Assembly: GCA_947588965.1 (NCBI GenBank)
Contig: CANQAN010000005.1
Location: 1 to 64,000 of the forward strand
Direction of reading: 5' to 3'
Source of the DNA: an uncultured Helicobacteraceae bacterium
GTDB lineage: Bacteria > Campylobacterota > Campylobacteria > Campylobacterales > Helicobacteraceae
DNA length: 64,000 bases
Part shown: piece after piece, positions 1 through 64,000 of the stretch
Position numbering within the stretch: the stretch's first letter is position 1
Layout of the letters: every line of letters begins with the position of its first letter
Position numbers and translations under genes: made by a program
The notes under the pieces: model-generated
What the model saw: the letters and a program-made list of their open reading frames with translations, nothing else
What the model was told of the DNA's origin: nothing
Databases searched by the model: none

Positions 1-28
1 GTGCGGAGATGAGAGTGTAAGAGATAAA

Positions 29-811
29 TCACATAAAGGCTTGATACAAAAGACGTGTTGAGAGTGCGAGGGAAATTATCACAACAAGAGGTCTTATGAT
101 GCGTACCCCATAACGTATTGCCATTTTTGAGCCAAGATTGGCACCAATGAATTGTCCAAATGCCATAACCAAACCTACAATCCATAAAATATGCCCACCA
201 AGCATAAAAAAAACAAGAGAAGCAAGATTTGTTGCGAAGTTATAGAGCTTCGCCTCTCCTAAGCTCTGCCTGATTTCAAATCCACCAAGCAAAATGAGGG
301 CTAATAATAAAAACGACCCTGTTCCAGGACCAAAAAAGCCATCATAAAAACCAATTGCAGCAATTGCAATCCCTAAAAACCCCTTGTATCCTCGTGTCTT
401 TTGTGCGCCGATATTGGGAGTGAATAGAAAATAGATTCCAAATAAAATAATCAAAAAAGGCAGAATCTTGGCGAGTAAGTCCGTCTGAATCCTCTGCACA
501 ACAAGAGTCCCAAAAGCAGAAAAAATGAAGGCTAATATTGCAAATGTTATGCATTTTTTCAAATCTATATAGCCTTTTTTGTAAAAATGCAAGGCCGCAG
601 AAAAACTCCCAAAAGATGCTTGGAGTTTGTTTGTTGCTAGGGATTCTATGGGAGGAATGCCAGAGATTAAGAGTGCTGGAATCGTAATCATTCCTCCCCC
701 TCCCGCAATTGCATCGATAAATCCCGCTACAAATGCCACAAGAAAAAGAAAGAAAAGGACTTCAAGTTTAAAATCAAGCAAAGATTCTAAGCCTAGCAAA
801 AATTCCTGCAT
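29..811 (-). CDS. TauE/SafE family membrane protein (putative sulfite/anion exporter)
   Basis: The 260-residue product is very hydrophobic, with about seven to eight predicted membrane segments. Its early glycine-rich motif (AGFIDAIAGGGG, about residues 28-39) is typical of the TauE/SafE (DUF81) family, and the length fits. Family members move sulfur-containing anions or other organic anions across the inner membrane; the substrate here cannot be read from sequence. It is the last minus-strand gene of the cluster, starting 10 bases beyond the stop of a pseudopilin gene, so it may be cotranscribed with it. Family assignment is firm, function is inferred. Confidence 0.85.
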   Translation of the reverse strand: MQEFLLGLESLLDFKLEVLFFLFLVAFVAGFIDAIAGGGGMITIPALLISGIPPIESLATNKLQASFGSFSAALHFYKKGYIDLKKCITFAILAFIFSAFGTLVVQRIQTDLLAKILPFLIILFGIYFLFTPNIGAQKTRGYKGFLGIAIAAIGFYDGFFGPGTGSFLLLALILLGGFEIRQSLGEAKLYNFATNLASLVFFMLGGHILWIVGLVMAFGQFIGANLGSKMAIRYGVRIIRPLVVIISLALSTRLLYQAFM

Positions 812-820
812 CGCTCTATC

Positions 821-1189
821 CTAAAACACATCGCACAGAGATTCGCCATTATGGAGTTTTGCACTCTTTGTATGTTGGCATTCTAATACAGAATTTTTGA
901 GGACAAAATAAGCTTTGCGACCATTATCGTTTGCAATGAAGCCATTTTTTTGCTTTGCGAAATTGCAATTTCCAGCTTTAAAATCAAGATGCTCATACAA
1001 TGCATCCCAATTGATAGCCTGTTTGTGCTGTGTTTTAAGTGCAAATTTTAATTGTAAGACTTGGAGTTGTAATTTTTTAATGCAGGTATTTTGCGTCAAA
1101 TTAAGAAAATTTGGAATCCCAATGCTAAGCAGGATTCCTAAAAGTAGTAAGACAAGCACAATCTCTAAGAGAGTAAAAGCCTTTTGCAT
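821..1189 (-). CDS. Type IV pilin/pseudopilin-like protein (downstream member)
   Basis: Small secreted protein with an N-terminal prepilin motif: MQKAFTLLEIV followed by a hydrophobic helix ending in GIPNFL. The processing site has Ala rather than Gly before the Phe, and the Glu at +5 is present. The frame is open back to a TTG at 1204, but the ATG at 1189 gives the canonical short leader and lies just after the stop of the upstream pilin gene, suggesting translational coupling. The C-terminal half has three Cys and no recognised domain. No assembly ATPase, secretin or prepilin peptidase lies nearby, so the machinery must be encoded elsewhere. Confidence 0.75.
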   Translation of the reverse strand: MQKAFTLLEIVLVLLLLGILLSIGIPNFLNLTQNTCIKKLQLQVLQLKFALKTQHKQAINWDALYEHLDFKAGNCNFAKQKNGFIANDNGRKAYFVLKNSVLECQHTKSAKLHNGESLCDVF

Positions 1190-1193
1190 AGCG

Positions 1194-1667
1194 TTAAAAC
1201 ACAATGGAATTGCTCAAAAGAGGAATCTTTAGAGATTGCTGGAGATTGATGCTTGAGATAAGCTTTGCGCATGTGTCGCCATTTGCATTGCCCGTTGTTT
1301 GTGTGGATAATTCCAAAAACTGCACATCTTTTGGATTTGTGGCGAGGGCATTATTGGAATTCAAAAGTTTCGCATTGATGCAGGGGTTCTGGTTTGAATC
1401 TTTGAGTTTGCTTGAAATTGTATAATCACTCAAATCCCAATTGGCACTACTAAGAGTGATTGCATTTAAAAATGTCCCCTCGCCCTGTGCTAAAAAATAT
1501 GCCAAAAAGGAAGTTTTGAGTGTATTGATGTCGCTCTTTAGGGCGACCATTTTTGCATCATCGCGACTTGCAGAGATTTTTGGAATCGCAACAGCTGCTA
1601 AAATCCCTAAAATCACTAAAATAAACACTAATTCAAGCATTGTAAAGGCTTTTTTGCAATGGCGCAT
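1194..1667 (-). CDS. Type IV pilin/pseudopilin-like protein (upstream member)
   Basis: 157 residues beginning with KKAFTMLELVFILVILG, a class III prepilin leader and transmembrane helix, then a soluble domain with two Cys. Start ATG at 1667 follows a good ribosome-binding site (AAAAAGGATTCCT). Like its downstream partner it has Ala at the -1 processing position. The two genes are consecutive and form a pair, perhaps components of a transformation or type II-like pseudopilus. Family assignment rests on the leader; the exact role is unknown. Confidence 0.78.
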   Translation of the reverse strand: MRHCKKAFTMLELVFILVILGILAAVAIPKISASRDDAKMVALKSDINTLKTSFLAYFLAQGEGTFLNAITLSSANWDLSDYTISSKLKDSNQNPCINAKLLNSNNALATNPKDVQFLELSTQTTGNANGDTCAKLISSINLQQSLKIPLLSNSIVF

Positions 1668-1714
1668 AGGAATCCTTTTTGTTGATTGTAACGCTTTTTA
1701 ATGCTCTTGTAAAG

Positions 1715-2374
1715 TCATATGATTTTGCTCAATGCATAGATCGCTGCTGTTTCACTCCTTAGAATGTTGCAGTTTGGCGCACTAAAGTGAAATTGCGGTT
1801 GCAAAATCTCACGTTCTTTTGTGCTTAAACCTCCCTCTGGACCGATTAAAAATGGAATCTCTAAGGGAGCAGAAATGCTTTGTGTGCAAAAGTCCATAAC
1901 TGCTATTTTTGGGTATTTTTGTAACACTTCATCCAAATGGGCAAGAATCTCAATTTTTAAGCGCGTGATGCGCCCACACTGTTCACAGGAATGCTCTATA
2001 ATCCTCGCTACGCGCTCTAAATCCAAGTGATATTGCTTCTGTGAAAAATCTGCATAAAAAAATGTGATTTGTGTGAGATTCAACTCATTGAGAAATGGAA
2101 TCGTTTTTTCAATGATTTTTGGCTCAATGAAAGCCCAAATCAAATGTCCTTTGGGTGGATTTTGCAGGTTCGTCTCCTCTGTGTGCTGTAGGGATAAGTG
2201 CGATTCTCTTTTGTCTAGAAATGTAATTTTGTAGAAATAAATGTTAGTGTCTTCTAAATTGCGCAATGCTAAGGATTCTGCCTTGTGACGTCGCACACGG
2301 AATATGTGATGATAATCCTCTCCTTCTAGCGTAATTTCTGCCTCTCCAGCTTTTTTGTGATAGACAAATTGCAT
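1715..2374 (-). CDS. rsmE: 16S rRNA (uracil-1498-N3)-methyltransferase RsmE
   Basis: 219 residues with RsmE/SPOUT features: an N-terminal PUA-like part (EDYHHIFRVRRHKAESL) and a C-terminal trefoil-knot SAM site with FLIGPEGGLSTKE followed by LRSETAAIYAL. It methylates N3 of U1498 in 16S rRNA. The length is slightly under that of E. coli RsmE, as in other Campylobacterales. The stop of the upstream membrane-protein gene is one base away, so the two are translationally linked. Confidence 0.92.
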   Translation of the reverse strand: MQFVYHKKAGEAEITLEGEDYHHIFRVRRHKAESLALRNLEDTNIYFYKITFLDKRESHLSLQHTEETNLQNPPKGHLIWAFIEPKIIEKTIPFLNELNLTQITFFYADFSQKQYHLDLERVARIIEHSCEQCGRITRLKIEILAHLDEVLQKYPKIAVMDFCTQSISAPLEIPFLIGPEGGLSTKEREILQPQFHFSAPNCNILRSETAAIYALSKII

Positions 2375-2375
2375 A

Positions 2376-2777
2376 TTAAATCACGAACAACAAGGCAAAG
2401 ACGCACAAATCAAAGCAATATTTGAGGGTTGCATTGCGAAAGAAAGATTCCCTTTTCTTAGGTTCTGCTTCAATGCGTATTTGTTTTTGCTTCTTGTGTC
2501 GCATAATCTCAAAAAATAGTACAAAACACCAAAGAACGAGCATTAATAAAGGCTTTAATGTGAGTGTGAAACCTAGCATTGCCCAAATGACAAATCCACT
2601 AAAGGCACTCGCGCTTAGAATTGTATAATAAGCAGGTGCGCTCAATGCAAGAATTTTGAGCTTTTTTGTATGTGAATGTGCAATTGTAAGCCAACAAAGA
2701 TTCCAAAGTGGAGGAATGAGTAAAACACAGGAGATGCAAAAATGTATAAAATTTAATTCAGTTCCGACAAATTCCAT
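2376..2777 (-). CDS. Small conserved membrane protein of unknown function
   Basis: 133 residues with about four hydrophobic segments and a basic loop near residue 95 (RHKKQKQIRIEAEPKKRE). I recognise no named family. It sits directly upstream of rsmE with a one-base gap, which supports it being a real gene. Likely an inner-membrane protein; no function proposed. Confidence 0.65.
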   Translation of the reverse strand: MEFVGTELNFIHFCISCVLLIPPLWNLCWLTIAHSHTKKLKILALSAPAYYTILSASAFSGFVIWAMLGFTLTLKPLLMLVLWCFVLFFEIMRHKKQKQIRIEAEPKKRESFFRNATLKYCFDLCVFALLFVI

Positions 2778-2835
2778 ATCTTATCTTTAAATTTGCTTAA
2801 CTCTGTGTCCTTAGGGGATTCTTGGTTTTGAAATT

Positions 2836-2912
<77 letters not shown>

Positions 2913-2942
2913 ATCAATCAAATTCACAAATTGATAATGAAG

Positions 2943-3017
2943 TGGCTGGGGTACAAGGACTCGAACCTCGAAATGGCTGGACCAAAACCAGCTGCCTTGC
3001 CATTTGGCGATACCCCA
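2943..3017 (-). tRNA. tRNA-Gln (anticodon TTG)
   Basis: 75-nt cloverleaf beginning TGGGGTATCGCCAA and ending TACCCCAGCCA, closely resembling bacterial tRNA-Gln. The anticodon stem-loop is GCTGG-TTTTGGT-CCAGC, giving anticodon TTG. The CCA end is encoded. A consensus promoter lies just upstream, and tRNA-fMet follows 30 nt downstream. Confidence 0.95.
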
Positions 3018-3035
3018 ATGACTTTTGAAATGTGG

Positions 3036-3064
3036 ATTATATCTCAATTTATGCAATTTGTCAA
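3036..3064 (-). promoter_or_regulatory. Consensus sigma-70-type promoter of the tRNA operon
   Basis: On the minus strand there is a perfect TTGACA (3064-3059), a 17-base spacer and a perfect TATAAT (3041-3036), ending 18 bases before the first base of tRNA-Gln. This is the strongest housekeeping promoter seen in the window, as expected for stable RNA. Confidence 0.85.
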
Positions 3065-3167
3065 TATTTCAAGCCTTGCAAATCGCTTGAGGATTCTGTA
3101 GGTTTTCTTTGAGTTTGCTTTTGTGGATAAATTGGCAAATGTAAAATGAATATTGTCAAAAAGGAAT

Positions 3168-4271
3168 CTATACGTTGAATCTAAAATGAATCACATCTCC
3201 ATCTTTGACCTCGTAGTCTTTGCCCTCTAGACGCAGTTTTCCTGCTTCTTTAGCCCCACTCTCTCCTTTATAAGCGATAAAATCTTCATAACTTATCACT
3301 TCAGCCTTGATGAATCCTTTTTCAAAATCATTGTGAATCACACTTGCAGCCTTTGGAGCCTTATCACCTTTGCGTATAGTCCAAGAACGTACCTCAAGCA
3401 CTCCTGCTGTAAAATAATTGATGAGTCCAAGTTTATGAAAAGCTGTGCGTATGATTTGATGAAGTCCGCTCTCTTTAGCCCCCAAAGAGCCTAAAAATTC
3501 ACTGATTTCCTCTTCACTCAAACCAATCAACTCCTCTTCAATCTTAGCACAAATTTTTATCACTTCTTGATTGTGTTTTGTGGCATATTCTTTGAGCTGT
3601 TTGACAAAATCATTATCTTTTGAAAGCCCATTTTCATCGACATTTGCACCATAAATCACTTCTTTAGCAGAAAGCAGTCTTAATTCTTTGATTAAATTTT
3701 TGTAATGTTCGCTCTCTCTACCCTCAAAGCTACTTGCAGATAAACCTTGATTTAAATGCTCTAGCAAGGAATTTGCAAACTCCAAACTCTCTTTAGCACC
3801 CTTTTGATTTGCCTTTGCTTCTTTATTGAGCTTTTCTATCTTTTTGCTTAGCTGTTCAATATCCGCTAAAATCAGCTCTGTATTGATAATCTCAATATCT
3901 CTTATAGGATTTATACCGCCTTCAGTATGCGTAATATTTTCATCATCAAAGCATCTGACTATGTGTAAAATCACTTCAGTCTCACGAATATTTGAAAGAA
4001 ATTTATTACCAAGCCCCTCCCCTTGACTCGCACCCCTAACAAGTCCTGCAATATCTACAAATTCAATCAAAGAATGCAAAATCTTTTGAGGTTTGACGAT
4101 TTTAGCAAGTTCAAAAAGTCTAGAATCCGGCACTTCAACCAGTGCTTTATTAGGCTCTATAGTGCAAAAGGGATAATTAGCACTTTGAGCGTTTTGAGCT
4201 TGAGTTAAGGCGTTAAAAGTTGTGGATTTTCCGACATTTGGTAATCCTACTATGCCGACACGAAGATTCAC
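3168..4271 (-). CDS. ychF: Redox-regulated ribosome-binding GTPase/ATPase YchF (OLA1)
   Basis: 367 residues, normal family length. P-loop GLPNVGKSTTFNAL lies at about residues 9-22, followed by NYPFCTIEPN and DIAGLVRGASQGEGLGNKFL, all hallmarks of YchF/OLA1. The C-terminal TGS domain (GAKEAGKLRLEGKDYEVKDGDVIHFRFNV) is present. These proteins prefer ATP, bind ribosomes and affect stress responses. It is a single gene, separated from the divergent cupin gene by about 280 bases. Confidence 0.96.
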   Translation of the reverse strand: MNLRVGIVGLPNVGKSTTFNALTQAQNAQSANYPFCTIEPNKALVEVPDSRLFELAKIVKPQKILHSLIEFVDIAGLVRGASQGEGLGNKFLSNIRETEVILHIVRCFDDENITHTEGGINPIRDIEIINTELILADIEQLSKKIEKLNKEAKANQKGAKESLEFANSLLEHLNQGLSASSFEGRESEHYKNLIKELRLLSAKEVIYGANVDENGLSKDNDFVKQLKEYATKHNQEVIKICAKIEEELIGLSEEEISEFLGSLGAKESGLHQIIRTAFHKLGLINYFTAGVLEVRSWTIRKGDKAPKAASVIHNDFEKGFIKAEVISYEDFIAYKGESGAKEAGKLRLEGKDYEVKDGDVIHFRFNV

Positions 4272-4548
4272 AGATTACTCCTTAGCAAACCTAATACTTC
4301 AAGCTGATTGTTTGCACACATTTTTACTCCTTAAATCACTTGTGCACATTTGCAGATTTAAGAATCCACAAATCAAAAGTTGTCAATTATATTCTTTATT
4401 CTTTTATAACTCACTTAACTCCCTCTTTCTTGTGCTTGTTTGCTTGAGGATTCTTATTGCAAGTTTTGTTTTAGCAAATTTGCATTATGATTTCACTTGC
4501 GATACTCTATAAGAGTGTGGCTTATTTATAGATTCATAAAGGACACAA

Positions 4549-5040
4549 ATGCAAAGGAATTTCAAAATCGCTCTTGTGGCTTGTTTTTTGGCAACTCTTA
4601 TGCAAGGATTTGGAGGAGAAAATATGCAATGGATTGATAAAGCGGGAAGTTTAGGGGGGTTCACGGGAAATGAAAAGATTTTCACGGGCAAAGTTAAGGT
4701 TACAGAAATGTTTAAAAGTAACGAATGGCGCGAGTTTGGTGGCGGTTTGGTGGAGTTTGAAAAAGGTGCTAGAAGTGCGTGGCATACGCATCCAGCTGGA
4801 CAAACACTCATAGTAACAGAGGGCGAGATTCTCACAGGTGTGGAGAGTGGTGAATCTTGGATTACAAAAAAGGGTGATGTGATTAATTGTCCAATAGGTG
4901 TTAAGCATTTCCATGGTGCAAGCAGCCGTTCAAATGGCTCACACATTGCTCTTACAGGCGTTAAAAATGGGGAAAATGTCGTGTGGTTAGAAAAAGTTAG
5001 CGATGAGGAATATGAAAAAGCCAATCAAAATGCGCAATAA
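4549..5040 (+). CDS. Cupin-domain protein with export leader
   Basis: 163 residues. A Sec-type leader covers about residues 1-22. The cupin has motif 1 around H79-x-H81-x3-Q85 and motif 2 with H120-x-H122, the metal site of the small cupins related to carboxymuconolactone-decarboxylase-associated and Mn-hydroxynitrile-lyase cupins. The catalytic role is unknown. Cytosolic relatives typically begin near MQWIDKAG, which here is M26 (ATG at 4624). That internal ATG is preceded by GGAGGAGAAAAT, a strong ribosome-binding site that is itself translated as GGEN. Two products, exported and cytosolic, are therefore possible. Confidence 0.82.
   Translation: MQRNFKIALVACFLATLMQGFGGENMQWIDKAGSLGGFTGNEKIFTGKVKVTEMFKSNEWREFGGGLVEFEKGARSAWHTHPAGQTLIVTEGEILTGVESGESWITKKGDVINCPIGVKHFHGASSRSNGSHIALTGVKNGENVVWLEKVSDEEYEKANQNAQ
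4618..4626 (+). promoter_or_regulatory. Internal ribosome-binding site and second start in the cupin gene
   Basis: An AGGAG core lies about five bases before the in-frame ATG at 4624-4626, inside the leader-encoding region. Initiation here would give a 138-residue cytosolic cupin lacking the leader. Seen directly in sequence; use is inferred. Confidence 0.55.
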
Positions 5041-5087
5041 ATTGCGTATCTTGCAATAGTGATTCTAGTGTTCTTGCCTATTATTTT

Positions 5088-5124
5088 GAATCCCTCTCTA
5101 AAAAGGGAGGGATTCTGCTCTTTT
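5088..5124 (+). terminator. Intrinsic terminator of the cupin gene
   Basis: A perfect 9-bp stem (GAATCCCTC, 5088-5096, with GAGGGATTC, 5107-5115) and a 10-base loop is followed by TGCTCTTTTT. It lies 48 bases beyond the cupin stop. Confidence 0.8.
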
Positions 5125-5196
5125 TATTCTGTGAAACTTGCTAAATCCCACCAACCCTAAAGATTTTGCTTGACTTCTAAGTTCTCATAGAGAATC

Positions 5197-5997
5197 TTAA
5201 TGCAACACAACTCCTGCTAAGATATAAAAGGGAGCGACATATTTGTTCTCACCGCCTACAAGTACATGTAAAATGTCCTTGTCTTTTCCTTTTTTGAGGC
5301 ATTCTCTCAAATCCAACACTCCAAGCAAAAGCCCACCATCAATGTGCCTTGTCGTTCTGCTATCAAGTCCATCATATAATGCCTGAAGTTCTTGTGCAAG
5401 TTGGTTGGGTCCGTCATCTAATAGTTTCATAATATTTTCATCTTTGTAAAACTTATCATAGTCTTTTGTACGAAAATACATGATTGTATTAAACAAAGCG
5501 AGTTTATGGATTCTAATGCCTTGCTTATTATCGATTTTGTGAAGCTCAAGAACTTGATTGTAAGCCGTATTCACTCTATTAACAGCATCGATTTTCCATC
5601 CATCTTTATTTAAATAACAACCTATATACTTATCTTCTATCCACACTTCAAAGTCTTTATCCTTGCTCATACACCAGAAATCAGTGCTACGTCGCTTTTT
5701 GTTTAAAAAATCATATTCTTCCGTACCTCTGCCAACTTCACTCATGTGATAGGGTGTGAGGGAATGTATGGCTGCAGAAATGCTTGAATAAGCTGTCTTT
5801 TCACCCTCAACAAGTGGAAAGACTCTATCAATTTTATTTTCAAGCATGGTGAGATTAATATCAAAAACGAGTTGGCAAAACTCATCAAAAAACTTCTTAA
5901 ACTTCCTACCTTTTTCTATGCTATGGTCTCTATAATAGGAATCTAAAAGCTCATATTTGTACAAAGAGTTGGAATCCTTAAAGCGTTCAACAGACAT
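5197..5997 (-). CDS. Unknown protein with a PD-(D/E)XK-like motif
   Basis: 266 residues with no family I can name. It is soluble and rich in Lys, Asp and Tyr. Residues 104-123 contain STDFW, then D106, a 14-residue spacing, and E121-D122-K123 after a hydrophobic strand (FEVWI). This is the spacing of a PD-(D/E)XK nuclease core, though many proteins contain such a motif by chance. The C-terminal end is hydrophobic (PFYILAGVVLH). Ribosome-binding site AGGAGG lies just before the ATG. It stands alone between the cupin and the ion channel, in an AT-rich surround, which suggests accessory DNA. Confidence 0.6.
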   Translation of the reverse strand: MSVERFKDSNSLYKYELLDSYYRDHSIEKGRKFKKFFDEFCQLVFDINLTMLENKIDRVFPLVEGEKTAYSSISAAIHSLTPYHMSEVGRGTEEYDFLNKKRRSTDFWCMSKDKDFEVWIEDKYIGCYLNKDGWKIDAVNRVNTAYNQVLELHKIDNKQGIRIHKLALFNTIMYFRTKDYDKFYKDENIMKLLDDGPNQLAQELQALYDGLDSRTTRHIDGGLLLGVLDLRECLKKGKDKDILHVLVGGENKYVAPFYILAGVVLH

Positions 5998-6067
5998 CTC
6001 AAGCCTCCTTTTGAATTTAAATTATATTATAATTATAACAATATTATACTTAATTTATAATTAGACT

Positions 6068-6793
6068 TTATTGGACTCTTTCTTTTTCTTTTGGCTCATT
6101 TTTGCGCTCTTTAATTTCGCTGATATTGTCAATAATCAAGCCAATAATGATATTAAGCACCACAAAACTCACGACAATAATAAAGCTAATAAAATATATC
6201 CACGCATAAGGATAAATGCGCATTGTAGGTCGTGCTATGGATTCACTCCAGCCCTCTCCTGTCATAATCTGAAAGAGAGTGAAAAAGCTGCGCCCCAAAT
6301 TCCCAAAGTATTCGGGCATGGCCGCTCCAAAAACGCGCGTCCCAAAAATGGCATAAATATAATAGACAAGCAAGAGTAATCCGCCTATATACAGGACATT
6401 AGGGGCTGTTTTTAAGATAACCATTATGATAAACTTAAGTTGTGGAACAGCAGAAAAAATGCGCACCACCTTAATCACTCTAAACAATCTAAAAATAATA
6501 ATATCTCCACCAAAAGAAAATAGGGTCTCATTGACAAAGGGTATGACCGAAAAGCCAACAATGACAAAGTCAAAGAGATTCCAATGAGATTTGAAAAAAT
6601 CCCTCTGATAAACTGCTATTTTGAGTCCTATTTCAAACACATAAAACCCCAGACAAATTCTATCAAATAGGATAAGAAATGAACGTGGAATGAAGCTATT
6701 ATCAAGGCTTAAAAGCCCTAAAGCAATGGAATTTAAGATAATAACTGCTAAAATGATATTTGAAATGAAAGCAGATTCTAAAAAGCCTTTCAA
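6068..6793 (-). CDS. Single-domain voltage-gated cation channel (NavBac/ion_trans family) with TGEGWSE filter
   Basis: About 241 residues and six membrane segments, the architecture of homotetrameric bacterial Nav/Cav channels. S4 (FRLFRVIKVVRIF) has four positive residues every third position: R102, R105, K108, R111. The pore filter reads T178-G-E-G-W-S-E184 in place of the Na-channel TLESWS. Start: the frame is open to a GTG at 6814, but a ribosome-binding site (AAGGGGG) lies inside that extension, five bases before a TTG at 6793, which I prefer. The C-terminal tail is short and charged. The ion selected is not known; see findings. Confidence 0.85.
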   Translation of the reverse strand: MKGFLESAFISNIILAVIILNSIALGLLSLDNSFIPRSFLILFDRICLGFYVFEIGLKIAVYQRDFFKSHWNLFDFVIVGFSVIPFVNETLFSFGGDIIIFRLFRVIKVVRIFSAVPQLKFIIMVILKTAPNVLYIGGLLLLVYYIYAIFGTRVFGAAMPEYFGNLGRSFFTLFQIMTGEGWSESIARPTMRIYPYAWIYFISFIIVVSFVVLNIIIGLIIDNISEIKERKNEPKEKERVQ

Positions 6794-6814
6794 TATGACC
6801 CCCTTAATACACAC

Positions 6815-7229
6815 AAAAACTCATGCGTTGCAATCCTCTTTGCTTTGACAATCCACTTGCTACTTTTTGCATTATTCTTTGCATGACGTGGAATCTCTTT
6901 TGATTGAGCTGATATAATCCATCAAAGATTCTTTTTGTTTAAAAGCAGTGAAATAATTCTAGTTTAACGATACTTAAAATATATTTAATCAATAATTTTA
7001 AAAAACATTCTGATGATAAACAAATAGCGGCAATAGAGAGGAATAGGGGACTTTTAGGGATTTAAGAGATGTGAAAGACTCATAAGTGTGCAGGTGTGTT
7101 GATAATAAGGCTCTCAACGACTTGTTTGAAGCGCATGGCTCAATGCACTTGGCGGAGAATCCATTTTGTGCTTTGAGGCAATTTTAGGATTCTCCTTGCA
7201 TTTATCAATAAAATAGAGTTTGTTGAAAT
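6815..7229. other. Intergenic region with an inverted repeat
   Basis: About 415 bases without a convincing gene. It holds AT-rich sequence near 6955-7020 and a 9-bp inverted repeat (GGAGAATCC at 7154-7162 and GGATTCTCC at 7187-7195, 24-base loop) beyond the 3' end of the hydrolase gene. The repeat has no adjoining T-run, so it is a weak terminator candidate at best. Confidence 0.4.
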
Positions 7230-8294
7230 TTATCCCAGATGGGATTTGAAAAATTCTGTGATTTTTGCAAAAGGGATTTTATCCGCATTGTCGTATAAAT
7301 CCACATGATTTGCGTCTTTTATGATGAGCAATTCTTTATTTTTACCCTTAAGCTTCTTAAAAGCATCCTCGCTAAAATATCGGCTGTGTGCCTTTTCTCC
7401 GTGAATGACAAGCACTGCACTTTGAATCTCATCGCTAAAGGCAAGTATAGGGAGATTCATCAAAGATAAAGATGAAGTTTGATTCCAATTGCCATTTGAG
7501 TTGATTGAACGCTTATGAAATCCCCTTTTAGTCTTGTAATAATCCCAATAATCCTTGATAAATTGCGGTTCGTCTCCTGTAAGTTTTTCTGGCAAACCTT
7601 GAGCCTTCGCATAGCTTTTGTTTTTAAAATCAAGCGTTCTTTGCTTGTTAAGCTGTTCTTTGAGGGCATAACGTGCCTTAGCGTCCATAGTGTCATTATA
7701 ACCATAGGCATTAACCCTTGTCATATCATACATTGTAGAGGCTACAGTGGCTTTGATTCTTGTATCCATTGCTGCAGCATTGATAGCAAAACCACTAAAG
7801 CCACAGATTCCTAAAATCCCTATCTTTTCCGCATCAACATTGCTTTGATTGCTTAGAAAATCCACTGCCGCAGAAAAATCCTCTGTGTTAATATCTGGCG
7901 AAGCGACATTTTGCGGTAAGCTCTGATTTGCTAATGCACTCTCACCTGTGAAAGAGGGGTCAAAGGCAAGGGTTATGAAGCCTTGTTCTGCTAAAGTTTG
8001 AGCATAAAATCCAGAGGCTTGTTCCTTGACAGCTCCAAAAGGACCGCTTATTGCAATGGCAGCAAATTTGCCTTGCTTTGTATTTTTTGGTGTGTATAAA
8101 TCCCCCACTAAAGTGATTCCGAAGCGATTTTTAAATTCAACCTTTTCCACAGCGACCTCATCGTTTTTTGGAAAAACCTTATCCCATGTTTGATTTGACA
8201 TTTTATCTCCTTGTTTTGAAAAAAGTAAATGAGGCATTGCAGCCAATGCCAAACTTGAAACCGACGCCTTTTTTATGAAAGTTCTTCTTTGCAT
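7230..8294 (-). CDS. Alpha/beta hydrolase (dienelactone-hydrolase-like) with Tat leader
   Basis: 354 residues. The first 31 form a twin-arginine leader (MQRRTFIKK, hydrophobic stretch, basic end). The rest is an alpha/beta hydrolase with nucleophile elbow GILGICGFSG, where the Cys is the likely nucleophile by comparison with relatives, and conserved blocks STMYDMTRV, LPEKLTGDEPQF, HGEKAHSRYFSED and a late His (DANHVDLYD). The substrate is unknown. M32 (ATG at 8201) is the usual N-terminus of leaderless relatives and is preceded by AAGGAGATAAA, a ribosome-binding site translated as QGDK. Last gene of a three-gene minus-strand unit driven from the MerR-type promoter near 9.9 kb. Confidence 0.82.
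   Translation of the reverse strand: MQRRTFIKKASVSSLALAAMPHLLFSKQGDKMSNQTWDKVFPKNDEVAVEKVEFKNRFGITLVGDLYTPKNTKQGKFAAIAISGPFGAVKEQASGFYAQTLAEQGFITLAFDPSFTGESALANQSLPQNVASPDINTEDFSAAVDFLSNQSNVDAEKIGILGICGFSGFAINAAAMDTRIKATVASTMYDMTRVNAYGYNDTMDAKARYALKEQLNKQRTLDFKNKSYAKAQGLPEKLTGDEPQFIKDYWDYYKTKRGFHKRSINSNGNWNQTSSLSLMNLPILAFSDEIQSAVLVIHGEKAHSRYFSEDAFKKLKGKNKELLIIKDANHVDLYDNADKIPFAKITEFFKSHLG
8199..8213 (-). promoter_or_regulatory. Internal ribosome-binding site and second start in the hydrolase gene
   Basis: Minus-strand AAGGAG followed by ATAAA and an in-frame ATG (8201-8199). It would initiate a leaderless cytosolic enzyme of 323 residues. Confidence 0.55.
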
Positions 8295-8295
8295 T

Positions 8296-9264
8296 TTAAT
8301 CCTTTTTTGTATGAGCGAGACTCTCGCCTATGCTTCTTTCATTGAGCCATTTTATCATTTTTGGATCTTGGTGATTGATTCCAACATTTCCTGTATTAAG
8401 AGTGAGAATCTGCTTTTTATCACTCTCATCAAGGTTGAAATCAAAAATATTAAGATTTTCTCTCATGCGTTCCTTGCTCGTGGTTTTAGGTATAGAGACA
8501 ATATTGCGTTCAAAAAGCCATCTTAAAACAACTTGTGCAATGCTTTTATTATGCTTTTTTGCGATTTTTGCGAGAATTTCATTGCTAAAAATATTGTTTT
8601 TTCCCTGTGCAAAAGGCGAAAAAGCTTCATAAGCGATATTGTATTCTTGCAATAATTTTGCAAGTTCAAGCTCTTGACGAAAAGGATTGCAAACAAATTG
8701 ATTGACTGCAGGTGTGATTTCATTATTCATCACAAAATCCACGAGTTTATCGGGATAAAAATTACTCACGCCTAGTGCTCTTATCCTTTTTTCTTTATAG
8801 AGCTTAGTCATTGCACGCCACGCCCCATAGACATCATTAATAGGCTGATGGATTAAAAACAAATCCACATAATCAACTCCAAGTTTCTTGCAACTTTGCT
8901 CAAAAGACGGAATCGCCTTTTGTTCTGTTGCAAATTCCCTAAAGAGCTTTGTTGTGATGAAAAGCTCCTCTCTTTTGATTCCGCTTGCTTTGATTGCCGC
9001 ACCCACAGCCTCTTCATTTGCATACGACTGTGCGGTATCAATCAAACGATAGCCAACTTCAAGGGCATCTTCTACAACCCTTTGACATTCTTTTAAATCT
9101 CTAATATTTAAAAGTCCAAGCCCTAAAACAGGCATTTTAACACCATTATTTAAAGTGATTGTTTGCATTTTTATTCCTTTTGAATTTGTTGAATTTGCAA
9201 GGCTTGGCATGGACATTAAAGCTCCGCCTAAAGCCAATGTTTTTAAGAATTTTCTCCTTTGCAT
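8296..9264 (-). CDS. Aldo/keto reductase with Tat leader
   Basis: 322 residues. Residues 1-32 are a twin-arginine leader (MQRRKFLKTLALGG). The AKR barrel follows, with the catalytic tetrad D76, Y81, K106 and H139 in IDTAQSY, TTKLF and LIHQP, and the late cofactor segment IPKTTSKERM. Leaderless relatives begin [13 protein letters not shown], here M33 (ATG at 9168), preceded by AAAGGAATAAAA, which is both a ribosome-binding site and the codons for KGIK. NAD(P)H-dependent AKRs normally work in the cytosol, so an exported form would need an explanation. The stop is one base from the hydrolase start, so the two are cotranscribed. Confidence 0.88.
   Translation of the reverse strand: MQRRKFLKTLALGGALMSMPSLANSTNSKGIKMQTITLNNGVKMPVLGLGLLNIRDLKECQRVVEDALEVGYRLIDTAQSYANEEAVGAAIKASGIKREELFITTKLFREFATEQKAIPSFEQSCKKLGVDYVDLFLIHQPINDVYGAWRAMTKLYKEKRIRALGVSNFYPDKLVDFVMNNEITPAVNQFVCNPFRQELELAKLLQEYNIAYEAFSPFAQGKNNIFSNEILAKIAKKHNKSIAQVVLRWLFERNIVSIPKTTSKERMRENLNIFDFNLDESDKKQILTLNTGNVGINHQDPKMIKWLNERSIGESLAHTKKD
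9166..9180 (-). promoter_or_regulatory. Internal ribosome-binding site and second start in the aldo/keto reductase gene
   Basis: Minus-strand AAAGGA followed by ATAAAA and an in-frame ATG (9168-9166), at the boundary between Tat leader and enzyme. Confidence 0.55.
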
Positions 9265-9276
9265 TTTAATCCTTTT

Positions 9277-9841
9277 TTAAATTTGAATCTTTTTAATCAC
9301 TCTTGCAGGATTCCCAACAGCAATGCAGTTTTTCTCAACACTCTTTGTTACGACACTTCCTGCACCGATGATAGAACCATCACCAATCTCAACTCCGGGC
9401 AAAATCGTGCAATCTGAACCTATCCAAACATTTTGACCAATTTTTACAGCATTAGGATGTAAATTTGCACGTTTTTGTGGATTAAAATCGTGATTTAAAG
9501 TCGCTATGGTTGTGTTATGCCCTATAAGCACACCATCGCCAATGACGATTCCACCTTGATCTTGAAAGCGACAACAAGCATTGATAAAAACATTTTTGCC
9601 TAAAGTGATGTTTTTGCCACAATCCGTATAAAAAGGCGGAAAAAGTGCAAAAGTTTCATCAACTTCTTTTCCTATGAGTTCAGAAAAAAGCTTTCTCAAA
9701 TCTTCGGGTGTGTTGTATTTGGTATTGATTTGTGATTCTAAGAGCCTCCCCACTTAAGCTGTGAAACATCAAAAACAACGCACTTCCACCCAAAACTTCT
9801 TGCTTGTTGTTCATGCAGAGTAAAAATTCATCTCAATGCAT
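9277..9841 (-). pseudogene. Hexapeptide-repeat O-acetyltransferase, disrupted near its N-terminus
   Basis: The intact part (9277-9753, from a GTG that directly follows a TAA) is a left-handed beta-helix acetyltransferase of the maltose/galactoside acetyltransferase family: LFPPFYTDCGKNITLGKNVF, catalytic His in ATLNHDFNP, and repeats such as IGDGSIIGAGSVV. The usual N-terminal 35-40 residues are encoded upstream in another frame. A good ribosome-binding site (AAAAAGGAGG) precedes ATG 9841, but codon 3 is TGA; the frame then reads DEFLLC, VLGGS and SGEALRIT before a frameshift near 9735. Two lesions suggest a real pseudogene rather than one sequencing error. First gene of the MerR-type operon. 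Confidence 0.75.
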
Positions 9842-9871
9842 AAGCCTCCTTTTTGATGAAATTTTTTTAGA

Positions 9872-9902
9872 ATTATAAAACATTAGAGCGACTCTAAGTC
9901 AA
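9872..9902 (-). promoter_or_regulatory. MerR-type promoter of the acetyltransferase-AKR-hydrolase operon
   Basis: Minus strand: TTGACT (9902-9897), a 19-base spacer, then TATAAT (9877-9872). The spacer contains the dyad TAGAG-TCG-CTCTA. Overlong spacers with an internal palindrome are characteristic of MerR-family activators, which twist the DNA to align the two elements. It lies 31 bases upstream of the original start codon. Confidence 0.75.
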
Positions 9903-9957
9903 GGGTTCTTGTTAAGAAATTGATAGTTTTTAGAAAATTTTTAACGTTAAATGTCTG

Positions 9958-9966
9958 TGGTATAAT
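9958..9966 (+). promoter_or_regulatory. Extended -10 promoter of the DUF262 gene
   Basis: TGG-TATAAT (TATAAT at 9961-9966), an extended -10 element 38 bases before the ATG, with no clear -35. A typical Helicobacter-style promoter. Confidence 0.6.
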
Positions 9967-10004
9967 GTATTCTTTAATTTTAGAACTTTTGAAAGGAAAA
10001 ATAT

Positions 10005-11726
10005 ATGAAAGCAACAGAAAATGATTTTGCATTTATGCTGCATGAAGCTGTGATTGAAATTCCATTTTTTCAAAGAGCTTATGTGTGGAAAGAAGAGCAA
10101 TGGGAACAACTTTTTGAGGATTTAAAAGAGAGTTTTAAAAATAAAAAAGAGCATTTTTTAGGTTCAATCGTATTAAAACAACTCCAAACAAATGTAGGAG
10201 AGGGGACAAAAAGAAGTTTGATTGATGGACAACAAAGATTGAGTACTTTTTCAATTCTTGTGAAATCCTTGTATGATAAATTAGACGATAATTATAAGGG
10301 ATATTATGCAAATTATTTGTTTCAAATGCCACCGAACAACAACATTCCAAAAATTCAACATTCCAAAATTGATAGAGCCTCCTTTGAAAAAATTTTAAAA
10401 GCAAAAAATTATAAAGAGCTATCAGATTATAATAAGAATGATAAATTAATAGAATGTTATCAATATTTTTCAGAAAAAATAGAGCAATGCGAAGAACTAA
10501 AGGATTTTAAAAGTTTTTTGGATTTTATTTTGCACATAAAACTCTGGGTTACAATCAATCTAGAATCCACAGAAGATGAACAAAAAATCTTTGATTCCAT
10601 TAACACCGCTGGATTAAAGCTTAATGCAACGGATATTATAAAAAATGCTCTTTTTGCAAAAGCGATTGCATTAAAAGCAGATTACGAAGAGCTCTATAAA
10701 AAATATTGGGAAGATGTATTTGAATCAGAAGAAAATAAAAATTTTTGGGAAGAAGAGCTTAATACAGGTCGTTTAAAAAGAACGCAAAGTGAAATTTTCT
10801 TACACGCCTTTGCTATCATAAGAGGGTTTTTTAAACCTGAAGACAGCTTAGAAAATCTTAGCAAAATTTATAAAGAGGAGATTGAAAATTATGACATTAA
10901 AAAAATGGAATCTTTTTTAAAACAAATCAAGGAATATGCTATCATTTATCGCAATTTCCCACAAATCAAACAAGATACTTGCTTGTCTTTTGAAAATGAT
11001 GAAGAAAGATTGTTTCATATCTTAAAAATTACCGATACAAACACCATAATGCCTTTAATTTTAAAATTAAAATACAGCTTTAAGAATGATACCTTAAAAT
11101 CTTGTTTTTTCCTCTTAGAAAGATTTGTTTTACTCTGTTGGCTTTGTCGCAAAGGCACGAAAGATTATAATATATTATTTGCCAAAACAATCAAATGCAT
11201 TGCAGAAAACAAAGATAATCCTGTAGAGCTTTTAAAAGAACAATTATCAGAACGTATTCCAAAAGATGAAGACATAAAAGAATGTTTAGTTTCTCTTAAG
11301 GACAATAGTGCAAATTATAGGGCAAAACTTATTTTATTTTGGATAGAACTTTACAGACGCGATCAAAATAAAGGACAAGATATTATAGAACTTTCTTATC
11401 AATATACTTTAGAACATATCATGCCACGATCTTGGGAGGGTTCTTGGAAAAATATTGCAAAAGACAAAGAACACGCAGAAGACTTAATTTATCAAATCGG
11501 AAATATGACCCTTTTAAAAGGCTCTCTTAATAGCACAATAAAAAACGCTCCTTGGAAAACTAAGCTCAATGGCGATGGGAGTCGTAAAAATAGCATTAAA
11601 ACTTGTGCTGATTTATTGATAACAAGAGAAATTCTTGACAAGAAGAAATGGGATGAAGAGAGTATAAAGGAGCGAACACAGAGATTTATAAAAGATATTT
11701 TTGAAATTTGGGGAGAGAAAATATAA
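10005..11726 (+). CDS. DUF262/DUF1524 protein (GmrSD-like type IV restriction family)
   Basis: 573 residues. The N-terminal DUF262 domain has IPFFQRAYVW (about residues 19-28) and the nucleotide-binding signature IDGQQRLSTFSIL (about 73-85). The C-terminal DUF1524 domain has the His-Me/HNH-type motif YTLEHIMPRSW and a later QIGNMTLL. This N- and C-terminal pairing occurs in GmrSD, which cuts modified phage DNA, and in other defence proteins. It is a single-gene system here. AT-rich codon use and the position next to R-M modules suggest horizontal acquisition. Antiphage function is inferred. Confidence 0.82.
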   Translation: MKATENDFAFMLHEAVIEIPFFQRAYVWKEEQWEQLFEDLKESFKNKKEHFLGSIVLKQLQTNVGEGTKRSLIDGQQRLSTFSILVKSLYDKLDDNYKGYYANYLFQMPPNNNIPKIQHSKIDRASFEKILKAKNYKELSDYNKNDKLIECYQYFSEKIEQCEELKDFKSFLDFILHIKLWVTINLESTEDEQKIFDSINTAGLKLNATDIIKNALFAKAIALKADYEELYKKYWEDVFESEENKNFWEEELNTGRLKRTQSEIFLHAFAIIRGFFKPEDSLENLSKIYKEEIENYDIKKMESFLKQIKEYAIIYRNFPQIKQDTCLSFENDEERLFHILKITDTNTIMPLILKLKYSFKNDTLKSCFFLLERFVLLCWLCRKGTKDYNILFAKTIKCIAENKDNPVELLKEQLSERIPKDEDIKECLVSLKDNSANYRAKLILFWIELYRRDQNKGQDIIELSYQYTLEHIMPRSWEGSWKNIAKDKEHAEDLIYQIGNMTLLKGSLNSTIKNAPWKTKLNGDGSRKNSIKTCADLLITREILDKKKWDEESIKERTQRFIKDIFEIWGEKI

Positions 11727-11775
11727 TTTTTATTGCTATTTCCCTAAAGGCATTTTCTTTCCATCCATTTTTCAT

Positions 11776-11806
11776 AAAGGTCCTAAAATTTGGATTTAGG
11801 GCCTTT
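11776..11806. terminator. Bidirectional terminator hairpin between the DUF262 and SDR genes
   Basis: A 12-bp stem with one G-T pair (AAAGGTCCTAAA at 11776-11787 with TTTAGGGCCTTT at 11795-11806) and a 7-base loop lies between convergent genes and is followed by ATTTGTTTTC on the plus strand. Confidence 0.75.
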
Positions 11807-11814
11807 ATTTGTTT

Positions 11815-12837
11815 TCATCTCTTATCAAATGCACTGCCTCCTGCATCTTCAAAATCAGCATTTTTACCCGCATAGGCTTGTGTTTGTCTTATATCCTCTT
11901 GCACGAATGCGATTTTATTTTTTGCAGATTCATAGGCTGCATTGCCCATAAAGAGGTTAAAAGGCGGATTTTTCATCCTAGAAATTTTATAGAGAATTTC
12001 TGCAAATTTCTTTGGATTTCCCGCTTGTTTTCCGCTGTATGCTGCTGTTTTTTCCAAAAAAGCCTTTCTTTTATCCTCATAATCAGGGATTTTTGTCGTG
12101 CCAAAATTCATAGAAGTTCCTAAAAATTCAGTTCTAAAACCTGCTGGCATGACATTGATTAGTGCGATTCCAAAATCTTCTAAATCCAGCATAAGCCCTT
12201 CACTCAAAGCACTTAGGGCAAATTTAGACATACAATAGGGCGTTGAAACATTGCTCACCCGAAACCCAGCAATGGAGCTAAGATTAAAGATTCTAGCCCT
12301 TATGTTTTGTTTATCTCCACCCTCTTTAATCGCCTGCGGACGCATAATCTTAAGGGCATTTTGCGTCAAAACATAGGGGGCAAAAACATTCACCTCAAAT
12401 TGCTCCCTAAGCTGTTTTTCACTCACTTCTTCAACAAAGCCTAAAAGCCCATATCCTGCGTTATTGACAAGATTATCCAAGCGACCCCATTTTTGATAAA
12501 TCCTCTCCAAATTTTCTGCACTTTTTGCACTCACTCCCCCTTTGCTTGAATCAAAAGTAAGCTCTAAGGGCAAGAAATTTGCGTTTTCTTTGCCAAGTTT
12601 GTCTTGTATATTGCTTAATCTCCTTGAAGTTGCAGCGACTTTATCGCCCTTTTGCAAAAGATACGCGGCTAAGGCAAAGCCCAAGCCCCCACTTGCTCCC
12701 GTGATATACCAAATTTGTGGATTTTCTTTTGTTGGCATTTTTTCTCCTTTTTGTTTTGAATTCTCCTTAGCTAAGGACATTGTGCTTCCTAAAGTCAGGC
12801 TCAAAGCGAGAGTTTTTAAAAATTTTCTTCTTTGCAT
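11815..12837 (-). CDS. Short-chain dehydrogenase/reductase with Tat leader
   Basis: 340 residues. Residues 1-33 are a twin-arginine leader starting MQRRKFLKTLALS, almost the same at DNA level as that of the aldo/keto reductase. The SDR core has the cofactor motif TGASGGLG (46-53), NNAG (125-128), the catalytic Ser near 187-188 and Y201-x3-K205. The substrate is unknown. M34 (ATG at 12738) is the expected start of a cytosolic SDR and is preceded by AAAAAGGAGAAAAA, a ribosome-binding site translated as KGEK. A single gene under a MerR-type promoter. Confidence 0.87.
   Translation of the reverse strand: MQRRKFLKTLALSLTLGSTMSLAKENSKQKGEKMPTKENPQIWYITGASGGLGFALAAYLLQKGDKVAATSRRLSNIQDKLGKENANFLPLELTFDSSKGGVSAKSAENLERIYQKWGRLDNLVNNAGYGLLGFVEEVSEKQLREQFEVNVFAPYVLTQNALKIMRPQAIKEGGDKQNIRARIFNLSSIAGFRVSNVSTPYCMSKFALSALSEGLMLDLEDFGIALINVMPAGFRTEFLGTSMNFGTTKIPDYEDKRKAFLEKTAAYSGKQAGNPKKFAEILYKISRMKNPPFNLFMGNAAYESAKNKIAFVQEDIRQTQAYAGKNADFEDAGGSAFDKR
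12736..12752 (-). promoter_or_regulatory. Internal ribosome-binding site and second start in the SDR gene
   Basis: Minus-strand AAGGAG then AAAAA and an in-frame ATG (12738-12736). Initiation here would give a 307-residue leaderless SDR. Confidence 0.55.
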
Positions 12838-12865
12838 AGCACTCCTTTATAAAAAAGTTTCAGCA

Positions 12866-12896
12866 ATTATAAAGCATAACACCTAGTGTTTGTCAA
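12866..12896 (-). promoter_or_regulatory. MerR-type promoter of the SDR gene
   Basis: Minus strand: TTGACA (12896-12891), a 19-base spacer AACACTAGGTGTTATGCTT, TATAAT (12871-12866). The spacer contains the palindrome AACACTAGGTGTT. Its right half (TTATGCT) matches the two promoters near 16.6 kb, so one regulator may serve all of them. Confidence 0.75.
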
Positions 12897-13041
12897 GGTC
12901 AATTTTAAAGATAAATGAGAATTTAAGCCTTTAAACACATTGTGGACGTTGTGAGTGGTAAAAAGCTATGAGGAGTGAATTTTGAGGATTTTTATATTTA
13001 TGGTTTTATGGTAGAATTTTGGTTTAAAAGGGGAAGAAAGT

Positions 13042-13303
13042 ATGGTTGATAAAAAGATAATCATCTTTAACAATAGCAAAAGCCTTTTAAATCCTAGAAG
13101 TATTTCAGAAATGTCATTAGTTTTTGTGGCAAAAAGGCTTAGGCTAAAAAGAAATTTAAAAAAGTTTTCTCATGTTTTGCATCTCTAATCGTCGCTACAC
13201 AGGAGCAAAAACAAAGCTTTTAGAAAAAATAGATTCTGTGATTTTAAATCTTAAAATAAAGAAAAATCAATGCGTTATGATTATTTTGAAAATACAAGTT
13301 TAA
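13042..13303 (+). pseudogene. Relic of a D12-class DNA adenine methyltransferase (N-terminal part)
   Basis: A 48-codon frame (13042-13188) with a ribosome-binding site (GGGGAAGAAAG) ends KKFSHVLHL. An overlapping frame then continues ISNRRYTGAKTKLLEKI, which resembles the start of D12-class N6-adenine methyltransferases (the RRYxGxKxKLL motif before the SAM site). It stops at 13303 and no catalytic DPPY follows. This reads as a frameshifted, truncated methyltransferase remnant next to an intact R-M module. Family call is from the motif only. Confidence 0.5.
13280..13293 (+). repeat. Left copy of a 14-bp direct repeat flanking the R-M module
   Basis: ATTATTTTGAAAAT; the right copy is at 15314-15327. 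The C5 R-M genes lie between them, and a gene relic lies on each outer side. Confidence 0.6.
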
Positions 13304-13329
13304 GAGCGAAAAATATTAATGAATTCTTG

Positions 13330-14223
13330 TTATTTTGATTCTGCTACTTCTTTTATAACTTCCCAATTTTCTTTGTATTGTTCTATTTCTTCCAATTTTA
13401 TTTTCGTGCATTTTTCATCATCAAATTTATCTGCAAAACTCATCGGTATAAGATAACAAATGCCCATTTGTTTATCCATAGCCACATAAATATCGCAATC
13501 TTCGCTCGTGATTCTCTTGCCTCGATTTGTTTCATGTTTGTAGTCTATACCCTGTCCTCCTCTGTCTCTATCCCTAAAGCTAATAATTCCACCTTGAGAA
13601 ATCCCTTTAATTTGAATGCGTAAAAGCGTACTATTGTAATCCACTATCGCATCGTAACGACTGCTTCTTACATCAACGCTTGAAGCATTAAATCCAGCTA
13701 AAATAGCTCTTGCTACAAATAAAAATTCCGCACTATCACCAGCATTAGCTGTCATAACTCCTGAATTAATGTGAAGTAAATTTGTTGAAAATCCATCAAT
13801 AGAAGCAAGAAATAAGGCTTTTTCTAAAATTTTGGCAAGTTTAGTCTTTATAAAATTAAATTGCTTATCATTGCTAACTTCCTTAATGTATTCTAAGCTT
13901 TTATCTTTTAGTTCCTGCAAATCTAATTTTTTAAAAATATCTAAAAATATTTGTGCTTCTATAAAATGAACCACATCATTTTTGTATAAGCACTCTTTAT
14001 TTGCAATTTCAGTGATTTCATTTCTTTTATAATCTAATTTTTCAAAATTTTTTAGAATTTTTTCTTTAAATTTCACATCACTACACTTTTCTATAAAACG
14101 TCTCCTTAGATAATCTTTGATTTGCGTATCATTAAATTGTTTGTTTTTAAAACTAGAAGGCTTTTCGTTGAAAGCTTTGATGTTTTTCTTAACAAACTGC
14201 TCTAAATTCATTTCTAAATTCAT
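13330..14223 (-). CDS. Putative type II restriction endonuclease (PD-(D/E)XK type)
   Basis: 297 residues with a helical N-terminal half. The core reads SSRYDAIVDY then LLRIQIKG: D191/D195 with Q204-x-K206, followed by EDCDIYVAMDKQMGICYLIP. This matches the PD-(D/E)XK arrangement with Gln in place of the central acidic residue, as in group I intron-type and related restriction nucleases. It overlaps the 3' end of the C5 methyltransferase gene by 35 bases, the usual organisation of a type II R-M pair. A 12-base tandem duplication at its start supplies two ATGs (residues 1 and 5). Specificity unknown. Confidence 0.75.
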   Translation of the reverse strand: MNLEMNLEQFVKKNIKAFNEKPSSFKNKQFNDTQIKDYLRRRFIEKCSDVKFKEKILKNFEKLDYKRNEITEIANKECLYKNDVVHFIEAQIFLDIFKKLDLQELKDKSLEYIKEVSNDKQFNFIKTKLAKILEKALFLASIDGFSTNLLHINSGVMTANAGDSAEFLFVARAILAGFNASSVDVRSSRYDAIVDYNSTLLRIQIKGISQGGIISFRDRDRGGQGIDYKHETNRGKRITSEDCDIYVAMDKQMGICYLIPMSFADKFDDEKCTKIKLEEIEQYKENWEVIKEVAESK

Positions 14224-15148
14224 TTTTTATAACCCTTTTAATCTCTTTTGCAATATTTGCAATCACACTTACAGAAACGCTGTTACCAATTTGCTTATAA
14301 AGTGTAGCTTTTGAAAGTTCATTTGGTAAAATAAAATCATCGTCAAATCCCTGAAATCTGGCACATTCTCTAGGGGTGAGTTTGCGTATATCATCATCTA
14401 ATACTAAAGGTACATTATGGCCACCCGTTCCCATATTTGCAGTTAAAGTTGGGCATAAATTATTTTTATTTTCTCTCACATAATGCCTCCGCCATTGATA
14501 TAAAGTCTCTTTGTTTCGCATATTCTGTTTAAGTTCATTGTAGTATTTGTGCTTGTTGTAGTAAAAATCTTTTTCGACCCCTTGTTCTAGCAAATGGCTA
14601 ATTTTGTTTGTGAGCTTGATTTTAGCAGGAAAATTAAACATCTCACATTTATTAAAATCTAAAAAACCTACAATATAAATTCTTTCTCTATTTTGAGGAA
14701 TATTGCCATACTCACAAGTATTTAAAATTTGATATTTTATGTTATACCCAGCTTTCTCTAATTCTGTTTTTATAATAGTAAAAGTCCTACCACCATCGTG
14801 CTTGAATAAATTTTTTACATTTTCTAAAAAAATAATTTCTGGCTTAAAATATTCCAAATATCTTAAAATTTCAAAAAAAACATTGCCTCTTTCGTCTTTA
14901 AAACCCTTTCTATATCCAGCCACACTAAAAGCTTGACAAGGGAAACCAGCTGTTAAAATATCAATCTTATTTAATTTACTTAAATCCACTTTTGCCAAAT
15001 CTTCGTTAATGATTTTATGCTTGTGGTTTGCTTTATAAGTTATACACGCCTTTGTATCAATCTCTATCGCCCAAGCTGTTTTAAAGCCAACTTTTTTAAA
15101 GCCTAGCTCTATCCCTCCAATCCCAGCAAACAAACTTCCTATTTTCAA
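14189..15148 (-). CDS. DNA cytosine-5 methyltransferase (type II R-M)
   Basis: About 319 residues with all C5 motifs in order: IGSLFAGIGGIELGF (SAM), AGFPCQAFS (catalytic Cys), LENVKNL, QNRERIYIVGF, then a target-recognition region containing YQWRRHYVRENK and LTANMGTGGHN, and finally KQIGNSVSV. Start: the frame is open to 15241, but a TTG at 15148, eight bases after GAGGAG, places the SAM motif at the N-terminus as in most C5 enzymes. The target sequence cannot be read off. It protects host DNA from the overlapping endonuclease. Confidence 0.9.
   Translation of the reverse strand: MKIGSLFAGIGGIELGFKKVGFKTAWAIEIDTKACITYKANHKHKIINEDLAKVDLSKLNKIDILTAGFPCQAFSVAGYRKGFKDERGNVFFEILRYLEYFKPEIIFLENVKNLFKHDGGRTFTIIKTELEKAGYNIKYQILNTCEYGNIPQNRERIYIVGFLDFNKCEMFNFPAKIKLTNKISHLLEQGVEKDFYYNKHKYYNELKQNMRNKETLYQWRRHYVRENKNNLCPTLTANMGTGGHNVPLVLDDDIRKLTPRECARFQGFDDDFILPNELSKATLYKQIGNSVSVSVIANIAKEIKRVIKNEFRNEFRAVC
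14201..14224 (-). repeat. 12-bp tandem duplication at the methyltransferase/endonuclease junction
   Basis: Two exact copies of AATGAATTTAGA (minus strand). They encode NEFR-NEFR at the end of the methyltransferase and MNLE-MNLE at the start of the endonuclease, keeping both frames. Confidence 0.85.
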
Positions 15149-15273
15149 CCAAAACTCCTCTTTTAAGCACATTATTGTTGCTATTGTATCTAAATAATTA
15201 TTAATTTTAAATACAAGACTAAAATTAAATTCTAAAAGCACAAAGCTATGGTATATTTATCGCCCCTTATTGA

Positions 15274-15526
15274 GATAAAAACGTCCTCAATGACTTTAGA
15301 ACTCGCCTTAATTATTATTTTGAAAATGAAACAACACACATTAAAGGAATGAAAATTTTACCCTTAAGCACACAAGATCTCATTAGCCTTTTAAAATCTG
15401 GTTTGAATTATGAAAAGCTTGCCCCGATTTAAAAAAACACTTCAAGATGATGAAAAATTGGGAAGCAAATGGTATGAAATGCAAATTAAAGCAATGATAA
15501 GAAATCTCATATGTAAATTTAATTAA
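15274..15526 (+). pseudogene. Relic of an unidentified gene downstream of the R-M module
   Basis: A coding-like frame without a start (DFRTRLNYYFENETTHIKG, then LPLSTQDLISLLK and NYEKLAP) stops at 15432. A second frame continues as LKKTLQDDEKLGSKWYEMQ up to 15526. Together they look like the C-terminal part of one protein broken by an indel. I do not recognise the family. The segment lies outside the methyltransferase and shares a 14-base direct repeat with the relic on the other side of the module. Confidence 0.4.
15314..15327 (+). repeat. Right copy of the 14-bp direct repeat flanking the R-M module
   Basis: Same 14 bases as 13280-13293, inside the relic beyond the methyltransferase start. 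Confidence 0.6.
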
Positions 15527-15530
15527 AAGA

Positions 15531-15637
15531 TTCTTAAGAGCTTTAATTTTAAAAGATTATGACGCGTTTTAAAAATATCCTTCTTTCAAAAAACGTTAAA
15601 CACATTTGCAAACCTTGTTTTAGCTTTGCACTAGAAT
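15531..15637 (+). pseudogene. Degenerate copy of the 3' end of an aldo/keto reductase gene
   Basis: Aligns by eye with the end of the intact aldo/keto reductase gene and its trailer at 19491-19605. The same TTCTTAAGA, CTTTAATTTTAA, ATCCTTCTTTCAAAAA, CGTTAAACACA and GCAAACCTTGTTTTAG blocks occur in the same order, with small indels. This indicates a decayed paralogue or recombination scar. Confidence 0.6.
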
Positions 15638-15665
15638 GGGAAGTGTTTAAAATGCGTCCTTGTTT

Positions 15666-16522
15666 TTATGATTTAAAGCTATCTTTATGCACTTCACAGA
15701 GCCATTTAACGATATTTGGGTCGCTGTGATTGATAAAAAGACCTTTTTGCGTGTCTAAAGTGGCAATGCTTTGCATATCTTGCTCACTCAAAACAAAGTC
15801 AAACACGGCAAAATTTTCTTTCATACGCTCTTTGCTCGTTGTCTTTGGAATCACAATGATATTTCTTTGTATCAACCAACGCAAAATGATTTGTGCCACG
15901 CTTTTATTATATTTTGAGGCAATTTGCATTAAGAGAGTGTTTTTGAAAATATCGTTTTTCCCCTCTGCAAAAGACGCCCACGATTGCATTGCGACTTTGT
16001 ATTCTTGCATTAATTTTTGTGCCTTAAATCTTGCAAAAAGGGATGACATTCAACTTGATTTACAGCGGGTGTGATTGCGTTATTAAGACAAAAATCCACA
16101 AGTCTGTCCGGATAAAAATTACTCACGCCTATGGCTTTGATTCTGCCCTCCTTATAGAGCTTACTCATCGCTCTGTAAGCTACGTAAATGTCATTGAAAG
16201 GCTGGTGGATTAAAAACAAATCCACATAATCAAGTCCGAGCTTTTTAAGGCTCTCATCAAGGGCTTTGAGTGCTTTGTTTTCATCAGCGTTGTTAATCCA
16301 AAGCTTAGTGGTGATGAAAAGCTCCTCCCTTTTGATTCCGCTTGATTTTAGAGCCGCTCCGACTTCGCTTTCATTGAAATACGCTTGTGCGGTGTCAATA
16401 CTTCTGTATCCTACGCTTAAGGCATCTTCAACGCATTTTTGCGTGTCTTTTGGTGGAATTTGAAAAACTCCATAACCTAAAATGGGCATTTTCACACCAT
16501 TGTTTAAAGTGATAAATTGCAT
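15666..16522 (-). pseudogene. Aldo/keto reductase, frameshifted
   Basis: Two overlapping frames make one AKR. The N-terminal part (16522-16010) starts [16 protein letters not shown] and has IDTAQAY, TTKLW, LIHQP and NQVECHPF. The C-terminal part (up to 16049 to 15666) continues [10 protein letters not shown] and WASFAEGKN, with the cofactor segment IPKTTSKERM. A one-base loss near 16030, between CAAGA and TTTAAGG, would explain the break. It has no export leader, so it is the cytosolic counterpart of the Tat-tagged AKR at 9 kb. Driven by the minus-strand arm of the divergent MerR-type promoters. A sequencing error is possible. Confidence 0.8.
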
Positions 16523-16560
16523 GGGACTCCTTTTTATTTCTTAAAATTAATGTATATTTA

Positions 16561-16591
16561 ATTATACAGCATAACACTAAGTATCTGTCAA
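16561..16591 (-). promoter_or_regulatory. MerR-type promoter of the aldo/keto reductase pseudogene
   Basis: Minus strand: TTGACA (16591-16586), 19-base spacer GATACTTAGTGTTATGCTG, TATAAT (16566-16561). It is nearly identical to the divergent flavodoxin promoter 48 bases away, the two forming an inverted repeat. Confidence 0.75.
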
Positions 16592-16638
16592 GCTCATTCC
16601 TGCTTTGCTAGAAAGTGATTTGAATTTTTTATAAAGAC

Positions 16639-16669
16639 TTGACAGAGACTAAGTATAATGCTGTATAAT
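16639..16669 (+). promoter_or_regulatory. MerR-type promoter of the flavodoxin gene
   Basis: TTGACA (16639-16644), 19-base spacer GAGACTAAGTATAATGCTG, TATAAT (16664-16669), 40 bases before the ATG. Same layout and spacer motif (ACT-x-AGT, ATGCTG) as the other redox-gene promoters. Confidence 0.75.
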
Positions 16670-16708
16670 CGCAACAAACTTAGAGATTCTTAGATTCAAG
16701 GAGCGAGT

Positions 16709-17182
16709 ATGAAAAGTTTGGTTGCATACTTTAGTGCAAGTGGAATCACAAAGGATGTTGCAGAGACAATTGCAAGTGTGCAAGGGGCAGAACTTTTTGA
16801 GATAGCACCACAAGAACCCTATACGAAGGCTGATTTGGATTGGAACAACGAACAATCAAGAACGACATTAGAATGCAAGGACAAAACTTCGCGACCAAAG
16901 ATGGCTTCAAGCATTGATGTGAGCCCCTATGATGTGATATTTGTGGGATTTCCTATTTGGTGGTATAGCGCACCACACATTGTGAATACATTTTTAGAAT
17001 CAGGTGATTTTAGCCAAAAAATCATCATTCCTTTTTGTACAAGTGGAGGAAGTGAGCTTGGAGGAAGCGTGAGAGACTTGCAAAAGAGTGTGCCACAGGC
17101 GGAATTTAAAGAAGGGCGTAGATTTAATTTTGGCACAAGTAAAGCGAGTGTGAAAAAGTGGATTGAATCGCTTGGGCTTTAA
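16709..17182 (+). CDS. Flavodoxin-family protein
   Basis: 157 residues, flavodoxin fold. The FMN phosphate loop is YFSASGITKDVAETI (about residues 8-22), and later flavin-contacting segments are GFPIWWYSAPH and PFCTSGGSELGGS. The DWNNEQSRTTLE stretch is typical of the short flavodoxin_4-type NAD(P)H oxidoreductase-like proteins found beside aldo/keto reductases. Probably cytosolic electron carrier or FMN reductase in redox stress. Divergent from the AKR pseudogene, with matching promoters. Confidence 0.85.
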   Translation: MKSLVAYFSASGITKDVAETIASVQGAELFEIAPQEPYTKADLDWNNEQSRTTLECKDKTSRPKMASSIDVSPYDVIFVGFPIWWYSAPHIVNTFLESGDFSQKIIIPFCTSGGSELGGSVRDLQKSVPQAEFKEGRRFNFGTSKASVKKWIESLGL

Positions 17183-17255
17183 GTATTGTCAAATATAGAG
17201 CTGGACTGATATTAATGCAGTCATTTGTTAAGAATTTAAGGGGATGAGGAAGCAA

Positions 17256-18521
17256 ATGAAAAATAAGATTTTGCAAATTTTGAGTGTCAAGGCAGAAGAG
17301 ATTAAGCTTTTGTTGTTGAGTTTTTGCCTTATTTTTGCACTTTTTTGCTCATATGCACTCTTGCGTCCTATGCGCGATGCACTCGGTTTGGAGGGCGGAG
17401 GAGAGGCGTTAAAATGGTTATTTTTGGCAACCTTTATTGTGATTATTGCTGTCTCCTTAGCCATGATGGTGCTTGCAAGTCGCGTAAAAAGGAAGCTTTA
17501 TGTGGATTGTGTATTTTTGTTTTTTGCCCTAAATCTTGTGTTATTTTATGGAATTTTTTCTTTCTTAGACCATGATAGCTACGCTTTTGTGTGGCTCTCA
17601 CGCATTTTTTATGTATGGGTGAGTGTTTTTAATCTTTTTATTTTTAGCACAGCTTGGAGTTTGCTTAGCGATATTTTTAGTAAAGAGAGAAGCAAAAGGC
17701 TTTTTGGAATCATTTCTGCGGGGGCGAGTTTGGGAAGCATTGCGGGGGCATCTTGGGCTGGATTTATGAGCTCAAATCTTGCGTTTTTGACATTTTGTTC
17801 TTTAATGTTGCTAGGAATCGGAATTGTCTTAAAAAACCTAATGATAAGAGAGATTGGCAAAAACGGCATGGATCAATCACTAGAACGTTTTGAAAAGCCC
17901 ATCGGAGCACAGAATCCTTTTGCTGGATTCCACTCTATCGTGCAGTCAAAATTTCTCCTTGCACTCTGTGGCTTTGTCTTGCTTTTAACAAGCGTCTCTA
18001 CATTTTTATATATGGAACAAGCACGGGTGATTAAAGAATTTTTTCCCACAAGAGAAATGCGTGTAGCAGCCTTTGCGAATATTGATTTAATCGTGCAAAG
18101 TGCGAGTTTGTTGATACAGCTTTTCTTGACAGCTAGAATCACAAAAATCTTTGGAATCACAAGTCTTTTAAGTCTTTTAGGATTCTGCATTGCACTTGGT
18201 TTTGTTGCTTTAGCCCTCTTGCATCCATCATTTTTGGCATTAGTGATTGTAATGAGTGTAAGGAGAATCGGAGAGTATGCACTCATTAGACCCGGAAGAG
18301 AAATGTTATTTGTGCCTTTGAGTGCGGATTCAAAGTATAAGGTGAAAAATTTCATTGATACAGTGGTGTATCGCGGTGGCGATGCGATTTCTGCACAAGT
18401 TGAAGGAGCTTTAGCACACATAGGAATCGCATTTGTATTGTTTTGTGGTGCCTTTATTTCTTTTGTTTGGGGAATTTTGGGTGTATTCTTAGGAAAATGT
18501 TATGAAAAAGAAAAGTTTTAA
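17256..18521 (+). CDS. MFS/ATP-ADP-translocase-like membrane transporter
   Basis: About 421 residues with roughly 12 hydrophobic segments. The N-terminal YALLRPMRDALG block and later RPGREMLFVPLSADSKYKVKNFIDT block match the NTP/NDP antiporter-like branch found in many free-living bacteria, where the substrate is unknown. The open frame begins at 17244, but GAGGAAG lies properly before the ATG at 17256. No TtrA-type or other partner gene is adjacent; the aldo/keto reductase gene follows after 55 bases. Confidence 0.8.
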   Translation: MKNKILQILSVKAEEIKLLLLSFCLIFALFCSYALLRPMRDALGLEGGGEALKWLFLATFIVIIAVSLAMMVLASRVKRKLYVDCVFLFFALNLVLFYGIFSFLDHDSYAFVWLSRIFYVWVSVFNLFIFSTAWSLLSDIFSKERSKRLFGIISAGASLGSIAGASWAGFMSSNLAFLTFCSLMLLGIGIVLKNLMIREIGKNGMDQSLERFEKPIGAQNPFAGFHSIVQSKFLLALCGFVLLLTSVSTFLYMEQARVIKEFFPTREMRVAAFANIDLIVQSASLLIQLFLTARITKIFGITSLLSLLGFCIALGFVALALLHPSFLALVIVMSVRRIGEYALIRPGREMLFVPLSADSKYKVKNFIDTVVYRGGDAISAQVEGALAHIGIAFVLFCGAFISFVWGILGVFLGKCYEKEKF

Positions 18522-18576
18522 ATGCTAGAATTTTTTATAACATTTTTGTTTTAATCTTAATTTTAAAGGAGTCATA

Positions 18577-19560
18577 ATGAAAAATCGTAGAGAGTTCGTA
18601 AAAATGGGCATTGGAGGCTTAGGCATGGCAATGTTTGCACCAAATGTGCTCTTTAGTGCAAATAGTTTAGAATCTCTAAAAGCTACAAAAAAGGGGAAAG
18701 AGGGCAGAGCTTTAAGCGAGAATTTTGTGCTTAATAATGGAATGAAGATTCCAAAAATCGGGCTTGGAGTGTGGAAAATTGATGATAATATTGTTGAGGA
18801 TGTGATTGCAGAAGCCTTTAAAATAGGTTATCGCCATATTGATACCGCTCAAGCCTATGGTAACGAAAGGGGCGTTGGAGAAGCTGTGCGAAAGAGCGGA
18901 CTTAAACGCGAGGAGATTTTTGTAACAAGCAAGATACGTGCCGAATACAAGGACTATAAGAGTGCTATGGAGTCTTTGGATAATTCTTTGCGCACTATGG
19001 GGCTTAGTGAGATTGATTTGATGCTCATCCATAGTCCTCAACCTTGGAGCAATTTTAGAGGGGGTGATTATTTTAGCGAGAATGTAGAGGTGTATCATGC
19101 ACTTGAAGATGCGCTAAAATCAGGAAAAGTAAGGGCAATTGGCGTGAGTAATTTCCTAGAAAAAGATTTGGAAAATATCTTCAAAAACTGCTCAACCAAA
19201 CCTGCTGTCAATCAGATTCTAACGCATATTGGAAATACGCCTTTTGATTTGATAGACTATTGCAAAGAGCAAGAAGTGCTTGTGGAAGCGTATTCGCCTA
19301 TCGCACATGGCAGACTCACCAAAGATGCGAAAATCATACAGATGTCGCAAAAATATAATGTTACTCCTGCACAGCTTTGTGTGCGTTATGCACTTAGTAT
19401 AGGAACTTTACCTTTGCCAAAGAGCAAGAATCCTGTGCATATTGCTCAAAATGCCGCTGTGGATTTTGAGTTGTCAAATGAAGATTTAGAGTTTCTTAAG
19501 AACTTTAATTTTAATGATTATGGTGAGTTTTCACACTATCCTTCTTTCAAAAAGCGTTAA
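18577..19560 (+). CDS. Aldo/keto reductase with Tat-like leader (second family member)
   Basis: 327 residues. The N-terminus has a twin-arginine signal (NRREFVKMGIGGLG). The AKR tetrad is D89, Y94, K119 and H152 in HIDTAQAY, VTSKI and LIHSP, with the late LPKSKNP cofactor site. It differs from the AKRs at 9 and 16 kb and lacks the translated ribosome-binding site at the leader junction: the leader runs through a charged linker (KATKKGKEGRA) instead. Ribosome-binding site AAAGGAG precedes the ATG. Its 3' end has a degenerate duplicate at 15.5 kb. Confidence 0.87.
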   Translation: MKNRREFVKMGIGGLGMAMFAPNVLFSANSLESLKATKKGKEGRALSENFVLNNGMKIPKIGLGVWKIDDNIVEDVIAEAFKIGYRHIDTAQAYGNERGVGEAVRKSGLKREEIFVTSKIRAEYKDYKSAMESLDNSLRTMGLSEIDLMLIHSPQPWSNFRGGDYFSENVEVYHALEDALKSGKVRAIGVSNFLEKDLENIFKNCSTKPAVNQILTHIGNTPFDLIDYCKEQEVLVEAYSPIAHGRLTKDAKIIQMSQKYNVTPAQLCVRYALSIGTLPLPKSKNPVHIAQNAAVDFELSNEDLEFLKNFNFNDYGEFSHYPSFKKR

Positions 19561-19958
19561 ACACACCTTAGAGCTGCAAACCTTGTTTTAGGTTTGCACT
19601 AGAATCAGTAATATCTTAGAAATCCTCTATTTGCTTTGACCTAAAAGATTCTTTATAAGCAATAAAGAGCGCGTTATGCAATGCGTGGAATCCAAGAGGG
19701 AACAAAAGAGACTTTAGAAAAACCACAGAAACAAAGAACTAGATAAACGACCCGAACGTAGCTAATGAAATCGCCAAACACATAGAAAAGGCAACATGGC
19801 AGGACAGCCCTCTTGACTTTTTACAAAGAAGCAACCGACAGCCTACAAACATAGATTAAATAGCTTTTTGACAGAGTGATTGCCGTTGCATTAAGTAACG
19901 ACTTCACAAATTGCGTTGTGTGTGATTCAAATAGAAAATCATTAGGCACACTCCAAAG
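19561..19958. other. Intergenic region with decayed coding sequence
   Basis: About 400 bases between convergent genes. Beyond a hairpin at 19575-19598 there are short coding-like stretches on the plus strand, for example VANEIAKHIEKATWQDSPL (from 19758, stop at 19857) and VIAVALSNDFTNCVVCDSN (near 19878, stop just before ppx). Neither has a start or ribosome-binding site, and they are in different frames. I read them as gene remnants of unknown identity. Confidence 0.4.
19575..19598. terminator. Hairpin after the aldo/keto reductase gene
   Basis: Perfect 9-bp stem TGCAAACCT/AGGTTTGCA with a 6-base loop TGTTTT, 15 bases beyond the stop codon. No T-run follows, so termination is uncertain. A copy with one stem mismatch occurs at about 15607-15630. 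Confidence 0.5.
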
Positions 19959-20891
19959 TTAAATTAAACCTTGAATTCTGCCAATTATCGCACCCTCGCG
20001 CAATCCTTCGTCAATAACGAGACACTCTGTGAATCCTAAAGATTCCATAAATGCGGTAAAAAGAGCGATTCCAAAGGGAACAACATCGGACTTAAAAGCT
20101 CCCACACGCTCTATTTGCTGCTCTTCACTCCAGCTAGAAAATGTATTGAGCACTTCAAAAAAATCCTGCAAACTCAACTCTTGCCCAAAAATCCTCTTAG
20201 AATCATAGACCTCCAATCCTAATTTTATCGCACACACAATTGTTGGTGTCCCGCTATTTGCAACGACAAAACGTGGAATCGCACCACATTCTTTGCATTC
20301 TTGCAAAAAAGCTTGGATGGGATTTAGAATTTCCTCTTTATGCACAAGAAGATTTTCTATGCTCTTGTATCTTTCCTTAGCACTCACAATGCCAATCTCA
20401 AAGCTCTTTGCCAAGTCTTTAGAATCCTTACACACGATAAATTCGCTACTTGCTCCACCCATATCAATGAGTAAAAAACACTCTTTTGCGTATTTTGGAT
20501 TGTTTTTGAATCCTTTAAGGGCGATTTTAGGGGCTAAAGCAGTGATTTGTGCTTCTGTGATTCCATCTATGACTTGAAAGGAGATTCCTGTTTCTTTAAG
20601 TAAAATCTCTAAAATTTCTTTTTGATTCTTTGCTTTACGCATGGCTTGTGTTGTGAGGGCAATGATGGTGTCTTTAGGAGTGATGGCAAGAGTTTTGCGT
20701 AAGATGAGAAGATTTTCTATAATGCGATGGAGGGCTTCTTTGGAAATCTCTCCACTCTGCTCTAATCCTTCAGCGGTACGCACTGTGGCTTCAAACATGC
20801 CTAAAGTTGTAAGGCGTTGCGTATTTGCTTCATATTCCATTTTAACGGCGCGCAAAGAATTGCTTCCAAGATCGATGCCAATATACTTCAT
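19959..20891 (-). CDS. Ppx/GppA-family exopolyphosphatase/guanosine pentaphosphatase
   Basis: 310 residues with the actin-like ATPase fold: GIDLGSNSLRAVKMEY (phosphate loop 1), LLIDMGGASSEFIVCKD (loop 2) and VVANSGTPTIVCAIKLGL (late loop). This short form lacks the C-terminal HD domain of E. coli Ppx, as usual in Helicobacter. It would hydrolyse polyphosphate or pppGpp. It overlaps the histidine-kinase gene by four bases, so it is coexpressed with the two-component system. Confidence 0.88.
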   Translation of the reverse strand: MKYIGIDLGSNSLRAVKMEYEANTQRLTTLGMFEATVRTAEGLEQSGEISKEALHRIIENLLILRKTLAITPKDTIIALTTQAMRKAKNQKEILEILLKETGISFQVIDGITEAQITALAPKIALKGFKNNPKYAKECFLLIDMGGASSEFIVCKDSKDLAKSFEIGIVSAKERYKSIENLLVHKEEILNPIQAFLQECKECGAIPRFVVANSGTPTIVCAIKLGLEVYDSKRIFGQELSLQDFFEVLNTFSSWSEEQQIERVGAFKSDVVPFGIALFTAFMESLGFTECLVIDEGLREGAIIGRIQGLI

Positions 20892-22150
20892 AGATTTTCC
20901 TTATTTTCTTTAAATATAATATTAAAGTGATGCATGAAATCATCATGAAAATATTTCAGTTGGAATCCGTGCAGCTCTAAAATCGCTCTTACGATTCCAA
21001 GCCCAAGTCCATAGCCTTGTATGAGCGCATGAGAGCTGTCGCGCGAAAAGGGTTCAAGATAGTATTCTATAGGTCGCTTGAGTTTTGTGCCAAGATTGCT
21101 TACGCATATTTGCGCACCCACGTTGTCTATGAATGCGTTTATTATGATTTTCCCGCCACTTTTATATTTCTTTGCGTTTTCAATCAAATTCTTTAAAGCG
21201 ATAGCTAAAAACTGCAAATCCCCACAGATTTTAAAGTTTTCTAAAATATGAATCTCTAACTCATTTTCTTCAATAAAGCACTGATTGAGCGTTTGAATCA
21301 ATAATGTTTCTATATCAAAATTTTCCCACACAAGCAAATTCTTGCCCTCTTGTACTTTTTCAAAGGTCAGAATTTGACTTGTGAGCATATCAAGATTGTG
21401 GATACACTTCTGCAAAAGTGTTTTTTGTGGATTTTTAGGCATGAGTTCAAGAGCTAATTTAGCCTTAGAAATCGGCATTTTTAGCTCATGTCCGATATTT
21501 CTTAGCACAAATTCTCTTGCTAAGAGAAGTTTTGAGATTTTTTCTCCCATTGTATTGAAACTTTTGGCAAGTTGCGCTTGTTGTGGCTCACTTGGGACGG
21601 GAATCTTGATTTTATAATTTCCCTTGCCAAATTCTTCTAGCGCACTTTGTAGGACTTTTAGGGGGTGCAAGAGTGTCAAAATCATCGCAAAGGTTAAAAG
21701 CAAGACCAAAAAGTCTAGCAATATCCATATCTGTAAGTCATCTTTGCTTGTTAATTCTTGCGTATAATCTTTTAAGGCAATCGTTTGGATTCCTAAATGC
21801 TCTAGACTAAAGCCATAGTTTTTTTGAAGCTTAAAGATTTTAATGATTGCAAACTCATTGGGAAACTCCGATAAAATCACGGCGTCCTTTGGAATCTCCT
21901 CTTGCAGAGTGAAGCCAAATTCGTTTGTGAGGTGATTGAGTCGTGCAGCATCTTTTCTTATGAGTTCTAAAAGAGATTGTTGCGCTATGGAAGTGACCTG
22001 TCGCAAAATCACCTCTTCATTTTTCTTTAAAACATTGCTATAAGAGAGATAGACGATTGCACCGCTTGTGCCTAAAGAAAGAATAAAGAGGCAATAAATC
22101 TGCACAAAGAGTGGCGGGATGAGACTTTTAAAATGAAATTTTGTCATCAA
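20888..22150 (-). CDS. Sensor histidine kinase (ArsS-like)
   Basis: 420 residues. A transmembrane helix near residues 13-35 and another near 143-163 flank a periplasmic sensor loop of about 105 residues. A HAMP-like region follows, then the H-box RNIGHELKMPISKAKL (phospho-acceptor His), an N-box LKNLIENAKKY and G-box GYGLGLGIVRAI. This layout and the pairing with an OmpR-type regulator resemble the Helicobacter acid-responsive ArsRS system, but the stimulus cannot be read from the sequence. Overlaps the regulator gene upstream and ppx/gppA downstream by four bases each. Confidence 0.85.
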   Translation of the reverse strand: MMTKFHFKSLIPPLFVQIYCLFILSLGTSGAIVYLSYSNVLKKNEEVILRQVTSIAQQSLLELIRKDAARLNHLTNEFGFTLQEEIPKDAVILSEFPNEFAIIKIFKLQKNYGFSLEHLGIQTIALKDYTQELTSKDDLQIWILLDFLVLLLTFAMILTLLHPLKVLQSALEEFGKGNYKIKIPVPSEPQQAQLAKSFNTMGEKISKLLLAREFVLRNIGHELKMPISKAKLALELMPKNPQKTLLQKCIHNLDMLTSQILTFEKVQEGKNLLVWENFDIETLLIQTLNQCFIEENELEIHILENFKICGDLQFLAIALKNLIENAKKYKSGGKIIINAFIDNVGAQICVSNLGTKLKRPIEYYLEPFSRDSSHALIQGYGLGLGIVRAILELHGFQLKYFHDDFMHHFNIIFKENKENL

Positions 22151-22815
22151 TCACAAAACTTGTAGCCGATTCCCCAAATGGATTGGATGTATTTAGGATT
22201 TTTTGCATCATCACCTAGTTTGGAACGTAGATTCCTAATGTGTGTATCAATGCTTCTTAGAGAGGAATCGGGCGCGATACTAGAAATCGCTTGGGAGAGG
22301 GATTCACGCGAAAATGGTTTGCCTCTATTGGAGAGCAATAGGTTAAGAATCTCAAATTCTGCGGGTGTCAATTCCACACAAAAGCCTCCAACACTCACCA
22401 AACGCTTTATGACATCTACTTCTAAGTCTTTATATTTAATGCTGCGATGTTGTGCATAACGTCTCAAGAGTACGTTAATCCGTGCGACCAATTCTATAGG
22501 TTCATAGGATTTCGCAAGATAATCATCGGCACCGTATTCAAAGCCAAGTAATTTGCTGCTAATATCACCACGAGCAGACGACATAATGATGGGGATTTCA
22601 CTGATTTTTTTGATTTGTTTGCATAATTCCAGCCCGTCCATTTCGGGCAACATAATATCAAGCACGATTAAGTGGAATTTTTCCTTATTTTTTATACGTG
22701 TTAATGCAACATTAGGGCTGTCTGTAGCATGTACTTCAAAGCCACTTTGTTGCAAGTAATCCGATAGCAGTTTTTGCATTTCTAGATCATCTTCTATAAT
22801 GAGAATCTTATGCAT
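22147..22815 (-). CDS. OmpR-family response regulator (ArsR-like)
   Basis: 222 residues. The receiver domain has the acidic pair EDD near residue 8, the phospho-acceptor Asp in LDIMLPEMDG (about residue 53), a switch Ser/Thr in MSSARG and Lys in YLAKSYEP. The C-terminal winged helix has SIDTHIRNLRSKLGDD and YIQSIWGIGYKF. Cotranscribed with the kinase. Confidence 0.9.
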   Translation of the reverse strand: MHKILIIEDDLEMQKLLSDYLQQSGFEVHATDSPNVALTRIKNKEKFHLIVLDIMLPEMDGLELCKQIKKISEIPIIMSSARGDISSKLLGFEYGADDYLAKSYEPIELVARINVLLRRYAQHRSIKYKDLEVDVIKRLVSVGGFCVELTPAEFEILNLLLSNRGKPFSRESLSQAISSIAPDSSLRSIDTHIRNLRSKLGDDAKNPKYIQSIWGIGYKFCD

Positions 22816-22847
22816 TTCTACTTCCTAAAGACGCTTTTGGACAGGGA

Positions 22848-24005
22848 TTAGATTTTAAAATAATCCTTAATTTCCTGCACTCTGTCTGTTTTCTCCCAAG
22901 TGAATTCAGGTAATTCTCTACCAAAATGCCCATAACTCGCTGTCTTTCTATAAATCGGGCGCAATAAATCTAGAGATTCTATGATGCCCTTTGGTGTTAA
23001 GCGGAAAAGTTTTTTAACGCATTCTTCAATCTTAGAATCCTCCACTTTTCCCGTTCCATGCGTATTGACAAGGATTGAAACAGGCTCTACAACACCGATT
23101 GCATAGGCAATTTGAATCGTTGCCTTATCACAGATTCCACTTGCGACGAGATTCTTAGCCACATAACGCATCGCATAAGCACCACTTCTATCTACCTTGC
23201 TTGGATCTTTACCGCTAAACGCTCCTCCGCCATGTGGGCAACTTCCCCCATAAGTATCCACGATAATTTTACGTCCCGTCAATCCCGCATCTCCTTGAGG
23301 TCCTCCAATCACAAATTTGCCCGTTGGATTCACAAAATAGCGGATATTATCGTTTTCAAATTCTTTTGGCAACGCTTTTTTGACGACTTCCTCAATCACT
23401 GCGCTTCTTAATGTCTCTTGCAATGTTTCAGGGCTGTGTTGTGTGGAAACAACAATAGTGTCAATTCCAACGGGCTTTCCGTCTGCATATTTGACCGTCA
23501 CTTGCGACTTTCCATCGGGTCGTAAAAAGGGTAATGTTCCGTCTTTTCGCGCCTTTGCTAATCCCTCTGTAATGCGATGAGAGAGATAAATGGGTAAGGG
23601 CATCAACACATCTGTCTCGCGACACGCATAGCCAAACATCAACCCTTGATCTCCTGCGCCAATCTCGCCATCTTTTCTATCAACACCTTGATTGATATCG
23701 GGGCTCTGCTCCCCAATGCCATTGAGTACTCCGGCACTATGGTAGTCAAAGCCATATTTTGCATCGATGTAACCAATCTCGCGCACAACATTCCTTGCAA
23801 TGTCTTGCATGGGCGCATAAGTGTGAGTTTTTAACTCTCCTGCAATCACACAAAAACCATTGGAAAGCAACGTCTCACATGCAACTCTAGCCTTTGGGTC
23901 TCTCTCAATGATGTAATCTAAAATTGCATCACTAATCTGATCGGCCATTTTGTCGGGATGCCCCTCTGTAACAGATTCAGAGGTAAAAAGAAATTCTTTT
24001 TTCAT
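22848..24005 (-). CDS. metK: S-adenosylmethionine synthetase
   Basis: 385 residues, standard length. ATP-site signatures are [16 protein letters not shown] near the start and [32 protein letters not shown] is the second MetK signature. It makes SAM from methionine and ATP, supplying the methyltransferases of the cell, including those in this window. A TGC-TATAAT promoter lies 30 bases upstream. Confidence 0.97.
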
Positions 24006-24034
24006 AAATTCACCTTGTATTTAAGATTTTTGAA

Positions 24035-24043
24035 ATTATAGCA
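24035..24043 (-). promoter_or_regulatory. Extended -10 promoter of metK
   Basis: Minus strand TGC-TATAAT (TATAAT at 24040-24035), 30 bases before the metK ATG. Confidence 0.65.
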
Positions 24044-24242
24044 CAAGTTTTTAAAAACAGCAAATTTTTACGATGTTTCACAGACTAAAGGACTTTTGTG
24101 GATTCTCATTAGAATTTTGATTTAAATTTCAAAAATATAAATGAGTTTTTTAGAAAATATAAAATAAAATCATATTTTTGTCTTTAAAATAAGTTTTGAA
24201 TGCTGAACAGATAGATAATGAAAATGTTTAAAATTTGCAGGA

Positions 24243-25343
24243 ATGTTTAAAATGATTCAAAGCATTAAGTCCAAACAAAATCATTTAGATGAAAAAATGA
24301 CAATCAATTTAGGAAGCTTTTATACACCTAAAATCTTAGTTTCTAAGGCTTACGAACTTTTAGAAAAATACATCAAAAATCCTAAAGAATACACTTTTTT
24401 AGATAGCTCTTGCGGATATGGGGATTTTTTTACACAAGATTTAGATTATATCGGTGCGGATATTGATGAAATGGCTTTAAACAAGGTAAAAAATGCCAAA
24501 AGCATTTGCACAAATTCTTTATTTGAAGTCCATAGATCAAAATTTGGCATTAAAGATAATCAAAAAATTATAATTATCGGAAATCCTCCCTATAACGACA
24601 AAACCTCCATTATTCGCTCTGAAATAAAAAAAGAATTGCATTCTTGTGATGAAAAATTGCGACATAGGGATTTAGGAATTTCTTTTTTACGCTCTTATGA
24701 GCTTTTAAATCCCGATTTTGTTTGCGTTTTGCATCCTTTATCATACTTGATTAAAGAAGCAAATTTTAAGGCTTTAAAGGATTTTAAACTTCATTTTAGA
24801 TTGATTGATGACGTGGTCGTTTCATCAGAATTTTTCACTCCAAAATCCAGCACATTTTTCCCTATTATCATAGCTTTGTATGAAAAAAATGAACAAGGCA
24901 TGGACTATGAATATATCAAAAAATATACATTCAAAACATTAGAACAACATACCTTTTCTTTATCGCAGTTTGATAGTATCAATCATTATATCTGTAAATA
25001 TCCTAATCCAAAGGACACAAGAAAGGCTGTAGCTTATTTTCATCCTCTAAGAGATATTAACGCTCTAAAACGCAATAAAACCTTTATACAAAATCCAAAT
25101 AAAAATGTGATAAAAATCTTTAATGATAATTTAAAATATTATATTTATATCCATTTTTTTAAAAAATATGCCCATCTTTTACCCTATTATTTTGGAAATA
25201 TGGATATTTTTATAGATAATGCTTCTTTTAAAAGCATTGAGAATGAACTTTTAGCTTGGTTTTATCAAAAAAAATATAATGAAGAAAAGATTAAAACATA
25301 TTTTTTGCATTATTTTACAAATTTAAAGGATAAAAATGCATGA
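24243..25343 (+). CDS. N6-adenine DNA methyltransferase (type II R-M, gamma-like class)
   Basis: 366 residues. The motif order is X (GSFYTP, 24-29), I (DSSCGYGDF, 54-62), an acidic SAM contact (GADID) and IV (NPPYND, 114-119), typical of gamma-type N6-adenine methyltransferases. ATG 24243 is nearly on top of an AGGA, so the ATG at 24252 may be the real start. AT-rich and Lys/Asn-rich compared with metK and nifU on either side, which suggests transfer. Overlaps the next gene by eight bases. Confidence 0.82.
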   Translation: MFKMIQSIKSKQNHLDEKMTINLGSFYTPKILVSKAYELLEKYIKNPKEYTFLDSSCGYGDFFTQDLDYIGADIDEMALNKVKNAKSICTNSLFEVHRSKFGIKDNQKIIIIGNPPYNDKTSIIRSEIKKELHSCDEKLRHRDLGISFLRSYELLNPDFVCVLHPLSYLIKEANFKALKDFKLHFRLIDDVVVSSEFFTPKSSTFFPIIIALYEKNEQGMDYEYIKKYTFKTLEQHTFSLSQFDSINHYICKYPNPKDTRKAVAYFHPLRDINALKRNKTFIQNPNKNVIKIFNDNLKYYIYIHFFKKYAHLLPYYFGNMDIFIDNASFKSIENELLAWFYQKKYNEEKIKTYFLHYFTNLKDKNA

Positions 25344-26046
25344 ATTTAAAATGCTTTACGAACTTGCTTTAACTGCTGTTGGCGGTAAGATTAGAATCAA
25401 AGAACGTCATACTTTCAATGATTATGGAAAGCCTATTGCACCCACGCAAACAGAAATTAATATTAAACATTATATAGAATGGCAAATCGGATATGATGAA
25501 GTTGTGAAAAAAGACGCTTACCATTTCGTTGGTGCAAATAAAAAATTTAAAAAACTATACGAATTAAGTGATATAATTTGGCAATTTTATAGACAAAATA
25601 TTATAAAAAAGGAAACACTCTTAAAACTTAAAACTTTTTTAGAGAACAATGACGCACTTATAGAGGATAAAATGCAAATCAATCGTAGTGTATTTAAACC
25701 CCTTAAAATTGCTCACATTGACTTCTTAGAATCTAAAATTTCTTATCCTTTGCTTGTGTATTCTTTTAAAAATAATAATTTTTTAAGCGAAATTGTTATC
25801 AAAGAAAAACAAAAGGCTATAGGAATTCAAGCGATGTTATTTTTTTGCTTTCCGCTTTATTTGCTTAAAGACTCAAAGGGAGAAGAAAATTTTTTAGGCA
25901 GAAAAATTCAAAGCAAAGAGAAAGGATACTTAGAAATTAATGAGAAAAATATTGACATTTTTATACAAATGCTTAAGATTTTTGGTATTTTAAGCCCAAA
26001 TCACAAATATGATCTTATACAGATTTTAAACTTTATTTTAGCCTAA
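25336..26046 (+). CDS. Putative type II restriction endonuclease partner
   Basis: 236 residues. Position and overlap with an N6-methyltransferase gene make it the likely cognate endonuclease; I see no catalytic motif with certainty. HTFNDYGKPIAPTQTE near the N-terminus and HIDFLESKISYPLLVYSFK in the middle look conserved. AT-rich codon use matches its methyltransferase. Target unknown. Confidence 0.65.
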   Translation: MHEFKMLYELALTAVGGKIRIKERHTFNDYGKPIAPTQTEINIKHYIEWQIGYDEVVKKDAYHFVGANKKFKKLYELSDIIWQFYRQNIIKKETLLKLKTFLENNDALIEDKMQINRSVFKPLKIAHIDFLESKISYPLLVYSFKNNNFLSEIVIKEKQKAIGIQAMLFFCFPLYLLKDSKGEENFLGRKIQSKEKGYLEINEKNIDIFIQMLKIFGILSPNHKYDLIQILNFILA

Positions 26047-26072
26047 TTTTATCGTATAAATATAATTATAAA

Positions 26073-26098
26073 ATTGCAATTAATGCATTAATTGCAAT
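26073..26098. repeat. Perfect 26-bp palindrome between the R-M module and nifU
   Basis: ATTGCAATTAATG followed by its exact reverse complement, with no loop. It lies 27 bases after the endonuclease stop, between convergent genes, and is followed by AAAATTTAAATAAAAAA. It may act as a terminator for one or both genes or as a recombination or regulator site. Confidence 0.7.
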
Positions 26099-26145
26099 AA
26101 AATTTAAATAAAAAAGTGGAGCCAAATCCCATAAGGGATTCTTGG

Positions 26146-27126
26146 CTACACGGGGAAAACACGAATGCTAGAATCTACAGACTCTTGCAAAAGCGATTCT
26201 ATGGCAAAAAGTGTCCCCGTTGCGCCACTTGCGCAACCACTACATGCGCCAAGATAGCGGATGTACACATCGGTGTGTCCATCTGTAGCATTCTTTAGGT
26301 CTATAATCTCCATATTTCCGCCATCCATCATAAGCATCGGACGAATTTTTTCATCAATGACAGATTCAATCGTTTTGATTTTTTGCACCATTGTCATTTC
26401 TCCAAAGGCTAAATCACCTTTTGCTTCCAAGTCCGCCTTGTTTTTTAGAGATTCCTCCTCCATTTCCGCTCTCACATCGCGCAAAATATCCACGAGATAA
26501 TAGTCTCTCTCTTCATGTCCGCCCGGGCGAATGCAACTCTTGCAAAATGCTCCTGCCTTTGTGTATTCTGTGATTTCCTCTATTGTCTTCAAATCATTGA
26601 GTTTAATCACTTCTCTAAGTGTGCCAAGACTCACTCTTGCGCATTCACACACAATGATCTCATCTTCAAAATCTTCGGGATTCTTGCCAAGATACAGCGC
26701 GGCTGCCTTTTTGATGACATCATAGGCCATAACTGAGCAGTGCATCTTCTGTCCCGGAACGGCTGGAGTGTCTGGTTCATCGCGCAGAGCCTTTTCTACA
26801 TCGATATTGGTGATTTTAACCGCTTCTTGCACCTTCTTCCCAAGACAGAGTTCAACCATCATATCAGAGCTGGCAATCGCAGTTCCACAGCCAAAGCTCT
26901 TAAATTTCGCATCAACAATAACATCATTATCATCAACAAGCCAATACAAGCGCACCGCATCGCCACAAGCCTCTGCGCCATAGTCTGCAACAATGAGCTT
27001 GAGATTCCTTTTATCCGCTTCTTCTTGTGTGATAACGCCAAGATGTGTTGGATTATCCATTCTTTCGCTAACTTTCTTTGAATATGCGTCCCACAACGCT
27101 CCGCCGAGTAATTCATTCTTTGCCAT
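26146..27126 (-). CDS. nifU: NifU-type Fe-S cluster scaffold
   Basis: 326 residues in three parts. An IscU-like N-terminal domain holds cluster-ligand Cys residues (EACGDAVRLY, FGCGTAIASSD). A central [2Fe-2S] region has VCECARVSLG and later AFCKSCI. A C-terminal NFU domain has the CSGC pair in YLGACSGCASG. Together with NifS it forms the housekeeping Fe-S assembly system of Helicobacter and Campylobacter, which lack Isc. Downstream of nifS in the same operon, 21 bases apart. Confidence 0.96.
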   Translation of the reverse strand: MAKNELLGGALWDAYSKKVSERMDNPTHLGVITQEEADKRNLKLIVADYGAEACGDAVRLYWLVDDNDVIVDAKFKSFGCGTAIASSDMMVELCLGKKVQEAVKITNIDVEKALRDEPDTPAVPGQKMHCSVMAYDVIKKAAALYLGKNPEDFEDEIIVCECARVSLGTLREVIKLNDLKTIEEITEYTKAGAFCKSCIRPGGHEERDYYLVDILRDVRAEMEEESLKNKADLEAKGDLAFGEMTMVQKIKTIESVIDEKIRPMLMMDGGNMEIIDLKNATDGHTDVYIRYLGACSGCASGATGTLFAIESLLQESVDSSIRVFPV

Positions 27127-27147
27127 TTGATTCCTTTATCTTTAATA

Positions 27148-28389
<1,242 letters not shown>

Positions 28390-28396
28390 TTACTCT

Positions 28397-28421
28397 AAAA
28401 AACCTTAATTTTTTTTTAAGG
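28397..28421 (-). terminator. Intrinsic terminator after the FAH-family gene
   Basis: Minus strand: CCTTAA stem, seven-A loop, TTAAGG, then TTTTTT (28402-28397), 19 bases beyond the stop of the gene at 28441. It separates that gene from the nifS operon. Confidence 0.8.
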
Positions 28422-28440
28422 CACTAGACTTTGTGTAGAT

Positions 28441-29322
28441 TTATAAAAATTTTGAGATTGTATTGCAAATGTAGCCGATATTTTCTATCTCGCATTGCAC
28501 TCTATCGCCATCTTTTAAGAAACGCGGAGGATTAAAGCCCATTCCCACTCCACTAGGTGTTCCCATTGAAATGATTGTTCCTGCTTTCAGTCGCATTCCT
28601 GCACTCAATTCTTCTAAAACATATCCAATATCAAAGATAAAATATTCTGTACTAGAATCTTGTCTTAATTCCCCATTGACATAGCTTTTGAGATTCAACT
28701 TTGGAGGATAGGCGATTTCATCACGGCTTATGATACAAGGACCCATTATTGTGCTTCCCTCTAGGCTTTTGGCACGATAGAATTGTTGGTGCTTGGCTTG
28801 CAAATCGCGAGCAGAGATATCGTTGAGAATCGTGTAGCCAAAGATATAATCTTTTGCCTCGTTTGCTCTGATTTTATAAGCTTCTTTCCCTAAAATCACG
28901 GCCAATTCGCATTCATAGTCTAATTGAGAGGTTATTTCTGCATGGAGTGGAATCTCTGCATAAGGCGCAGTGGCGCAATTGACACGTTTGCTAAAATACA
29001 CGGGAAATTTTCTCTCACCTAAAGTCTGTCCCTTAAACTTCGCAGATTCCTTTGCATGATCTAAGAAATTAATGCCCAGACAAATCACATCTTGTAAAGG
29101 CTCCTCTATAGGAGCCAAAAAATGTTCTTGTGGAATCTTATGCGATTTTTGTGTGCGCGGATCGAGTTTGTCTAAAGATTCAGAAAATTTTGAAAAATTA
29201 CAAATTAAATCATTCATATCTCTTGCTAAGATTCCAAGCTCACTAAGTAAAAACACAGAATCATCGCTCTGCAGAAGTCCTAAATGTTTTTGATTTCCAT
29301 AGAGTACATTAACAAATTTCAT
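28441..29322 (-). CDS. Fumarylacetoacetate hydrolase family protein
   Basis: 293 residues. The FAH C-terminal domain is seen in CLGINFLDHAKES, the metal-binding acidic residues of LDYECELAVILGK, NDISARDLQ and GTIISMGTPSGVGMG. The family covers 2-hydroxyhepta-2,4-diene-1,7-dioate isomerases, acylpyruvases and oxaloacetate decarboxylases; the substrate cannot be assigned. It follows kdsB after 17 bases. Confidence 0.88.
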   Translation of the reverse strand: MKFVNVLYGNQKHLGLLQSDDSVFLLSELGILARDMNDLICNFSKFSESLDKLDPRTQKSHKIPQEHFLAPIEEPLQDVICLGINFLDHAKESAKFKGQTLGERKFPVYFSKRVNCATAPYAEIPLHAEITSQLDYECELAVILGKEAYKIRANEAKDYIFGYTILNDISARDLQAKHQQFYRAKSLEGSTIMGPCIISRDEIAYPPKLNLKSYVNGELRQDSSTEYFIFDIGYVLEELSAGMRLKAGTIISMGTPSGVGMGFNPPRFLKDGDRVQCEIENIGYICNTISKFL

Positions 29323-29339
29323 TTTTATTCTTTCGTTTT

Positions 29340-30089
29340 TTATTTTTTCTCCGCGCCTTTAGAATCCTTAAAGCATTCTAATGCCCTTTGCAAATCCTCT
29401 TGCGTGTCAATGCCAAAGGATTGCGATTCCACCTTTGCTAAGAGAATCTTTTTTGCATTTTCAAGGGCGCGTAATTGCTCAAGTTTCTCTGTGGATTCTA
29501 ATATTGATTTGGGCAGCCTACAAAACTCCTGTAAGCTCTCTTGAGTGAAAGCATAAATCCCTAAATGTCCAAAATACACAATGTCTTTAGCGCATTCACG
29601 ATTATAGGGAATCTTAGCGCGCGAGAAATAAATGGCTTCATTGTTTGCGTTTAAGATGACTTTAACACAATTTGGATTCTCTGCCTCTTCATCTGTAATG
29701 TGCTTGATACAGCTTCCCATAAAAGGGGCATGATTGTGTTTTTTTGTATATTCTAACATAAGGTTTTTGAGTGTTTTAATGACTTCAATTTCCAAAAAAG
29801 GCTCGTCTGCTTGGAGATTGATAATGATTTCAGAATCGTGGAGTTTGAGGATGTTAGCGCATTCTGCGATTCTGTCTGTTCCACTCTCATGGGTAGGCTG
29901 CGTGAGGATAGAATCAATCTTATAAGATGTACAAACTTTACAAATCTCCTCATCATCACATGCCACAACGACTTGATCGATCTCTTTTGCAACTCTTGCA
30001 GTGCGCACAACCATTGGAATCCCATAAATTGGGGCTAAAACTTTATTAGGGAAACGCGTGGATTTCAAACGAGCGGGAATGAGAATCAT
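29340..30089 (-). CDS. kdsB: CMP-KDO synthetase (3-deoxy-manno-octulosonate cytidylyltransferase)
   Basis: 249 residues from the ATG at 30089. MILIPARLKSTRFPNKVL is the nucleotide-binding start, with QADEPFLE and FGHLGIYAF later. It activates KDO for lipopolysaccharide core synthesis. The frame is open to 30224, but an extended -10 promoter sits inside that extension, so the longer form would begin upstream of its own transcript; the ATG at 30089 also matches the usual N-terminus and length. Confidence 0.92.
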   Translation of the reverse strand: MILIPARLKSTRFPNKVLAPIYGIPMVVRTARVAKEIDQVVVACDDEEICKVCTSYKIDSILTQPTHESGTDRIAECANILKLHDSEIIINLQADEPFLEIEVIKTLKNLMLEYTKKHNHAPFMGSCIKHITDEEAENPNCVKVILNANNEAIYFSRAKIPYNRECAKDIVYFGHLGIYAFTQESLQEFCRLPKSILESTEKLEQLRALENAKKILLAKVESQSFGIDTQEDLQRALECFKDSKGAEKK

Positions 30090-30194
30090 TGAAAATCCCA
30101 GAATTTTAGGAATTTGAAAATTGTGTAAAAATATTTGTTCATACACTTCCTTATGAGAATTTTGCGCAATTTTTAAAGCATCGTCAGATTCTGC

Positions 30195-30203
30195 ATTATA
30201 ACA
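30195..30203 (-). promoter_or_regulatory. Extended -10 promoter of kdsB
   Basis: Minus strand TGT-TATAAT (TATAAT at 30200-30195). It lies about 105 bases before the preferred kdsB start. Confidence 0.55.
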
Positions 30204-30342
30204 TAAAATCCCCAAAGTCCGCATTTGATTTTCTTAATAAAAAATAAAAAATCAAATTTATTGTATAGAATTAAAAAATAAATAAAAATTAAAAATAAAT
30301 ATGGCAAAATGCGCAAATCAATTTTATCATTAAGGTAGAAAA

Positions 30343-33300
30343 ATGCGCACAATCCATTCTGATGTTTCCAGCAATCTTGAACTTTTAAACAGCAATCCCT
30401 TAGAATTAGGGAAAATTGGCTTGTATGAGAGTCGTTTTGAACATGATTGTTGTGGAATCGGCGCGGTGGTGAATATTCGCGGAGTGAAATCCTATAAGGT
30501 GATTTCTGATGCGTTAAAGATTCTCGTGCAACTTGAGCATCGTGGCGGCACGGGAGCGGAGGAAAATAGTGGCGATGGGGCGGGGATTCTCATTCAAATC
30601 CCCCATCGCTTTTTTGCGACACAAGACTTAGGCTTCAAGTTGCCTCCAGAGGGAGATTATGCGGTTGCGCAGATTTTTTGCTCACCCAATGAGGCTGCGA
30701 AGAATGAGGCAAAGAGGATTTTTCTAGAAGTTTTGTCTGAGCAGAAGCTAGAATTTTTAGGATTCCGCATTGTCCCTGTGAATCCTAGCGACATCGGAGA
30801 GAGCGCACGTTCTGCTATGCCTTATTTTTTACAAGCTTTTGTGAAAAGACCGCAGTCTCTTTTGCGTGGTTTGGAATTTGAGCGCAAACTCTATGTTGCA
30901 CGGCGCATTATGGAAAAACGTGCAGCGCATGTTCCGAAGTTTTATGTCTGTAGTTTTTCTTCGCGCACGATTGTGTATAAGGGAATGTTGCTTTCTACGC
31001 AATTGAGTGATTTTTATTTAGATTTTAAAGATGTGAATCTGCAGTCGGCCATCGCGCTTGTGCATTCACGTTTCTCTACAAACACCTTTCCAAGCTGGGA
31101 GAGGGCGCATCCCAATCGCTATATGGCACACAATGGCGAGATTAACACAATCAAAGGCAATGTCGATGGAATCCGTGCAAGAGAGGGTTTGTGTGAGAGT
31201 GAGTATTTTGAGGACTTGAATCAAGTGTTTCCGATTATTGCAAAGCCAAGCAGTGATTCTGCAATGTTTGATAATACTTTAGAATTTTTGACACTCAATG
31301 GTAGGAGTTTAGAAGAGGCTTTTATGCTAATGATTCCCGAACCTTGGAGCAAAAATCACAATATGGATTCTAAAAGACGTGCTTTTTATGAATATAACTC
31401 TACACTTATGGAGCCTTGGGATGGACCTGCTTCTATCATATTCACCGATGGAATCGTTATGGGTGCGAGTTTAGATAGAAATGGATTCCGCCCATCGCGC
31501 TATTACATTACAAAAGATGATTTTTTGATTCTTGCAAGTGAGACAGGTGCGTTGAAAATTGATGAACGCAATGTGGTGGCAAAAAAGCGATTGGAGCCCG
31601 GCAAAATGCTCCTTGTGGATACGGCGCGTGGGCGCATCGTTTCAGACTTTGAGCTCAAAGAACAATACGCGAACGCTAAGCCCTATGGCAAGTGGCTTCA
31701 GAATCTTGTCAAAATTGATAAAATAGAGTGCAAGAATTACAGACATGAACCCTTTGGCAAGGATAAGACGCTCTTGCTTCAAAAGGCATTTGGTTGGTGC
31801 TATGATGAACTCAAGGGAAGTGTGTTAGAAATGGCTCAAAATGGCAAAGAATCTCTAGCAGCAATGGGGATTGACACGCCTTTAGCAGTGCTTGATGAGA
31901 AGCCACAGAATCTTTTTAGTTATTTCAAGCAACTCTTTGCGCAAGTGACAAATCCCCCATTAGATGCCATACGTGAGGAAATTGTTACGAGTCAGAGAAT
32001 CTATTTAGGTCGCGAGGGAAATTTGCTTAAACCAAGTGAGAAAAATTGCAAACGCGTCAAACTCCAACAGCCTATCATCAGCAACGAAGAATTGCATAAA
32101 ATCAAGCAACTCAAAGAGTTTGCGGTTACAGAGATTCCCATTGTCTTTGATTACACAAAGATCTCTTTAGAGGAGGCCTTAGAGAATCTCTTTAAGCAGA
32201 CATTAGAGGCGATAGAGAAGGGTGCGTCCATTATTATTTTGAGCGATAGAGGGATTGATAAAACACATTGTGCGATTCCATCACTCCTTGCTGTTTCGGG
32301 ACTGCATAGCGATCTTGTGCGCAAAAATCGTCGCACACATGCAAGTCTCATTTTAGATACAGCAGAGCCTAGAGAGATTCATCATTTGGCTTGCCTCTTA
32401 GGCTTTGGAGCGACAGCAATCCACCCCTATCTCGTGTATGAGAGCATTTATGAACTCATTGAGGCTGGAGTCTTAAATATTTCCTATCAACAAGCCATAG
32501 ACAACTACATTCATGCAAGTTCTAAGGGGATTGTCAAAATCGCATCCAAAATGGGAATCTCCACAATGCAAAGCTACAATGGCTCACAAATCTTTGAATG
32601 CATCGGAATCCAATCCAACGTGATTGATAAGTATTTCACTGCAACACCAAGCAGAATAGAGGGGATCGGACTACAAGAGATTGAGAGAGACATTTTACGC
32701 ATTCATAAAGAAGCCTTTGAATCCACGACAAAAGCCTTGTATTCACGCGGAAATCACTTGTGGCGCAGTGAGGGGGAGGAACATTTGCTGGATCCACTTG
32801 TGATTTTTAAATTACAAGAATCTTGCAGAAGAGGCGATTATGGATTGTTTAAAGAATATGCAGAGCTTGTGGATTCTAAATTAGTCAATCTGCGCGATTG
32901 TTTAGAGTTTGACACGAGTGCGGCAATCAGCATTGATGAAGTAGAAAGCGTGGAATCTATCGTCAGTCGCTTTAAAACGGGGGCTATGAGTTATGGTTCT
33001 ATTTCTAAAGAAGCGCATGAGGCTTTAGCCATCGCCATGAATCGTCTCAAGGCAAGAAGCAATAGTGGCGAAGGGGGTGAAAATGCCAATCGATACCAAA
33101 GGTTAGAAAATGGAGATTCCGCAAATAGCGCAATCAAGCAGGTTGCAAGCGGACGTTTTGGTGTGAATATTGAATATCTTGTCAATGCAAAGGAGATTCA
33201 AATCAAGGTAGCACAAGGAGCAAAGCCGGGTGAGGGCGGACAACTTCCCGGATTCAAGGTTTATCCTTGGATCGCAAAGGCACGACATTCCACGCCGGGT

Positions 33301-34872
33301 GTTACATTGATTTCACCGCCCCCCCATCATGATATTTATTCTATCGAGGATCTTGCCCAGCTCATTTATGATGTGAAAAATGCAAATCCACAGGCGAAAA
33401 TTTCTGTAAAATTAGTCGCAGAATCTGGAATTGGCACCGTTGCTGCAGGGGTTGCAAAGGCGGGAGCTAATATCATTTTGATTTCTGGTTATGATGGAGG
33501 CACAGGTGCAAGCCCACGTACAAGCATTGCAAATGCAGGGATTCCTTGGGAACTTGGGCTTGCAGAGACACATCAGACGCTTATATTGAATCGTTTGCGC
33601 GACAGAGTGCGCTTAGAGACCGATGGGAAGCTCTTAACAGGACGTGATTTAGCCATTGCAGTTTTATTGGGAGCAGAAGAATTTGGCTTTGCGACAGCTC
33701 CTTTAATGGTACTTGGTTGCACAATGATGCGCGTATGCCACCTCAACACTTGCCCCTTTGGAATCGCAACGCAAGATAGAGAATTGCGCAATCGCTTTAG
33801 TGGGAAGCCTGAGTATGTTATGAATTTCATGCGCTTTGTTGCGCAAAATTTGCGTGAATATATGGCACAGTTAGGATTTCGCAGTATTGATTCTATGGTA
33901 GGTCGCGTGGATAAATTGCGTCAGAAAAAATTACAGGGCAAGGCGGGAATGATTGATTTAAGTCCTTTGATTGAGGATTTGAGTACCTATAATAAGAGTG
34001 CGGTGCATTTTAGGGAATTTAAGGATAATAAATTAGAAAAAACGATTGATTATCGGATTCTTTTGCCACTTTGTAAAGAGGCGATTTTAGGCAAGAAAAA
34101 GATTCATTTGAGTCTTGAAGTGAGCAATTTGAGTCGTACATTTGCGACGATTCTTTCTAGTGAAGTGACAAAAATCAAAGGTGCAAAAGGACTGCAAGAG
34201 GATTCTATTTCAATTTGCGCAATTGGAAATGCAGGAAACAGCTTTGGGGCGTTTTTGAATTATGGAATCAAACTAGAAATTATCGGCGATGCTAATGATT
34301 ATTTGGGCAAAGGTTTGAGTGGAGGAAAGATTATCGCGCGTACATCGGCGGAATTTACGGGAAGTCCTGAAGAGAATATCATTGTAGGGAATGCCTGTCT
34401 CTATGGCGCTATCGCGGGAGAGGTGTTTTTAGATGGAATCGCAGGAGAACGTTTTTGTGTGCGGAATTCTGGCGTGAGTGCGGTGGTACTAGGAATGGGT
34501 GTACATGGCTGTGAGTATATGACGGGCGGACGTGTGTTGTGTTTAGGCGATGTGGGAGAAAATTTTGCTGCAGGAATGAGCGGAGGTTATGCGTATATTT
34601 TGGGTGCGCATAATATTCCACGCGTCAATACGGGGCTTGTTGATGTCAGAATGCTCTCTAAAGAAGACGAAAGAGAAATCCGTCTGTGGCTGGAGAGACA
34701 CATAGAGCAAACGGATTCTAAGAAGGCTAAGGAAATTTTGGAACGTTTCAATAAGAATGATTTTTTCAAGGTGATGCCACGTGATTATGAGCGCGCCCTT
34801 AGGGCATTGGAGTCTTGCAAGAAAGAGAAAGATCCTGAACTTGCGGCATTTCTAGAATTGACAAGAGCTTAA
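30343..34872 (+). CDS. gltB: Glutamate synthase (NADPH) large subunit
   Basis: 1509 residues, full length. The class II glutamine amidotransferase has its catalytic Cys in HDCCGIGAVV after a propeptide of about 36 residues. The FMN/synthase domain follows (GEGGENANRYQ, KPGEGGQLPGFKV, GYDGGTGASPRTS). The 3Fe-4S ligands are in CTMMRVCHLNTCPFG, and the C-terminal beta-helix has repeats such as GDANDYLGKGLSGG. It forms glutamate from glutamine and 2-oxoglutarate with GltD, which follows nine bases later. H. pylori, as I recall, lacks this enzyme. Confidence 0.97.
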   Translation: MRTIHSDVSSNLELLNSNPLELGKIGLYESRFEHDCCGIGAVVNIRGVKSYKVISDALKILVQLEHRGGTGAEENSGDGAGILIQIPHRFFATQDLGFKLPPEGDYAVAQIFCSPNEAAKNEAKRIFLEVLSEQKLEFLGFRIVPVNPSDIGESARSAMPYFLQAFVKRPQSLLRGLEFERKLYVARRIMEKRAAHVPKFYVCSFSSRTIVYKGMLLSTQLSDFYLDFKDVNLQSAIALVHSRFSTNTFPSWERAHPNRYMAHNGEINTIKGNVDGIRAREGLCESEYFEDLNQVFPIIAKPSSDSAMFDNTLEFLTLNGRSLEEAFMLMIPEPWSKNHNMDSKRRAFYEYNSTLMEPWDGPASIIFTDGIVMGASLDRNGFRPSRYYITKDDFLILASETGALKIDERNVVAKKRLEPGKMLLVDTARGRIVSDFELKEQYANAKPYGKWLQNLVKIDKIECKNYRHEPFGKDKTLLLQKAFGWCYDELKGSVLEMAQNGKESLAAMGIDTPLAVLDEKPQNLFSYFKQLFAQVTNPPLDAIREEIVTSQRIYLGREGNLLKPSEKNCKRVKLQQPIISNEELHKIKQLKEFAVTEIPIVFDYTKISLEEALENLFKQTLEAIEKGASIIILSDRGIDKTHCAIPSLLAVSGLHSDLVRKNRRTHASLILDTAEPREIHHLACLLGFGATAIHPYLVYESIYELIEAGVLNISYQQAIDNYIHASSKGIVKIASKMGISTMQSYNGSQIFECIGIQSNVIDKYFTATPSRIEGIGLQEIERDILRIHKEAFESTTKALYSRGNHLWRSEGEEHLLDPLVIFKLQESCRRGDYGLFKEYAELVDSKLVNLRDCLEFDTSAAISIDEVESVESIVSRFKTGAMSYGSISKEAHEALAIAMNRLKARSNSGEGGENANRYQRLENGDSANSAIKQVASGRFGVNIEYLVNAKEIQIKVAQGAKPGEGGQLPGFKVYPWIAKARHSTPGVTLISPPPHHDIYSIEDLAQLIYDVKNANPQAKISVKLVAESGIGTVAAGVAKAGANIILISGYDGGTGASPRTSIANAGIPWELGLAETHQTLILNRLRDRVRLETDGKLLTGRDLAIAVLLGAEEFGFATAPLMVLGCTMMRVCHLNTCPFGIATQDRELRNRFSGKPEYVMNFMRFVAQNLREYMAQLGFRSIDSMVGRVDKLRQKKLQGKAGMIDLSPLIEDLSTYNKSAVHFREFKDNKLEKTIDYRILLPLCKEAILGKKKIHLSLEVSNLSRTFATILSSEVTKIKGAKGLQEDSISICAIGNAGNSFGAFLNYGIKLEIIGDANDYLGKGLSGGKIIARTSAEFTGSPEENIIVGNACLYGAIAGEVFLDGIAGERFCVRNSGVSAVVLGMGVHGCEYMTGGRVLCLGDVGENFAAGMSGGYAYILGAHNIPRVNTGLVDVRMLSKEDEREIRLWLERHIEQTDSKKAKEILERFNKNDFFKVMPRDYERALRALESCKKEKDPELAAFLELTRA

Positions 34873-34887
34873 GACTAAGGAGTGACT

Positions 34888-36387
34888 ATGGGGAATCCAA
34901 GAGGTTTTTTAGATTTTCAAAGAAAAGAGTTAAAAGAGAGGACACCAAAGGAACGTGTGAGCGATTTCAAGGAATTTTATACATTGTTGCCAAAGAGAGA
35001 GCAAGAGGAACAAGCAGGAAGATGCATGAATTGTGGTGTGGCATTTTGTCATACGGGAGTGATTGCAAAGGCGCAAACGTGCCAGAGTGAATCTTGTGAT
35101 TCTAAGAATTCTGCGCATATTGAGGGGGGAGATGTCGGATGTCCATTGCATAATCTTATTCCCGAATGGAATGATTTGATTTATAAAGGATTGTGGGAAG
35201 AGGCTTATGAGCGTTTGACACTCACAAATCCCTTTCCAGACTTCACAGGCAGGGTTTGTCCGGCACCTTGTGAGGATTCTTGCGTGTGCGCGATTAATGG
35301 CGAGAGCGTAACGATAAAAAACAACGAACTTGCAATCATAGAAAATGCTTTTAAGAAATCCCTCGTGCAACCCTTTGTGCCAATCAGTCGCAGTGGGAAA
35401 AAGATTGCCATTGTCGGAAGCGGTCCTGCGGGATTAGCGTGTGCTTGGGAGTTAAATCGTGCTGGACATTCTGTTGTCATCTATGAACGTAGCGACAGAT
35501 TGGGGGGGCTTTTAATGTATGGAATCCCCGATATGAAGCTGGATAAGGCTGTGATTGAGCGTAGGATTGAAATTATGCGCAAAAGTGGCATAGAATTTAA
35601 AACAAAAAACGCGATTGATTCTAAGAGGAAAGCAGAATCCCTATTGAGAGATTATGATAGGGTTGTCTTAGCGACAGGTGCGAGTGAGCCGATTGATTTG
35701 AATATTAAAGGACGTGAGGGCGAGGGGATTATGTTCGCGGTGGATTTTTTGATGCGTAACACAAAATCTCTTTTGGATTCTAAGAAATGCGATACACTCG
35801 CTAAAGGCAAACATGTGCTTATTATTGGAAGTGGTGATACAAGTGTGGATTGTGTTGCTGTCGCATTGCGACAGGGGGCGCAGTCTATCACGCGCTTTGA
35901 GCGCAGTCCTAAGCGTCCAGAAAAGCGTCCCTATACGAATCCTTGGCCACTCAAAAAGAACACTTTCCATACAGATTATGGATTGAAAGAGGCATTAGTT
36001 ATGTATGGGGAAGATGTGCGCAAGTATCAAAAACTCACTAAAGAATTTCTTGTCAAAAAGGGTAAGGTGAGTGGTGTTGTTGCTGTGGATTTGGAATGGA
36101 GTCAGAAAGAGGGAAAAAGAGTGAGTCAAGAAGTTAAGGGGAGTGAGAAAGAGTATAAGGCGGATTTGATTCTTCTTGCAATGGGATTTTCAGGGAGTCA
36201 AAAGGCTTTAGCAGAGTGTTTTGGAATTGCGCTTGATGGGAGGCAGAATCTCAAAAATACGCATTATCAAACGGAGCGCGAGGGGCTGTATGTTTGTGGC
36301 GATGCAAAGAGCGGACAAAGTCTTGTTGTATGGGCAATAAAAGATGGTTTAGAGTGCGCAAAGGCGATTTGCAAGGATTTAGAATAG
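34888..36387 (+). CDS. gltD: Glutamate synthase small subunit
   Basis: 499 residues from the ATG at 34888, five bases after AAGGAG; a GTG six bases upstream is in frame but overlaps the ribosome-binding site. The N-terminal Fe-S region has RCMNCGVAFCH, GCPLHNLIPEW and RVCPAPCEDSC. The FAD site is GSGPAGLACAWELNRAG and the NADPH site is GSGDTSVDCVAVALRQGA. It passes electrons from NADPH to GltB. Confidence 0.97.
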   Translation: MGNPRGFLDFQRKELKERTPKERVSDFKEFYTLLPKREQEEQAGRCMNCGVAFCHTGVIAKAQTCQSESCDSKNSAHIEGGDVGCPLHNLIPEWNDLIYKGLWEEAYERLTLTNPFPDFTGRVCPAPCEDSCVCAINGESVTIKNNELAIIENAFKKSLVQPFVPISRSGKKIAIVGSGPAGLACAWELNRAGHSVVIYERSDRLGGLLMYGIPDMKLDKAVIERRIEIMRKSGIEFKTKNAIDSKRKAESLLRDYDRVVLATGASEPIDLNIKGREGEGIMFAVDFLMRNTKSLLDSKKCDTLAKGKHVLIIGSGDTSVDCVAVALRQGAQSITRFERSPKRPEKRPYTNPWPLKKNTFHTDYGLKEALVMYGEDVRKYQKLTKEFLVKKGKVSGVVAVDLEWSQKEGKRVSQEVKGSEKEYKADLILLAMGFSGSQKALAECFGIALDGRQNLKNTHYQTEREGLYVCGDAKSGQSLVVWAIKDGLECAKAICKDLE

Positions 36388-36392
36388 TTGCG

Positions 36393-37463
36393 CTAAGAGG
36401 GATTTTGATCTAAGGTGTAGTGTTGGTAGATTCTTAAAAGGGCGATAAAAAGGGCTGTGATAGCAGGTCCTAATATGATCCCCCAGAATCCAAAACTTGT
36501 TAATCCCGCAAGAATGGCGAAGAAAATGAGCATCTCGTTGATTTTTATCGGTGTTTTAATGAAAACACGATTGATAAAGCCGATGATAAAGGGCTTCACG
36601 CCATTATCGGCAAGAGTTGCAATGATAATGACAGAATAGAGTGCGATGATCGCGCTGTTTGTGTAGTTTCCTAAATACAATTCATATCCTGCAATGGGTA
36701 TCCACACGAGTCCCCCGCCAACAACGGGAATCAGTGAGGCAAAGCCATAGAAAATCCCAAGAAGAAAGGCATTATAGCCATAATAAAACATGAGGATTCC
36801 AAACAAAGTACCCTGCAAAAACATTGACAAAATGGAGGAATAAAAAACAACGCCAATTACGGAGCTTACTTCGTTGTAGAGCGTTTTTGTCTGTGATTGT
36901 TCAAGGGGAATGAGTTCTAGAAAATATTTTCCTAAGGTCGTGCTATAAAAGTAAAAAAAGAATAGGAAAATTAAGATAAAAAAAGTATCGCTTAGAAAAT
37001 AGAATCCGTTTTTTGAGGCTTGTGTAAGGATATCAAGGCTTCTTTTTGTGAGATGTGTCCAATCTTGGTTGTGCAATTGCGCAATGAGTGTGTGGAGCTC
37101 AGTCTGCAAGGAATTTGGCAGGTATTCTAGAGTCTGATTGAGAGCATTCGTGAAAGATTGCTGTGTGTCTGAAATGAAGTTTTGAAAATTCCCTAAATCA
37201 AGACTTGTAGCGTAATTTGTGAGGGCAAAGAAAACATAAAAGAGCGGGATAAAGCAAAGCGCAATCAAGCAAAGCAACATCACGCTAGACGCGATAATAG
37301 GAGACTTAAGAGATTTAAGCAAAAAGGAATAAATGCCTTGTGTCGCAATGAATAGCAAAAAGGCAATGAGGAGATTCATTAAAAAGGGCGCATAGAGCTT
37401 TAAAAGAGCGAGAAGTGTCAAAATAAGCGCGATGAGAAAAAAAGAAATTCCAGCCCTTTGCAT
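36393..37463 (-). CDS. AI-2E (PerM-like) family transporter
   Basis: 356 residues with about eight hydrophobic segments and the family C-terminal block GFINRVFIKTPIKINEMLIFFAI (broken here by type, residues about 295-317) followed by GILGPAITALF-like sequence. Members include AI-2 exporter TqsA and Na/H antiporters, so the substrate is open. Convergent with gltD, six bases apart. Confidence 0.82.
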   Translation of the reverse strand: MQRAGISFFLIALILTLLALLKLYAPFLMNLLIAFLLFIATQGIYSFLLKSLKSPIIASSVMLLCLIALCFIPLFYVFFALTNYATSLDLGNFQNFISDTQQSFTNALNQTLEYLPNSLQTELHTLIAQLHNQDWTHLTKRSLDILTQASKNGFYFLSDTFFILIFLFFFYFYSTTLGKYFLELIPLEQSQTKTLYNEVSSVIGVVFYSSILSMFLQGTLFGILMFYYGYNAFLLGIFYGFASLIPVVGGGLVWIPIAGYELYLGNYTNSAIIALYSVIIIATLADNGVKPFIIGFINRVFIKTPIKINEMLIFFAILAGLTSFGFWGIILGPAITALFIALLRIYQHYTLDQNPS

Positions 37464-37478
37464 AAAACCCCTTTGTGT

Positions 37479-37510
37479 CCTTAAGATTCTAAAATTAGGG
37501 AATCTTAAGG
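37479..37510. repeat. 11-bp inverted repeat between ccoG and the AI-2E gene
   Basis: CCTTAAGATTC (37479-37489) and GAATCTTAAGG (37500-37510) around a 10-base loop, just beyond the ccoG stop on the minus strand. Stable hairpin without a T-run; possible terminator or processing site. Confidence 0.5.
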
Positions 37511-37520
37511 CTTGTGAATG

Positions 37521-38879
37521 CTATTTTTGAAGCGGTGGGACGATAAACACACTCTCTCTGAAAACCTCGATGTCTTTTGCGCTATCTAGCGCGTAAGCCT
37601 TGATTGTGATAGGAATGTGCGTATCTTTTTGTGCGTCTTTTGCAAGATTTTCTTGTGTGTAAAGCACGACGATTTGCTTGAATTTTTCACCCGCTTTAAT
37701 CTTAAAAGGCTCACTGGGTCTCTTAATTTTAATGGCTTCATTATCCACTGTGAAATAAAATTTGTGATCTTGTTGGCTTGTATTTTGGAATAGGAATATA
37801 TAAGAATTTTCGATCACAGAATTATCGCGAATGGTGTAAAGTTCCTGACGATTAATGTTTAAGAGCATATTTTCCTTTGTAGTACTCATTACAACAAGTC
37901 CGATTAACACCGCAGTCAGCGCAATCATGTAAGCAATAGTTTTGAAACGCATATAGCGTACTTTTCCGCCATATTCAACATTTTGCGGACTTGTCCAAGA
38001 GATGAGAGTTTCTTTTCCAAGCTTATCCATAACGCGCGTACAAGCATCAGAGCATTCAAGGCAGTTGATGCACTCTAGCTGCATACCCTTGCGAATGTCA
38101 ATGTGTGTTGGGCATACCTTCACACATGCTTCACAGCCTGTGCATTCTGCGTTTGGAAGTTCGGGTTTTTTCCAAAGTTTGATTCCCTTAGCATCAAATA
38201 CAGCCCCGCCGCGCTTGTAATTATAAACAGTCATAATGGTGTCATTATCATACAAAACGCTTTGTACGCGACAATATGGACACATATAAATGCAAAAATT
38301 TTCTTTGATAAAAGCAACATCGGCAATCAAGAAAAATGTGATTCCAAAGAGAAAGATTAAGAGGTATTTATGCTCTAAAGGCTCTTGCAAATAAGCAAAA
38401 AATTCCGCAGGGGGAATGAAATACCACATAAAATTTGATGCAGCTATGAATGCTAAGATCGCCCAAATCAACACAGCAACAAATCGTTTGAGTTGATTGA
38501 TTCCTAGAGACATATCGGGTTCAAGTTGGCGGTTTTCCATGCGTTTGCGCAAATGCAGAATCTTAGTTTCTAGTAAATCCCTATAAAGGACACGAAAAAT
38601 TGTCTGCGGACAAGCCCAACCACACCATACGCGCCCCGCAAGTGTCGTCAGGAAAAAAATAAATAAAAACATTAAAATCAACAAAAATGGCATCAAATAC
38701 AACTCTTGCATATCAAAAGAAACTCCTAATAAATGGAGTTTTTGGTGGTTAAAAGAGAGAAGAAAAATTTGATTTCCATTGATTTGAATGAAAGGAACAC
38801 AAAAAATTACAAGTGTCGTGAAAGCATACATCACATAGCGTCTTTTGAAGTATTGCCGTATGGAGTGAGTTTGTCCCAT
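37521..38879 (-). CDS. ccoG: Cytochrome c oxidase accessory protein CcoG (FixG/RdxA-type)
   Basis: 452 residues from the ATG at 38879, which has AAAGGG at good spacing; the frame runs to a GTG at 38915. Several membrane segments, WACPQT and FCIYMCPYCRVQS, then two 4Fe-4S motifs (CTGCEACVKVCP and CINCLECSDACTR), and a periplasmic IgG-like C-terminal domain. CcoG reduces copper for assembly of cbb3-type cytochrome oxidase. A copper-handling operon lies 0.5 kb away, past rpsU. Confidence 0.92.
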   Translation of the reverse strand: MGQTHSIRQYFKRRYVMYAFTTLVIFCVPFIQINGNQIFLLSFNHQKLHLLGVSFDMQELYLMPFLLILMFLFIFFLTTLAGRVWCGWACPQTIFRVLYRDLLETKILHLRKRMENRQLEPDMSLGINQLKRFVAVLIWAILAFIAASNFMWYFIPPAEFFAYLQEPLEHKYLLIFLFGITFFLIADVAFIKENFCIYMCPYCRVQSVLYDNDTIMTVYNYKRGGAVFDAKGIKLWKKPELPNAECTGCEACVKVCPTHIDIRKGMQLECINCLECSDACTRVMDKLGKETLISWTSPQNVEYGGKVRYMRFKTIAYMIALTAVLIGLVVMSTTKENMLLNINRQELYTIRDNSVIENSYIFLFQNTSQQDHKFYFTVDNEAIKIKRPSEPFKIKAGEKFKQIVVLYTQENLAKDAQKDTHIPITIKAYALDSAKDIEVFRESVFIVPPLQK

Positions 38880-38964
38880 GAGAAGCCCTTTGCTTTTTGA
38901 GTGGAATTTTAGCACATTTTTTGAGAAAAGTTTATTGTAAGAGTGATTGCTTTTGCTAAGTTTA

Positions 38965-38973
38965 TGGTAAAAT
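38965..38973 (+). promoter_or_regulatory. Extended -10 promoter of rpsU
   Basis: TGG-TAAAAT (TAAAAT at 38968-38973), 42 bases before the rpsU ATG. Confidence 0.55.
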
Positions 38974-39014
38974 TTCGTGCTTTTAAAGCGATTTTATGAA
39001 AAGGTGGTGATTGA

Positions 39015-39227
39015 ATGCCCGGAATCAAGGTGAGGGAAAATGAATCTTTTGATGATGCCTATAGGAAGTTTAAAAAACAAGCAGATAGGAATCTTGTCGT
39101 AACAGAGAGTCGCGCAAGGAGATTCTTTGAGCCCAAAACAGAAATGCGCAAGAAGCAAAAGATAAGCGCTCGCAAGAAGATGCTGAAACGTTTATACATG
39201 CTAAGACGCTATGAATCAAGGCTTTAA
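39015..39227 (+). CDS. rpsU: Ribosomal protein bS21
   Basis: 70 residues, basic, starting [20 protein letters not shown], as in bS21 of Campylobacterales. Ribosome-binding site AAAGGTGG upstream. The only plus-strand gene between gltD and dnaG. Component of the 30S subunit. Confidence 0.95.
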
Positions 39228-39251
39228 TACAACTTAACGTAAGTGATTCCA

Positions 39252-39280
39252 AAGGATTCTAAAGAATTCTAGGAATCCTT
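39252..39280 (+). terminator. Possible rpsU terminator hairpin
   Basis: AAGGATTC (39252-39259) pairs with GAATCCTT (39273-39280), 25 bases beyond the stop. The loop is 13 bases and no strong T-run follows. Confidence 0.45.
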
Positions 39281-39403
39281 GCCTCTCTTATAAAGAACCT
39301 GCAGGAACTACTATAAATTCTATTGTGTTGATTGAAATATTTTTAATGCGGTCTTTAAATAAAACAGATGTTGGGATTTTGATTGCATCTCTGTGAAACC
39401 CCC

Positions 39404-39961
39404 CTACAAAAGAAATTCTTTTAATTCTTTGGCAAGTTCTGTGGGGTTGAGATTGTTGATACTTTTATAAAATTTCCCCTTTTCGTCAATGAGATAAAGT
39501 TCGTTGCTGTGGGCAATAGAATAGCGCATGGCAGAATTGTTGAGATTAATCCTTTGATAAATCACCCCATAATTTTTTGTAATGGCATCAAGCTGCCCTT
39601 TGTCCTCTGCAATAAGAACTGTGGAATGAGGATAGAAATAGGACAACCATTCGTTGAGTTCTTTGAGATTTCTGTCCCTTTCAATATCAAGGGAAATGAA
39701 TAGCAAAAAAACGTTTTGAGATTCAATCTTGTTAAGTTCTTTTGCGAGTAGGGCAAGTGTCACTGGACAGACATCTGGACAAGAGGTGTAGCCAAAATAC
39801 ACAATGAGTTTTTTCCCCTCAAAGTCTTTGAGGCTTGTGTGCTCTCCAAATTCAGAACGTAAAGAAAAGTCATAGGGATTCTGCGCTGTTTTCTCTCCTG
39901 TGAGAGAAAATATAAGCAGTCCTACTAAAACAATGAGTGCTAGAAAAATCGCTTGTTTCAT
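39404..39961 (-). CDS. SCO1/SenC-type copper chaperone
   Basis: 185 residues. An N-terminal membrane anchor (residues 4-20) is followed by a thioredoxin-like domain with the Cu-binding CxxxC in GYTSCPDVCPVT and the distal His in IAHSNELYL. It delivers copper to the CuB or CuA site of cytochrome oxidase from the periplasmic face. Third gene of the operon; overlaps the previous gene by four bases (ATGA). Confidence 0.9.
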   Translation of the reverse strand: MKQAIFLALIVLVGLLIFSLTGEKTAQNPYDFSLRSEFGEHTSLKDFEGKKLIVYFGYTSCPDVCPVTLALLAKELNKIESQNVFLLFISLDIERDRNLKELNEWLSYFYPHSTVLIAEDKGQLDAITKNYGVIYQRINLNNSAMRYSIAHSNELYLIDEKGKFYKSINNLNPTELAKELKEFLL

Positions 39962-40410
39962 TTATGTACCTCAAAATCAAAATAAAAACCCAAAGGTTTT
40001 GTGCCATCTAGCAATTCTGCACGAAAACGCATGGTATCTAAAAAGCAGGCTGCTGGAAATATTTCACCACCATAACTTCCATCGTCAAGGCGCTTCAAGC
40101 CTACATGCATTTCTCCCATAAACATATTGAGCCCATAAATCTTAAGTTCCAAATTCCCAAAAGATTCCAAATTTTCTATCCTTAAATGCGTGGCTTTAAG
40201 GGCTTGAATCGGCTTTGGCTCGAGCGTTATGGTGATTTTCCTGTCTCTAAATGAAAAATTACAATCCTCCACATTTAAATCACACTTCAAGGGAATCTCT
40301 AGCGCGTCTTTTTGTGGAGTGAGGAGATAAAAGATTCCAACTCCACCAAACAAAAAGAGCGCACAAAGGACAGCAAGAAACGCAGGATTCTTAATGATGT
40401 TTATGTTCAA
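39958..40410 (-). CDS. Membrane-anchored periplasmic protein, YtkA/FixH-like
   Basis: 150 residues. Membrane anchor at about 9-30, then a beta-rich domain with GLNMFMGEMHVGL, DDGSYGGEIFPAAC and a final FDFEVHK. The Met-rich loop and the DG-Y pattern resemble YtkA-like domains that often occur with Sco and PCuAC proteins. Position between the two copper chaperones suggests a role in copper transfer. Family assignment is moderate. Confidence 0.7.
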   Translation of the reverse strand: MNINIIKNPAFLAVLCALFLFGGVGIFYLLTPQKDALEIPLKCDLNVEDCNFSFRDRKITITLEPKPIQALKATHLRIENLESFGNLELKIYGLNMFMGEMHVGLKRLDDGSYGGEIFPAACFLDTMRFRAELLDGTKPLGFYFDFEVHK

Positions 40411-40837
40411 CTTGCACTGCTGGAATATCGTTGAGCTCTAGACTTGCGCCATTGTCAAAATACAGAGTTAAATCTGCCTTAGAATCCTCATTAATGCTCT
40501 CTTTCAAATCTAAAAGCATAATGTGCAATCCACCTGATTTTAATTCCGTGCTAGAATGGGATTTAATGGTGATTTTTGGAATCGGTGCCATCACCATTTT
40601 TTGATTTTCTATTCTGTGTTCATGCAACTCTGTTACTGTACTTAAACTACTCTTTGCGCGAATGAGCGCAATGTCTTTGTCACTGTGATTTGTGAGTGTC
40701 AAAAAGACAGCGGTGTTTTTTGCATGGGGTGGGGTCTGCCTGATAGAAGCATTTGAGACAGAAATATCTTCTGCGGATAAAGCGAGCGCAAAAGCGCAAA
40801 AGAGCAGAGCAAGAGAGCGTTTTTTGTAATGTTTCAC
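40391..40837 (-). CDS. Periplasmic copper chaperone PCu(A)C
   Basis: 148 residues with a Sec signal peptide (residues 1-21). The DUF461 domain shows the copper ligands in TELHEHRIENQKMVM and GGLHIMLLDL (H..M type). A His-rich tail (EHKHH) may add a metal site. It feeds Cu(I) to Sco or cytochrome oxidase. First gene of a three-gene copper operon; overlaps the next gene by 20 bases. Confidence 0.9.
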   Translation of the reverse strand: MKHYKKRSLALLFCAFALALSAEDISVSNASIRQTPPHAKNTAVFLTLTNHSDKDIALIRAKSSLSTVTELHEHRIENQKMVMAPIPKITIKSHSSTELKSGGLHIMLLDLKESINEDSKADLTLYFDNGASLELNDIPAVQVEHKHH

Positions 40838-40899
40838 GATGATCCTTTATTTAAAATGCAAGATTATAGTATAAAAGAGGGCTTGTTTCAATAAATCAA

Positions 40900-43596
40900 T
40901 CATTTTTCAAGATGTTCCCTAGCAAATTCACGTGCTTTTTGCAAGGCACTCTCAATCTTACTTGTGTCTTTTCCTCCTGCAGTTGCGAAGTCATCGCGAC
41001 CTCCACCATTCCCACCTAAGACTTGAGCAACTTCTTTAACCCAGATTCCGGCTCTTAAGGGCGCATCTTTCACACCCGCTATAATGCTAACCTTGTCATC
41101 ATTTGCGAGTATAAGCAAGATTGCAAGATGGAATTCTTTGTTTTTTGCGTTATCTACGATTTGCTTTGCTTCAGTGATGTCGGTGGAATCTAACTTTGCA
41201 ACAATAAGCTTTGTCTGCCCGATTTGTTCAGATTCTAAGTCTTTTGTGTGATTCTTGTTTTGATTGGACTTTGTGCGCATTTCATTAAGCTGTGTTTTGA
41301 GCTTGTCTATTCCTTGCAGAATGTCTTGTGATTTGAGGCTTTCTTTTGCGCACTTTAACGTATTGAGTGCATTTTTTCCATATTGATATGCCGCTTGCCC
41401 ACACACAGCCTCGATTCTGCGCACACCGCTACTCACGCTTGATTCTTTAGTGATGTAGAAACTCCCAATCTCTGCAGTGTTCTTCACATGGATTCCCCCG
41501 CACAATTCAATGGAATCTCCAAAAGTAATCACGCGTACATTTTCACCATATTTTTCACCAAAGAGAGCCATCGCTCCCTTTTTCTTAGCCTCTTTAATAT
41601 TCATTGTCTCACAGATTTGCGTGGTTCCAAGCGCAATTTGTGCATTGACAAAAGATTCTACTTCTTCTAATTCTTGCAGACTTAGAGACTTAGGATGTGA
41701 GAAATCAAAACGTAATCGTGTCGATTCTACGAGGCTTCCTGCTTGAGCGATATGGTTGCCTAGAATCGTGCGCAATGCGTAATGCAATAAATGTGTCGCG
41801 CTGTGATGTTTAATGATTTCCAAACGCAGAGGATCAACTATGGCGAGGAGTTTATCACCTATGTGCAAAGGCTTTAAAGCCTGAATCTTAGAGAGATTGA
41901 GATTGAAATATTTTTGTGTGTCTAGGACTTTTGCGCAAATCTTGTCCGAAGTTTCCCTCTTATAAGAATCTCCATGAGGCTGTAAATCTTTTGAAAACTC
42001 TATCAACACACCTCTATCGCCTATAGGACCACCAGATTCTGGGTAAAACGGTGTTTTATTGAGCATGACATAGCCCATTTCACTTTCTCTAAGGGAATCT
42101 GTGCGTTTGAAATTTGAATCCAAGAGTGCTAGAATCTCGCAGGATTCCTGCATAGTGTGATAGCCTGTGAATGTACTTTCCCCAAATTCTGCAAGCAGTG
42201 CTTTAAAATCACCCTCCTTAATGCCATCCCCGCTTCCTTTCCAACTCGCTTTTGCCTTTGCCTTTTGTTCATTCATGCAGGATTCAAAAGTCGCAATATC
42301 AACCCCAATTTGATGCTCTCTTAGCATATCTTGTGTCAAGTCAAGCGGGAAGCCATAAGTATCATAAAGCTTAAAGGCCACAGAACCATCAAAGATACTG
42401 CCTTTTGTGGATTCCAACTCTTTATTAAATAATGTCATGCCATTTTCAATCGTCTCAAAAAAACGCAATTCTTCGTTTTTGCACTGCTCCATAATGGCAT
42501 TTTTGCGCTCTTTGAGGTATTGATAATGTCCACCCATAGAATCACACACTGTGGCAATGACTTGATACAAAAACGGCTTTCTTAAACCGAGCAAATACCC
42601 ATGTCGCACAGCACGTCGCAAGATTCTGCGTAACACATAGCCACGTCCCTCTTTGTCAAAATTCACCCCTTGCGCAAGGAGAAAGCAAACACTACGCGCA
42701 TGATCGGCTATGACTCTGAAACTTGCTTGAATCTTTTTGAGTTCATTTTCGCTCTCTTTTATATTTGGAACATCTTTTTTGCTCCTTGCGTTTTTGAGTT
42801 CATCATCGTGGTAATAGGTGCTTCCTGTGAGTTTTTCTATCGTCTGCATAAGGGGCGCAAAGAGTGAGGTGTCAAAATTATTGATTTTTCCTTCAAGTAA
42901 CGCCACAACGCGTTCCAGCCCCATGCCTGTGTCAATGCTTGGTTTTGGCAGAGGTTTGCGTATCCCGTCCTTTTGCTCATATTGCATAAAGACAAGATTC
43001 CATATTTCTAGGAATCTATCCCCCTCTCCGCCAAAATAGTCCTCCTTATCTTTAAAGAATTCCGCTCCCTGATCGACATAGATTTCACTGCAAGGTCCGC
43101 AAGGTCCGCTATCGCCCATTTGCCAAAAATTATCCTTATCTCCCATGCGTTTAATGTGTTCTTTGTCTATGTATTGACACCATATTTTATAGGCTTCCTC
43201 ATCACTTTCATGGATGCTGACATACAGAAGCGATTTGTCAAATCCTAAGATTTCCGTAACAAATTCCCAAGCATAGGCTATGGCGTCCTTTTTGAAATAA
43301 TCTCCAAAGCTGAAGTTGCCAAGCATTTCAAAGAGCGTGTGATGTCGCGCTGTGTAACCGACATTTTCTAAGTCGTTATGTTTTCCTCCTGCGCGCATAC
43401 ACAGCTGTGAGCTTGTCGCGCAAGGAATTTCTGGTGCGGGAATCTTACCTGTAAAAATGTCTTTAAACTGCACCATGCCCGCATTTGTGAATAATAAACT
43501 TGCGTCATTTGGGACAAGGGGCATAGAATCATAAATCCTATGTCCCTTTTTAGCAAAAAAGTCCAAAAACAAAGCTCTGATGTCTTTTTTCTCCAT
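40900..43596 (-). CDS. alaS: Alanyl-tRNA synthetase
   Basis: 898 residues from the ATG at 43596, which follows GAGGGAG; the frame extends to a TTG at 43617. Class II catalytic motifs are in [14 protein letters not shown] and [18 protein letters not shown], the editing-domain zinc site has [12 protein letters not shown] and [13 protein letters not shown], and the C-terminal DHHA1 domain ends [17 protein letters not shown]. All expected domains present. Confidence 0.97.
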
Positions 43597-43667
43597 AAAC
43601 TCCCTCAAAATATCCAAAATTAAGGAATTCTACTTTTTTTCAATTAAAAACTCTATTAAAACGCGCT

Positions 43668-44606
43668 TTATTTTGCTTTAAATCTCAATATCTCTTGCAG
43701 ACTTTTTTGCCAAAGAGATTGAGAGTCTAAAATTTTGAGCGCATCTTTTTGATGTTTGAGTCGCAAAGAATGAGAGTAAGAATCCAGCAAAATACCTACA
43801 CTCTGACAGAGGTGCTTGGTGTCTTGCAAGTAGGCTTTTGGGATATTAAGTGTGCAAGATTGAAAGCTTAGGAGGTTTGCATTCTGATTGTCTGCGACTT
43901 CAAGGGCAATTGCGGGGATTCCGCAGGAGAGAATCTCGCCTAAGGTCTGTCCGCAGGCACAAATGCAAATGTCCATTGAGGTGATGAGATTCACCATTTC
44001 TTGCGCGTTGAGTTTAAAATGCGTTTGAATCGGACGAGGAAGTGTGGAATCTGTAATGCAATGAATTTCTAGGGCGCGATGAGTTTCCAGCAAACTTTGC
44101 ACTAAGGGAGCATTAAGTCCTAAAATGTCCTTGCCACCTAATGTAATGAGAATCTTTTTAGGGATTGCATTGAGAGGGGGAGGGGATTTTTTGTTTTGAG
44201 AGAGAATTTTTAAAAATTCTTGTTGCATTAAGCGATAAGAGCTTCCTAAAAATAGAGTGTGATGGGGATATTTTTCACAATAGGCTTTGCGATTGACAGA
44301 GAGTGCGTTATTAATAATGACTCCTTGAGGATAATCAAGCCTTAAGGTGTCATCAAAAAATAAGCAGACTTTTGCGTGTTTTATGGTTTGTTGATAGGAT
44401 TTGAGTGGAAGAATGTAAGAATCAATCGCGATTATCTCATAGGGATATTTTAGGGATTCTAGGTTTTGAGGCTCTAAGAGGAATTCTGAATCCAAGAGTT
44501 CTACAGCAAAGCCCTGTGCTTCTAATTCTGCCTTTAAAGCCTTTGAGCGACTGATGTGTCCAAATCCAACGCCCAATTTGCCATCGGCAAAGATTAATGC
44601 TTGCAT
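43668..44606 (-). CDS. pseG: PseG-like UDP-sugar hydrolase (pseudaminic acid pathway)
   Basis: 312 residues with a glycosyltransferase-B-like fold. GVGFGHISRSKAL near the start corresponds to the GxGHxxR motif of PseG, FFDDTLRLD to its FxDD, TLGGKD to GGSD, and CGQTLGEILSCGIPAIAL to the C-terminal nucleotide-binding block. PseG releases UDP in pseudaminic acid synthesis for flagellin glycosylation. No other pse gene is nearby; it is adjacent to aroC instead, so the name is probable, not certain. Confidence 0.7.
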   Translation of the reverse strand: MQALIFADGKLGVGFGHISRSKALKAELEAQGFAVELLDSEFLLEPQNLESLKYPYEIIAIDSYILPLKSYQQTIKHAKVCLFFDDTLRLDYPQGVIINNALSVNRKAYCEKYPHHTLFLGSSYRLMQQEFLKILSQNKKSPPPLNAIPKKILITLGGKDILGLNAPLVQSLLETHRALEIHCITDSTLPRPIQTHFKLNAQEMVNLITSMDICICACGQTLGEILSCGIPAIALEVADNQNANLLSFQSCTLNIPKAYLQDTKHLCQSVGILLDSYSHSLRLKHQKDALKILDSQSLWQKSLQEILRFKAK

Positions 44607-45680
44607 TTAGGAATAGATTTTTTTGAGATTTTCAAGTTTGCACGTCGCATTCAACAAAAGCATGTCTGCCAAAATGAGCGCAAGAGTGGAAGCGCAAACG
44701 ACACTTCCCCTAACGGCAATGCAAGGATCGTGGCGCCCTTTGATGTTGCATAGTATGGAATTTCCCTGAATATCTTGTGTCTGCTGTGGAAGGAATATGC
44801 TAGGAGTTGGCTTGAAATGTACTTTTAAGAAAATCTCCCCTCCTGTGGATATTCCGCCTAGAATCCCTCCGCAACGATTGCTTAGGAATCCGTTTTTATC
44901 CATTTTGTCATTGTTTTGTGAGCCTCTCAAATGCGTACAATCTATGCCATTTCCAATTTCTACAGCCTTGACACCATTAAGTCCCAGCATTAATGCACCA
45001 ATGGAGCCATCAAGCTTATGATACAGAGGCTCACCAAGTCCGCAAGGAACGCCAAGTGCTCTAACAACTGCAACCCCACCAACGCTATCGTGGGCATTTT
45101 TTGCTTGTAAAATCACCTCTTTTTGTTGCGATTCTGCTTGAGGATCAAGTGAGAAAATTTCACTCTTTTTGGCAAACTCAAAGTCAAGTGCATTTCCACG
45201 CACAGCGCCAACACTTAGGATTCCGCTCTCTATAGAGATTCCAAAGTGTCTTAAAAAGAGCTTTGCGATAGCACCAGCAGCCACGCGCACAGCAGTCTCG
45301 CGCGCACTGCTCCTGCCACCTCCGCGATAATCGCGGATTCCATATTTATGAAAATAAGTGAAATCTGCATGTCCGGGACGAAAAAGATTTTTGATAGACT
45401 CATAATCACTGCTTTTGTTTGCGGTATTTTTAATGAAAAAGCCAAGCGGTGTTCCTGTGCTTTTCCCCTCAAAGATTCCGCTTAGAATCTCTACACAATC
45501 TTCTTCTTTACGCTGTGTAGAGAATAGATTCTGTCCGCCCTTGCGCTTTTGCATTTCTTGTGCGATGAAGTCTGTGTCAATATCCATTCCCGCTGGCAAA
45601 CCATCAATGACACCTCCCACCCCAGCTCCGTGACTTTCGCCAAAGGTTGTCAATCTCAATAATGTCCCAAAAGTATTCAT
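44607..45680 (-). CDS. aroC: Chorismate synthase
   Basis: 357 residues, full length. Signatures: [19 protein letters not shown] near the start, [31 protein letters not shown], and [10 protein letters not shown] plus the late GRHDPC. FMN-dependent last step of the shikimate pathway. Overlaps rnc by four bases (ATGA). Confidence 0.97.
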
Positions 45681-46351
45681 TGATGAGCCTTTAAGAGTTC
45701 TAATGCGATTTTTGCACAGATTTGTTGTGCTTCTTTTTTGTTTTTTCCATTAGCCCTTGCGTATTCTTTATTACAAATGCGGACACTCATAAGGAAATTT
45801 TTATTATGATCAGGTCCGTTTGCATCGATCAAAACATACTCGGGTGTTTCGCCAAAACGTGCTTGAGTGATTTCTTGAAGTGAAGTTTTGTAATCATAAA
45901 AGAGATTCTTAATGTCAATGGCGGGAAAAATCTTTTCTAAAAGGCTTTGTACGAGAACCTTGACGGTTTTGAGACCGCTTTCTAGATAAACGGCTCCCAT
46001 AATCGCTTCAAAGGCATTAGAGAGAATGGAATCTTTTTCGCGTCCTTTGTTTTGCTCTTCTGATTTGGAGATGAATAGGTATTTTCCTATCATTAAGGAT
46101 CGTGCAATTTCTGCTAGAGCCTTTTCATTCACCATAGAAGCGCGCATCTTTGAAAGCTCTCCTTCGGGTGAATTTGGGAATTTTTTGTAGAGAAATTCAC
46201 CGATGATTAAATCCAAGACTGCATCGCCTAAAAATTCTAGACGTTCATTGTGTGTGCCTCTTTTTGCACTTTTGTGTGTGAGAGCTTCTTTAAGTAGGGC
46301 TTGATTTGTGAAGTGATAGCCTAAGAGTTGTTGAAATTCTTTGAGATCCAC
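45677..46351 (-). CDS. rnc: Ribonuclease III
   Basis: 224 residues with a GTG start after GGAGAGGCT. The catalytic signature is [13 protein letters not shown], with a second acidic cluster in [16 protein letters not shown] double-strand RNA-binding domain occupies the C-terminus (from about residue 152). Processes rRNA and structured RNA. Confidence 0.96.
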
Positions 46352-46364
46352 AGCCTCTCCTTGC

Positions 46365-46793
46365 TTATAAGTTTGCCTTAAATTTCAAGGCTTCTTCTTT
46401 GGCAATGGCATCGCACATTGTGTTTTGTGGATGTCCGTTATGTCCTTTGATCCATTGTGTTTTAATCTTATGGGGTTGTGAAGCATTGAGGTAACGTTGC
46501 CAGAGATCTGGATTTTTAACGTCTTTGAATTTCTTTTCTATCCAATTTGGAATCCACTTTCCGATTCCATCTAAGACATATTTAGAATCGCAAACGACCA
46601 AAACTTCACAGGGTTCTCTCAATGCTTCTAATCCCATAATTAACGCCATTAACTCCATTTGATTATTAGTTGCATACTCCATTCCACCACGAATGACTTT
46701 TTCGTGCTTTTCATACGAAAGAATCGCGCACCAGCCTCCAAAGCCCGGATTCCCTAGAGATGAACCATCACAAAAGAGAGTAACACATTTCAT
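46365..46793 (-). CDS. rnhA: Ribonuclease HI
   Basis: 142 residues. Catalytic acidic residues lie in [41 protein letters not shown] and the late CDAIAKEEA. Degrades RNA in RNA-DNA hybrids. Its start overlaps the TPR-protein gene upstream by 26 bases. Confidence 0.95.
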
Positions 46794-47856
46794 CTTGTTT
46801 TTCCTTTAAAAATACAAGTGTTTTGGAGGTGAGAAGCTCACCGCAATGTGGGCATCTGTCAAAACTAAAGGGTGAGATTCCCTTGCAAGATGCGCATTGA
46901 TAGGCAAAACGCAGGTCTCCCTGAAAGCTCTTGTGAGTGCGCAAAAGGCAAATTGTTTCTAATTCAAAAGTCGCCTTTTGTGAAAAGCTAAGTGGTAAAA
47001 TGCCCTTAGCCTCTAGTATGTCTTTGAGGATTTTTGTGTTTAGATTCTCCGTCTCTTGCGCATCTTGTATGTTTTTAAGAAAATTTGGCGGAATCTCTTT
47101 GAGGTTCCAAATTAAATCTTGAATGTCTAGAAAAATGTCCTTTGGGAGTTGATTGAGGGAATCCCAAAAAAGCGTTGGACTGAAGTCTTTTAAGAAATTT
47201 AAAATCAGTCGCGCAAGACGTGGCTCTTTTTGGAGCAATTCAAGCAATCGTTGGGGATTATTTGGTTTCTGGCTTAGAATGAGGATTTTTGCCTGGAGGT
47301 AGAGCTTGTATAAATGCGTACTGCCTTGTACTTCTTCTAGACATTCTAAGGCATTGATGGCATCTTCAAAAGACTTGAGTTCTTCATAGATTTTAATAAG
47401 GGATTTTAGGGCTTGAATGTTGCGTGGATAATGTTGAAGGATTTGCAGATAAACTTCCTTAGCGCGCAGTAAGAATCCCGCCTTGATGTATGTTTGCCCA
47501 AGTGCTTCTAAAATAGGGATTTTATCCGCAGGATTAGGAATGAAATCCAAAAGCGTCGTGTAGAGTCCTATAGCCTTTTCGTAATTGGCACTTGTTTGAT
47601 ACATTTTTGCCACAAATAGAAGTGGGGGGAATGGATTTTGGTTGAGAGCTAAAAACTCTTTGACCTCCTTGTCAAATCCGATATATTCAAAGCTCTCTAG
47701 GAATTTGGCAAGGGAATTGCGCTGTCTTTTGGCTATGATGTAATTCCAATAGTGCGCAAACAAGCTCACAAGCCCGATGCAAAAAATCACAACCACGATT
47801 CCAAAAAGAGGATCGCGATATTCAATTCTCTCCAAAATGCCTCTTAGAAACTCCAA
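46768..47856 (-). CDS. LapB (YciM)-like TPR protein with C-terminal zinc-ribbon
   Basis: 362 residues. A single N-terminal membrane helix (about residues 18-36) is followed by tetratricopeptide repeats (for example YEKAIGLYTTLL, ILEALGQTYIKAG, PRNIQALKSLIKIYEEL) and a terminal rubredoxin-like knuckle with YQCASCKG and DRCPHCGE. This is the architecture of E. coli LapB, which controls LpxC turnover and LPS supply. Overlap with rnhA shows cotranscription. Equivalence to LapB is inferred from architecture. Confidence 0.7.
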   Translation of the reverse strand: MEFLRGILERIEYRDPLFGIVVVIFCIGLVSLFAHYWNYIIAKRQRNSLAKFLESFEYIGFDKEVKEFLALNQNPFPPLLFVAKMYQTSANYEKAIGLYTTLLDFIPNPADKIPILEALGQTYIKAGFLLRAKEVYLQILQHYPRNIQALKSLIKIYEELKSFEDAINALECLEEVQGSTHLYKLYLQAKILILSQKPNNPQRLLELLQKEPRLARLILNFLKDFSPTLFWDSLNQLPKDIFLDIQDLIWNLKEIPPNFLKNIQDAQETENLNTKILKDILEAKGILPLSFSQKATFELETICLLRTHKSFQGDLRFAYQCASCKGISPFSFDRCPHCGELLTSKTLVFLKEKQDEMCYSLL

Positions 47857-47962
47857 TTTGTCCCTTGTGTGAAAAATATCCCAATTATAACAAAATTTAT
47901 AGGTAAAATCTTGTAAAATAACAAACTCTTTATTTGGAAATGTTTTAAAAACTAAGGTTTAG

Positions 47963-49666
47963 ATGATGAGTTTAATTTGTCAAGAAAGCATTGATGCGCT
48001 TAAAAATCAGCTTGATATTCTAGAAGTGGTGAGCCATTACATTGAAGTTAAAAAATCAGGAAGTAGCTATAAGGCTTGCTGTCCATTTCATCAGGAAAAA
48101 ACGCCAAGTTTTGTCATTAATGCACAAAAAGGCTTTTATCATTGCTTTGGTTGTGGTGTGAGTGGTGATGCCATTGAATTTGTCAAGGAATACGAAAAGG
48201 TCGGCTATGCAGAAGCGATAGAAAGATTAGCACAGTTTTATAACTTTCACTTAGAATACACAAACAAAGCACAAAATAATAACAATAGTTATAAGATTTT
48301 GGATTCTATGAAAGACTATTATCAAGAGATGCTTAATGAAGAGGTGGAATCCTACATCAAGGAACGTGGAATCTCACAAGAAATGAAACATCGTTTTGAG
48401 TTGGGCTATGCGCCAAGCAATCATGCAATTATGAAATACATGCAGCTCCAATCTTTTAATTTAGAAGATGCTTTGAATCTTGGAATCTTAGGTGTGGATT
48501 TAGAAAATGGTGTCAAACATTATTATGCGCGATTGACGCAACGTTTGATTTTTCCGATTCGTTCTCCACAAAACAAACTCATAGGTTTCGGGGGACGCAC
48601 ACTTGCAAACCATCAGGCAAAGTATATCAACTCCCCGCAGACAAAGTTGTTTAATAAATCTAAGGTTTTATATGGCTATCCACAGGCGAAAGATTCTATT
48701 ATGCGTCTCAAGCAAATCATCATCACAGAGGGCTATTTAGATGTCATAATGCTTCATCAGGCGGGCTTTACAAATGCTGTAGCGACACTAGGGACAGCCT
48801 TAACGCGCGATCATTTGCCACTCCTTTCTAGGGAAGATCCAATGATTATTTTGTCTTTTGATGGGGATAATGCAGGAATGAATGCAGCTTTTAAGGCTTC
48901 TAAACTCCTAAGTCTTGAAAATAAGCAGGGGGGTGTTGTGCTTTTTGATGGCGGATTGGATCCTGCAGATATGGTGAAAAAAGGAGCGCTTGAAGAGTTA
49001 AGAGCTCTTTTTAACGCACCTATTAATTTTGTTGATTATGTTTTAGAGACGCTTTTAAAAAAATACGATCTCAAAAATGCTGTCCAAAAGGACAATGCCC
49101 TCAAAGAATCTCTAGAATATCTGCATCAACTCTCACCCGTTATTCAAGAAGAATACCGCACTTGGCTCTCTCAAAGACTCACTTTACCTGCTCACTTGAT
49201 ACGTCTGAATGTCGCTAAGACAAGTCAATATAAAACTCACAAAAAAGAGCTTCAATCAGAATTTGCACTGATACAAGATAAATTCTATGGATTAGCGGAG
49301 AAAATTATCATTAAAAGCGTCCTAGAAGATCCGAGCCTTTTGGACTTTGTTTCGGATTTTTTAGAACCACAGATGTTTCATGCCCAGCGTCAAGCCTTTG
49401 AAAAGTTATTGCAAAACAAACAAGAAGATTCCAGTCTGATCGGTATTTTGCTAGATGATAAAATTAAAGCTCAAGATAAGGAGCATTTAAAGCAACAAAT
49501 GATTATGATTTTGTATCAATACTATAATCATAAACGCGGAAAGCTTATTACAAATAAGTCCCTTTCGATGAGGGAAAAGACTTTTTTGCTGCGCAAATAC
49601 CAAAAATATTTAGAAGATTTAAAGAAAGGAGATTTAAGAATCGATGAAAGCATTAGCACTCTATAG
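47963..49666 (+). CDS. dnaG: DNA primase
   Basis: 567 residues. The CHC2 zinc-binding domain is in ACCPFHQEKTPSF and GFYHCFGCGVSGD. The TOPRIM core shows ITEGYLDVIMLHQAG and LSFDGDNAGMNAA. Makes RNA primers at the replication fork. Two consecutive ATGs (47963 and 47966) could start it. Overlaps the next gene by 23 bases. Confidence 0.97.
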   Translation: MMSLICQESIDALKNQLDILEVVSHYIEVKKSGSSYKACCPFHQEKTPSFVINAQKGFYHCFGCGVSGDAIEFVKEYEKVGYAEAIERLAQFYNFHLEYTNKAQNNNNSYKILDSMKDYYQEMLNEEVESYIKERGISQEMKHRFELGYAPSNHAIMKYMQLQSFNLEDALNLGILGVDLENGVKHYYARLTQRLIFPIRSPQNKLIGFGGRTLANHQAKYINSPQTKLFNKSKVLYGYPQAKDSIMRLKQIIITEGYLDVIMLHQAGFTNAVATLGTALTRDHLPLLSREDPMIILSFDGDNAGMNAAFKASKLLSLENKQGGVVLFDGGLDPADMVKKGALEELRALFNAPINFVDYVLETLLKKYDLKNAVQKDNALKESLEYLHQLSPVIQEEYRTWLSQRLTLPAHLIRLNVAKTSQYKTHKKELQSEFALIQDKFYGLAEKIIIKSVLEDPSLLDFVSDFLEPQMFHAQRQAFEKLLQNKQEDSSLIGILLDDKIKAQDKEHLKQQMIMILYQYYNHKRGKLITNKSLSMREKTFLLRKYQKYLEDLKKGDLRIDESISTL

Positions 49667-50624
49667 CGGTGGATTGGATAGTTTATTATCAATTAAGATT
49701 GTGAAAGATTTAGGGATTGATGTTTTGGCGCTACACTTTAATATTGGCTTTGGTGCCAAGCATGATAGGAGTGAGATTTTGCGCAAGAGATTGGCGCAAA
49801 TTGGCGTGGAATTAGAAGTTGTGGATATTCGGAAGCAATTTTTTAGTGAAATTTTGTTTGATCCAAAATATGGCTATGGGAAATACTTCAATCCCTGCAT
49901 TGATTGCCATGCCAATATGTTTGCCCATGCGCTCTCTATGCTAGAATCCAAAGGAGCGAGTTTTGTCATTAGTGGGGAGGTGTTAGGACAGCGACCAAAG
50001 AGTCAGCGCGCAGAGGCTTTAAAGCTTGTTGAGAAGCTTTGTCATGCAGAGGGACTTATCGTGCGACCTATGTCCGCTAAACTTCTTCCTATGACCATCC
50101 CTGAGCAAAAGGGTTGGATCGATCGAGAAAAATTGCTTGACATTCACGGAAGAGGTCGCGAGAGACAATTGAAAATGGTTGAGGAATATGGAATCCTTGA
50201 TTATGAAAGGCCGGGTGGGGGGTGCTTACTCACAGATTCCTCTATAGCTAATAAGCTCAAAGACATTCAATCGCACCGGGAAGTTTGCTATGAGGATATG
50301 GAGCTTGTCAAGTTTGGACGCTATATGATTCTGCCCGATGGGGCGCGTTGCGTGATTGCCAGAAATGCAGAAGAAAATGAACGTTTGAATTTCGCACATC
50401 CTAAGATGAGTAAAATTGTGTTGCTGGATTGCGTTGGTCCCTTAGGTTTGATAGAAAAGGATGCAACTCAAGCAGACAAACAGCTTGCTGTGGAATTGAC
50501 ACTCTTATATGGCAAATCAGAATCAGGGAAAAGCTATAGAGTACGCTTTGAGGAAGAGGAGATTCACGCTGTTGCCTTTCAGAGCAAAGAAAAGGCAAAG
50601 AAGTTTTTGATTCAAGAGCATTGA
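49644..50624 (+). CDS. PP-loop ATPase, MnmA/ThiI-related
   Basis: 326 residues. The PP-loop is ALYSGGLDSLLSI (residues 4-16). Then PCIDCHANMFAHA supplies a Cys pair of the tRNA-thiolation kind, followed by SGEVLGQRPKSQ and PGGGCLLTD. These features match the family of MnmA/ThiI-like ATPases that activate RNA or small substrates by adenylation, distinct from MnmA itself. Substrate unknown. Coupled to dnaG by overlap. Confidence 0.8.
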   Translation: MKALALYSGGLDSLLSIKIVKDLGIDVLALHFNIGFGAKHDRSEILRKRLAQIGVELEVVDIRKQFFSEILFDPKYGYGKYFNPCIDCHANMFAHALSMLESKGASFVISGEVLGQRPKSQRAEALKLVEKLCHAEGLIVRPMSAKLLPMTIPEQKGWIDREKLLDIHGRGRERQLKMVEEYGILDYERPGGGCLLTDSSIANKLKDIQSHREVCYEDMELVKFGRYMILPDGARCVIARNAEENERLNFAHPKMSKIVLLDCVGPLGLIEKDATQADKQLAVELTLLYGKSESGKSYRVRFEEEEIHAVAFQSKEKAKKFLIQEH

Positions 50625-50649
50625 TTTTAAATATCTAAGGAAAGACAAA

Positions 50650-51255
50650 ATGAAACAAGAGTTTTTAGAAATCATACAGAATCGCTATTCTTGTCGGAAT
50701 TTCACGCAAGAAAAAGTTTCTGAAGCGGATTTGGATTTCATTTTAGAGGCGGGGAGACTTTCCCCAAGCTCTCTTGGATTAGAGCCTTGGAGATTCTATG
50801 TTGTGCAAGATTCTCTTAAAAAGCAAGAAATTGCACAAATTGCAAATCAACAAAGTCATGTCGCAAAATGTGGTGTGATTATCATCATCACAGCAAGGCT
50901 TGATTTTAACGAATATTTTATTAAAAAACTAAAAGAAAGGAATCTCACAGAAGAGGAATTGCAAAAGCGCATAAAGCTCTACCAACCCTTTGTTGAAGAT
51001 ATGAATTTGGAGCAAAAATTACATTATGCACGTGAGCAAACATATTTGGCTCTTGCAAATATGTCCAATGCGGCTGTGGCTTGTGGGCTTTCTTCGTGTA
51101 TTATTGGCGGGTTTGACGGGGACAAAATGGATTCCTATTTGAATCTTGGCACAAAAGAAAAAACTTCTGTGTTGCTTGTCGTGGGAAAGACACAAAATGA
51201 TGAAATTCCTCCTAAAATAAGGAGTCCAAAAGAAGAAGTTGTGCGCTTTATTTAA
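50650..51255 (+). CDS. Nitroreductase-family NAD(P)H-dependent FMN oxidoreductase
   Basis: 201 residues. The N-terminal RYSCRNFTQEKV and the FMN-binding LSPSSLGLEPWRFYVV, with late SCIIGGFDGDKM, define the family to which RdxA and FrxA belong. It likely reduces quinones or nitro compounds using FMN; it cannot be assigned to RdxA or FrxA from sequence alone. A ribosome-binding site (AAGGAAAG) precedes the ATG. Confidence 0.88.
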   Translation: MKQEFLEIIQNRYSCRNFTQEKVSEADLDFILEAGRLSPSSLGLEPWRFYVVQDSLKKQEIAQIANQQSHVAKCGVIIIITARLDFNEYFIKKLKERNLTEEELQKRIKLYQPFVEDMNLEQKLHYAREQTYLALANMSNAAVACGLSSCIIGGFDGDKMDSYLNLGTKEKTSVLLVVGKTQNDEIPPKIRSPKEEVVRFI

Positions 51256-51351
51256 ACTTTGATTGAATCCTTAATTTAAATAAAGTTTTTAGCGACAGTT
51301 TAAGGATTTTTGGATAGAATCGGAATCCTTTAAAACAAAGCAGGAGTGGTT

Positions 51352-52482
51352 ATGTTTGGAAATGCAAAGAATGAGCAAGAATTAAGAATACAAAATAGGG
51401 CTTTACAAGCAAAGATTGAACAATTAGAAAAGGCATTACAAAGGCAGAGCCACGAAAATGAAGAAAAAACAACAATGCTTGAAAAACTCAAAGGAGACAA
51501 TCAAGGAAAATCTGCCATTGCCGATAAAATCTTTCAGTCTGTTATGGGAACTTGTTCTAAAAATCTTAAGATATTACAAGATAATTTTGCTTCTTCTGTG
51601 GAAATGCTTGGACATGCCAAAAGTGCCTCTATGCACAATGCGGAAAAAACAAGAAAACTAGAAGGGGCTATCATAGATAATGTCTCTCAAGTCGCAGAGC
51701 GTCTGAATGAATTTCAGGCAATGATTACGCAAGTTTGTGCAGATTTGGATTCCATTGCAAATGTGGTTGTCCTCATTACAGGAGTAAGCGATCAGACAAA
51801 TTTGCTCGCACTCAATGCTGCTATAGAAGCAGCACGTGCAGGAGAATATGGGAGGGGGTTTGCTGTTGTCGCCGATGAAGTGAGGAAACTTGCCGAACGT
51901 GCGCAAAAAGCCACAAAAGAGATAGAGATGAACATTCAAGTTCTGCGACAAAATTTTTCAGAAGTACAGACAACCACAGATGAGATTGTGGATAACATGA
52001 ATCAAGTCAGCGATGAGGCGATGAAGCTCAAGCAACTAGAGGTTTCTTCTATGCGTATAAGAGAGGATTCTGCAAATGTGCTTGACACGACATTTGTGGG
52101 GCTTTGTAAATTAGATCACCTCTTGTTTAAAATAAATGGATATAAGGCAATCCTTGATGAAAATAAAGAAATTGAGCTTGTCTCACACCATGATTGTCGA
52201 TTGGGCAAATGGTATGAGCAAGGAGAGGGAAGGCAGGATTTTATGGAATTACCAGATTATGCGAGTTTAGAGGCTCCACATGCGGGAGTGCATAATTCTT
52301 TCAAAGAAGTCTTAGGAATCTTAAAAACAAAAGGTGTGGAGGGAAATTCAGAGGAAATTTTGGAATTCTTAAGACAGGGTGAGGAATCATCCGATAAGGT
52401 TATTGAGATATTGGACAAACTTTTGAGTGAAAAGATTGCAGAGCGCAACGCACGACATAGCGACGATAAAACGACACAATGA
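51352..52482 (+). CDS. Soluble methyl-accepting chemotaxis protein with C-terminal CZB domain (TlpD-like)
   Basis: 376 residues from the ATG at 51352 (AGGAG five bases upstream; a GTG at 51346 is in frame). There is no membrane segment. The N-terminus is a coiled coil; the signalling hairpin tip is [20 protein letters not shown] then [17 protein letters not shown]. The C-terminal chemoreceptor zinc-binding domain has [17 protein letters not shown] and HAGVHN, giving the three-His/Cys zinc site. TlpD of H. pylori has this layout and responds to oxidants. There is no PAS or other N-terminal sensor, so the CZB domain is the likely input. Confidence 0.88.
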
Positions 52483-52574
52483 AATTCTAAAAATGAAGAG
52501 CTTCAAATTTTAATAAAAATAGGATAAAATAACGGAATAGAAAGAATCTCATGAGAGGCTAGAAGGAGGGGAAA

Positions 52575-53318
52575 ATGCAGATAAATTCTCGTTTAATGTC
52601 TGTTTTGCAAGACAGTTATTTGAAGTTTGCGCCATCTGATTCTACCCGTCAAACTTCCTCTCTGTCCTATTCTACACAAAAGAGCGATTCTAAGGAATCC
52701 GAAAATTCTATGGAAACTGAAGAGTCAAAAAAGTCAAAAACAGATTTTAGCGCAGAAAGCACAGAAAAGCCAAATGGAGAAGAGCTTACTTCAGAAGACA
52801 AACAGTATGTACGTGAGTTGGCTTCCATTGACGCCAATGTACGCGCCCATGAAGCTGCGCATATCGCTGCGGGTTCTGGTGTCGTCACGGGGGGAGCGAG
52901 CTTCACTTACACGCGCGGACCTGATGGTAAAATGTATGCTGTAGGTGGTGAGGTTCCTATCAGTTTAAAAAAGGGAAGAACGCCAGAAGAGACAATCCAA
53001 AATGCGCGTCAAGTCGTCGCTGCCGCAATGGCTCCTTCAGATCCAAGTCCGCAGGATTATAAAGTCGCGGCAAGTGCAACACAAATGGAAGTGCAAGCAA
53101 GGAGTGAGCAAGCCAAAGAGGAAGTGCAAAAGAGAGAGGAATTCCTCAAAGAACAAGAATCCTCTAAGCAGGAACAAGCGGAAGCTGGGCAAACACAAGT
53201 CACCAAGACAGAAAACACCAGAGATTCTGTGGATTTAAAATTTGGTACTCGTTTGGCACAGAGCTATCAATCTTATGCGCAAACTCCTCAAGCACCAAGA
53301 CTTGAAATCGTAGCATAG
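52575..53318 (+). CDS. Putative metalloprotease of the SprA/CJM1_0395 family
   Basis: 247 residues. Low-complexity Ser/Lys/Glu-rich arms flank a conserved core (about residues 75-175) with the zinc motif HEAAH in NVRAHEAAHIAAG, then GGASFTYTRGPDGKMYAVGGEV and AMAPSDPSPQD. This is the SprA-related family found in Campylobacter. Proteolysis is inferred from HExxH. A TAAAAT element near 52525 may be its promoter. Confidence 0.8.
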   Translation: MQINSRLMSVLQDSYLKFAPSDSTRQTSSLSYSTQKSDSKESENSMETEESKKSKTDFSAESTEKPNGEELTSEDKQYVRELASIDANVRAHEAAHIAAGSGVVTGGASFTYTRGPDGKMYAVGGEVPISLKKGRTPEETIQNARQVVAAAMAPSDPSPQDYKVAASATQMEVQARSEQAKEEVQKREEFLKEQESSKQEQAEAGQTQVTKTENTRDSVDLKFGTRLAQSYQSYAQTPQAPRLEIVA

Positions 53319-53333
53319 ACTTTAAGCAGATCC

Positions 53334-54236
53334 ATGCGCATTATTTTTATGGGGACGCCCGATTATGCGGCGGTGATTTTAGAATCTCTTTTAAAAAATC
53401 ATAAGGTTTGTGCGCTTGTGTGTGGAGAGGATAAGAGAGCAGGTCGCGATATGCATTTGAAAGTTCCCGCGACAAAGGCATTGCTTCAAAAGCACTCTCC
53501 AGAGATTTCTATTTTGCAACCAAAGATGCTTGATGAGAATTTTATTAAAACAATCAAATCGTTTGCTTGTGATATGATAATTGTCGCTGCTTTTGGAAAG
53601 ATTTTACCAAAGGCTGTCTTAGAGATTGCCCCATGTGTGAATCTCCATGCTTCTATTCTTCCGAGATTCCGCGGGGCTAGTCCGATTCAACAGAGCATTT
53701 TAGAAAATGAATGTTTTTTTGGCGTTACATTAATGCAAATGCAAGAGGGATTGGATTGCGGTGATATTTTGGGATTCAAGGTGATTAGAAATAGTAAGCA
53801 GGGGGCAATAGAGCTTTTTGATATTTTGGCAAAATGTGCAGCAGAATTGACATTGGAGTACATTCAAAGATATGAGGAAATTAATCCCTTAAAACAAATC
53901 AACGCCGATGCAAGTTATTGTAAGAAAATCAAAAAAGAATCGGGCTGTGTTTGCTTTGATAACGCAAGAGCGTTAGAGAGCAAATCCTTAGCCTATGATG
54001 GATGGCCGGGAATTTTTCTTTCTAGTGGCTTGAAGCTTAAAGGAGTACGTGCAAAAGAATATCTCTGTAAATACAGGAGTGGAGAGATTTTAGAAATCAA
54101 AGAGGATTCCATTAGAGTGGGTTGCAAGAGGGGGAGTGTTTGGATTGATTGTCTGCAAGCCCCTTCAAAAAAGCTCATCAGTGCTTACCAATATTTGCAG
54201 GGAAAACATTTGAAAGTTGGTTCTATTTTAGAATGA
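53334..54236 (+). CDS. fmt: Methionyl-tRNA formyltransferase
   Basis: 300 residues. MRIIFMGTPDYAAVIL at the N-terminus, AAFGKILPKAVL, and the folate/catalytic motif NLHASILPRFRGASPIQQ. Formylates the initiator tRNA, which is itself encoded at 2.8 kb. First gene of a long plus-strand run conserved in Helicobacter (fmt-birA-parA-parB-atp). Confidence 0.96.
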   Translation: MRIIFMGTPDYAAVILESLLKNHKVCALVCGEDKRAGRDMHLKVPATKALLQKHSPEISILQPKMLDENFIKTIKSFACDMIIVAAFGKILPKAVLEIAPCVNLHASILPRFRGASPIQQSILENECFFGVTLMQMQEGLDCGDILGFKVIRNSKQGAIELFDILAKCAAELTLEYIQRYEEINPLKQINADASYCKKIKKESGCVCFDNARALESKSLAYDGWPGIFLSSGLKLKGVRAKEYLCKYRSGEILEIKEDSIRVGCKRGSVWIDCLQAPSKKLISAYQYLQGKHLKVGSILE

Positions 54237-54880
54237 TGCAAGTCATTAAGTTTGATTGTATAGAATCCACGCATTTGTATCTCGCGGAAGCTTTGCGCAA
54301 TGAGACATTAAGGGCGCCCGTTATGGTTGTCGCAGAGAGACAAAGCGGTGGAATCGGAAGTCGCGGAAATTCTTGGGAAAATGTGAGCAGTGGGCTGTAT
54401 TTTTCCTTTGCATTGCCGCTAGAGATGTTGCCCGAAGATTTGCCCTTAGAATCTCTTTCTATCTACATGGGTTATCTCATAAAAGAAGTTTTAAAACAAC
54501 ATAAATCTCATGTTTGGTTAAAGTGGCCAAACGATTTGTACGTGGGGCAAAAAAAAATAGGTGGAATCATAAGTACAAAATTAACATCTTGTATTCTCGT
54601 TGGAATTGGGATTAATTTAAAAGTCAGAGATTCAAAGTTCGGCTCACTCGATGTTGAGATTCCTAAAGACACCATCCTTAGCGACTTCATGGCACTTCTA
54701 AAAAAAGCCAAAAAAAATTTTACTTGGAAGCTAATTTTTAGTAAATATGCGTTAGAATTTGGAAATAATTTTGGATGCGACTTTCACTATGGGGGTAGAA
54801 TCATCACATTACGTGATGCGAAGTTGTGCGAAGATGGGGCGATTTTGCTCAATGGTGAAAAAATTTATAGTTTAAGATAG
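54233..54880 (+). CDS. birA: Biotin-[acetyl-CoA carboxylase] ligase
   Basis: 215 residues from the ATG at 54233, which overlaps the fmt stop (ATGATG); the open frame extends further into fmt but without support. Catalytic motifs: ERQSGGIGSRGNSWEN, SGLYFSFAL and KWPNDLYVGQKKIGGI. It lacks the N-terminal DNA-binding domain of E. coli BirA, so it is a ligase only. Confidence 0.92.
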   Translation: MMQVIKFDCIESTHLYLAEALRNETLRAPVMVVAERQSGGIGSRGNSWENVSSGLYFSFALPLEMLPEDLPLESLSIYMGYLIKEVLKQHKSHVWLKWPNDLYVGQKKIGGIISTKLTSCILVGIGINLKVRDSKFGSLDVEIPKDTILSDFMALLKKAKKNFTWKLIFSKYALEFGNNFGCDFHYGGRIITLRDAKLCEDGAILLNGEKIYSLR

Positions 54881-54892
54881 TGGAGTTATACA

Positions 54893-55681
54893 ATGTGTGA
54901 AGTGATCTGTATCGCAAATCAAAAGGGTGGCGTAGGAAAGACAACAACAGCTGTAAATCTCGCTGCAAGTCTTGCAGTAGAGGAGAAAAAGGTCTTATTG
55001 ATTGATTCAGATCCGCAAGCAAACGCAACAACAAGCTTGGGATTCCATAGAAACAGCATAGAATTTAACATTTATCATGTCCTCATAGGGACGAAAAAGT
55101 TACAACAAATCATTCAAAAAACCTCTATCCCCACTCTACATTTGGCACCATCAAATATCGGATTAGTCGGCATTGAAAAGGAATTTTATAGCCACAAACG
55201 TAGCGGTCGTGAATTGATTTTAAAAAGAAAGATTGAAGAAGTGTTGGATTTATATGATTATATCATTATTGATTCCCCACCCGCACTTGGACCTTTGACG
55301 ATCAATGCCCTTTCGGCTTCGCACTCCGTCATCATTCCGATTCAATGTGAATTTTTCGCTCTAGAGGGTTTGGCGCAATTGTTAAATACCATTAAATTAC
55401 TGCGCAAAGAAGTGAATCCCGATTTGGAGATTAGAGGACTATTGCCGACAATGTATAGTTCTCAAAACAATCTTTCACGACAGGTTTATGCAGATTTGGT
55501 TCAGCATTTTGAAGGACAGCTCATTAAAGAATTTTCTTCAAATACAGCCATTGCGATTCCGCGCAATATCAAGTTAGCAGAATCCCCGAGCTTTGGTAAG
55601 CCCGTTATTTTATACGATGTGCGCTCTCAAGGAAATGTGGCCTATCAGAATCTTGCTCGTGCGATACTAAAGAGAGCTTAA
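54893..55681 (+). CDS. parA: Chromosome partitioning ATPase ParA/Soj
   Basis: 262 residues with the deviant Walker A motif [34 protein letters not shown] and [13 protein letters not shown]. Acts with ParB in chromosome segregation. The stop and the parB start overlap (TAATG). Confidence 0.96.
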
Positions 55682-56568
55682 TGGCAAAAAACAAAGCGGG
55701 ATTGGGTCGCGGTTTAAGCGCAATCTTGGGCGAAGTAGAAGAGGCCTATCAAAACAATCTGGAGGATAATTCTGGTCTGGTTGTGGAGCTTGATATTGAT
55801 AAAATCAAGCCTAATCCCTTACAACCACGTAAAACATTTGATTCTGATGGGCTTAATGAACTTGCTCGTTCTATTGAGGAACATGGCTTATTGCAACCCA
55901 TTTTAGTCTATGAAGACACTAAGAATCCTGATTGTTATTACTTGATAGCTGGTGAGCGTAGGTTGCGCGCAAGCAAACTTGCAAAAAAGGTCAGTATTAA
56001 GTCCATTGTCGTTGATGTTCAAACAGAAAAATTACGTGAATTAGCCTTGATTGAAAACATTCAAAGAGAGGACTTAAATCCAATTGACTTGGCACATTCC
56101 TACAGAGAACTTATAGAAGACTATGGAATCACGCATGAGGAGGTTGCAAAGAGACTTTCAAAGTCCCGCACCCAAATCACAAACACATTAAGACTGTTAG
56201 AACTCAATCAAGAAGTGCAGAATCTCATATCCGAAAACAAGATTTCACAAGGACATGCAAAAGTATTAGTCACCTTACCAAAAGACAAGCAGTCATTGAT
56301 TGCAAATTCTATTATTGGACAAAAGTTAAGTGTGCATGAAACAGAAAAAATCGTCAAAGATCTCAAGGAGAACAAGAATCCTAAAAAAACGCATACTGCA
56401 GGTGTTTCAAAGGGCAATCTCAATCAAGATTCCCTTAAAATGTTGCGGAAGTTTTGTGAAAATTTACAAAAACAATCCATAGCAGTCAATTTACAAAAAA
56501 ATCGTTTAATTGTAGAATTTTGTAACGATGAAGAGGTGAAAAAATTCAGTAAATTTTTACTCAAATGA
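55681..56568 (+). CDS. parB: Chromosome partitioning protein ParB/Spo0J
   Basis: 295 residues. [12 protein letters not shown] at the start, the CTP-binding motif [12 protein letters not shown], the [12 protein letters not shown] motif, and a helix-turn-helix [20 protein letters not shown]. It binds parS sites and loads condensin. No parS is evident here by eye. Confidence 0.96.
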
Positions 56569-56597
56569 GGTTTTTAAGAAAAACTTAGAAAAAGTCG

Positions 56598-56606
56598 TGC
56601 TAAAAT
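56598..56606 (+). promoter_or_regulatory. Extended -10 promoter of the ATP synthase operon
   Basis: TGC-TAAAAT (TAAAAT at 56601-56606), 29 bases before atpF', in the only sizable gap between parB and the atp genes. Confidence 0.55.
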
Positions 56607-56634
56607 AACGATTATTTTGTTTTAAGGAGTGTAA

Positions 56635-57060
56635 ATGACTATTATTCCAACTCCTTGGGTAATGGCACTAGTTTTTGTTATATTCTTGGCTCTAGTCTAT
56701 CTGCTTAACTCCATTCTTTACAAGCCGTTATTAGGTTTTATGGATAATCGAGAAGCTTCTATCAAGAAAGATAGTGAGGGGATAGAGAGCAATTCGGCGG
56801 AGATTAAATCTTTTCAAAGAGAAATAGAAGGGATTTTGCAAAAAGCAAGGGAAGAAGCGGCTTTGATCAAAAACAAAGCACAAGAGAATGCCAAGCATAC
56901 TGCAGAGATGAAACTCTCTCAAAAGAGAGAAGAATTAGCGCAAAAATATAGTGAGTTTATGGCGAGTCTAGAGGGTGAAAAGGGACGATTAAAGGCTTCT
57001 TTAGAATCCGAGATTCCACTATTTAAAGAAAGTCTGCAGGCAAAGCTTAAAAGATTGTAA
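56635..57060 (+). CDS. atpF': ATP synthase F0 subunit b'
   Basis: 141 residues: one N-terminal membrane helix (about residues 8-28) and a long charged helix, the layout of the b/b' peripheral stalk. First of two adjacent b-type genes, as in other Campylobacterales. The c and a subunits are not in this cluster. Confidence 0.88.
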   Translation: MTIIPTPWVMALVFVIFLALVYLLNSILYKPLLGFMDNREASIKKDSEGIESNSAEIKSFQREIEGILQKAREEAALIKNKAQENAKHTAEMKLSQKREELAQKYSEFMASLEGEKGRLKASLESEIPLFKESLQAKLKRL

Positions 57061-57082
57061 GAAAGCAAAGGGAGGCAGGAAT

Positions 57083-57601
57083 ATGCGAGAGAAAATTTGT
57101 CGGTGGGCTGTAGTGTTATTGGCGCCAAGCATACTTTTTGCATCAGGTGAGGGTACCGATTATGACATTCTAGAGAGAGTGATCAATTTTGTGATATTCT
57201 TTGCGCTCATTTATTATTTTGCCGCTGATGCGATTAAAGGTATATTTAGAGCGCGAAGAGACGAGATTGCAAATTCTTTGGCAAAGATTCAAGAAAAACT
57301 ACAGGATTCCAAAAAAGCAAAGGAAAAAGTACTTAAGCAGCTAGAAGAGGCTAAAAAGGCTTCAAAAGATATCGTGGAGACTGCACATAAGGAATCGGAA
57401 ATCATCGTACGCAAGGTAGAAGAAGCGACTAAGATAGAACTTGAAAATCTCGTGCGTCAATATAACGATCATATTGCATTTGAGCAAAGGAGAGCAGAGA
57501 AGCTCATTATTGATGAGGTTTTATCAGAGGTTCTCAACAAAGATTCTATTGCATTAAGTAAAGATGTGTTAGCACAATCCCTACTAAAAAAGGCAGAATA
57601 G
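57083..57601 (+). CDS. atpF: ATP synthase F0 subunit b
   Basis: 172 residues. A signal-like hydrophobic N-terminus (residues 8-22) precedes the membrane helix (about 33-50), then a coiled coil rich in Lys and Glu. Such an N-terminal leader on subunit b is known in this group. Stop is directly before the atpH ATG. Confidence 0.9.
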   Translation: MREKICRWAVVLLAPSILFASGEGTDYDILERVINFVIFFALIYYFAADAIKGIFRARRDEIANSLAKIQEKLQDSKKAKEKVLKQLEEAKKASKDIVETAHKESEIIVRKVEEATKIELENLVRQYNDHIAFEQRRAEKLIIDEVLSEVLNKDSIALSKDVLAQSLLKKAE

Positions 57602-58138
57602 ATGAAAGATTTAATCGCAAAACGTTATATTAAGGCTCTAGTTAATGCGACTTCGCGCAAGGAAGTTGAAGAGATTGCCGAGCTTTTGGGAAAACTTTCT
57701 AGTGCAAATGCCATTTCTAAATTTGGAGAGATTCTCGGTTCTCCCTATGTCGAGAAGTCAAAAAAAATTGACTTTGTACTCAATAATATTCTGGGTGGAC
57801 AATGTAGCGCAAAGTTTGTAAATTTCATTAAAATTCTAGCGGAGCATAAGAGATTGGATTTGTTTGGGGAACTCTATGCGGAATTGACTTCCTATCTATC
57901 ATCTCTAAACAAAGAGTATGTCGCACATCTCATTGCAAATGAGAGTTATGATGAATCTATTCTAAAAGAGATTGAGAGTAAATTTTCCAAGAAGCTTGGA
58001 GTGAATCTCTCGTTGAAGCAACAGATTGTCTCAGACGTCGGGATCAAGCTGGTGGTTGAGGATTTGGGCGTTGAAGTTTCTTTTTCACAAGAGAAGTTTA
58101 TGAACGATCTGAAAAATCACATTTTGAAAGCATTTTAA
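57602..58138 (+). CDS. atpH: ATP synthase F1 subunit delta
   Basis: 178 residues: helical N-terminal domain beginning IAKRYIKALVNA and the conserved C-terminal segment KQQIVSDVGIKLVVEDLGVEVSF. Links F1 to the b/b' stalk. Confidence 0.92.
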   Translation: MKDLIAKRYIKALVNATSRKEVEEIAELLGKLSSANAISKFGEILGSPYVEKSKKIDFVLNNILGGQCSAKFVNFIKILAEHKRLDLFGELYAELTSYLSSLNKEYVAHLIANESYDESILKEIESKFSKKLGVNLSLKQQIVSDVGIKLVVEDLGVEVSFSQEKFMNDLKNHILKAF

Positions 58139-58158
58139 TTTTTTAATAAGGAGCAGCA

Positions 58159-59673
58159 GTGGTAGCGAAATTACAAGCAGATGAGATTAGTTCAATCATT
58201 AAGGAAAGAATCGATAATTTTGAACTTGACTTGGATGTGGCACAGACAGGTAGAGTTATCGCATATGCAGATGGTGTTGCGAAAGTTTATGGGCTTAAAA
58301 ACGCTATGAGTTATGAGATGGTTGAATTTGAGACTGGAGACAAGGGACTTGCTCTAAGCCTAGAAGAAGGTAGTGTGGGTGTTGTCGTCTTAGGTGCAGG
58401 AAAAGAAATCAAAGAAGGAACATCGGTAAAGCGATTGAGTAAGCTTTTACGTGTTCCTGTTGGAGATGGATTGATGGGTCGTGTTGTGAATGCACTTGGT
58501 GAGCCAATCGATGGAAAAGGAGCGGTAGAAGCTAAAGAGTATCGCTTTATGGAAGAAAAGGCACCAGGGATTATGGCAAGAAAATCAGTGCATGAACCCT
58601 TGCAAACAGGATTGAAAGCAATTGATGCGCTTGTACCAATTGGACGTGGGCAGAGAGAATTGATTATTGGTGACAGACAGACAGGAAAAACGACGGTCGC
58701 AATTGATACAATCATCAATCAAAAAGGGCAAGATGTTGTCTGCATTTATGTTGCAATAGGACAAAAAGAATCCACTGTAGCTCAAGTTGTGAGAAAGCTA
58801 GAGGAACACGGGGCGATGGAGTACACTATTATCGTCAATGCTCCCGCTTCGGATTCTGCTGCAATGCAATATCTTGCACCTTATGCGGGTGTTACAATGG
58901 GTGAATACTTCAGAGATAATGGACGCCATGCCTTAATTATCTACGATGATTTGAGTAAGCATGCTGTTGCATATCGTGAAATGTCTTTGATTCTTAGGCG
59001 TCCTCCCGGTCGCGAGGCTTTCCCTGGTGATGTTTTCTATCTGCATTCAAGACTTCTAGAGCGTGCGGCAAAGGTTAGTGATGAGCTTGGTGCGGGCTCT
59101 TTAACAGCGTTACCTATTATTGAAACACAGGCGGGAGATGTTGCTGCGTATATTCCTACAAATGTTATCTCAATCACAGATGGGCAAATTTTCTTAGAAA
59201 CAGATTTGTTTAATTCAGGGATACGACCTGCTATTAATGTTGGTCTCTCTGTCTCTCGTGTGGGTGGGGCCGCACAAATTAAAGCCACCAAGCAAGTTTC
59301 GGGAACATTGCGCTTAGATTTAGCGCAGTATAGAGAGCTACAAGCATTTGCGCAGTTTGCTTCAGATTTGGATGAATCCAGCCGTAAGCAGCTTGACAGA
59401 GGACAAAGAATGGTTGAGATACTTAAGCAACCTCCTTATTCTCCGCTACCGATAGAGCGACAAGTTGTCATTATTTTTGCGGGTGCTAGGGGGTATATGG
59501 ATGATGTTCCTGTAGCAAATATTACAAAATTTGAAGCGGATTTGTATCCGTTTTTAGAGGCGAAGTATCCACAGATCTTTGAGGATATTCGTTCTAAAAA
59601 AATGCTAGACAAAGATATTGAAGAAACACTTTGTAGGGCTTTAGAAGAGTTTAGATCTGCTTTTGCAGTGTAG
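58159..59673 (+). CDS. atpA: ATP synthase F1 subunit alpha
   Basis: 504 residues, full length, GTG start after AAGGAGCAGCA. P-loop [15 protein letters not shown], family signature [14 protein letters not shown], and [19 protein letters not shown]. Non-catalytic nucleotide-binding subunit. Confidence 0.97.
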
Positions 59674-59688
59674 AGTAGGGAAGTTGTC

Positions 59689-60576
59689 ATGGGAAACAAT
59701 CTAAAGGATATTAGAAAGCAAATTTCAAGCGTTTTAAATACACAAAAGACGACGCGAGCGATGAAATTAGTTTCTACTTCAAAACTCAAAAAGGCCGATG
59801 AAATGGCAAGACGTTCAAGAATGTATGCCAATAAGATCGTGGAAGTTTTAGCAGAAATTAAAGTCAAAGTTTCAAGCGGAGAGAATGTGCAGGAGAATCC
59901 TTATTTTAGTGTGGGCAATGAGGAATCTAAACTCATTGATATCGTGTTGGTCACCGCTGATAAAGGCTTGTGTGGCGGTTTCAATATTAACACAATCAAG
60001 GAAGTCAATCGCATTATCGCAGAGCAAAAAGAAAAAAACATGAAAGTGCGTCTGCGTGTCATCGGCAAAAAGGCAATAGAGTATTACAAATTCAACGAAA
60101 TTGAGATCCTAGATAGCGTTGTTGGATTGAGTGCGACACCGCAATACGCACAAGCAGCGGAGTTTATTAACAAAGCCGTTGCGGATTATCTTAGCGGAAT
60201 CACTTCTAAGGTTATTTTGGTGCATAATGGCTTCAAAAATATGATTTCACAAGAGATGAAAGTTGCACAACTTTTGCCCATAGAGGGCATTACCTTACCA
60301 AAGGAATGCACATCAGTTTTGGAAGTTGAACCAAACGAGCAAGAGAGTGAAATTCTCAATGAACTTGCAAGTAAATATGTTGAATTTAGCATGTATTATG
60401 CGCTCGTGGATTCATTAGCAGCAGAACACAGCGCAAGAATGCAAGCAATGGACGCGGCAACGAGCAATGCGGGCGAATTGGCAAAAACCCTAACAATTGC
60501 CTATAATAAAGCAAGGCAGCAGGCAATCACGACAGAATTGGTCGAGATAAACACTGGTGTTGAATCAATGAAATAG
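59689..60576 (+). CDS. atpG: ATP synthase F1 subunit gamma
   Basis: 295 residues. N-terminal helix LKDIRKQISSVLNTQKTT and C-terminal ARMQAMDAATSNAGEL then YNKARQQAITTELVEI form the rotor coiled coil. Confidence 0.97.
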   Translation: MGNNLKDIRKQISSVLNTQKTTRAMKLVSTSKLKKADEMARRSRMYANKIVEVLAEIKVKVSSGENVQENPYFSVGNEESKLIDIVLVTADKGLCGGFNINTIKEVNRIIAEQKEKNMKVRLRVIGKKAIEYYKFNEIEILDSVVGLSATPQYAQAAEFINKAVADYLSGITSKVILVHNGFKNMISQEMKVAQLLPIEGITLPKECTSVLEVEPNEQESEILNELASKYVEFSMYYALVDSLAAEHSARMQAMDAATSNAGELAKTLTIAYNKARQQAITTELVEINTGVESMK

Positions 60577-60592
60577 TTAAGGAGCGTGTTAG

Positions 60593-62008
<1,416 letters not shown>

Positions 62009-62014
62009 GGGGTT

Positions 62015-62410
62015 TTGATGGAAACATTAAAATTAGACATCGTAACTCCAGAGGGCAAGATTTTTTCTAATGATGTCAAAAGTGTTACTCTACCCGGAAG
62101 TGAGGGTGAGTTTGGTGTATTGCCCGGACACATTGGTATTGTAACAACATTGAGTGCTGGTGTGATTGAAATTGAAAAAACTGATAACAAGAAAGAATTT
62201 GTTGCAATCAACTGGGGACATGTGAAAGTGGATGAAAAAAGTGTTGATGTGTTAGCAGAAGGTGCGGTGGATATCAACGGAGACAATGAGAGTGAAATTG
62301 CAAAAGCAATTGCCAATGCTAAGCAGTTGCTTGAGGAATCAACAGATAATAATGTAGCGGTATCTATGGTGGTTTCTCGTATTGAAAATGTTGCAAAGAG
62401 CATATTGTGA
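62015..62410 (+). CDS. atpC: ATP synthase F1 subunit epsilon
   Basis: 131 residues with the N-terminal beta-sandwich (LDIVTPEGKIF, LPGSEGEFGVLPGH) and a short helical C-terminus. Its stop overlaps the tolQ GTG start. Confidence 0.95.
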   Translation: MMETLKLDIVTPEGKIFSNDVKSVTLPGSEGEFGVLPGHIGIVTTLSAGVIEIEKTDNKKEFVAINWGHVKVDEKSVDVLAEGAVDINGDNESEIAKAIANAKQLLEESTDNNVAVSMVVSRIENVAKSIL

Positions 62411-62979
62411 ATCTTTCATCCTTGTTGGATAATTATGGAATTGTAACCATAATTGTCCTTACTTGGCTCTCCCTTTATTTCATTTTAGTGCTTTGGGTTT
62501 TTGTCTATCGTTATTTTTCTTTGCTTATAACACTTTCAAGCGAACATAAGTGTTTGGAAATTTTACTCAATGGTCGCAATACACTGCCAAAAAATTCTTT
62601 GCTTGGCTCTCATCTCATTGGCATAGACAAGAAGATCACCGAACCAATCTTGCAATATGCATTAGACAAGGCGATTAAAGATGCGACTTTGGGATTAACA
62701 TTTCTTGGGATTGTCGCTTCAACGGCTCCGTTTATAGGGTTATTTGGGACTGTGGTGGAGATTTTGGAAGCTTTTTCAAAATTAGGAGGAAATTCTAGGG
62801 CAACCTTAGATGTCATTGCACCCGTCATTTCAAAGGCTCTTGTTGCAACAGCAGCAGGAATTTTGACAGCAATCCCTGCTTATTCTTTTAATTTATTCTT
62901 AAAGCGCAAGGTTTTTGAGCTTAATACTTATCTGCAATTACAGATTAATTTCCTGCTTGCCCCCAAAGCAGATTCTTAA
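62407..62979 (+). CDS. tolQ: TolQ/ExbB-type proton channel protein
   Basis: 190 residues with three membrane helices and the family segment GLTFLGIVASTAPFIGLFGTV followed (after a short gap) by APVISKALVATAAGIL. GTG start overlaps the atpC stop by four bases. Placement before a tolR- and a tolA-like gene favours the Tol-Pal system over TonB energisation. Confidence 0.9.
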   Translation: MNLSSLLDNYGIVTIIVLTWLSLYFILVLWVFVYRYFSLLITLSSEHKCLEILLNGRNTLPKNSLLGSHLIGIDKKITEPILQYALDKAIKDATLGLTFLGIVASTAPFIGLFGTVVEILEAFSKLGGNSRATLDVIAPVISKALVATAAGILTAIPAYSFNLFLKRKVFELNTYLQLQINFLLAPKADS

Positions 62980-62993
62980 AGTTAGGATTCAGC

Positions 62994-63392
62994 TTGAAGT
63001 TGCATTATAATTGGGATGAAACTCCAGATCTAAATATCACTCCATTGGTTGATATTATGCTCGTACTTTTAGCGATTCTTATGGTGACAGCTCCTGTGAT
63101 TGTCTATCAAGAGGAAATCGCTTTGCCACAAGGCTCTAAAAGTGCAAAAATGGATGAGGATTCAAAAATAGAGATTCGCGTGGATGTGAATCGCACAATC
63201 TATCTCAAAGATGAAATGTTGAACTTTGATAGTTTTCCCGATGCCTTTGTTGTTTTTTCAAATCAATATGATAAGAATACGCAAGTTTATATCCGCGCCG
63301 ATAAAAATTTAAAATATGATGATGTCATTTATATTTTAAAAATCGCCAAACAAAGTGGATTTGCAAGAGTGTCACTCGTTACCGATGGATAG
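62994..63392 (+). CDS. tolR: TolR/ExbD-type protein
   Basis: 132 residues with TTG start after AGGATTCAGC. The membrane helix holds the essential Asp in LNITPLVDIMLVLLAILMV, followed by a periplasmic domain. Works with TolQ as the proton-driven motor. Overlaps the next gene by eight bases. Confidence 0.9.
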   Translation: MKLHYNWDETPDLNITPLVDIMLVLLAILMVTAPVIVYQEEIALPQGSKSAKMDEDSKIEIRVDVNRTIYLKDEMLNFDSFPDAFVVFSNQYDKNTQVYIRADKNLKYDDVIYILKIAKQSGFARVSLVTDG

Positions 63393-64000
63393 AGTCGTTT
63401 TATTTTTCACAAGTGGTACTTTTGCTATTTGTGTTTATCTATTACTCATTGTTTTACTGTTTTTTGGCTTCAAAAATGCGCAAGAAACACCTAGATCCTA
63501 CACAACTTACAAAGAAACGACCTTTAGCATCGATCTTGTAGTAGAAGAGGTTAAAGAGCAAAAAAAGCTCAAAGTTGCACAAAAAAAGGCAGAAAAAAAG
63601 ATAGAAGAGATTCCTATTAAGAAGGAAAGTGCTTCCAAAACGGCAAATGTAGGGACAGGAATCACTGATTTATTTAAGCAAGTGGAATCTCAAAAATCTG
63701 TCAAAACGACACAACCACAGAGTGAAAACGACAAGATTGCCAAGAAGAAAAAAGCAGATAAAAGCTCACAGGCTGAAAGCTTAGAGAGTGAATTAGAAAA
63801 AATTATGTCAAATCTAGACACACAAAAAACATTGAATTTTGTCACCCCAAAGGGCGAGTACAATGCCTTTTATGCCAAAGTGCATGAAATCTTGGCACAA
63901 AATTGGAATCCCATGCGCACAGCAGTGGAGCATTATGCAGAAGTGGAAATCACCATTGATGCGCAGGGGAGATTTTCTTATTTTATCGTAAGAAAATCAG
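63385..64000 (+). CDS. tolA: TolA/TonB-like protein (cut by the window end)
   Basis: At least 205 residues, continuing past the window. A single N-terminal membrane helix (about 7-27) is followed by a Lys/Glu/Ala-rich stretch, and a TolA/TonB C-terminal domain begins at about residue 165 (YAKVHEILAQNWNP, then YAEVEITIDAQGRF). Order tolQ-tolR-tolA suggests the trans-envelope Tol protein. Confidence 0.85.
   Translation, partial: MDRVVLFFTSGTFAICVYLLLIVLLFFGFKNAQETPRSYTTYKETTFSIDLVVEEVKEQKKLKVAQKKAEKKIEEIPIKKESASKTANVGTGITDLFKQVESQKSVKTTQPQSENDKIAKKKKADKSSQAESLESELEKIMSNLDTQKTLNFVTPKGEYNAFYAKVHEILAQNWNPMRTAVEHYAEVEITIDAQGRFSYFIVRKS

What the first reader, a model, noticed from the sequence alone, without database searches (positions are those of the whole stretch)
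6068..6793. Bacterial voltage-gated channel with a TGEGWSE selectivity filter
Typical bacterial Na channels have TLESWS. Here the filter has Gly at positions 2 and 4 and Glu at 7 (T178 to E184). Pore loops of eukaryotic Ca channels contain TGEDW, TGEAW and TMEGW. As I recall, the native bacterial Ca-selective channel CavMr of Meiothermus has Gly at filter position 4 that is needed for Ca selectivity. The sequence therefore predicts calcium or mixed selectivity in a Helicobacter-type channel with a normal four-charge S4.
Basis: partly seen in the sequence, partly recalled or inferred. Interest (0 to 1): 0.6.

Follow-up and report, generated by a model that had tools for sequence, protein, structure and literature searches.

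The report
NavAb-type channel with calcium-like filter
A bacterium of the Helicobacter family carries a voltage-gated ion channel of the well-known sodium-channel type whose ion filter has changed to resemble that of calcium channels, and the gene travels with an uncharacterised, nuclease-like neighbour that nobody appears to have linked to such channels.

Summary
In detail: window 6793-6068 (-) encodes an intact 241-aa one-repeat voltage-gated cation channel with filter T178-GEGWS-E184 and an R-R-K-R S4. The cited precedents hold: CavMr is TLEGWVD and its Gly4 sets Ca2+ selectivity; Cav1.2 has TMEGW, TGEDW and TGEAW. Ca2+ permeability is a fair guess, but unproven. By phylogeny and pore length this is a NavAb-type channel, not a CavMr relative, and the published CavMr-filter-in-NavAb swap gave no current. 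Gly2 (NavAb L176G) causes divalent block; position 7 was dispensable in CavMr. My best guess is a divalent-preferring, monovalent-leaky pore; Na+ flux with Ca2+ block is the main rival.

The larger finding is the context. The next gene, 5197-5997 (-), belongs to an undescribed family with invariant E...D...ExK residues (PD-(D/E)xK-like; one member fused to an EVE domain). It adjoins the channel in eight genomes of two families, often with a Cro-type regulator and an IceA2-like or DUF6150 protein. All eight linked channels have altered filters; intact unlinked relatives checked there keep TLESWSM, with one exception. A separate actinobacterial group reached TGEGW/TGEAW independently. New variant of a known kind; anti-phage function possible, untested.

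The parts
6068..6793 (-). one-repeat (6TM) voltage-gated cation channel, NavAb lineage, 241 aa, TTG start
6242..6262 (-). selectivity filter TGEGWSE (T178-E184)
   Evidence: sequence read directly; aligned to NavAb T175-M181 without gap
6461..6490 (-). S4 gating charges R102, R105, K108, R111
6799..6805 (-). Shine-Dalgarno-like AAGGGGG upstream of the TTG start
   Evidence: sequence read directly
5197..5997 (-). companion gene, 266 aa, undescribed family, 70 bp downstream of the channel on the same strand
   Evidence: homologs adjoin the channel in 7 other genomes; no Pfam, NCBIfam or PADLOC match
5629..5682 (-). D106 ... E121-x-K123 of the companion, invariant in all 20 members aligned (with E66, E87, Q148): PD-(D/E)xK-like motif
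   Evidence: catalytic role inferred

Best explanation
The gene makes a homotetrameric voltage-gated cation channel of the NavAb type (family and fold shown; tetramer and gating inferred from the family). Its filter has been remodelled from TLESWSM: Gly4 replaces Ser at the entrance above the Glu3 ring, Glu7 adds a second carboxylate ring (8 filter charges per tetramer, as in CavMr) and Gly2 opens a cavity at the inner end. The most likely result (inferred) is a pore that lets Ca2+ through in preference to Na+ but leaks monovalent ions. Depolarisation moves the R-R-K-R S4 and opens it, so Ca2+ and current enter the cell. The channel is one part of a conserved module: the PD-(D/E)xK-like companion is encoded directly next to it in two bacterial families (adjacency shown; functional coupling inferred). 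I think the channel is the membrane arm and the companion a nucleic-acid-acting or nucleic-acid-sensing arm of one stress or defence system (weakly supported).
For: Channel identity. NavAb branch: the window protein and its four nearest companion-linked relatives form a clade (100/99) inside the NavAb-type clade of two families (100/99). A NavAb-like protein (L028, 430 bits to NavAb chains) is in the same tree. Gly4 + Glu7 is not a one-off: TLEGWSE occurs in companion-linked channels of two other genera, G074 and G726, in two families. Gly4 as Ca2+ determinant: PMC7041947 (NavPp-D4G PCa/PNa 41 against 0.3; CavMr-G4S 12 against 218); beacon rule PMC10120453. Module: companion adjacent in 8 genomes. 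All 8 linked channels lack TLESWSM; intact unlinked NavAb-type relatives checked in the two families have TLESWSM (G076, G077, G080, G693, G706, G729), except G718. Companion motif; EVE fusion PF01878 2.7e-8, Cro-type HTH, IceA2-like and DUF6150 neighbours.
Against: No current has been recorded. The CavMr filter did not work in NavAb (PMC7041947). Closest relatives keep Gly2 but have Ser4 and even Gly7 (TGESWSG, TGDSWSE), so a Ca2+-type filter is not a fixed trait of the clade. Linkage and filter change give only 1-3 phylogenetically independent pairs, too few for a test. The window locus lacks the HTH and small-protein genes seen at most linked loci. The companion's fold is unconfirmed (single-sequence model pLDDT 34).
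Confidence: 0.5

Rival explanations
1. The pore is still mainly a Na+ or non-selective cation channel that external Ca2+ blocks, because on the NavAb backbone Gly2 makes a divalent-binding cavity and Gly4 does not act as in CavMr.
For: NavAb L176G shows current reduced by half in 40 mM Ca2+ with an extra inner cavity (PMC10349818); 8HA1, the L176G structure, is the best NavAb match to this pore; relatives with Ser4 (TGESWSG, TGDSWSE) exist; the CavMr filter failed in NavAb (PMC7041947).
Against: Glu7 and Gly4 both point towards higher divalent permeability by published rules; the 8-carboxylate filter differs from L176G.
Confidence: 0.33
2. The channel is not a working pore: the filter is drifting in a lineage where the gene is on its way out.
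For: Only 1 of 19 genomes of the genus and 9 of 121 of the family have it; broken copies exist (G072, G714) and the companion is broken in G082; branches are long.
Against: Open frame, S4 charges, P-helix and pore motifs kept; dN/dS 0.16-0.34; changes confined to positions 2, 3 (Asp once), 4 and 7, with Thr1, an acid at 3, Trp5 and Ser6 kept in the companion-linked channels.
Confidence: 0.1
3. The companion is an unrelated gene that happens to share a mobile or variable site with the channel.
For: The companion also occurs without a channel, next to TM2-domain and lipoprotein genes or alone with the HTH gene; TLESWSM channels in the family also sit near TM2 genes.
Against: Eight adjacent same-strand pairs in two families, with overlapping or touching reading frames in three genomes and both gene orders.
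Confidence: 0.25
4. The gene is a CavMr-type (AnclNav) calcium channel acquired by transfer.
For: Similar filter (TLEGWVD).
Against: Nested among NavAb-type channels of related bacteria (100/99); P2 helix has the NavAb length, one residue longer than the TFEDWTD and actinobacterial TGEGWPD channels; a clade with actinobacterial TGEGW channels is rejected (AU p 0.002 and 4e-5).
Confidence: 0.03

Closest known systems
NavAb (Aliarcobacter butzleri) and other NavAb-like BacNavs
   Same: Fold, gapless pore alignment, Thr1-Glu3-Trp5-Ser6, P2 helix 'IxRP', S4 charges, order of bacteria
   Different: Filter TGEGWSE against TLESWSM; short C-terminal tail (14 residues after S6 against a median of 43), without the usual coiled coil
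CavMr (Meiothermus ruber), native prokaryotic Ca2+ channel, TLEGWVD
   Same: Glu3, Gly4, Trp5 and an acid at position 7; 8 filter charges per tetramer
   Different: Different branch of the family; Leu2 and Val6 in CavMr, Gly2 and Ser6 here
Engineered NavAb L176G (8HA1/8HA2) and NavAb TLEGWSM (9UC3)
   Same: Each carries one of the two glycines of this filter
   Different: Single engineered filter changes with Met7; here Gly2, Gly4 and Glu7 occur together in nature
Human Cav1.2 / Cav3 repeats (TMEGW, TGEDW, TGEAW, TLEGW)
   Same: Filter motifs with Gly2 and Gly4
   Different: Four different repeats in one chain; here one filter repeated four times
RexAB (phage lambda), DNA-binding sensor plus ion channel
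   Same: Two-gene layout: a nucleic-acid-type protein plus a membrane channel, near a Cro/CI-type regulator
   Different: No sequence relation known; RexB is not a voltage-gated channel; no defence activity shown here

Membership tests
BacNav, NavAb-like group | PF00520 one-repeat 6TM channel with S4 charges | tested here: met
BacNav, NavAb-like group | Groups with NavAb-type channels in a tree built without the filter columns | tested here: met
   (nested, with long outgroups, it branched just outside)
BacNav, NavAb-like group | Canonical filter TLESWS | tested here: not met
   TGEGWSE; so it is a variant, not a canonical member
BacNav, NavAb-like group | Na+ selectivity | not testable with these tools
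   needs electrophysiology
AnclNav / CavMr group | Phylogenetic position outside NavAb-like channels | tested here: not met
   TFEDWTD channels used as AnclNav stand-ins, CavMr itself was not available
AnclNav / CavMr group | Gly at position 4 with Glu3 | tested here: met
AnclNav / CavMr group | High PCa/PNa | not testable with these tools
   needs electrophysiology
PD-(D/E)xK nucleases (companion) | Invariant E...D...(E)xK active-site pattern | tested here: met
   E66, E87, D106, E121, K123 invariant in 20 of 20
PD-(D/E)xK nucleases (companion) | Profile or fold match to a known family | tested here: inconclusive
   no significant Pfam, PADLOC, PHROG or PDB profile match for the companion domain; model pLDDT 34
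Known anti-phage systems (PADLOC) | Match of channel or companion to a model | tested here: not met

The most novel reading that the evidence does not exclude
A voltage-gated, Ca2+-permeable channel is the membrane arm of a two-gene (channel plus PD-(D/E)xK-like protein) anti-phage or stress module in Campylobacterales, with its filter remodelled for that role.
Probability: 0.25. Interest if true: 0.82.

Novelty: new variant of a known kind. Interest (0 to 1): 0.56.

Why it matters
If the pore passes Ca2+, it would be a natural NavAb-type calcium channel, a direct test of the 'glycine beacon' rule on the best-studied channel backbone, where an engineered CavMr filter failed. Comparing TGEGWSE, TLEGWSE, TGESWSG and TFESWSE from close relatives gives a natural mutational series. 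The conserved link to a nuclease-like gene would give bacterial voltage-gated channels a biological role, which is still largely unknown.

Tried and rejected
Transfer from Actinobacteria because of the shared TGEGW core: rejected by AU tests. Plasmid or phage carriage of the companion: no match in plasmid or phage records; no viral contig encodes the channel. Empty-site comparison in sister genomes: the flanking hydrolase and cupin genes are not in a conserved order, so no clean empty site. Companion fold: the single-sequence AlphaFold model was unusable, so no fold search was run; profile searches gave nothing. A scan of viral contigs with the companion alignment failed for lack of conserved stretches. 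Fisher test on linkage against filter within the window family (p 0.008) is not relied on, because relatives are not independent. Short C-tail as a mark of companion-linked channels: rejected, an unlinked TLESWSM relative (G080) is equally short. Literature: no paper in the held library mentions TGEGW together with 'channel'.

Full report
What is there. The minus-strand ORF 6793-6068 encodes a 241-residue protein starting at TTG behind a good Shine-Dalgarno sequence. It matches Ion_trans (PF00520) over almost its full length, and is the only such protein in this 1.62-Mb genome. The best solved relatives are NavAb, NavMs and the repeats of human T-type and other calcium channels. An AlphaFold model from a shallow alignment (mean pLDDT 71, most pore blocks 81-90) has NavAb as top fold match (E 5e-13).

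I checked them. CavMr's filter is TLEGWVD and Gly4 is the main Ca2+ determinant (PMC7041947). Cav1.2 repeats read TMEGWTD, TGEDWNS, TFEGWPE and TGEAWQD in a PDB alignment. A later paper proposes that glycine at this 'beacon' position makes one-domain channels calcium-selective (PMC10120453). Three facts from the same literature restrain the inference: the full CavMr/NavAb filter swap was silent in both directions; Asp7 of CavMr is dispensable while position 6 matters (V6T, PCa/PNa 40 with K+ leak); and glycine at position 2 of NavAb (L176G) produces divalent block (PMC10349818). Both single glycines have been made in NavAb and crystallised: L176G (8HA1/2) and TLEGWSM (9UC3; sequence read; the functional result is unknown to me).

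Where it sits in the family. The gene is rare: 1 of 19 genomes of the genus, 9 of 121 of the family, 81 of 398 of the order sample, all channel types counted. Filters in these Campylobacterales are TLESWSM (61) or TFEDWTD (30), with a handful of exceptions, all in the window's family in that sample. In trees built without the filter columns, the window protein groups with G082 (TGDSWSE), G067 and G071 (TGESWSG), then with G726 (TLEGWSE), at 98/95 and 100/99, within a clade of NavAb-type channels of two families. One earlier tree with very distant outgroups placed it just outside the NavAb-like channels; removing the long branches nested it. Its P2 helix has NavAb length, one residue longer than in the TFEDWTD and actinobacterial channels. 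So it is a NavAb-type channel with a converged filter, not a CavMr relative; CavMr itself could not be included.

Convergence. An actinobacterial group has TGEGWPD, TGEAWPD, TGEAWPE, TGEAWSD, TGDGWSD or TGDAWSD. It is a separate clade beside an actinobacterial TLESWSM channel; joining it with the Helicobacteraceae glycine-2 channels is rejected (AU p 0.002; the TGEGW sequences alone 4e-5). Gly2 and Gly4 therefore arose more than once.

The neighbour. The gene 70 bp downstream on the same strand, 5997-5197, has homologs directly next to the channel in G082, G067, G071 and G074, and in a second family in G726, G680 and G692. In G726 the order is divergent HTH gene, DUF6150-like protein, channel, companion, the same as in G067; G082 and G071 have an IceA2-like protein in the DUF6150 place. 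In G067 and G071 the two reading frames overlap by 8 bp. In G680 and G692 the companion precedes the channel. The companion family has no Pfam, NCBIfam or PADLOC match for the window member, but E66, E87, D106, E121 and K123 are invariant in all 20 members aligned, the pattern of PD-(D/E)xK nucleases; one member carries an N-terminal EVE domain, a modified-base reader found fused to nuclease domains in modification-dependent restriction enzymes (PMC7897488, abstract). Nuclease activity is inferred, and the fold is unconfirmed. The companion also exists without a channel, near TM2-domain and lipoprotein genes. Within the window family it is in 18 of 121 genomes.

Filter and neighbour go together. 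All eight companion-linked channels have lost TLESWSM: Glu7 in six, Gly4 in three, Gly2 in four. Unlinked intact NavAb-type relatives in the same two families have TLESWSM, except G718, whose filter region (TLDGGSA) is odd and unlinked. The correlation rests on only one to three independent contrasts, so it is a lead, not a result. Absence of the companion was checked within about 5 kb for G076, G077 and G080 and about 1.5 kb for G693, G706 and G729.

Mechanism. Shown: a conserved voltage-gated-type channel with a remodelled filter, adjacent to a conserved gene. Inferred from published mutants: increased divalent permeability, probably with monovalent leak. Inferred only from layout: joint action with the companion. 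RexAB, a DNA-binding sensor plus an ion channel beside a CI-type repressor (PMC12894663), is the nearest known layout; this is a resemblance, not membership. The nearby GmrSD gene (10005-11726) and a C5-methyltransferase with a PD-(D/E)xK nuclease gene (13330-15241) put the window locus near restriction genes, weak support for a defence setting.

Verdict. The calcium reading is reasonable and partly supported, about even odds. The channel is a new variant of a known kind; the unexpected part is the conserved channel-companion module.

Noticed in passing
L012-L016, L108-L111, L114, L116-L125: Actinobacterial one-repeat channels form a separate clade with calcium-channel-like filters TGEGWPD, TGEAWPD, TGDGWSD, TGDAWSD; the held literature search found no mention of TGEGW channels.
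   Followed up: partly
window 5197-5997 and L169-L187, L212-L216: Undescribed PD-(D/E)xK-like family in Campylobacterales, in variable loci with HTH, IceA2-like, DUF6150, TM2-domain and lipoprotein genes; one member fused to an EVE domain.
   Followed up: partly
L145:8416-8712, L147:8773-9069, L204:5187-5594, L205:6863-7156: Small proteins related to H. pylori IceA2 (PF05862, 4e-11 for L147), whose function is unknown, sit next to the channel or companion; this ties IceA2-like proteins to nuclease-like genes.
   Followed up: partly
window 10005-11726: GmrSD-type protein (PF03235 + PF07510), matching PADLOC HEC-06/Orf5 models, 3.2 kb from the channel.
   Followed up: no
window 13330-15241: C5 cytosine methyltransferase gene overlapping a PD-(D/E)XK_5 nuclease gene: a likely type II restriction-modification pair.
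   Followed up: no
L223:1483-2217: Channel of G718 with filter TLDGGSA lacking the near-universal Trp, next to small zinc-ribbon repeat proteins.
   Followed up: no
L017, L018: Alphaproteobacterial channels (MAGs) with filter TLDGWAH, another natural Gly4 case.
   Followed up: no
L010/L011 (G072), L224 (G714), L182 (G082): Broken copies: frameshifted channels in G072 and G714, and an interrupted companion beside the intact channel of G082.
   Followed up: no
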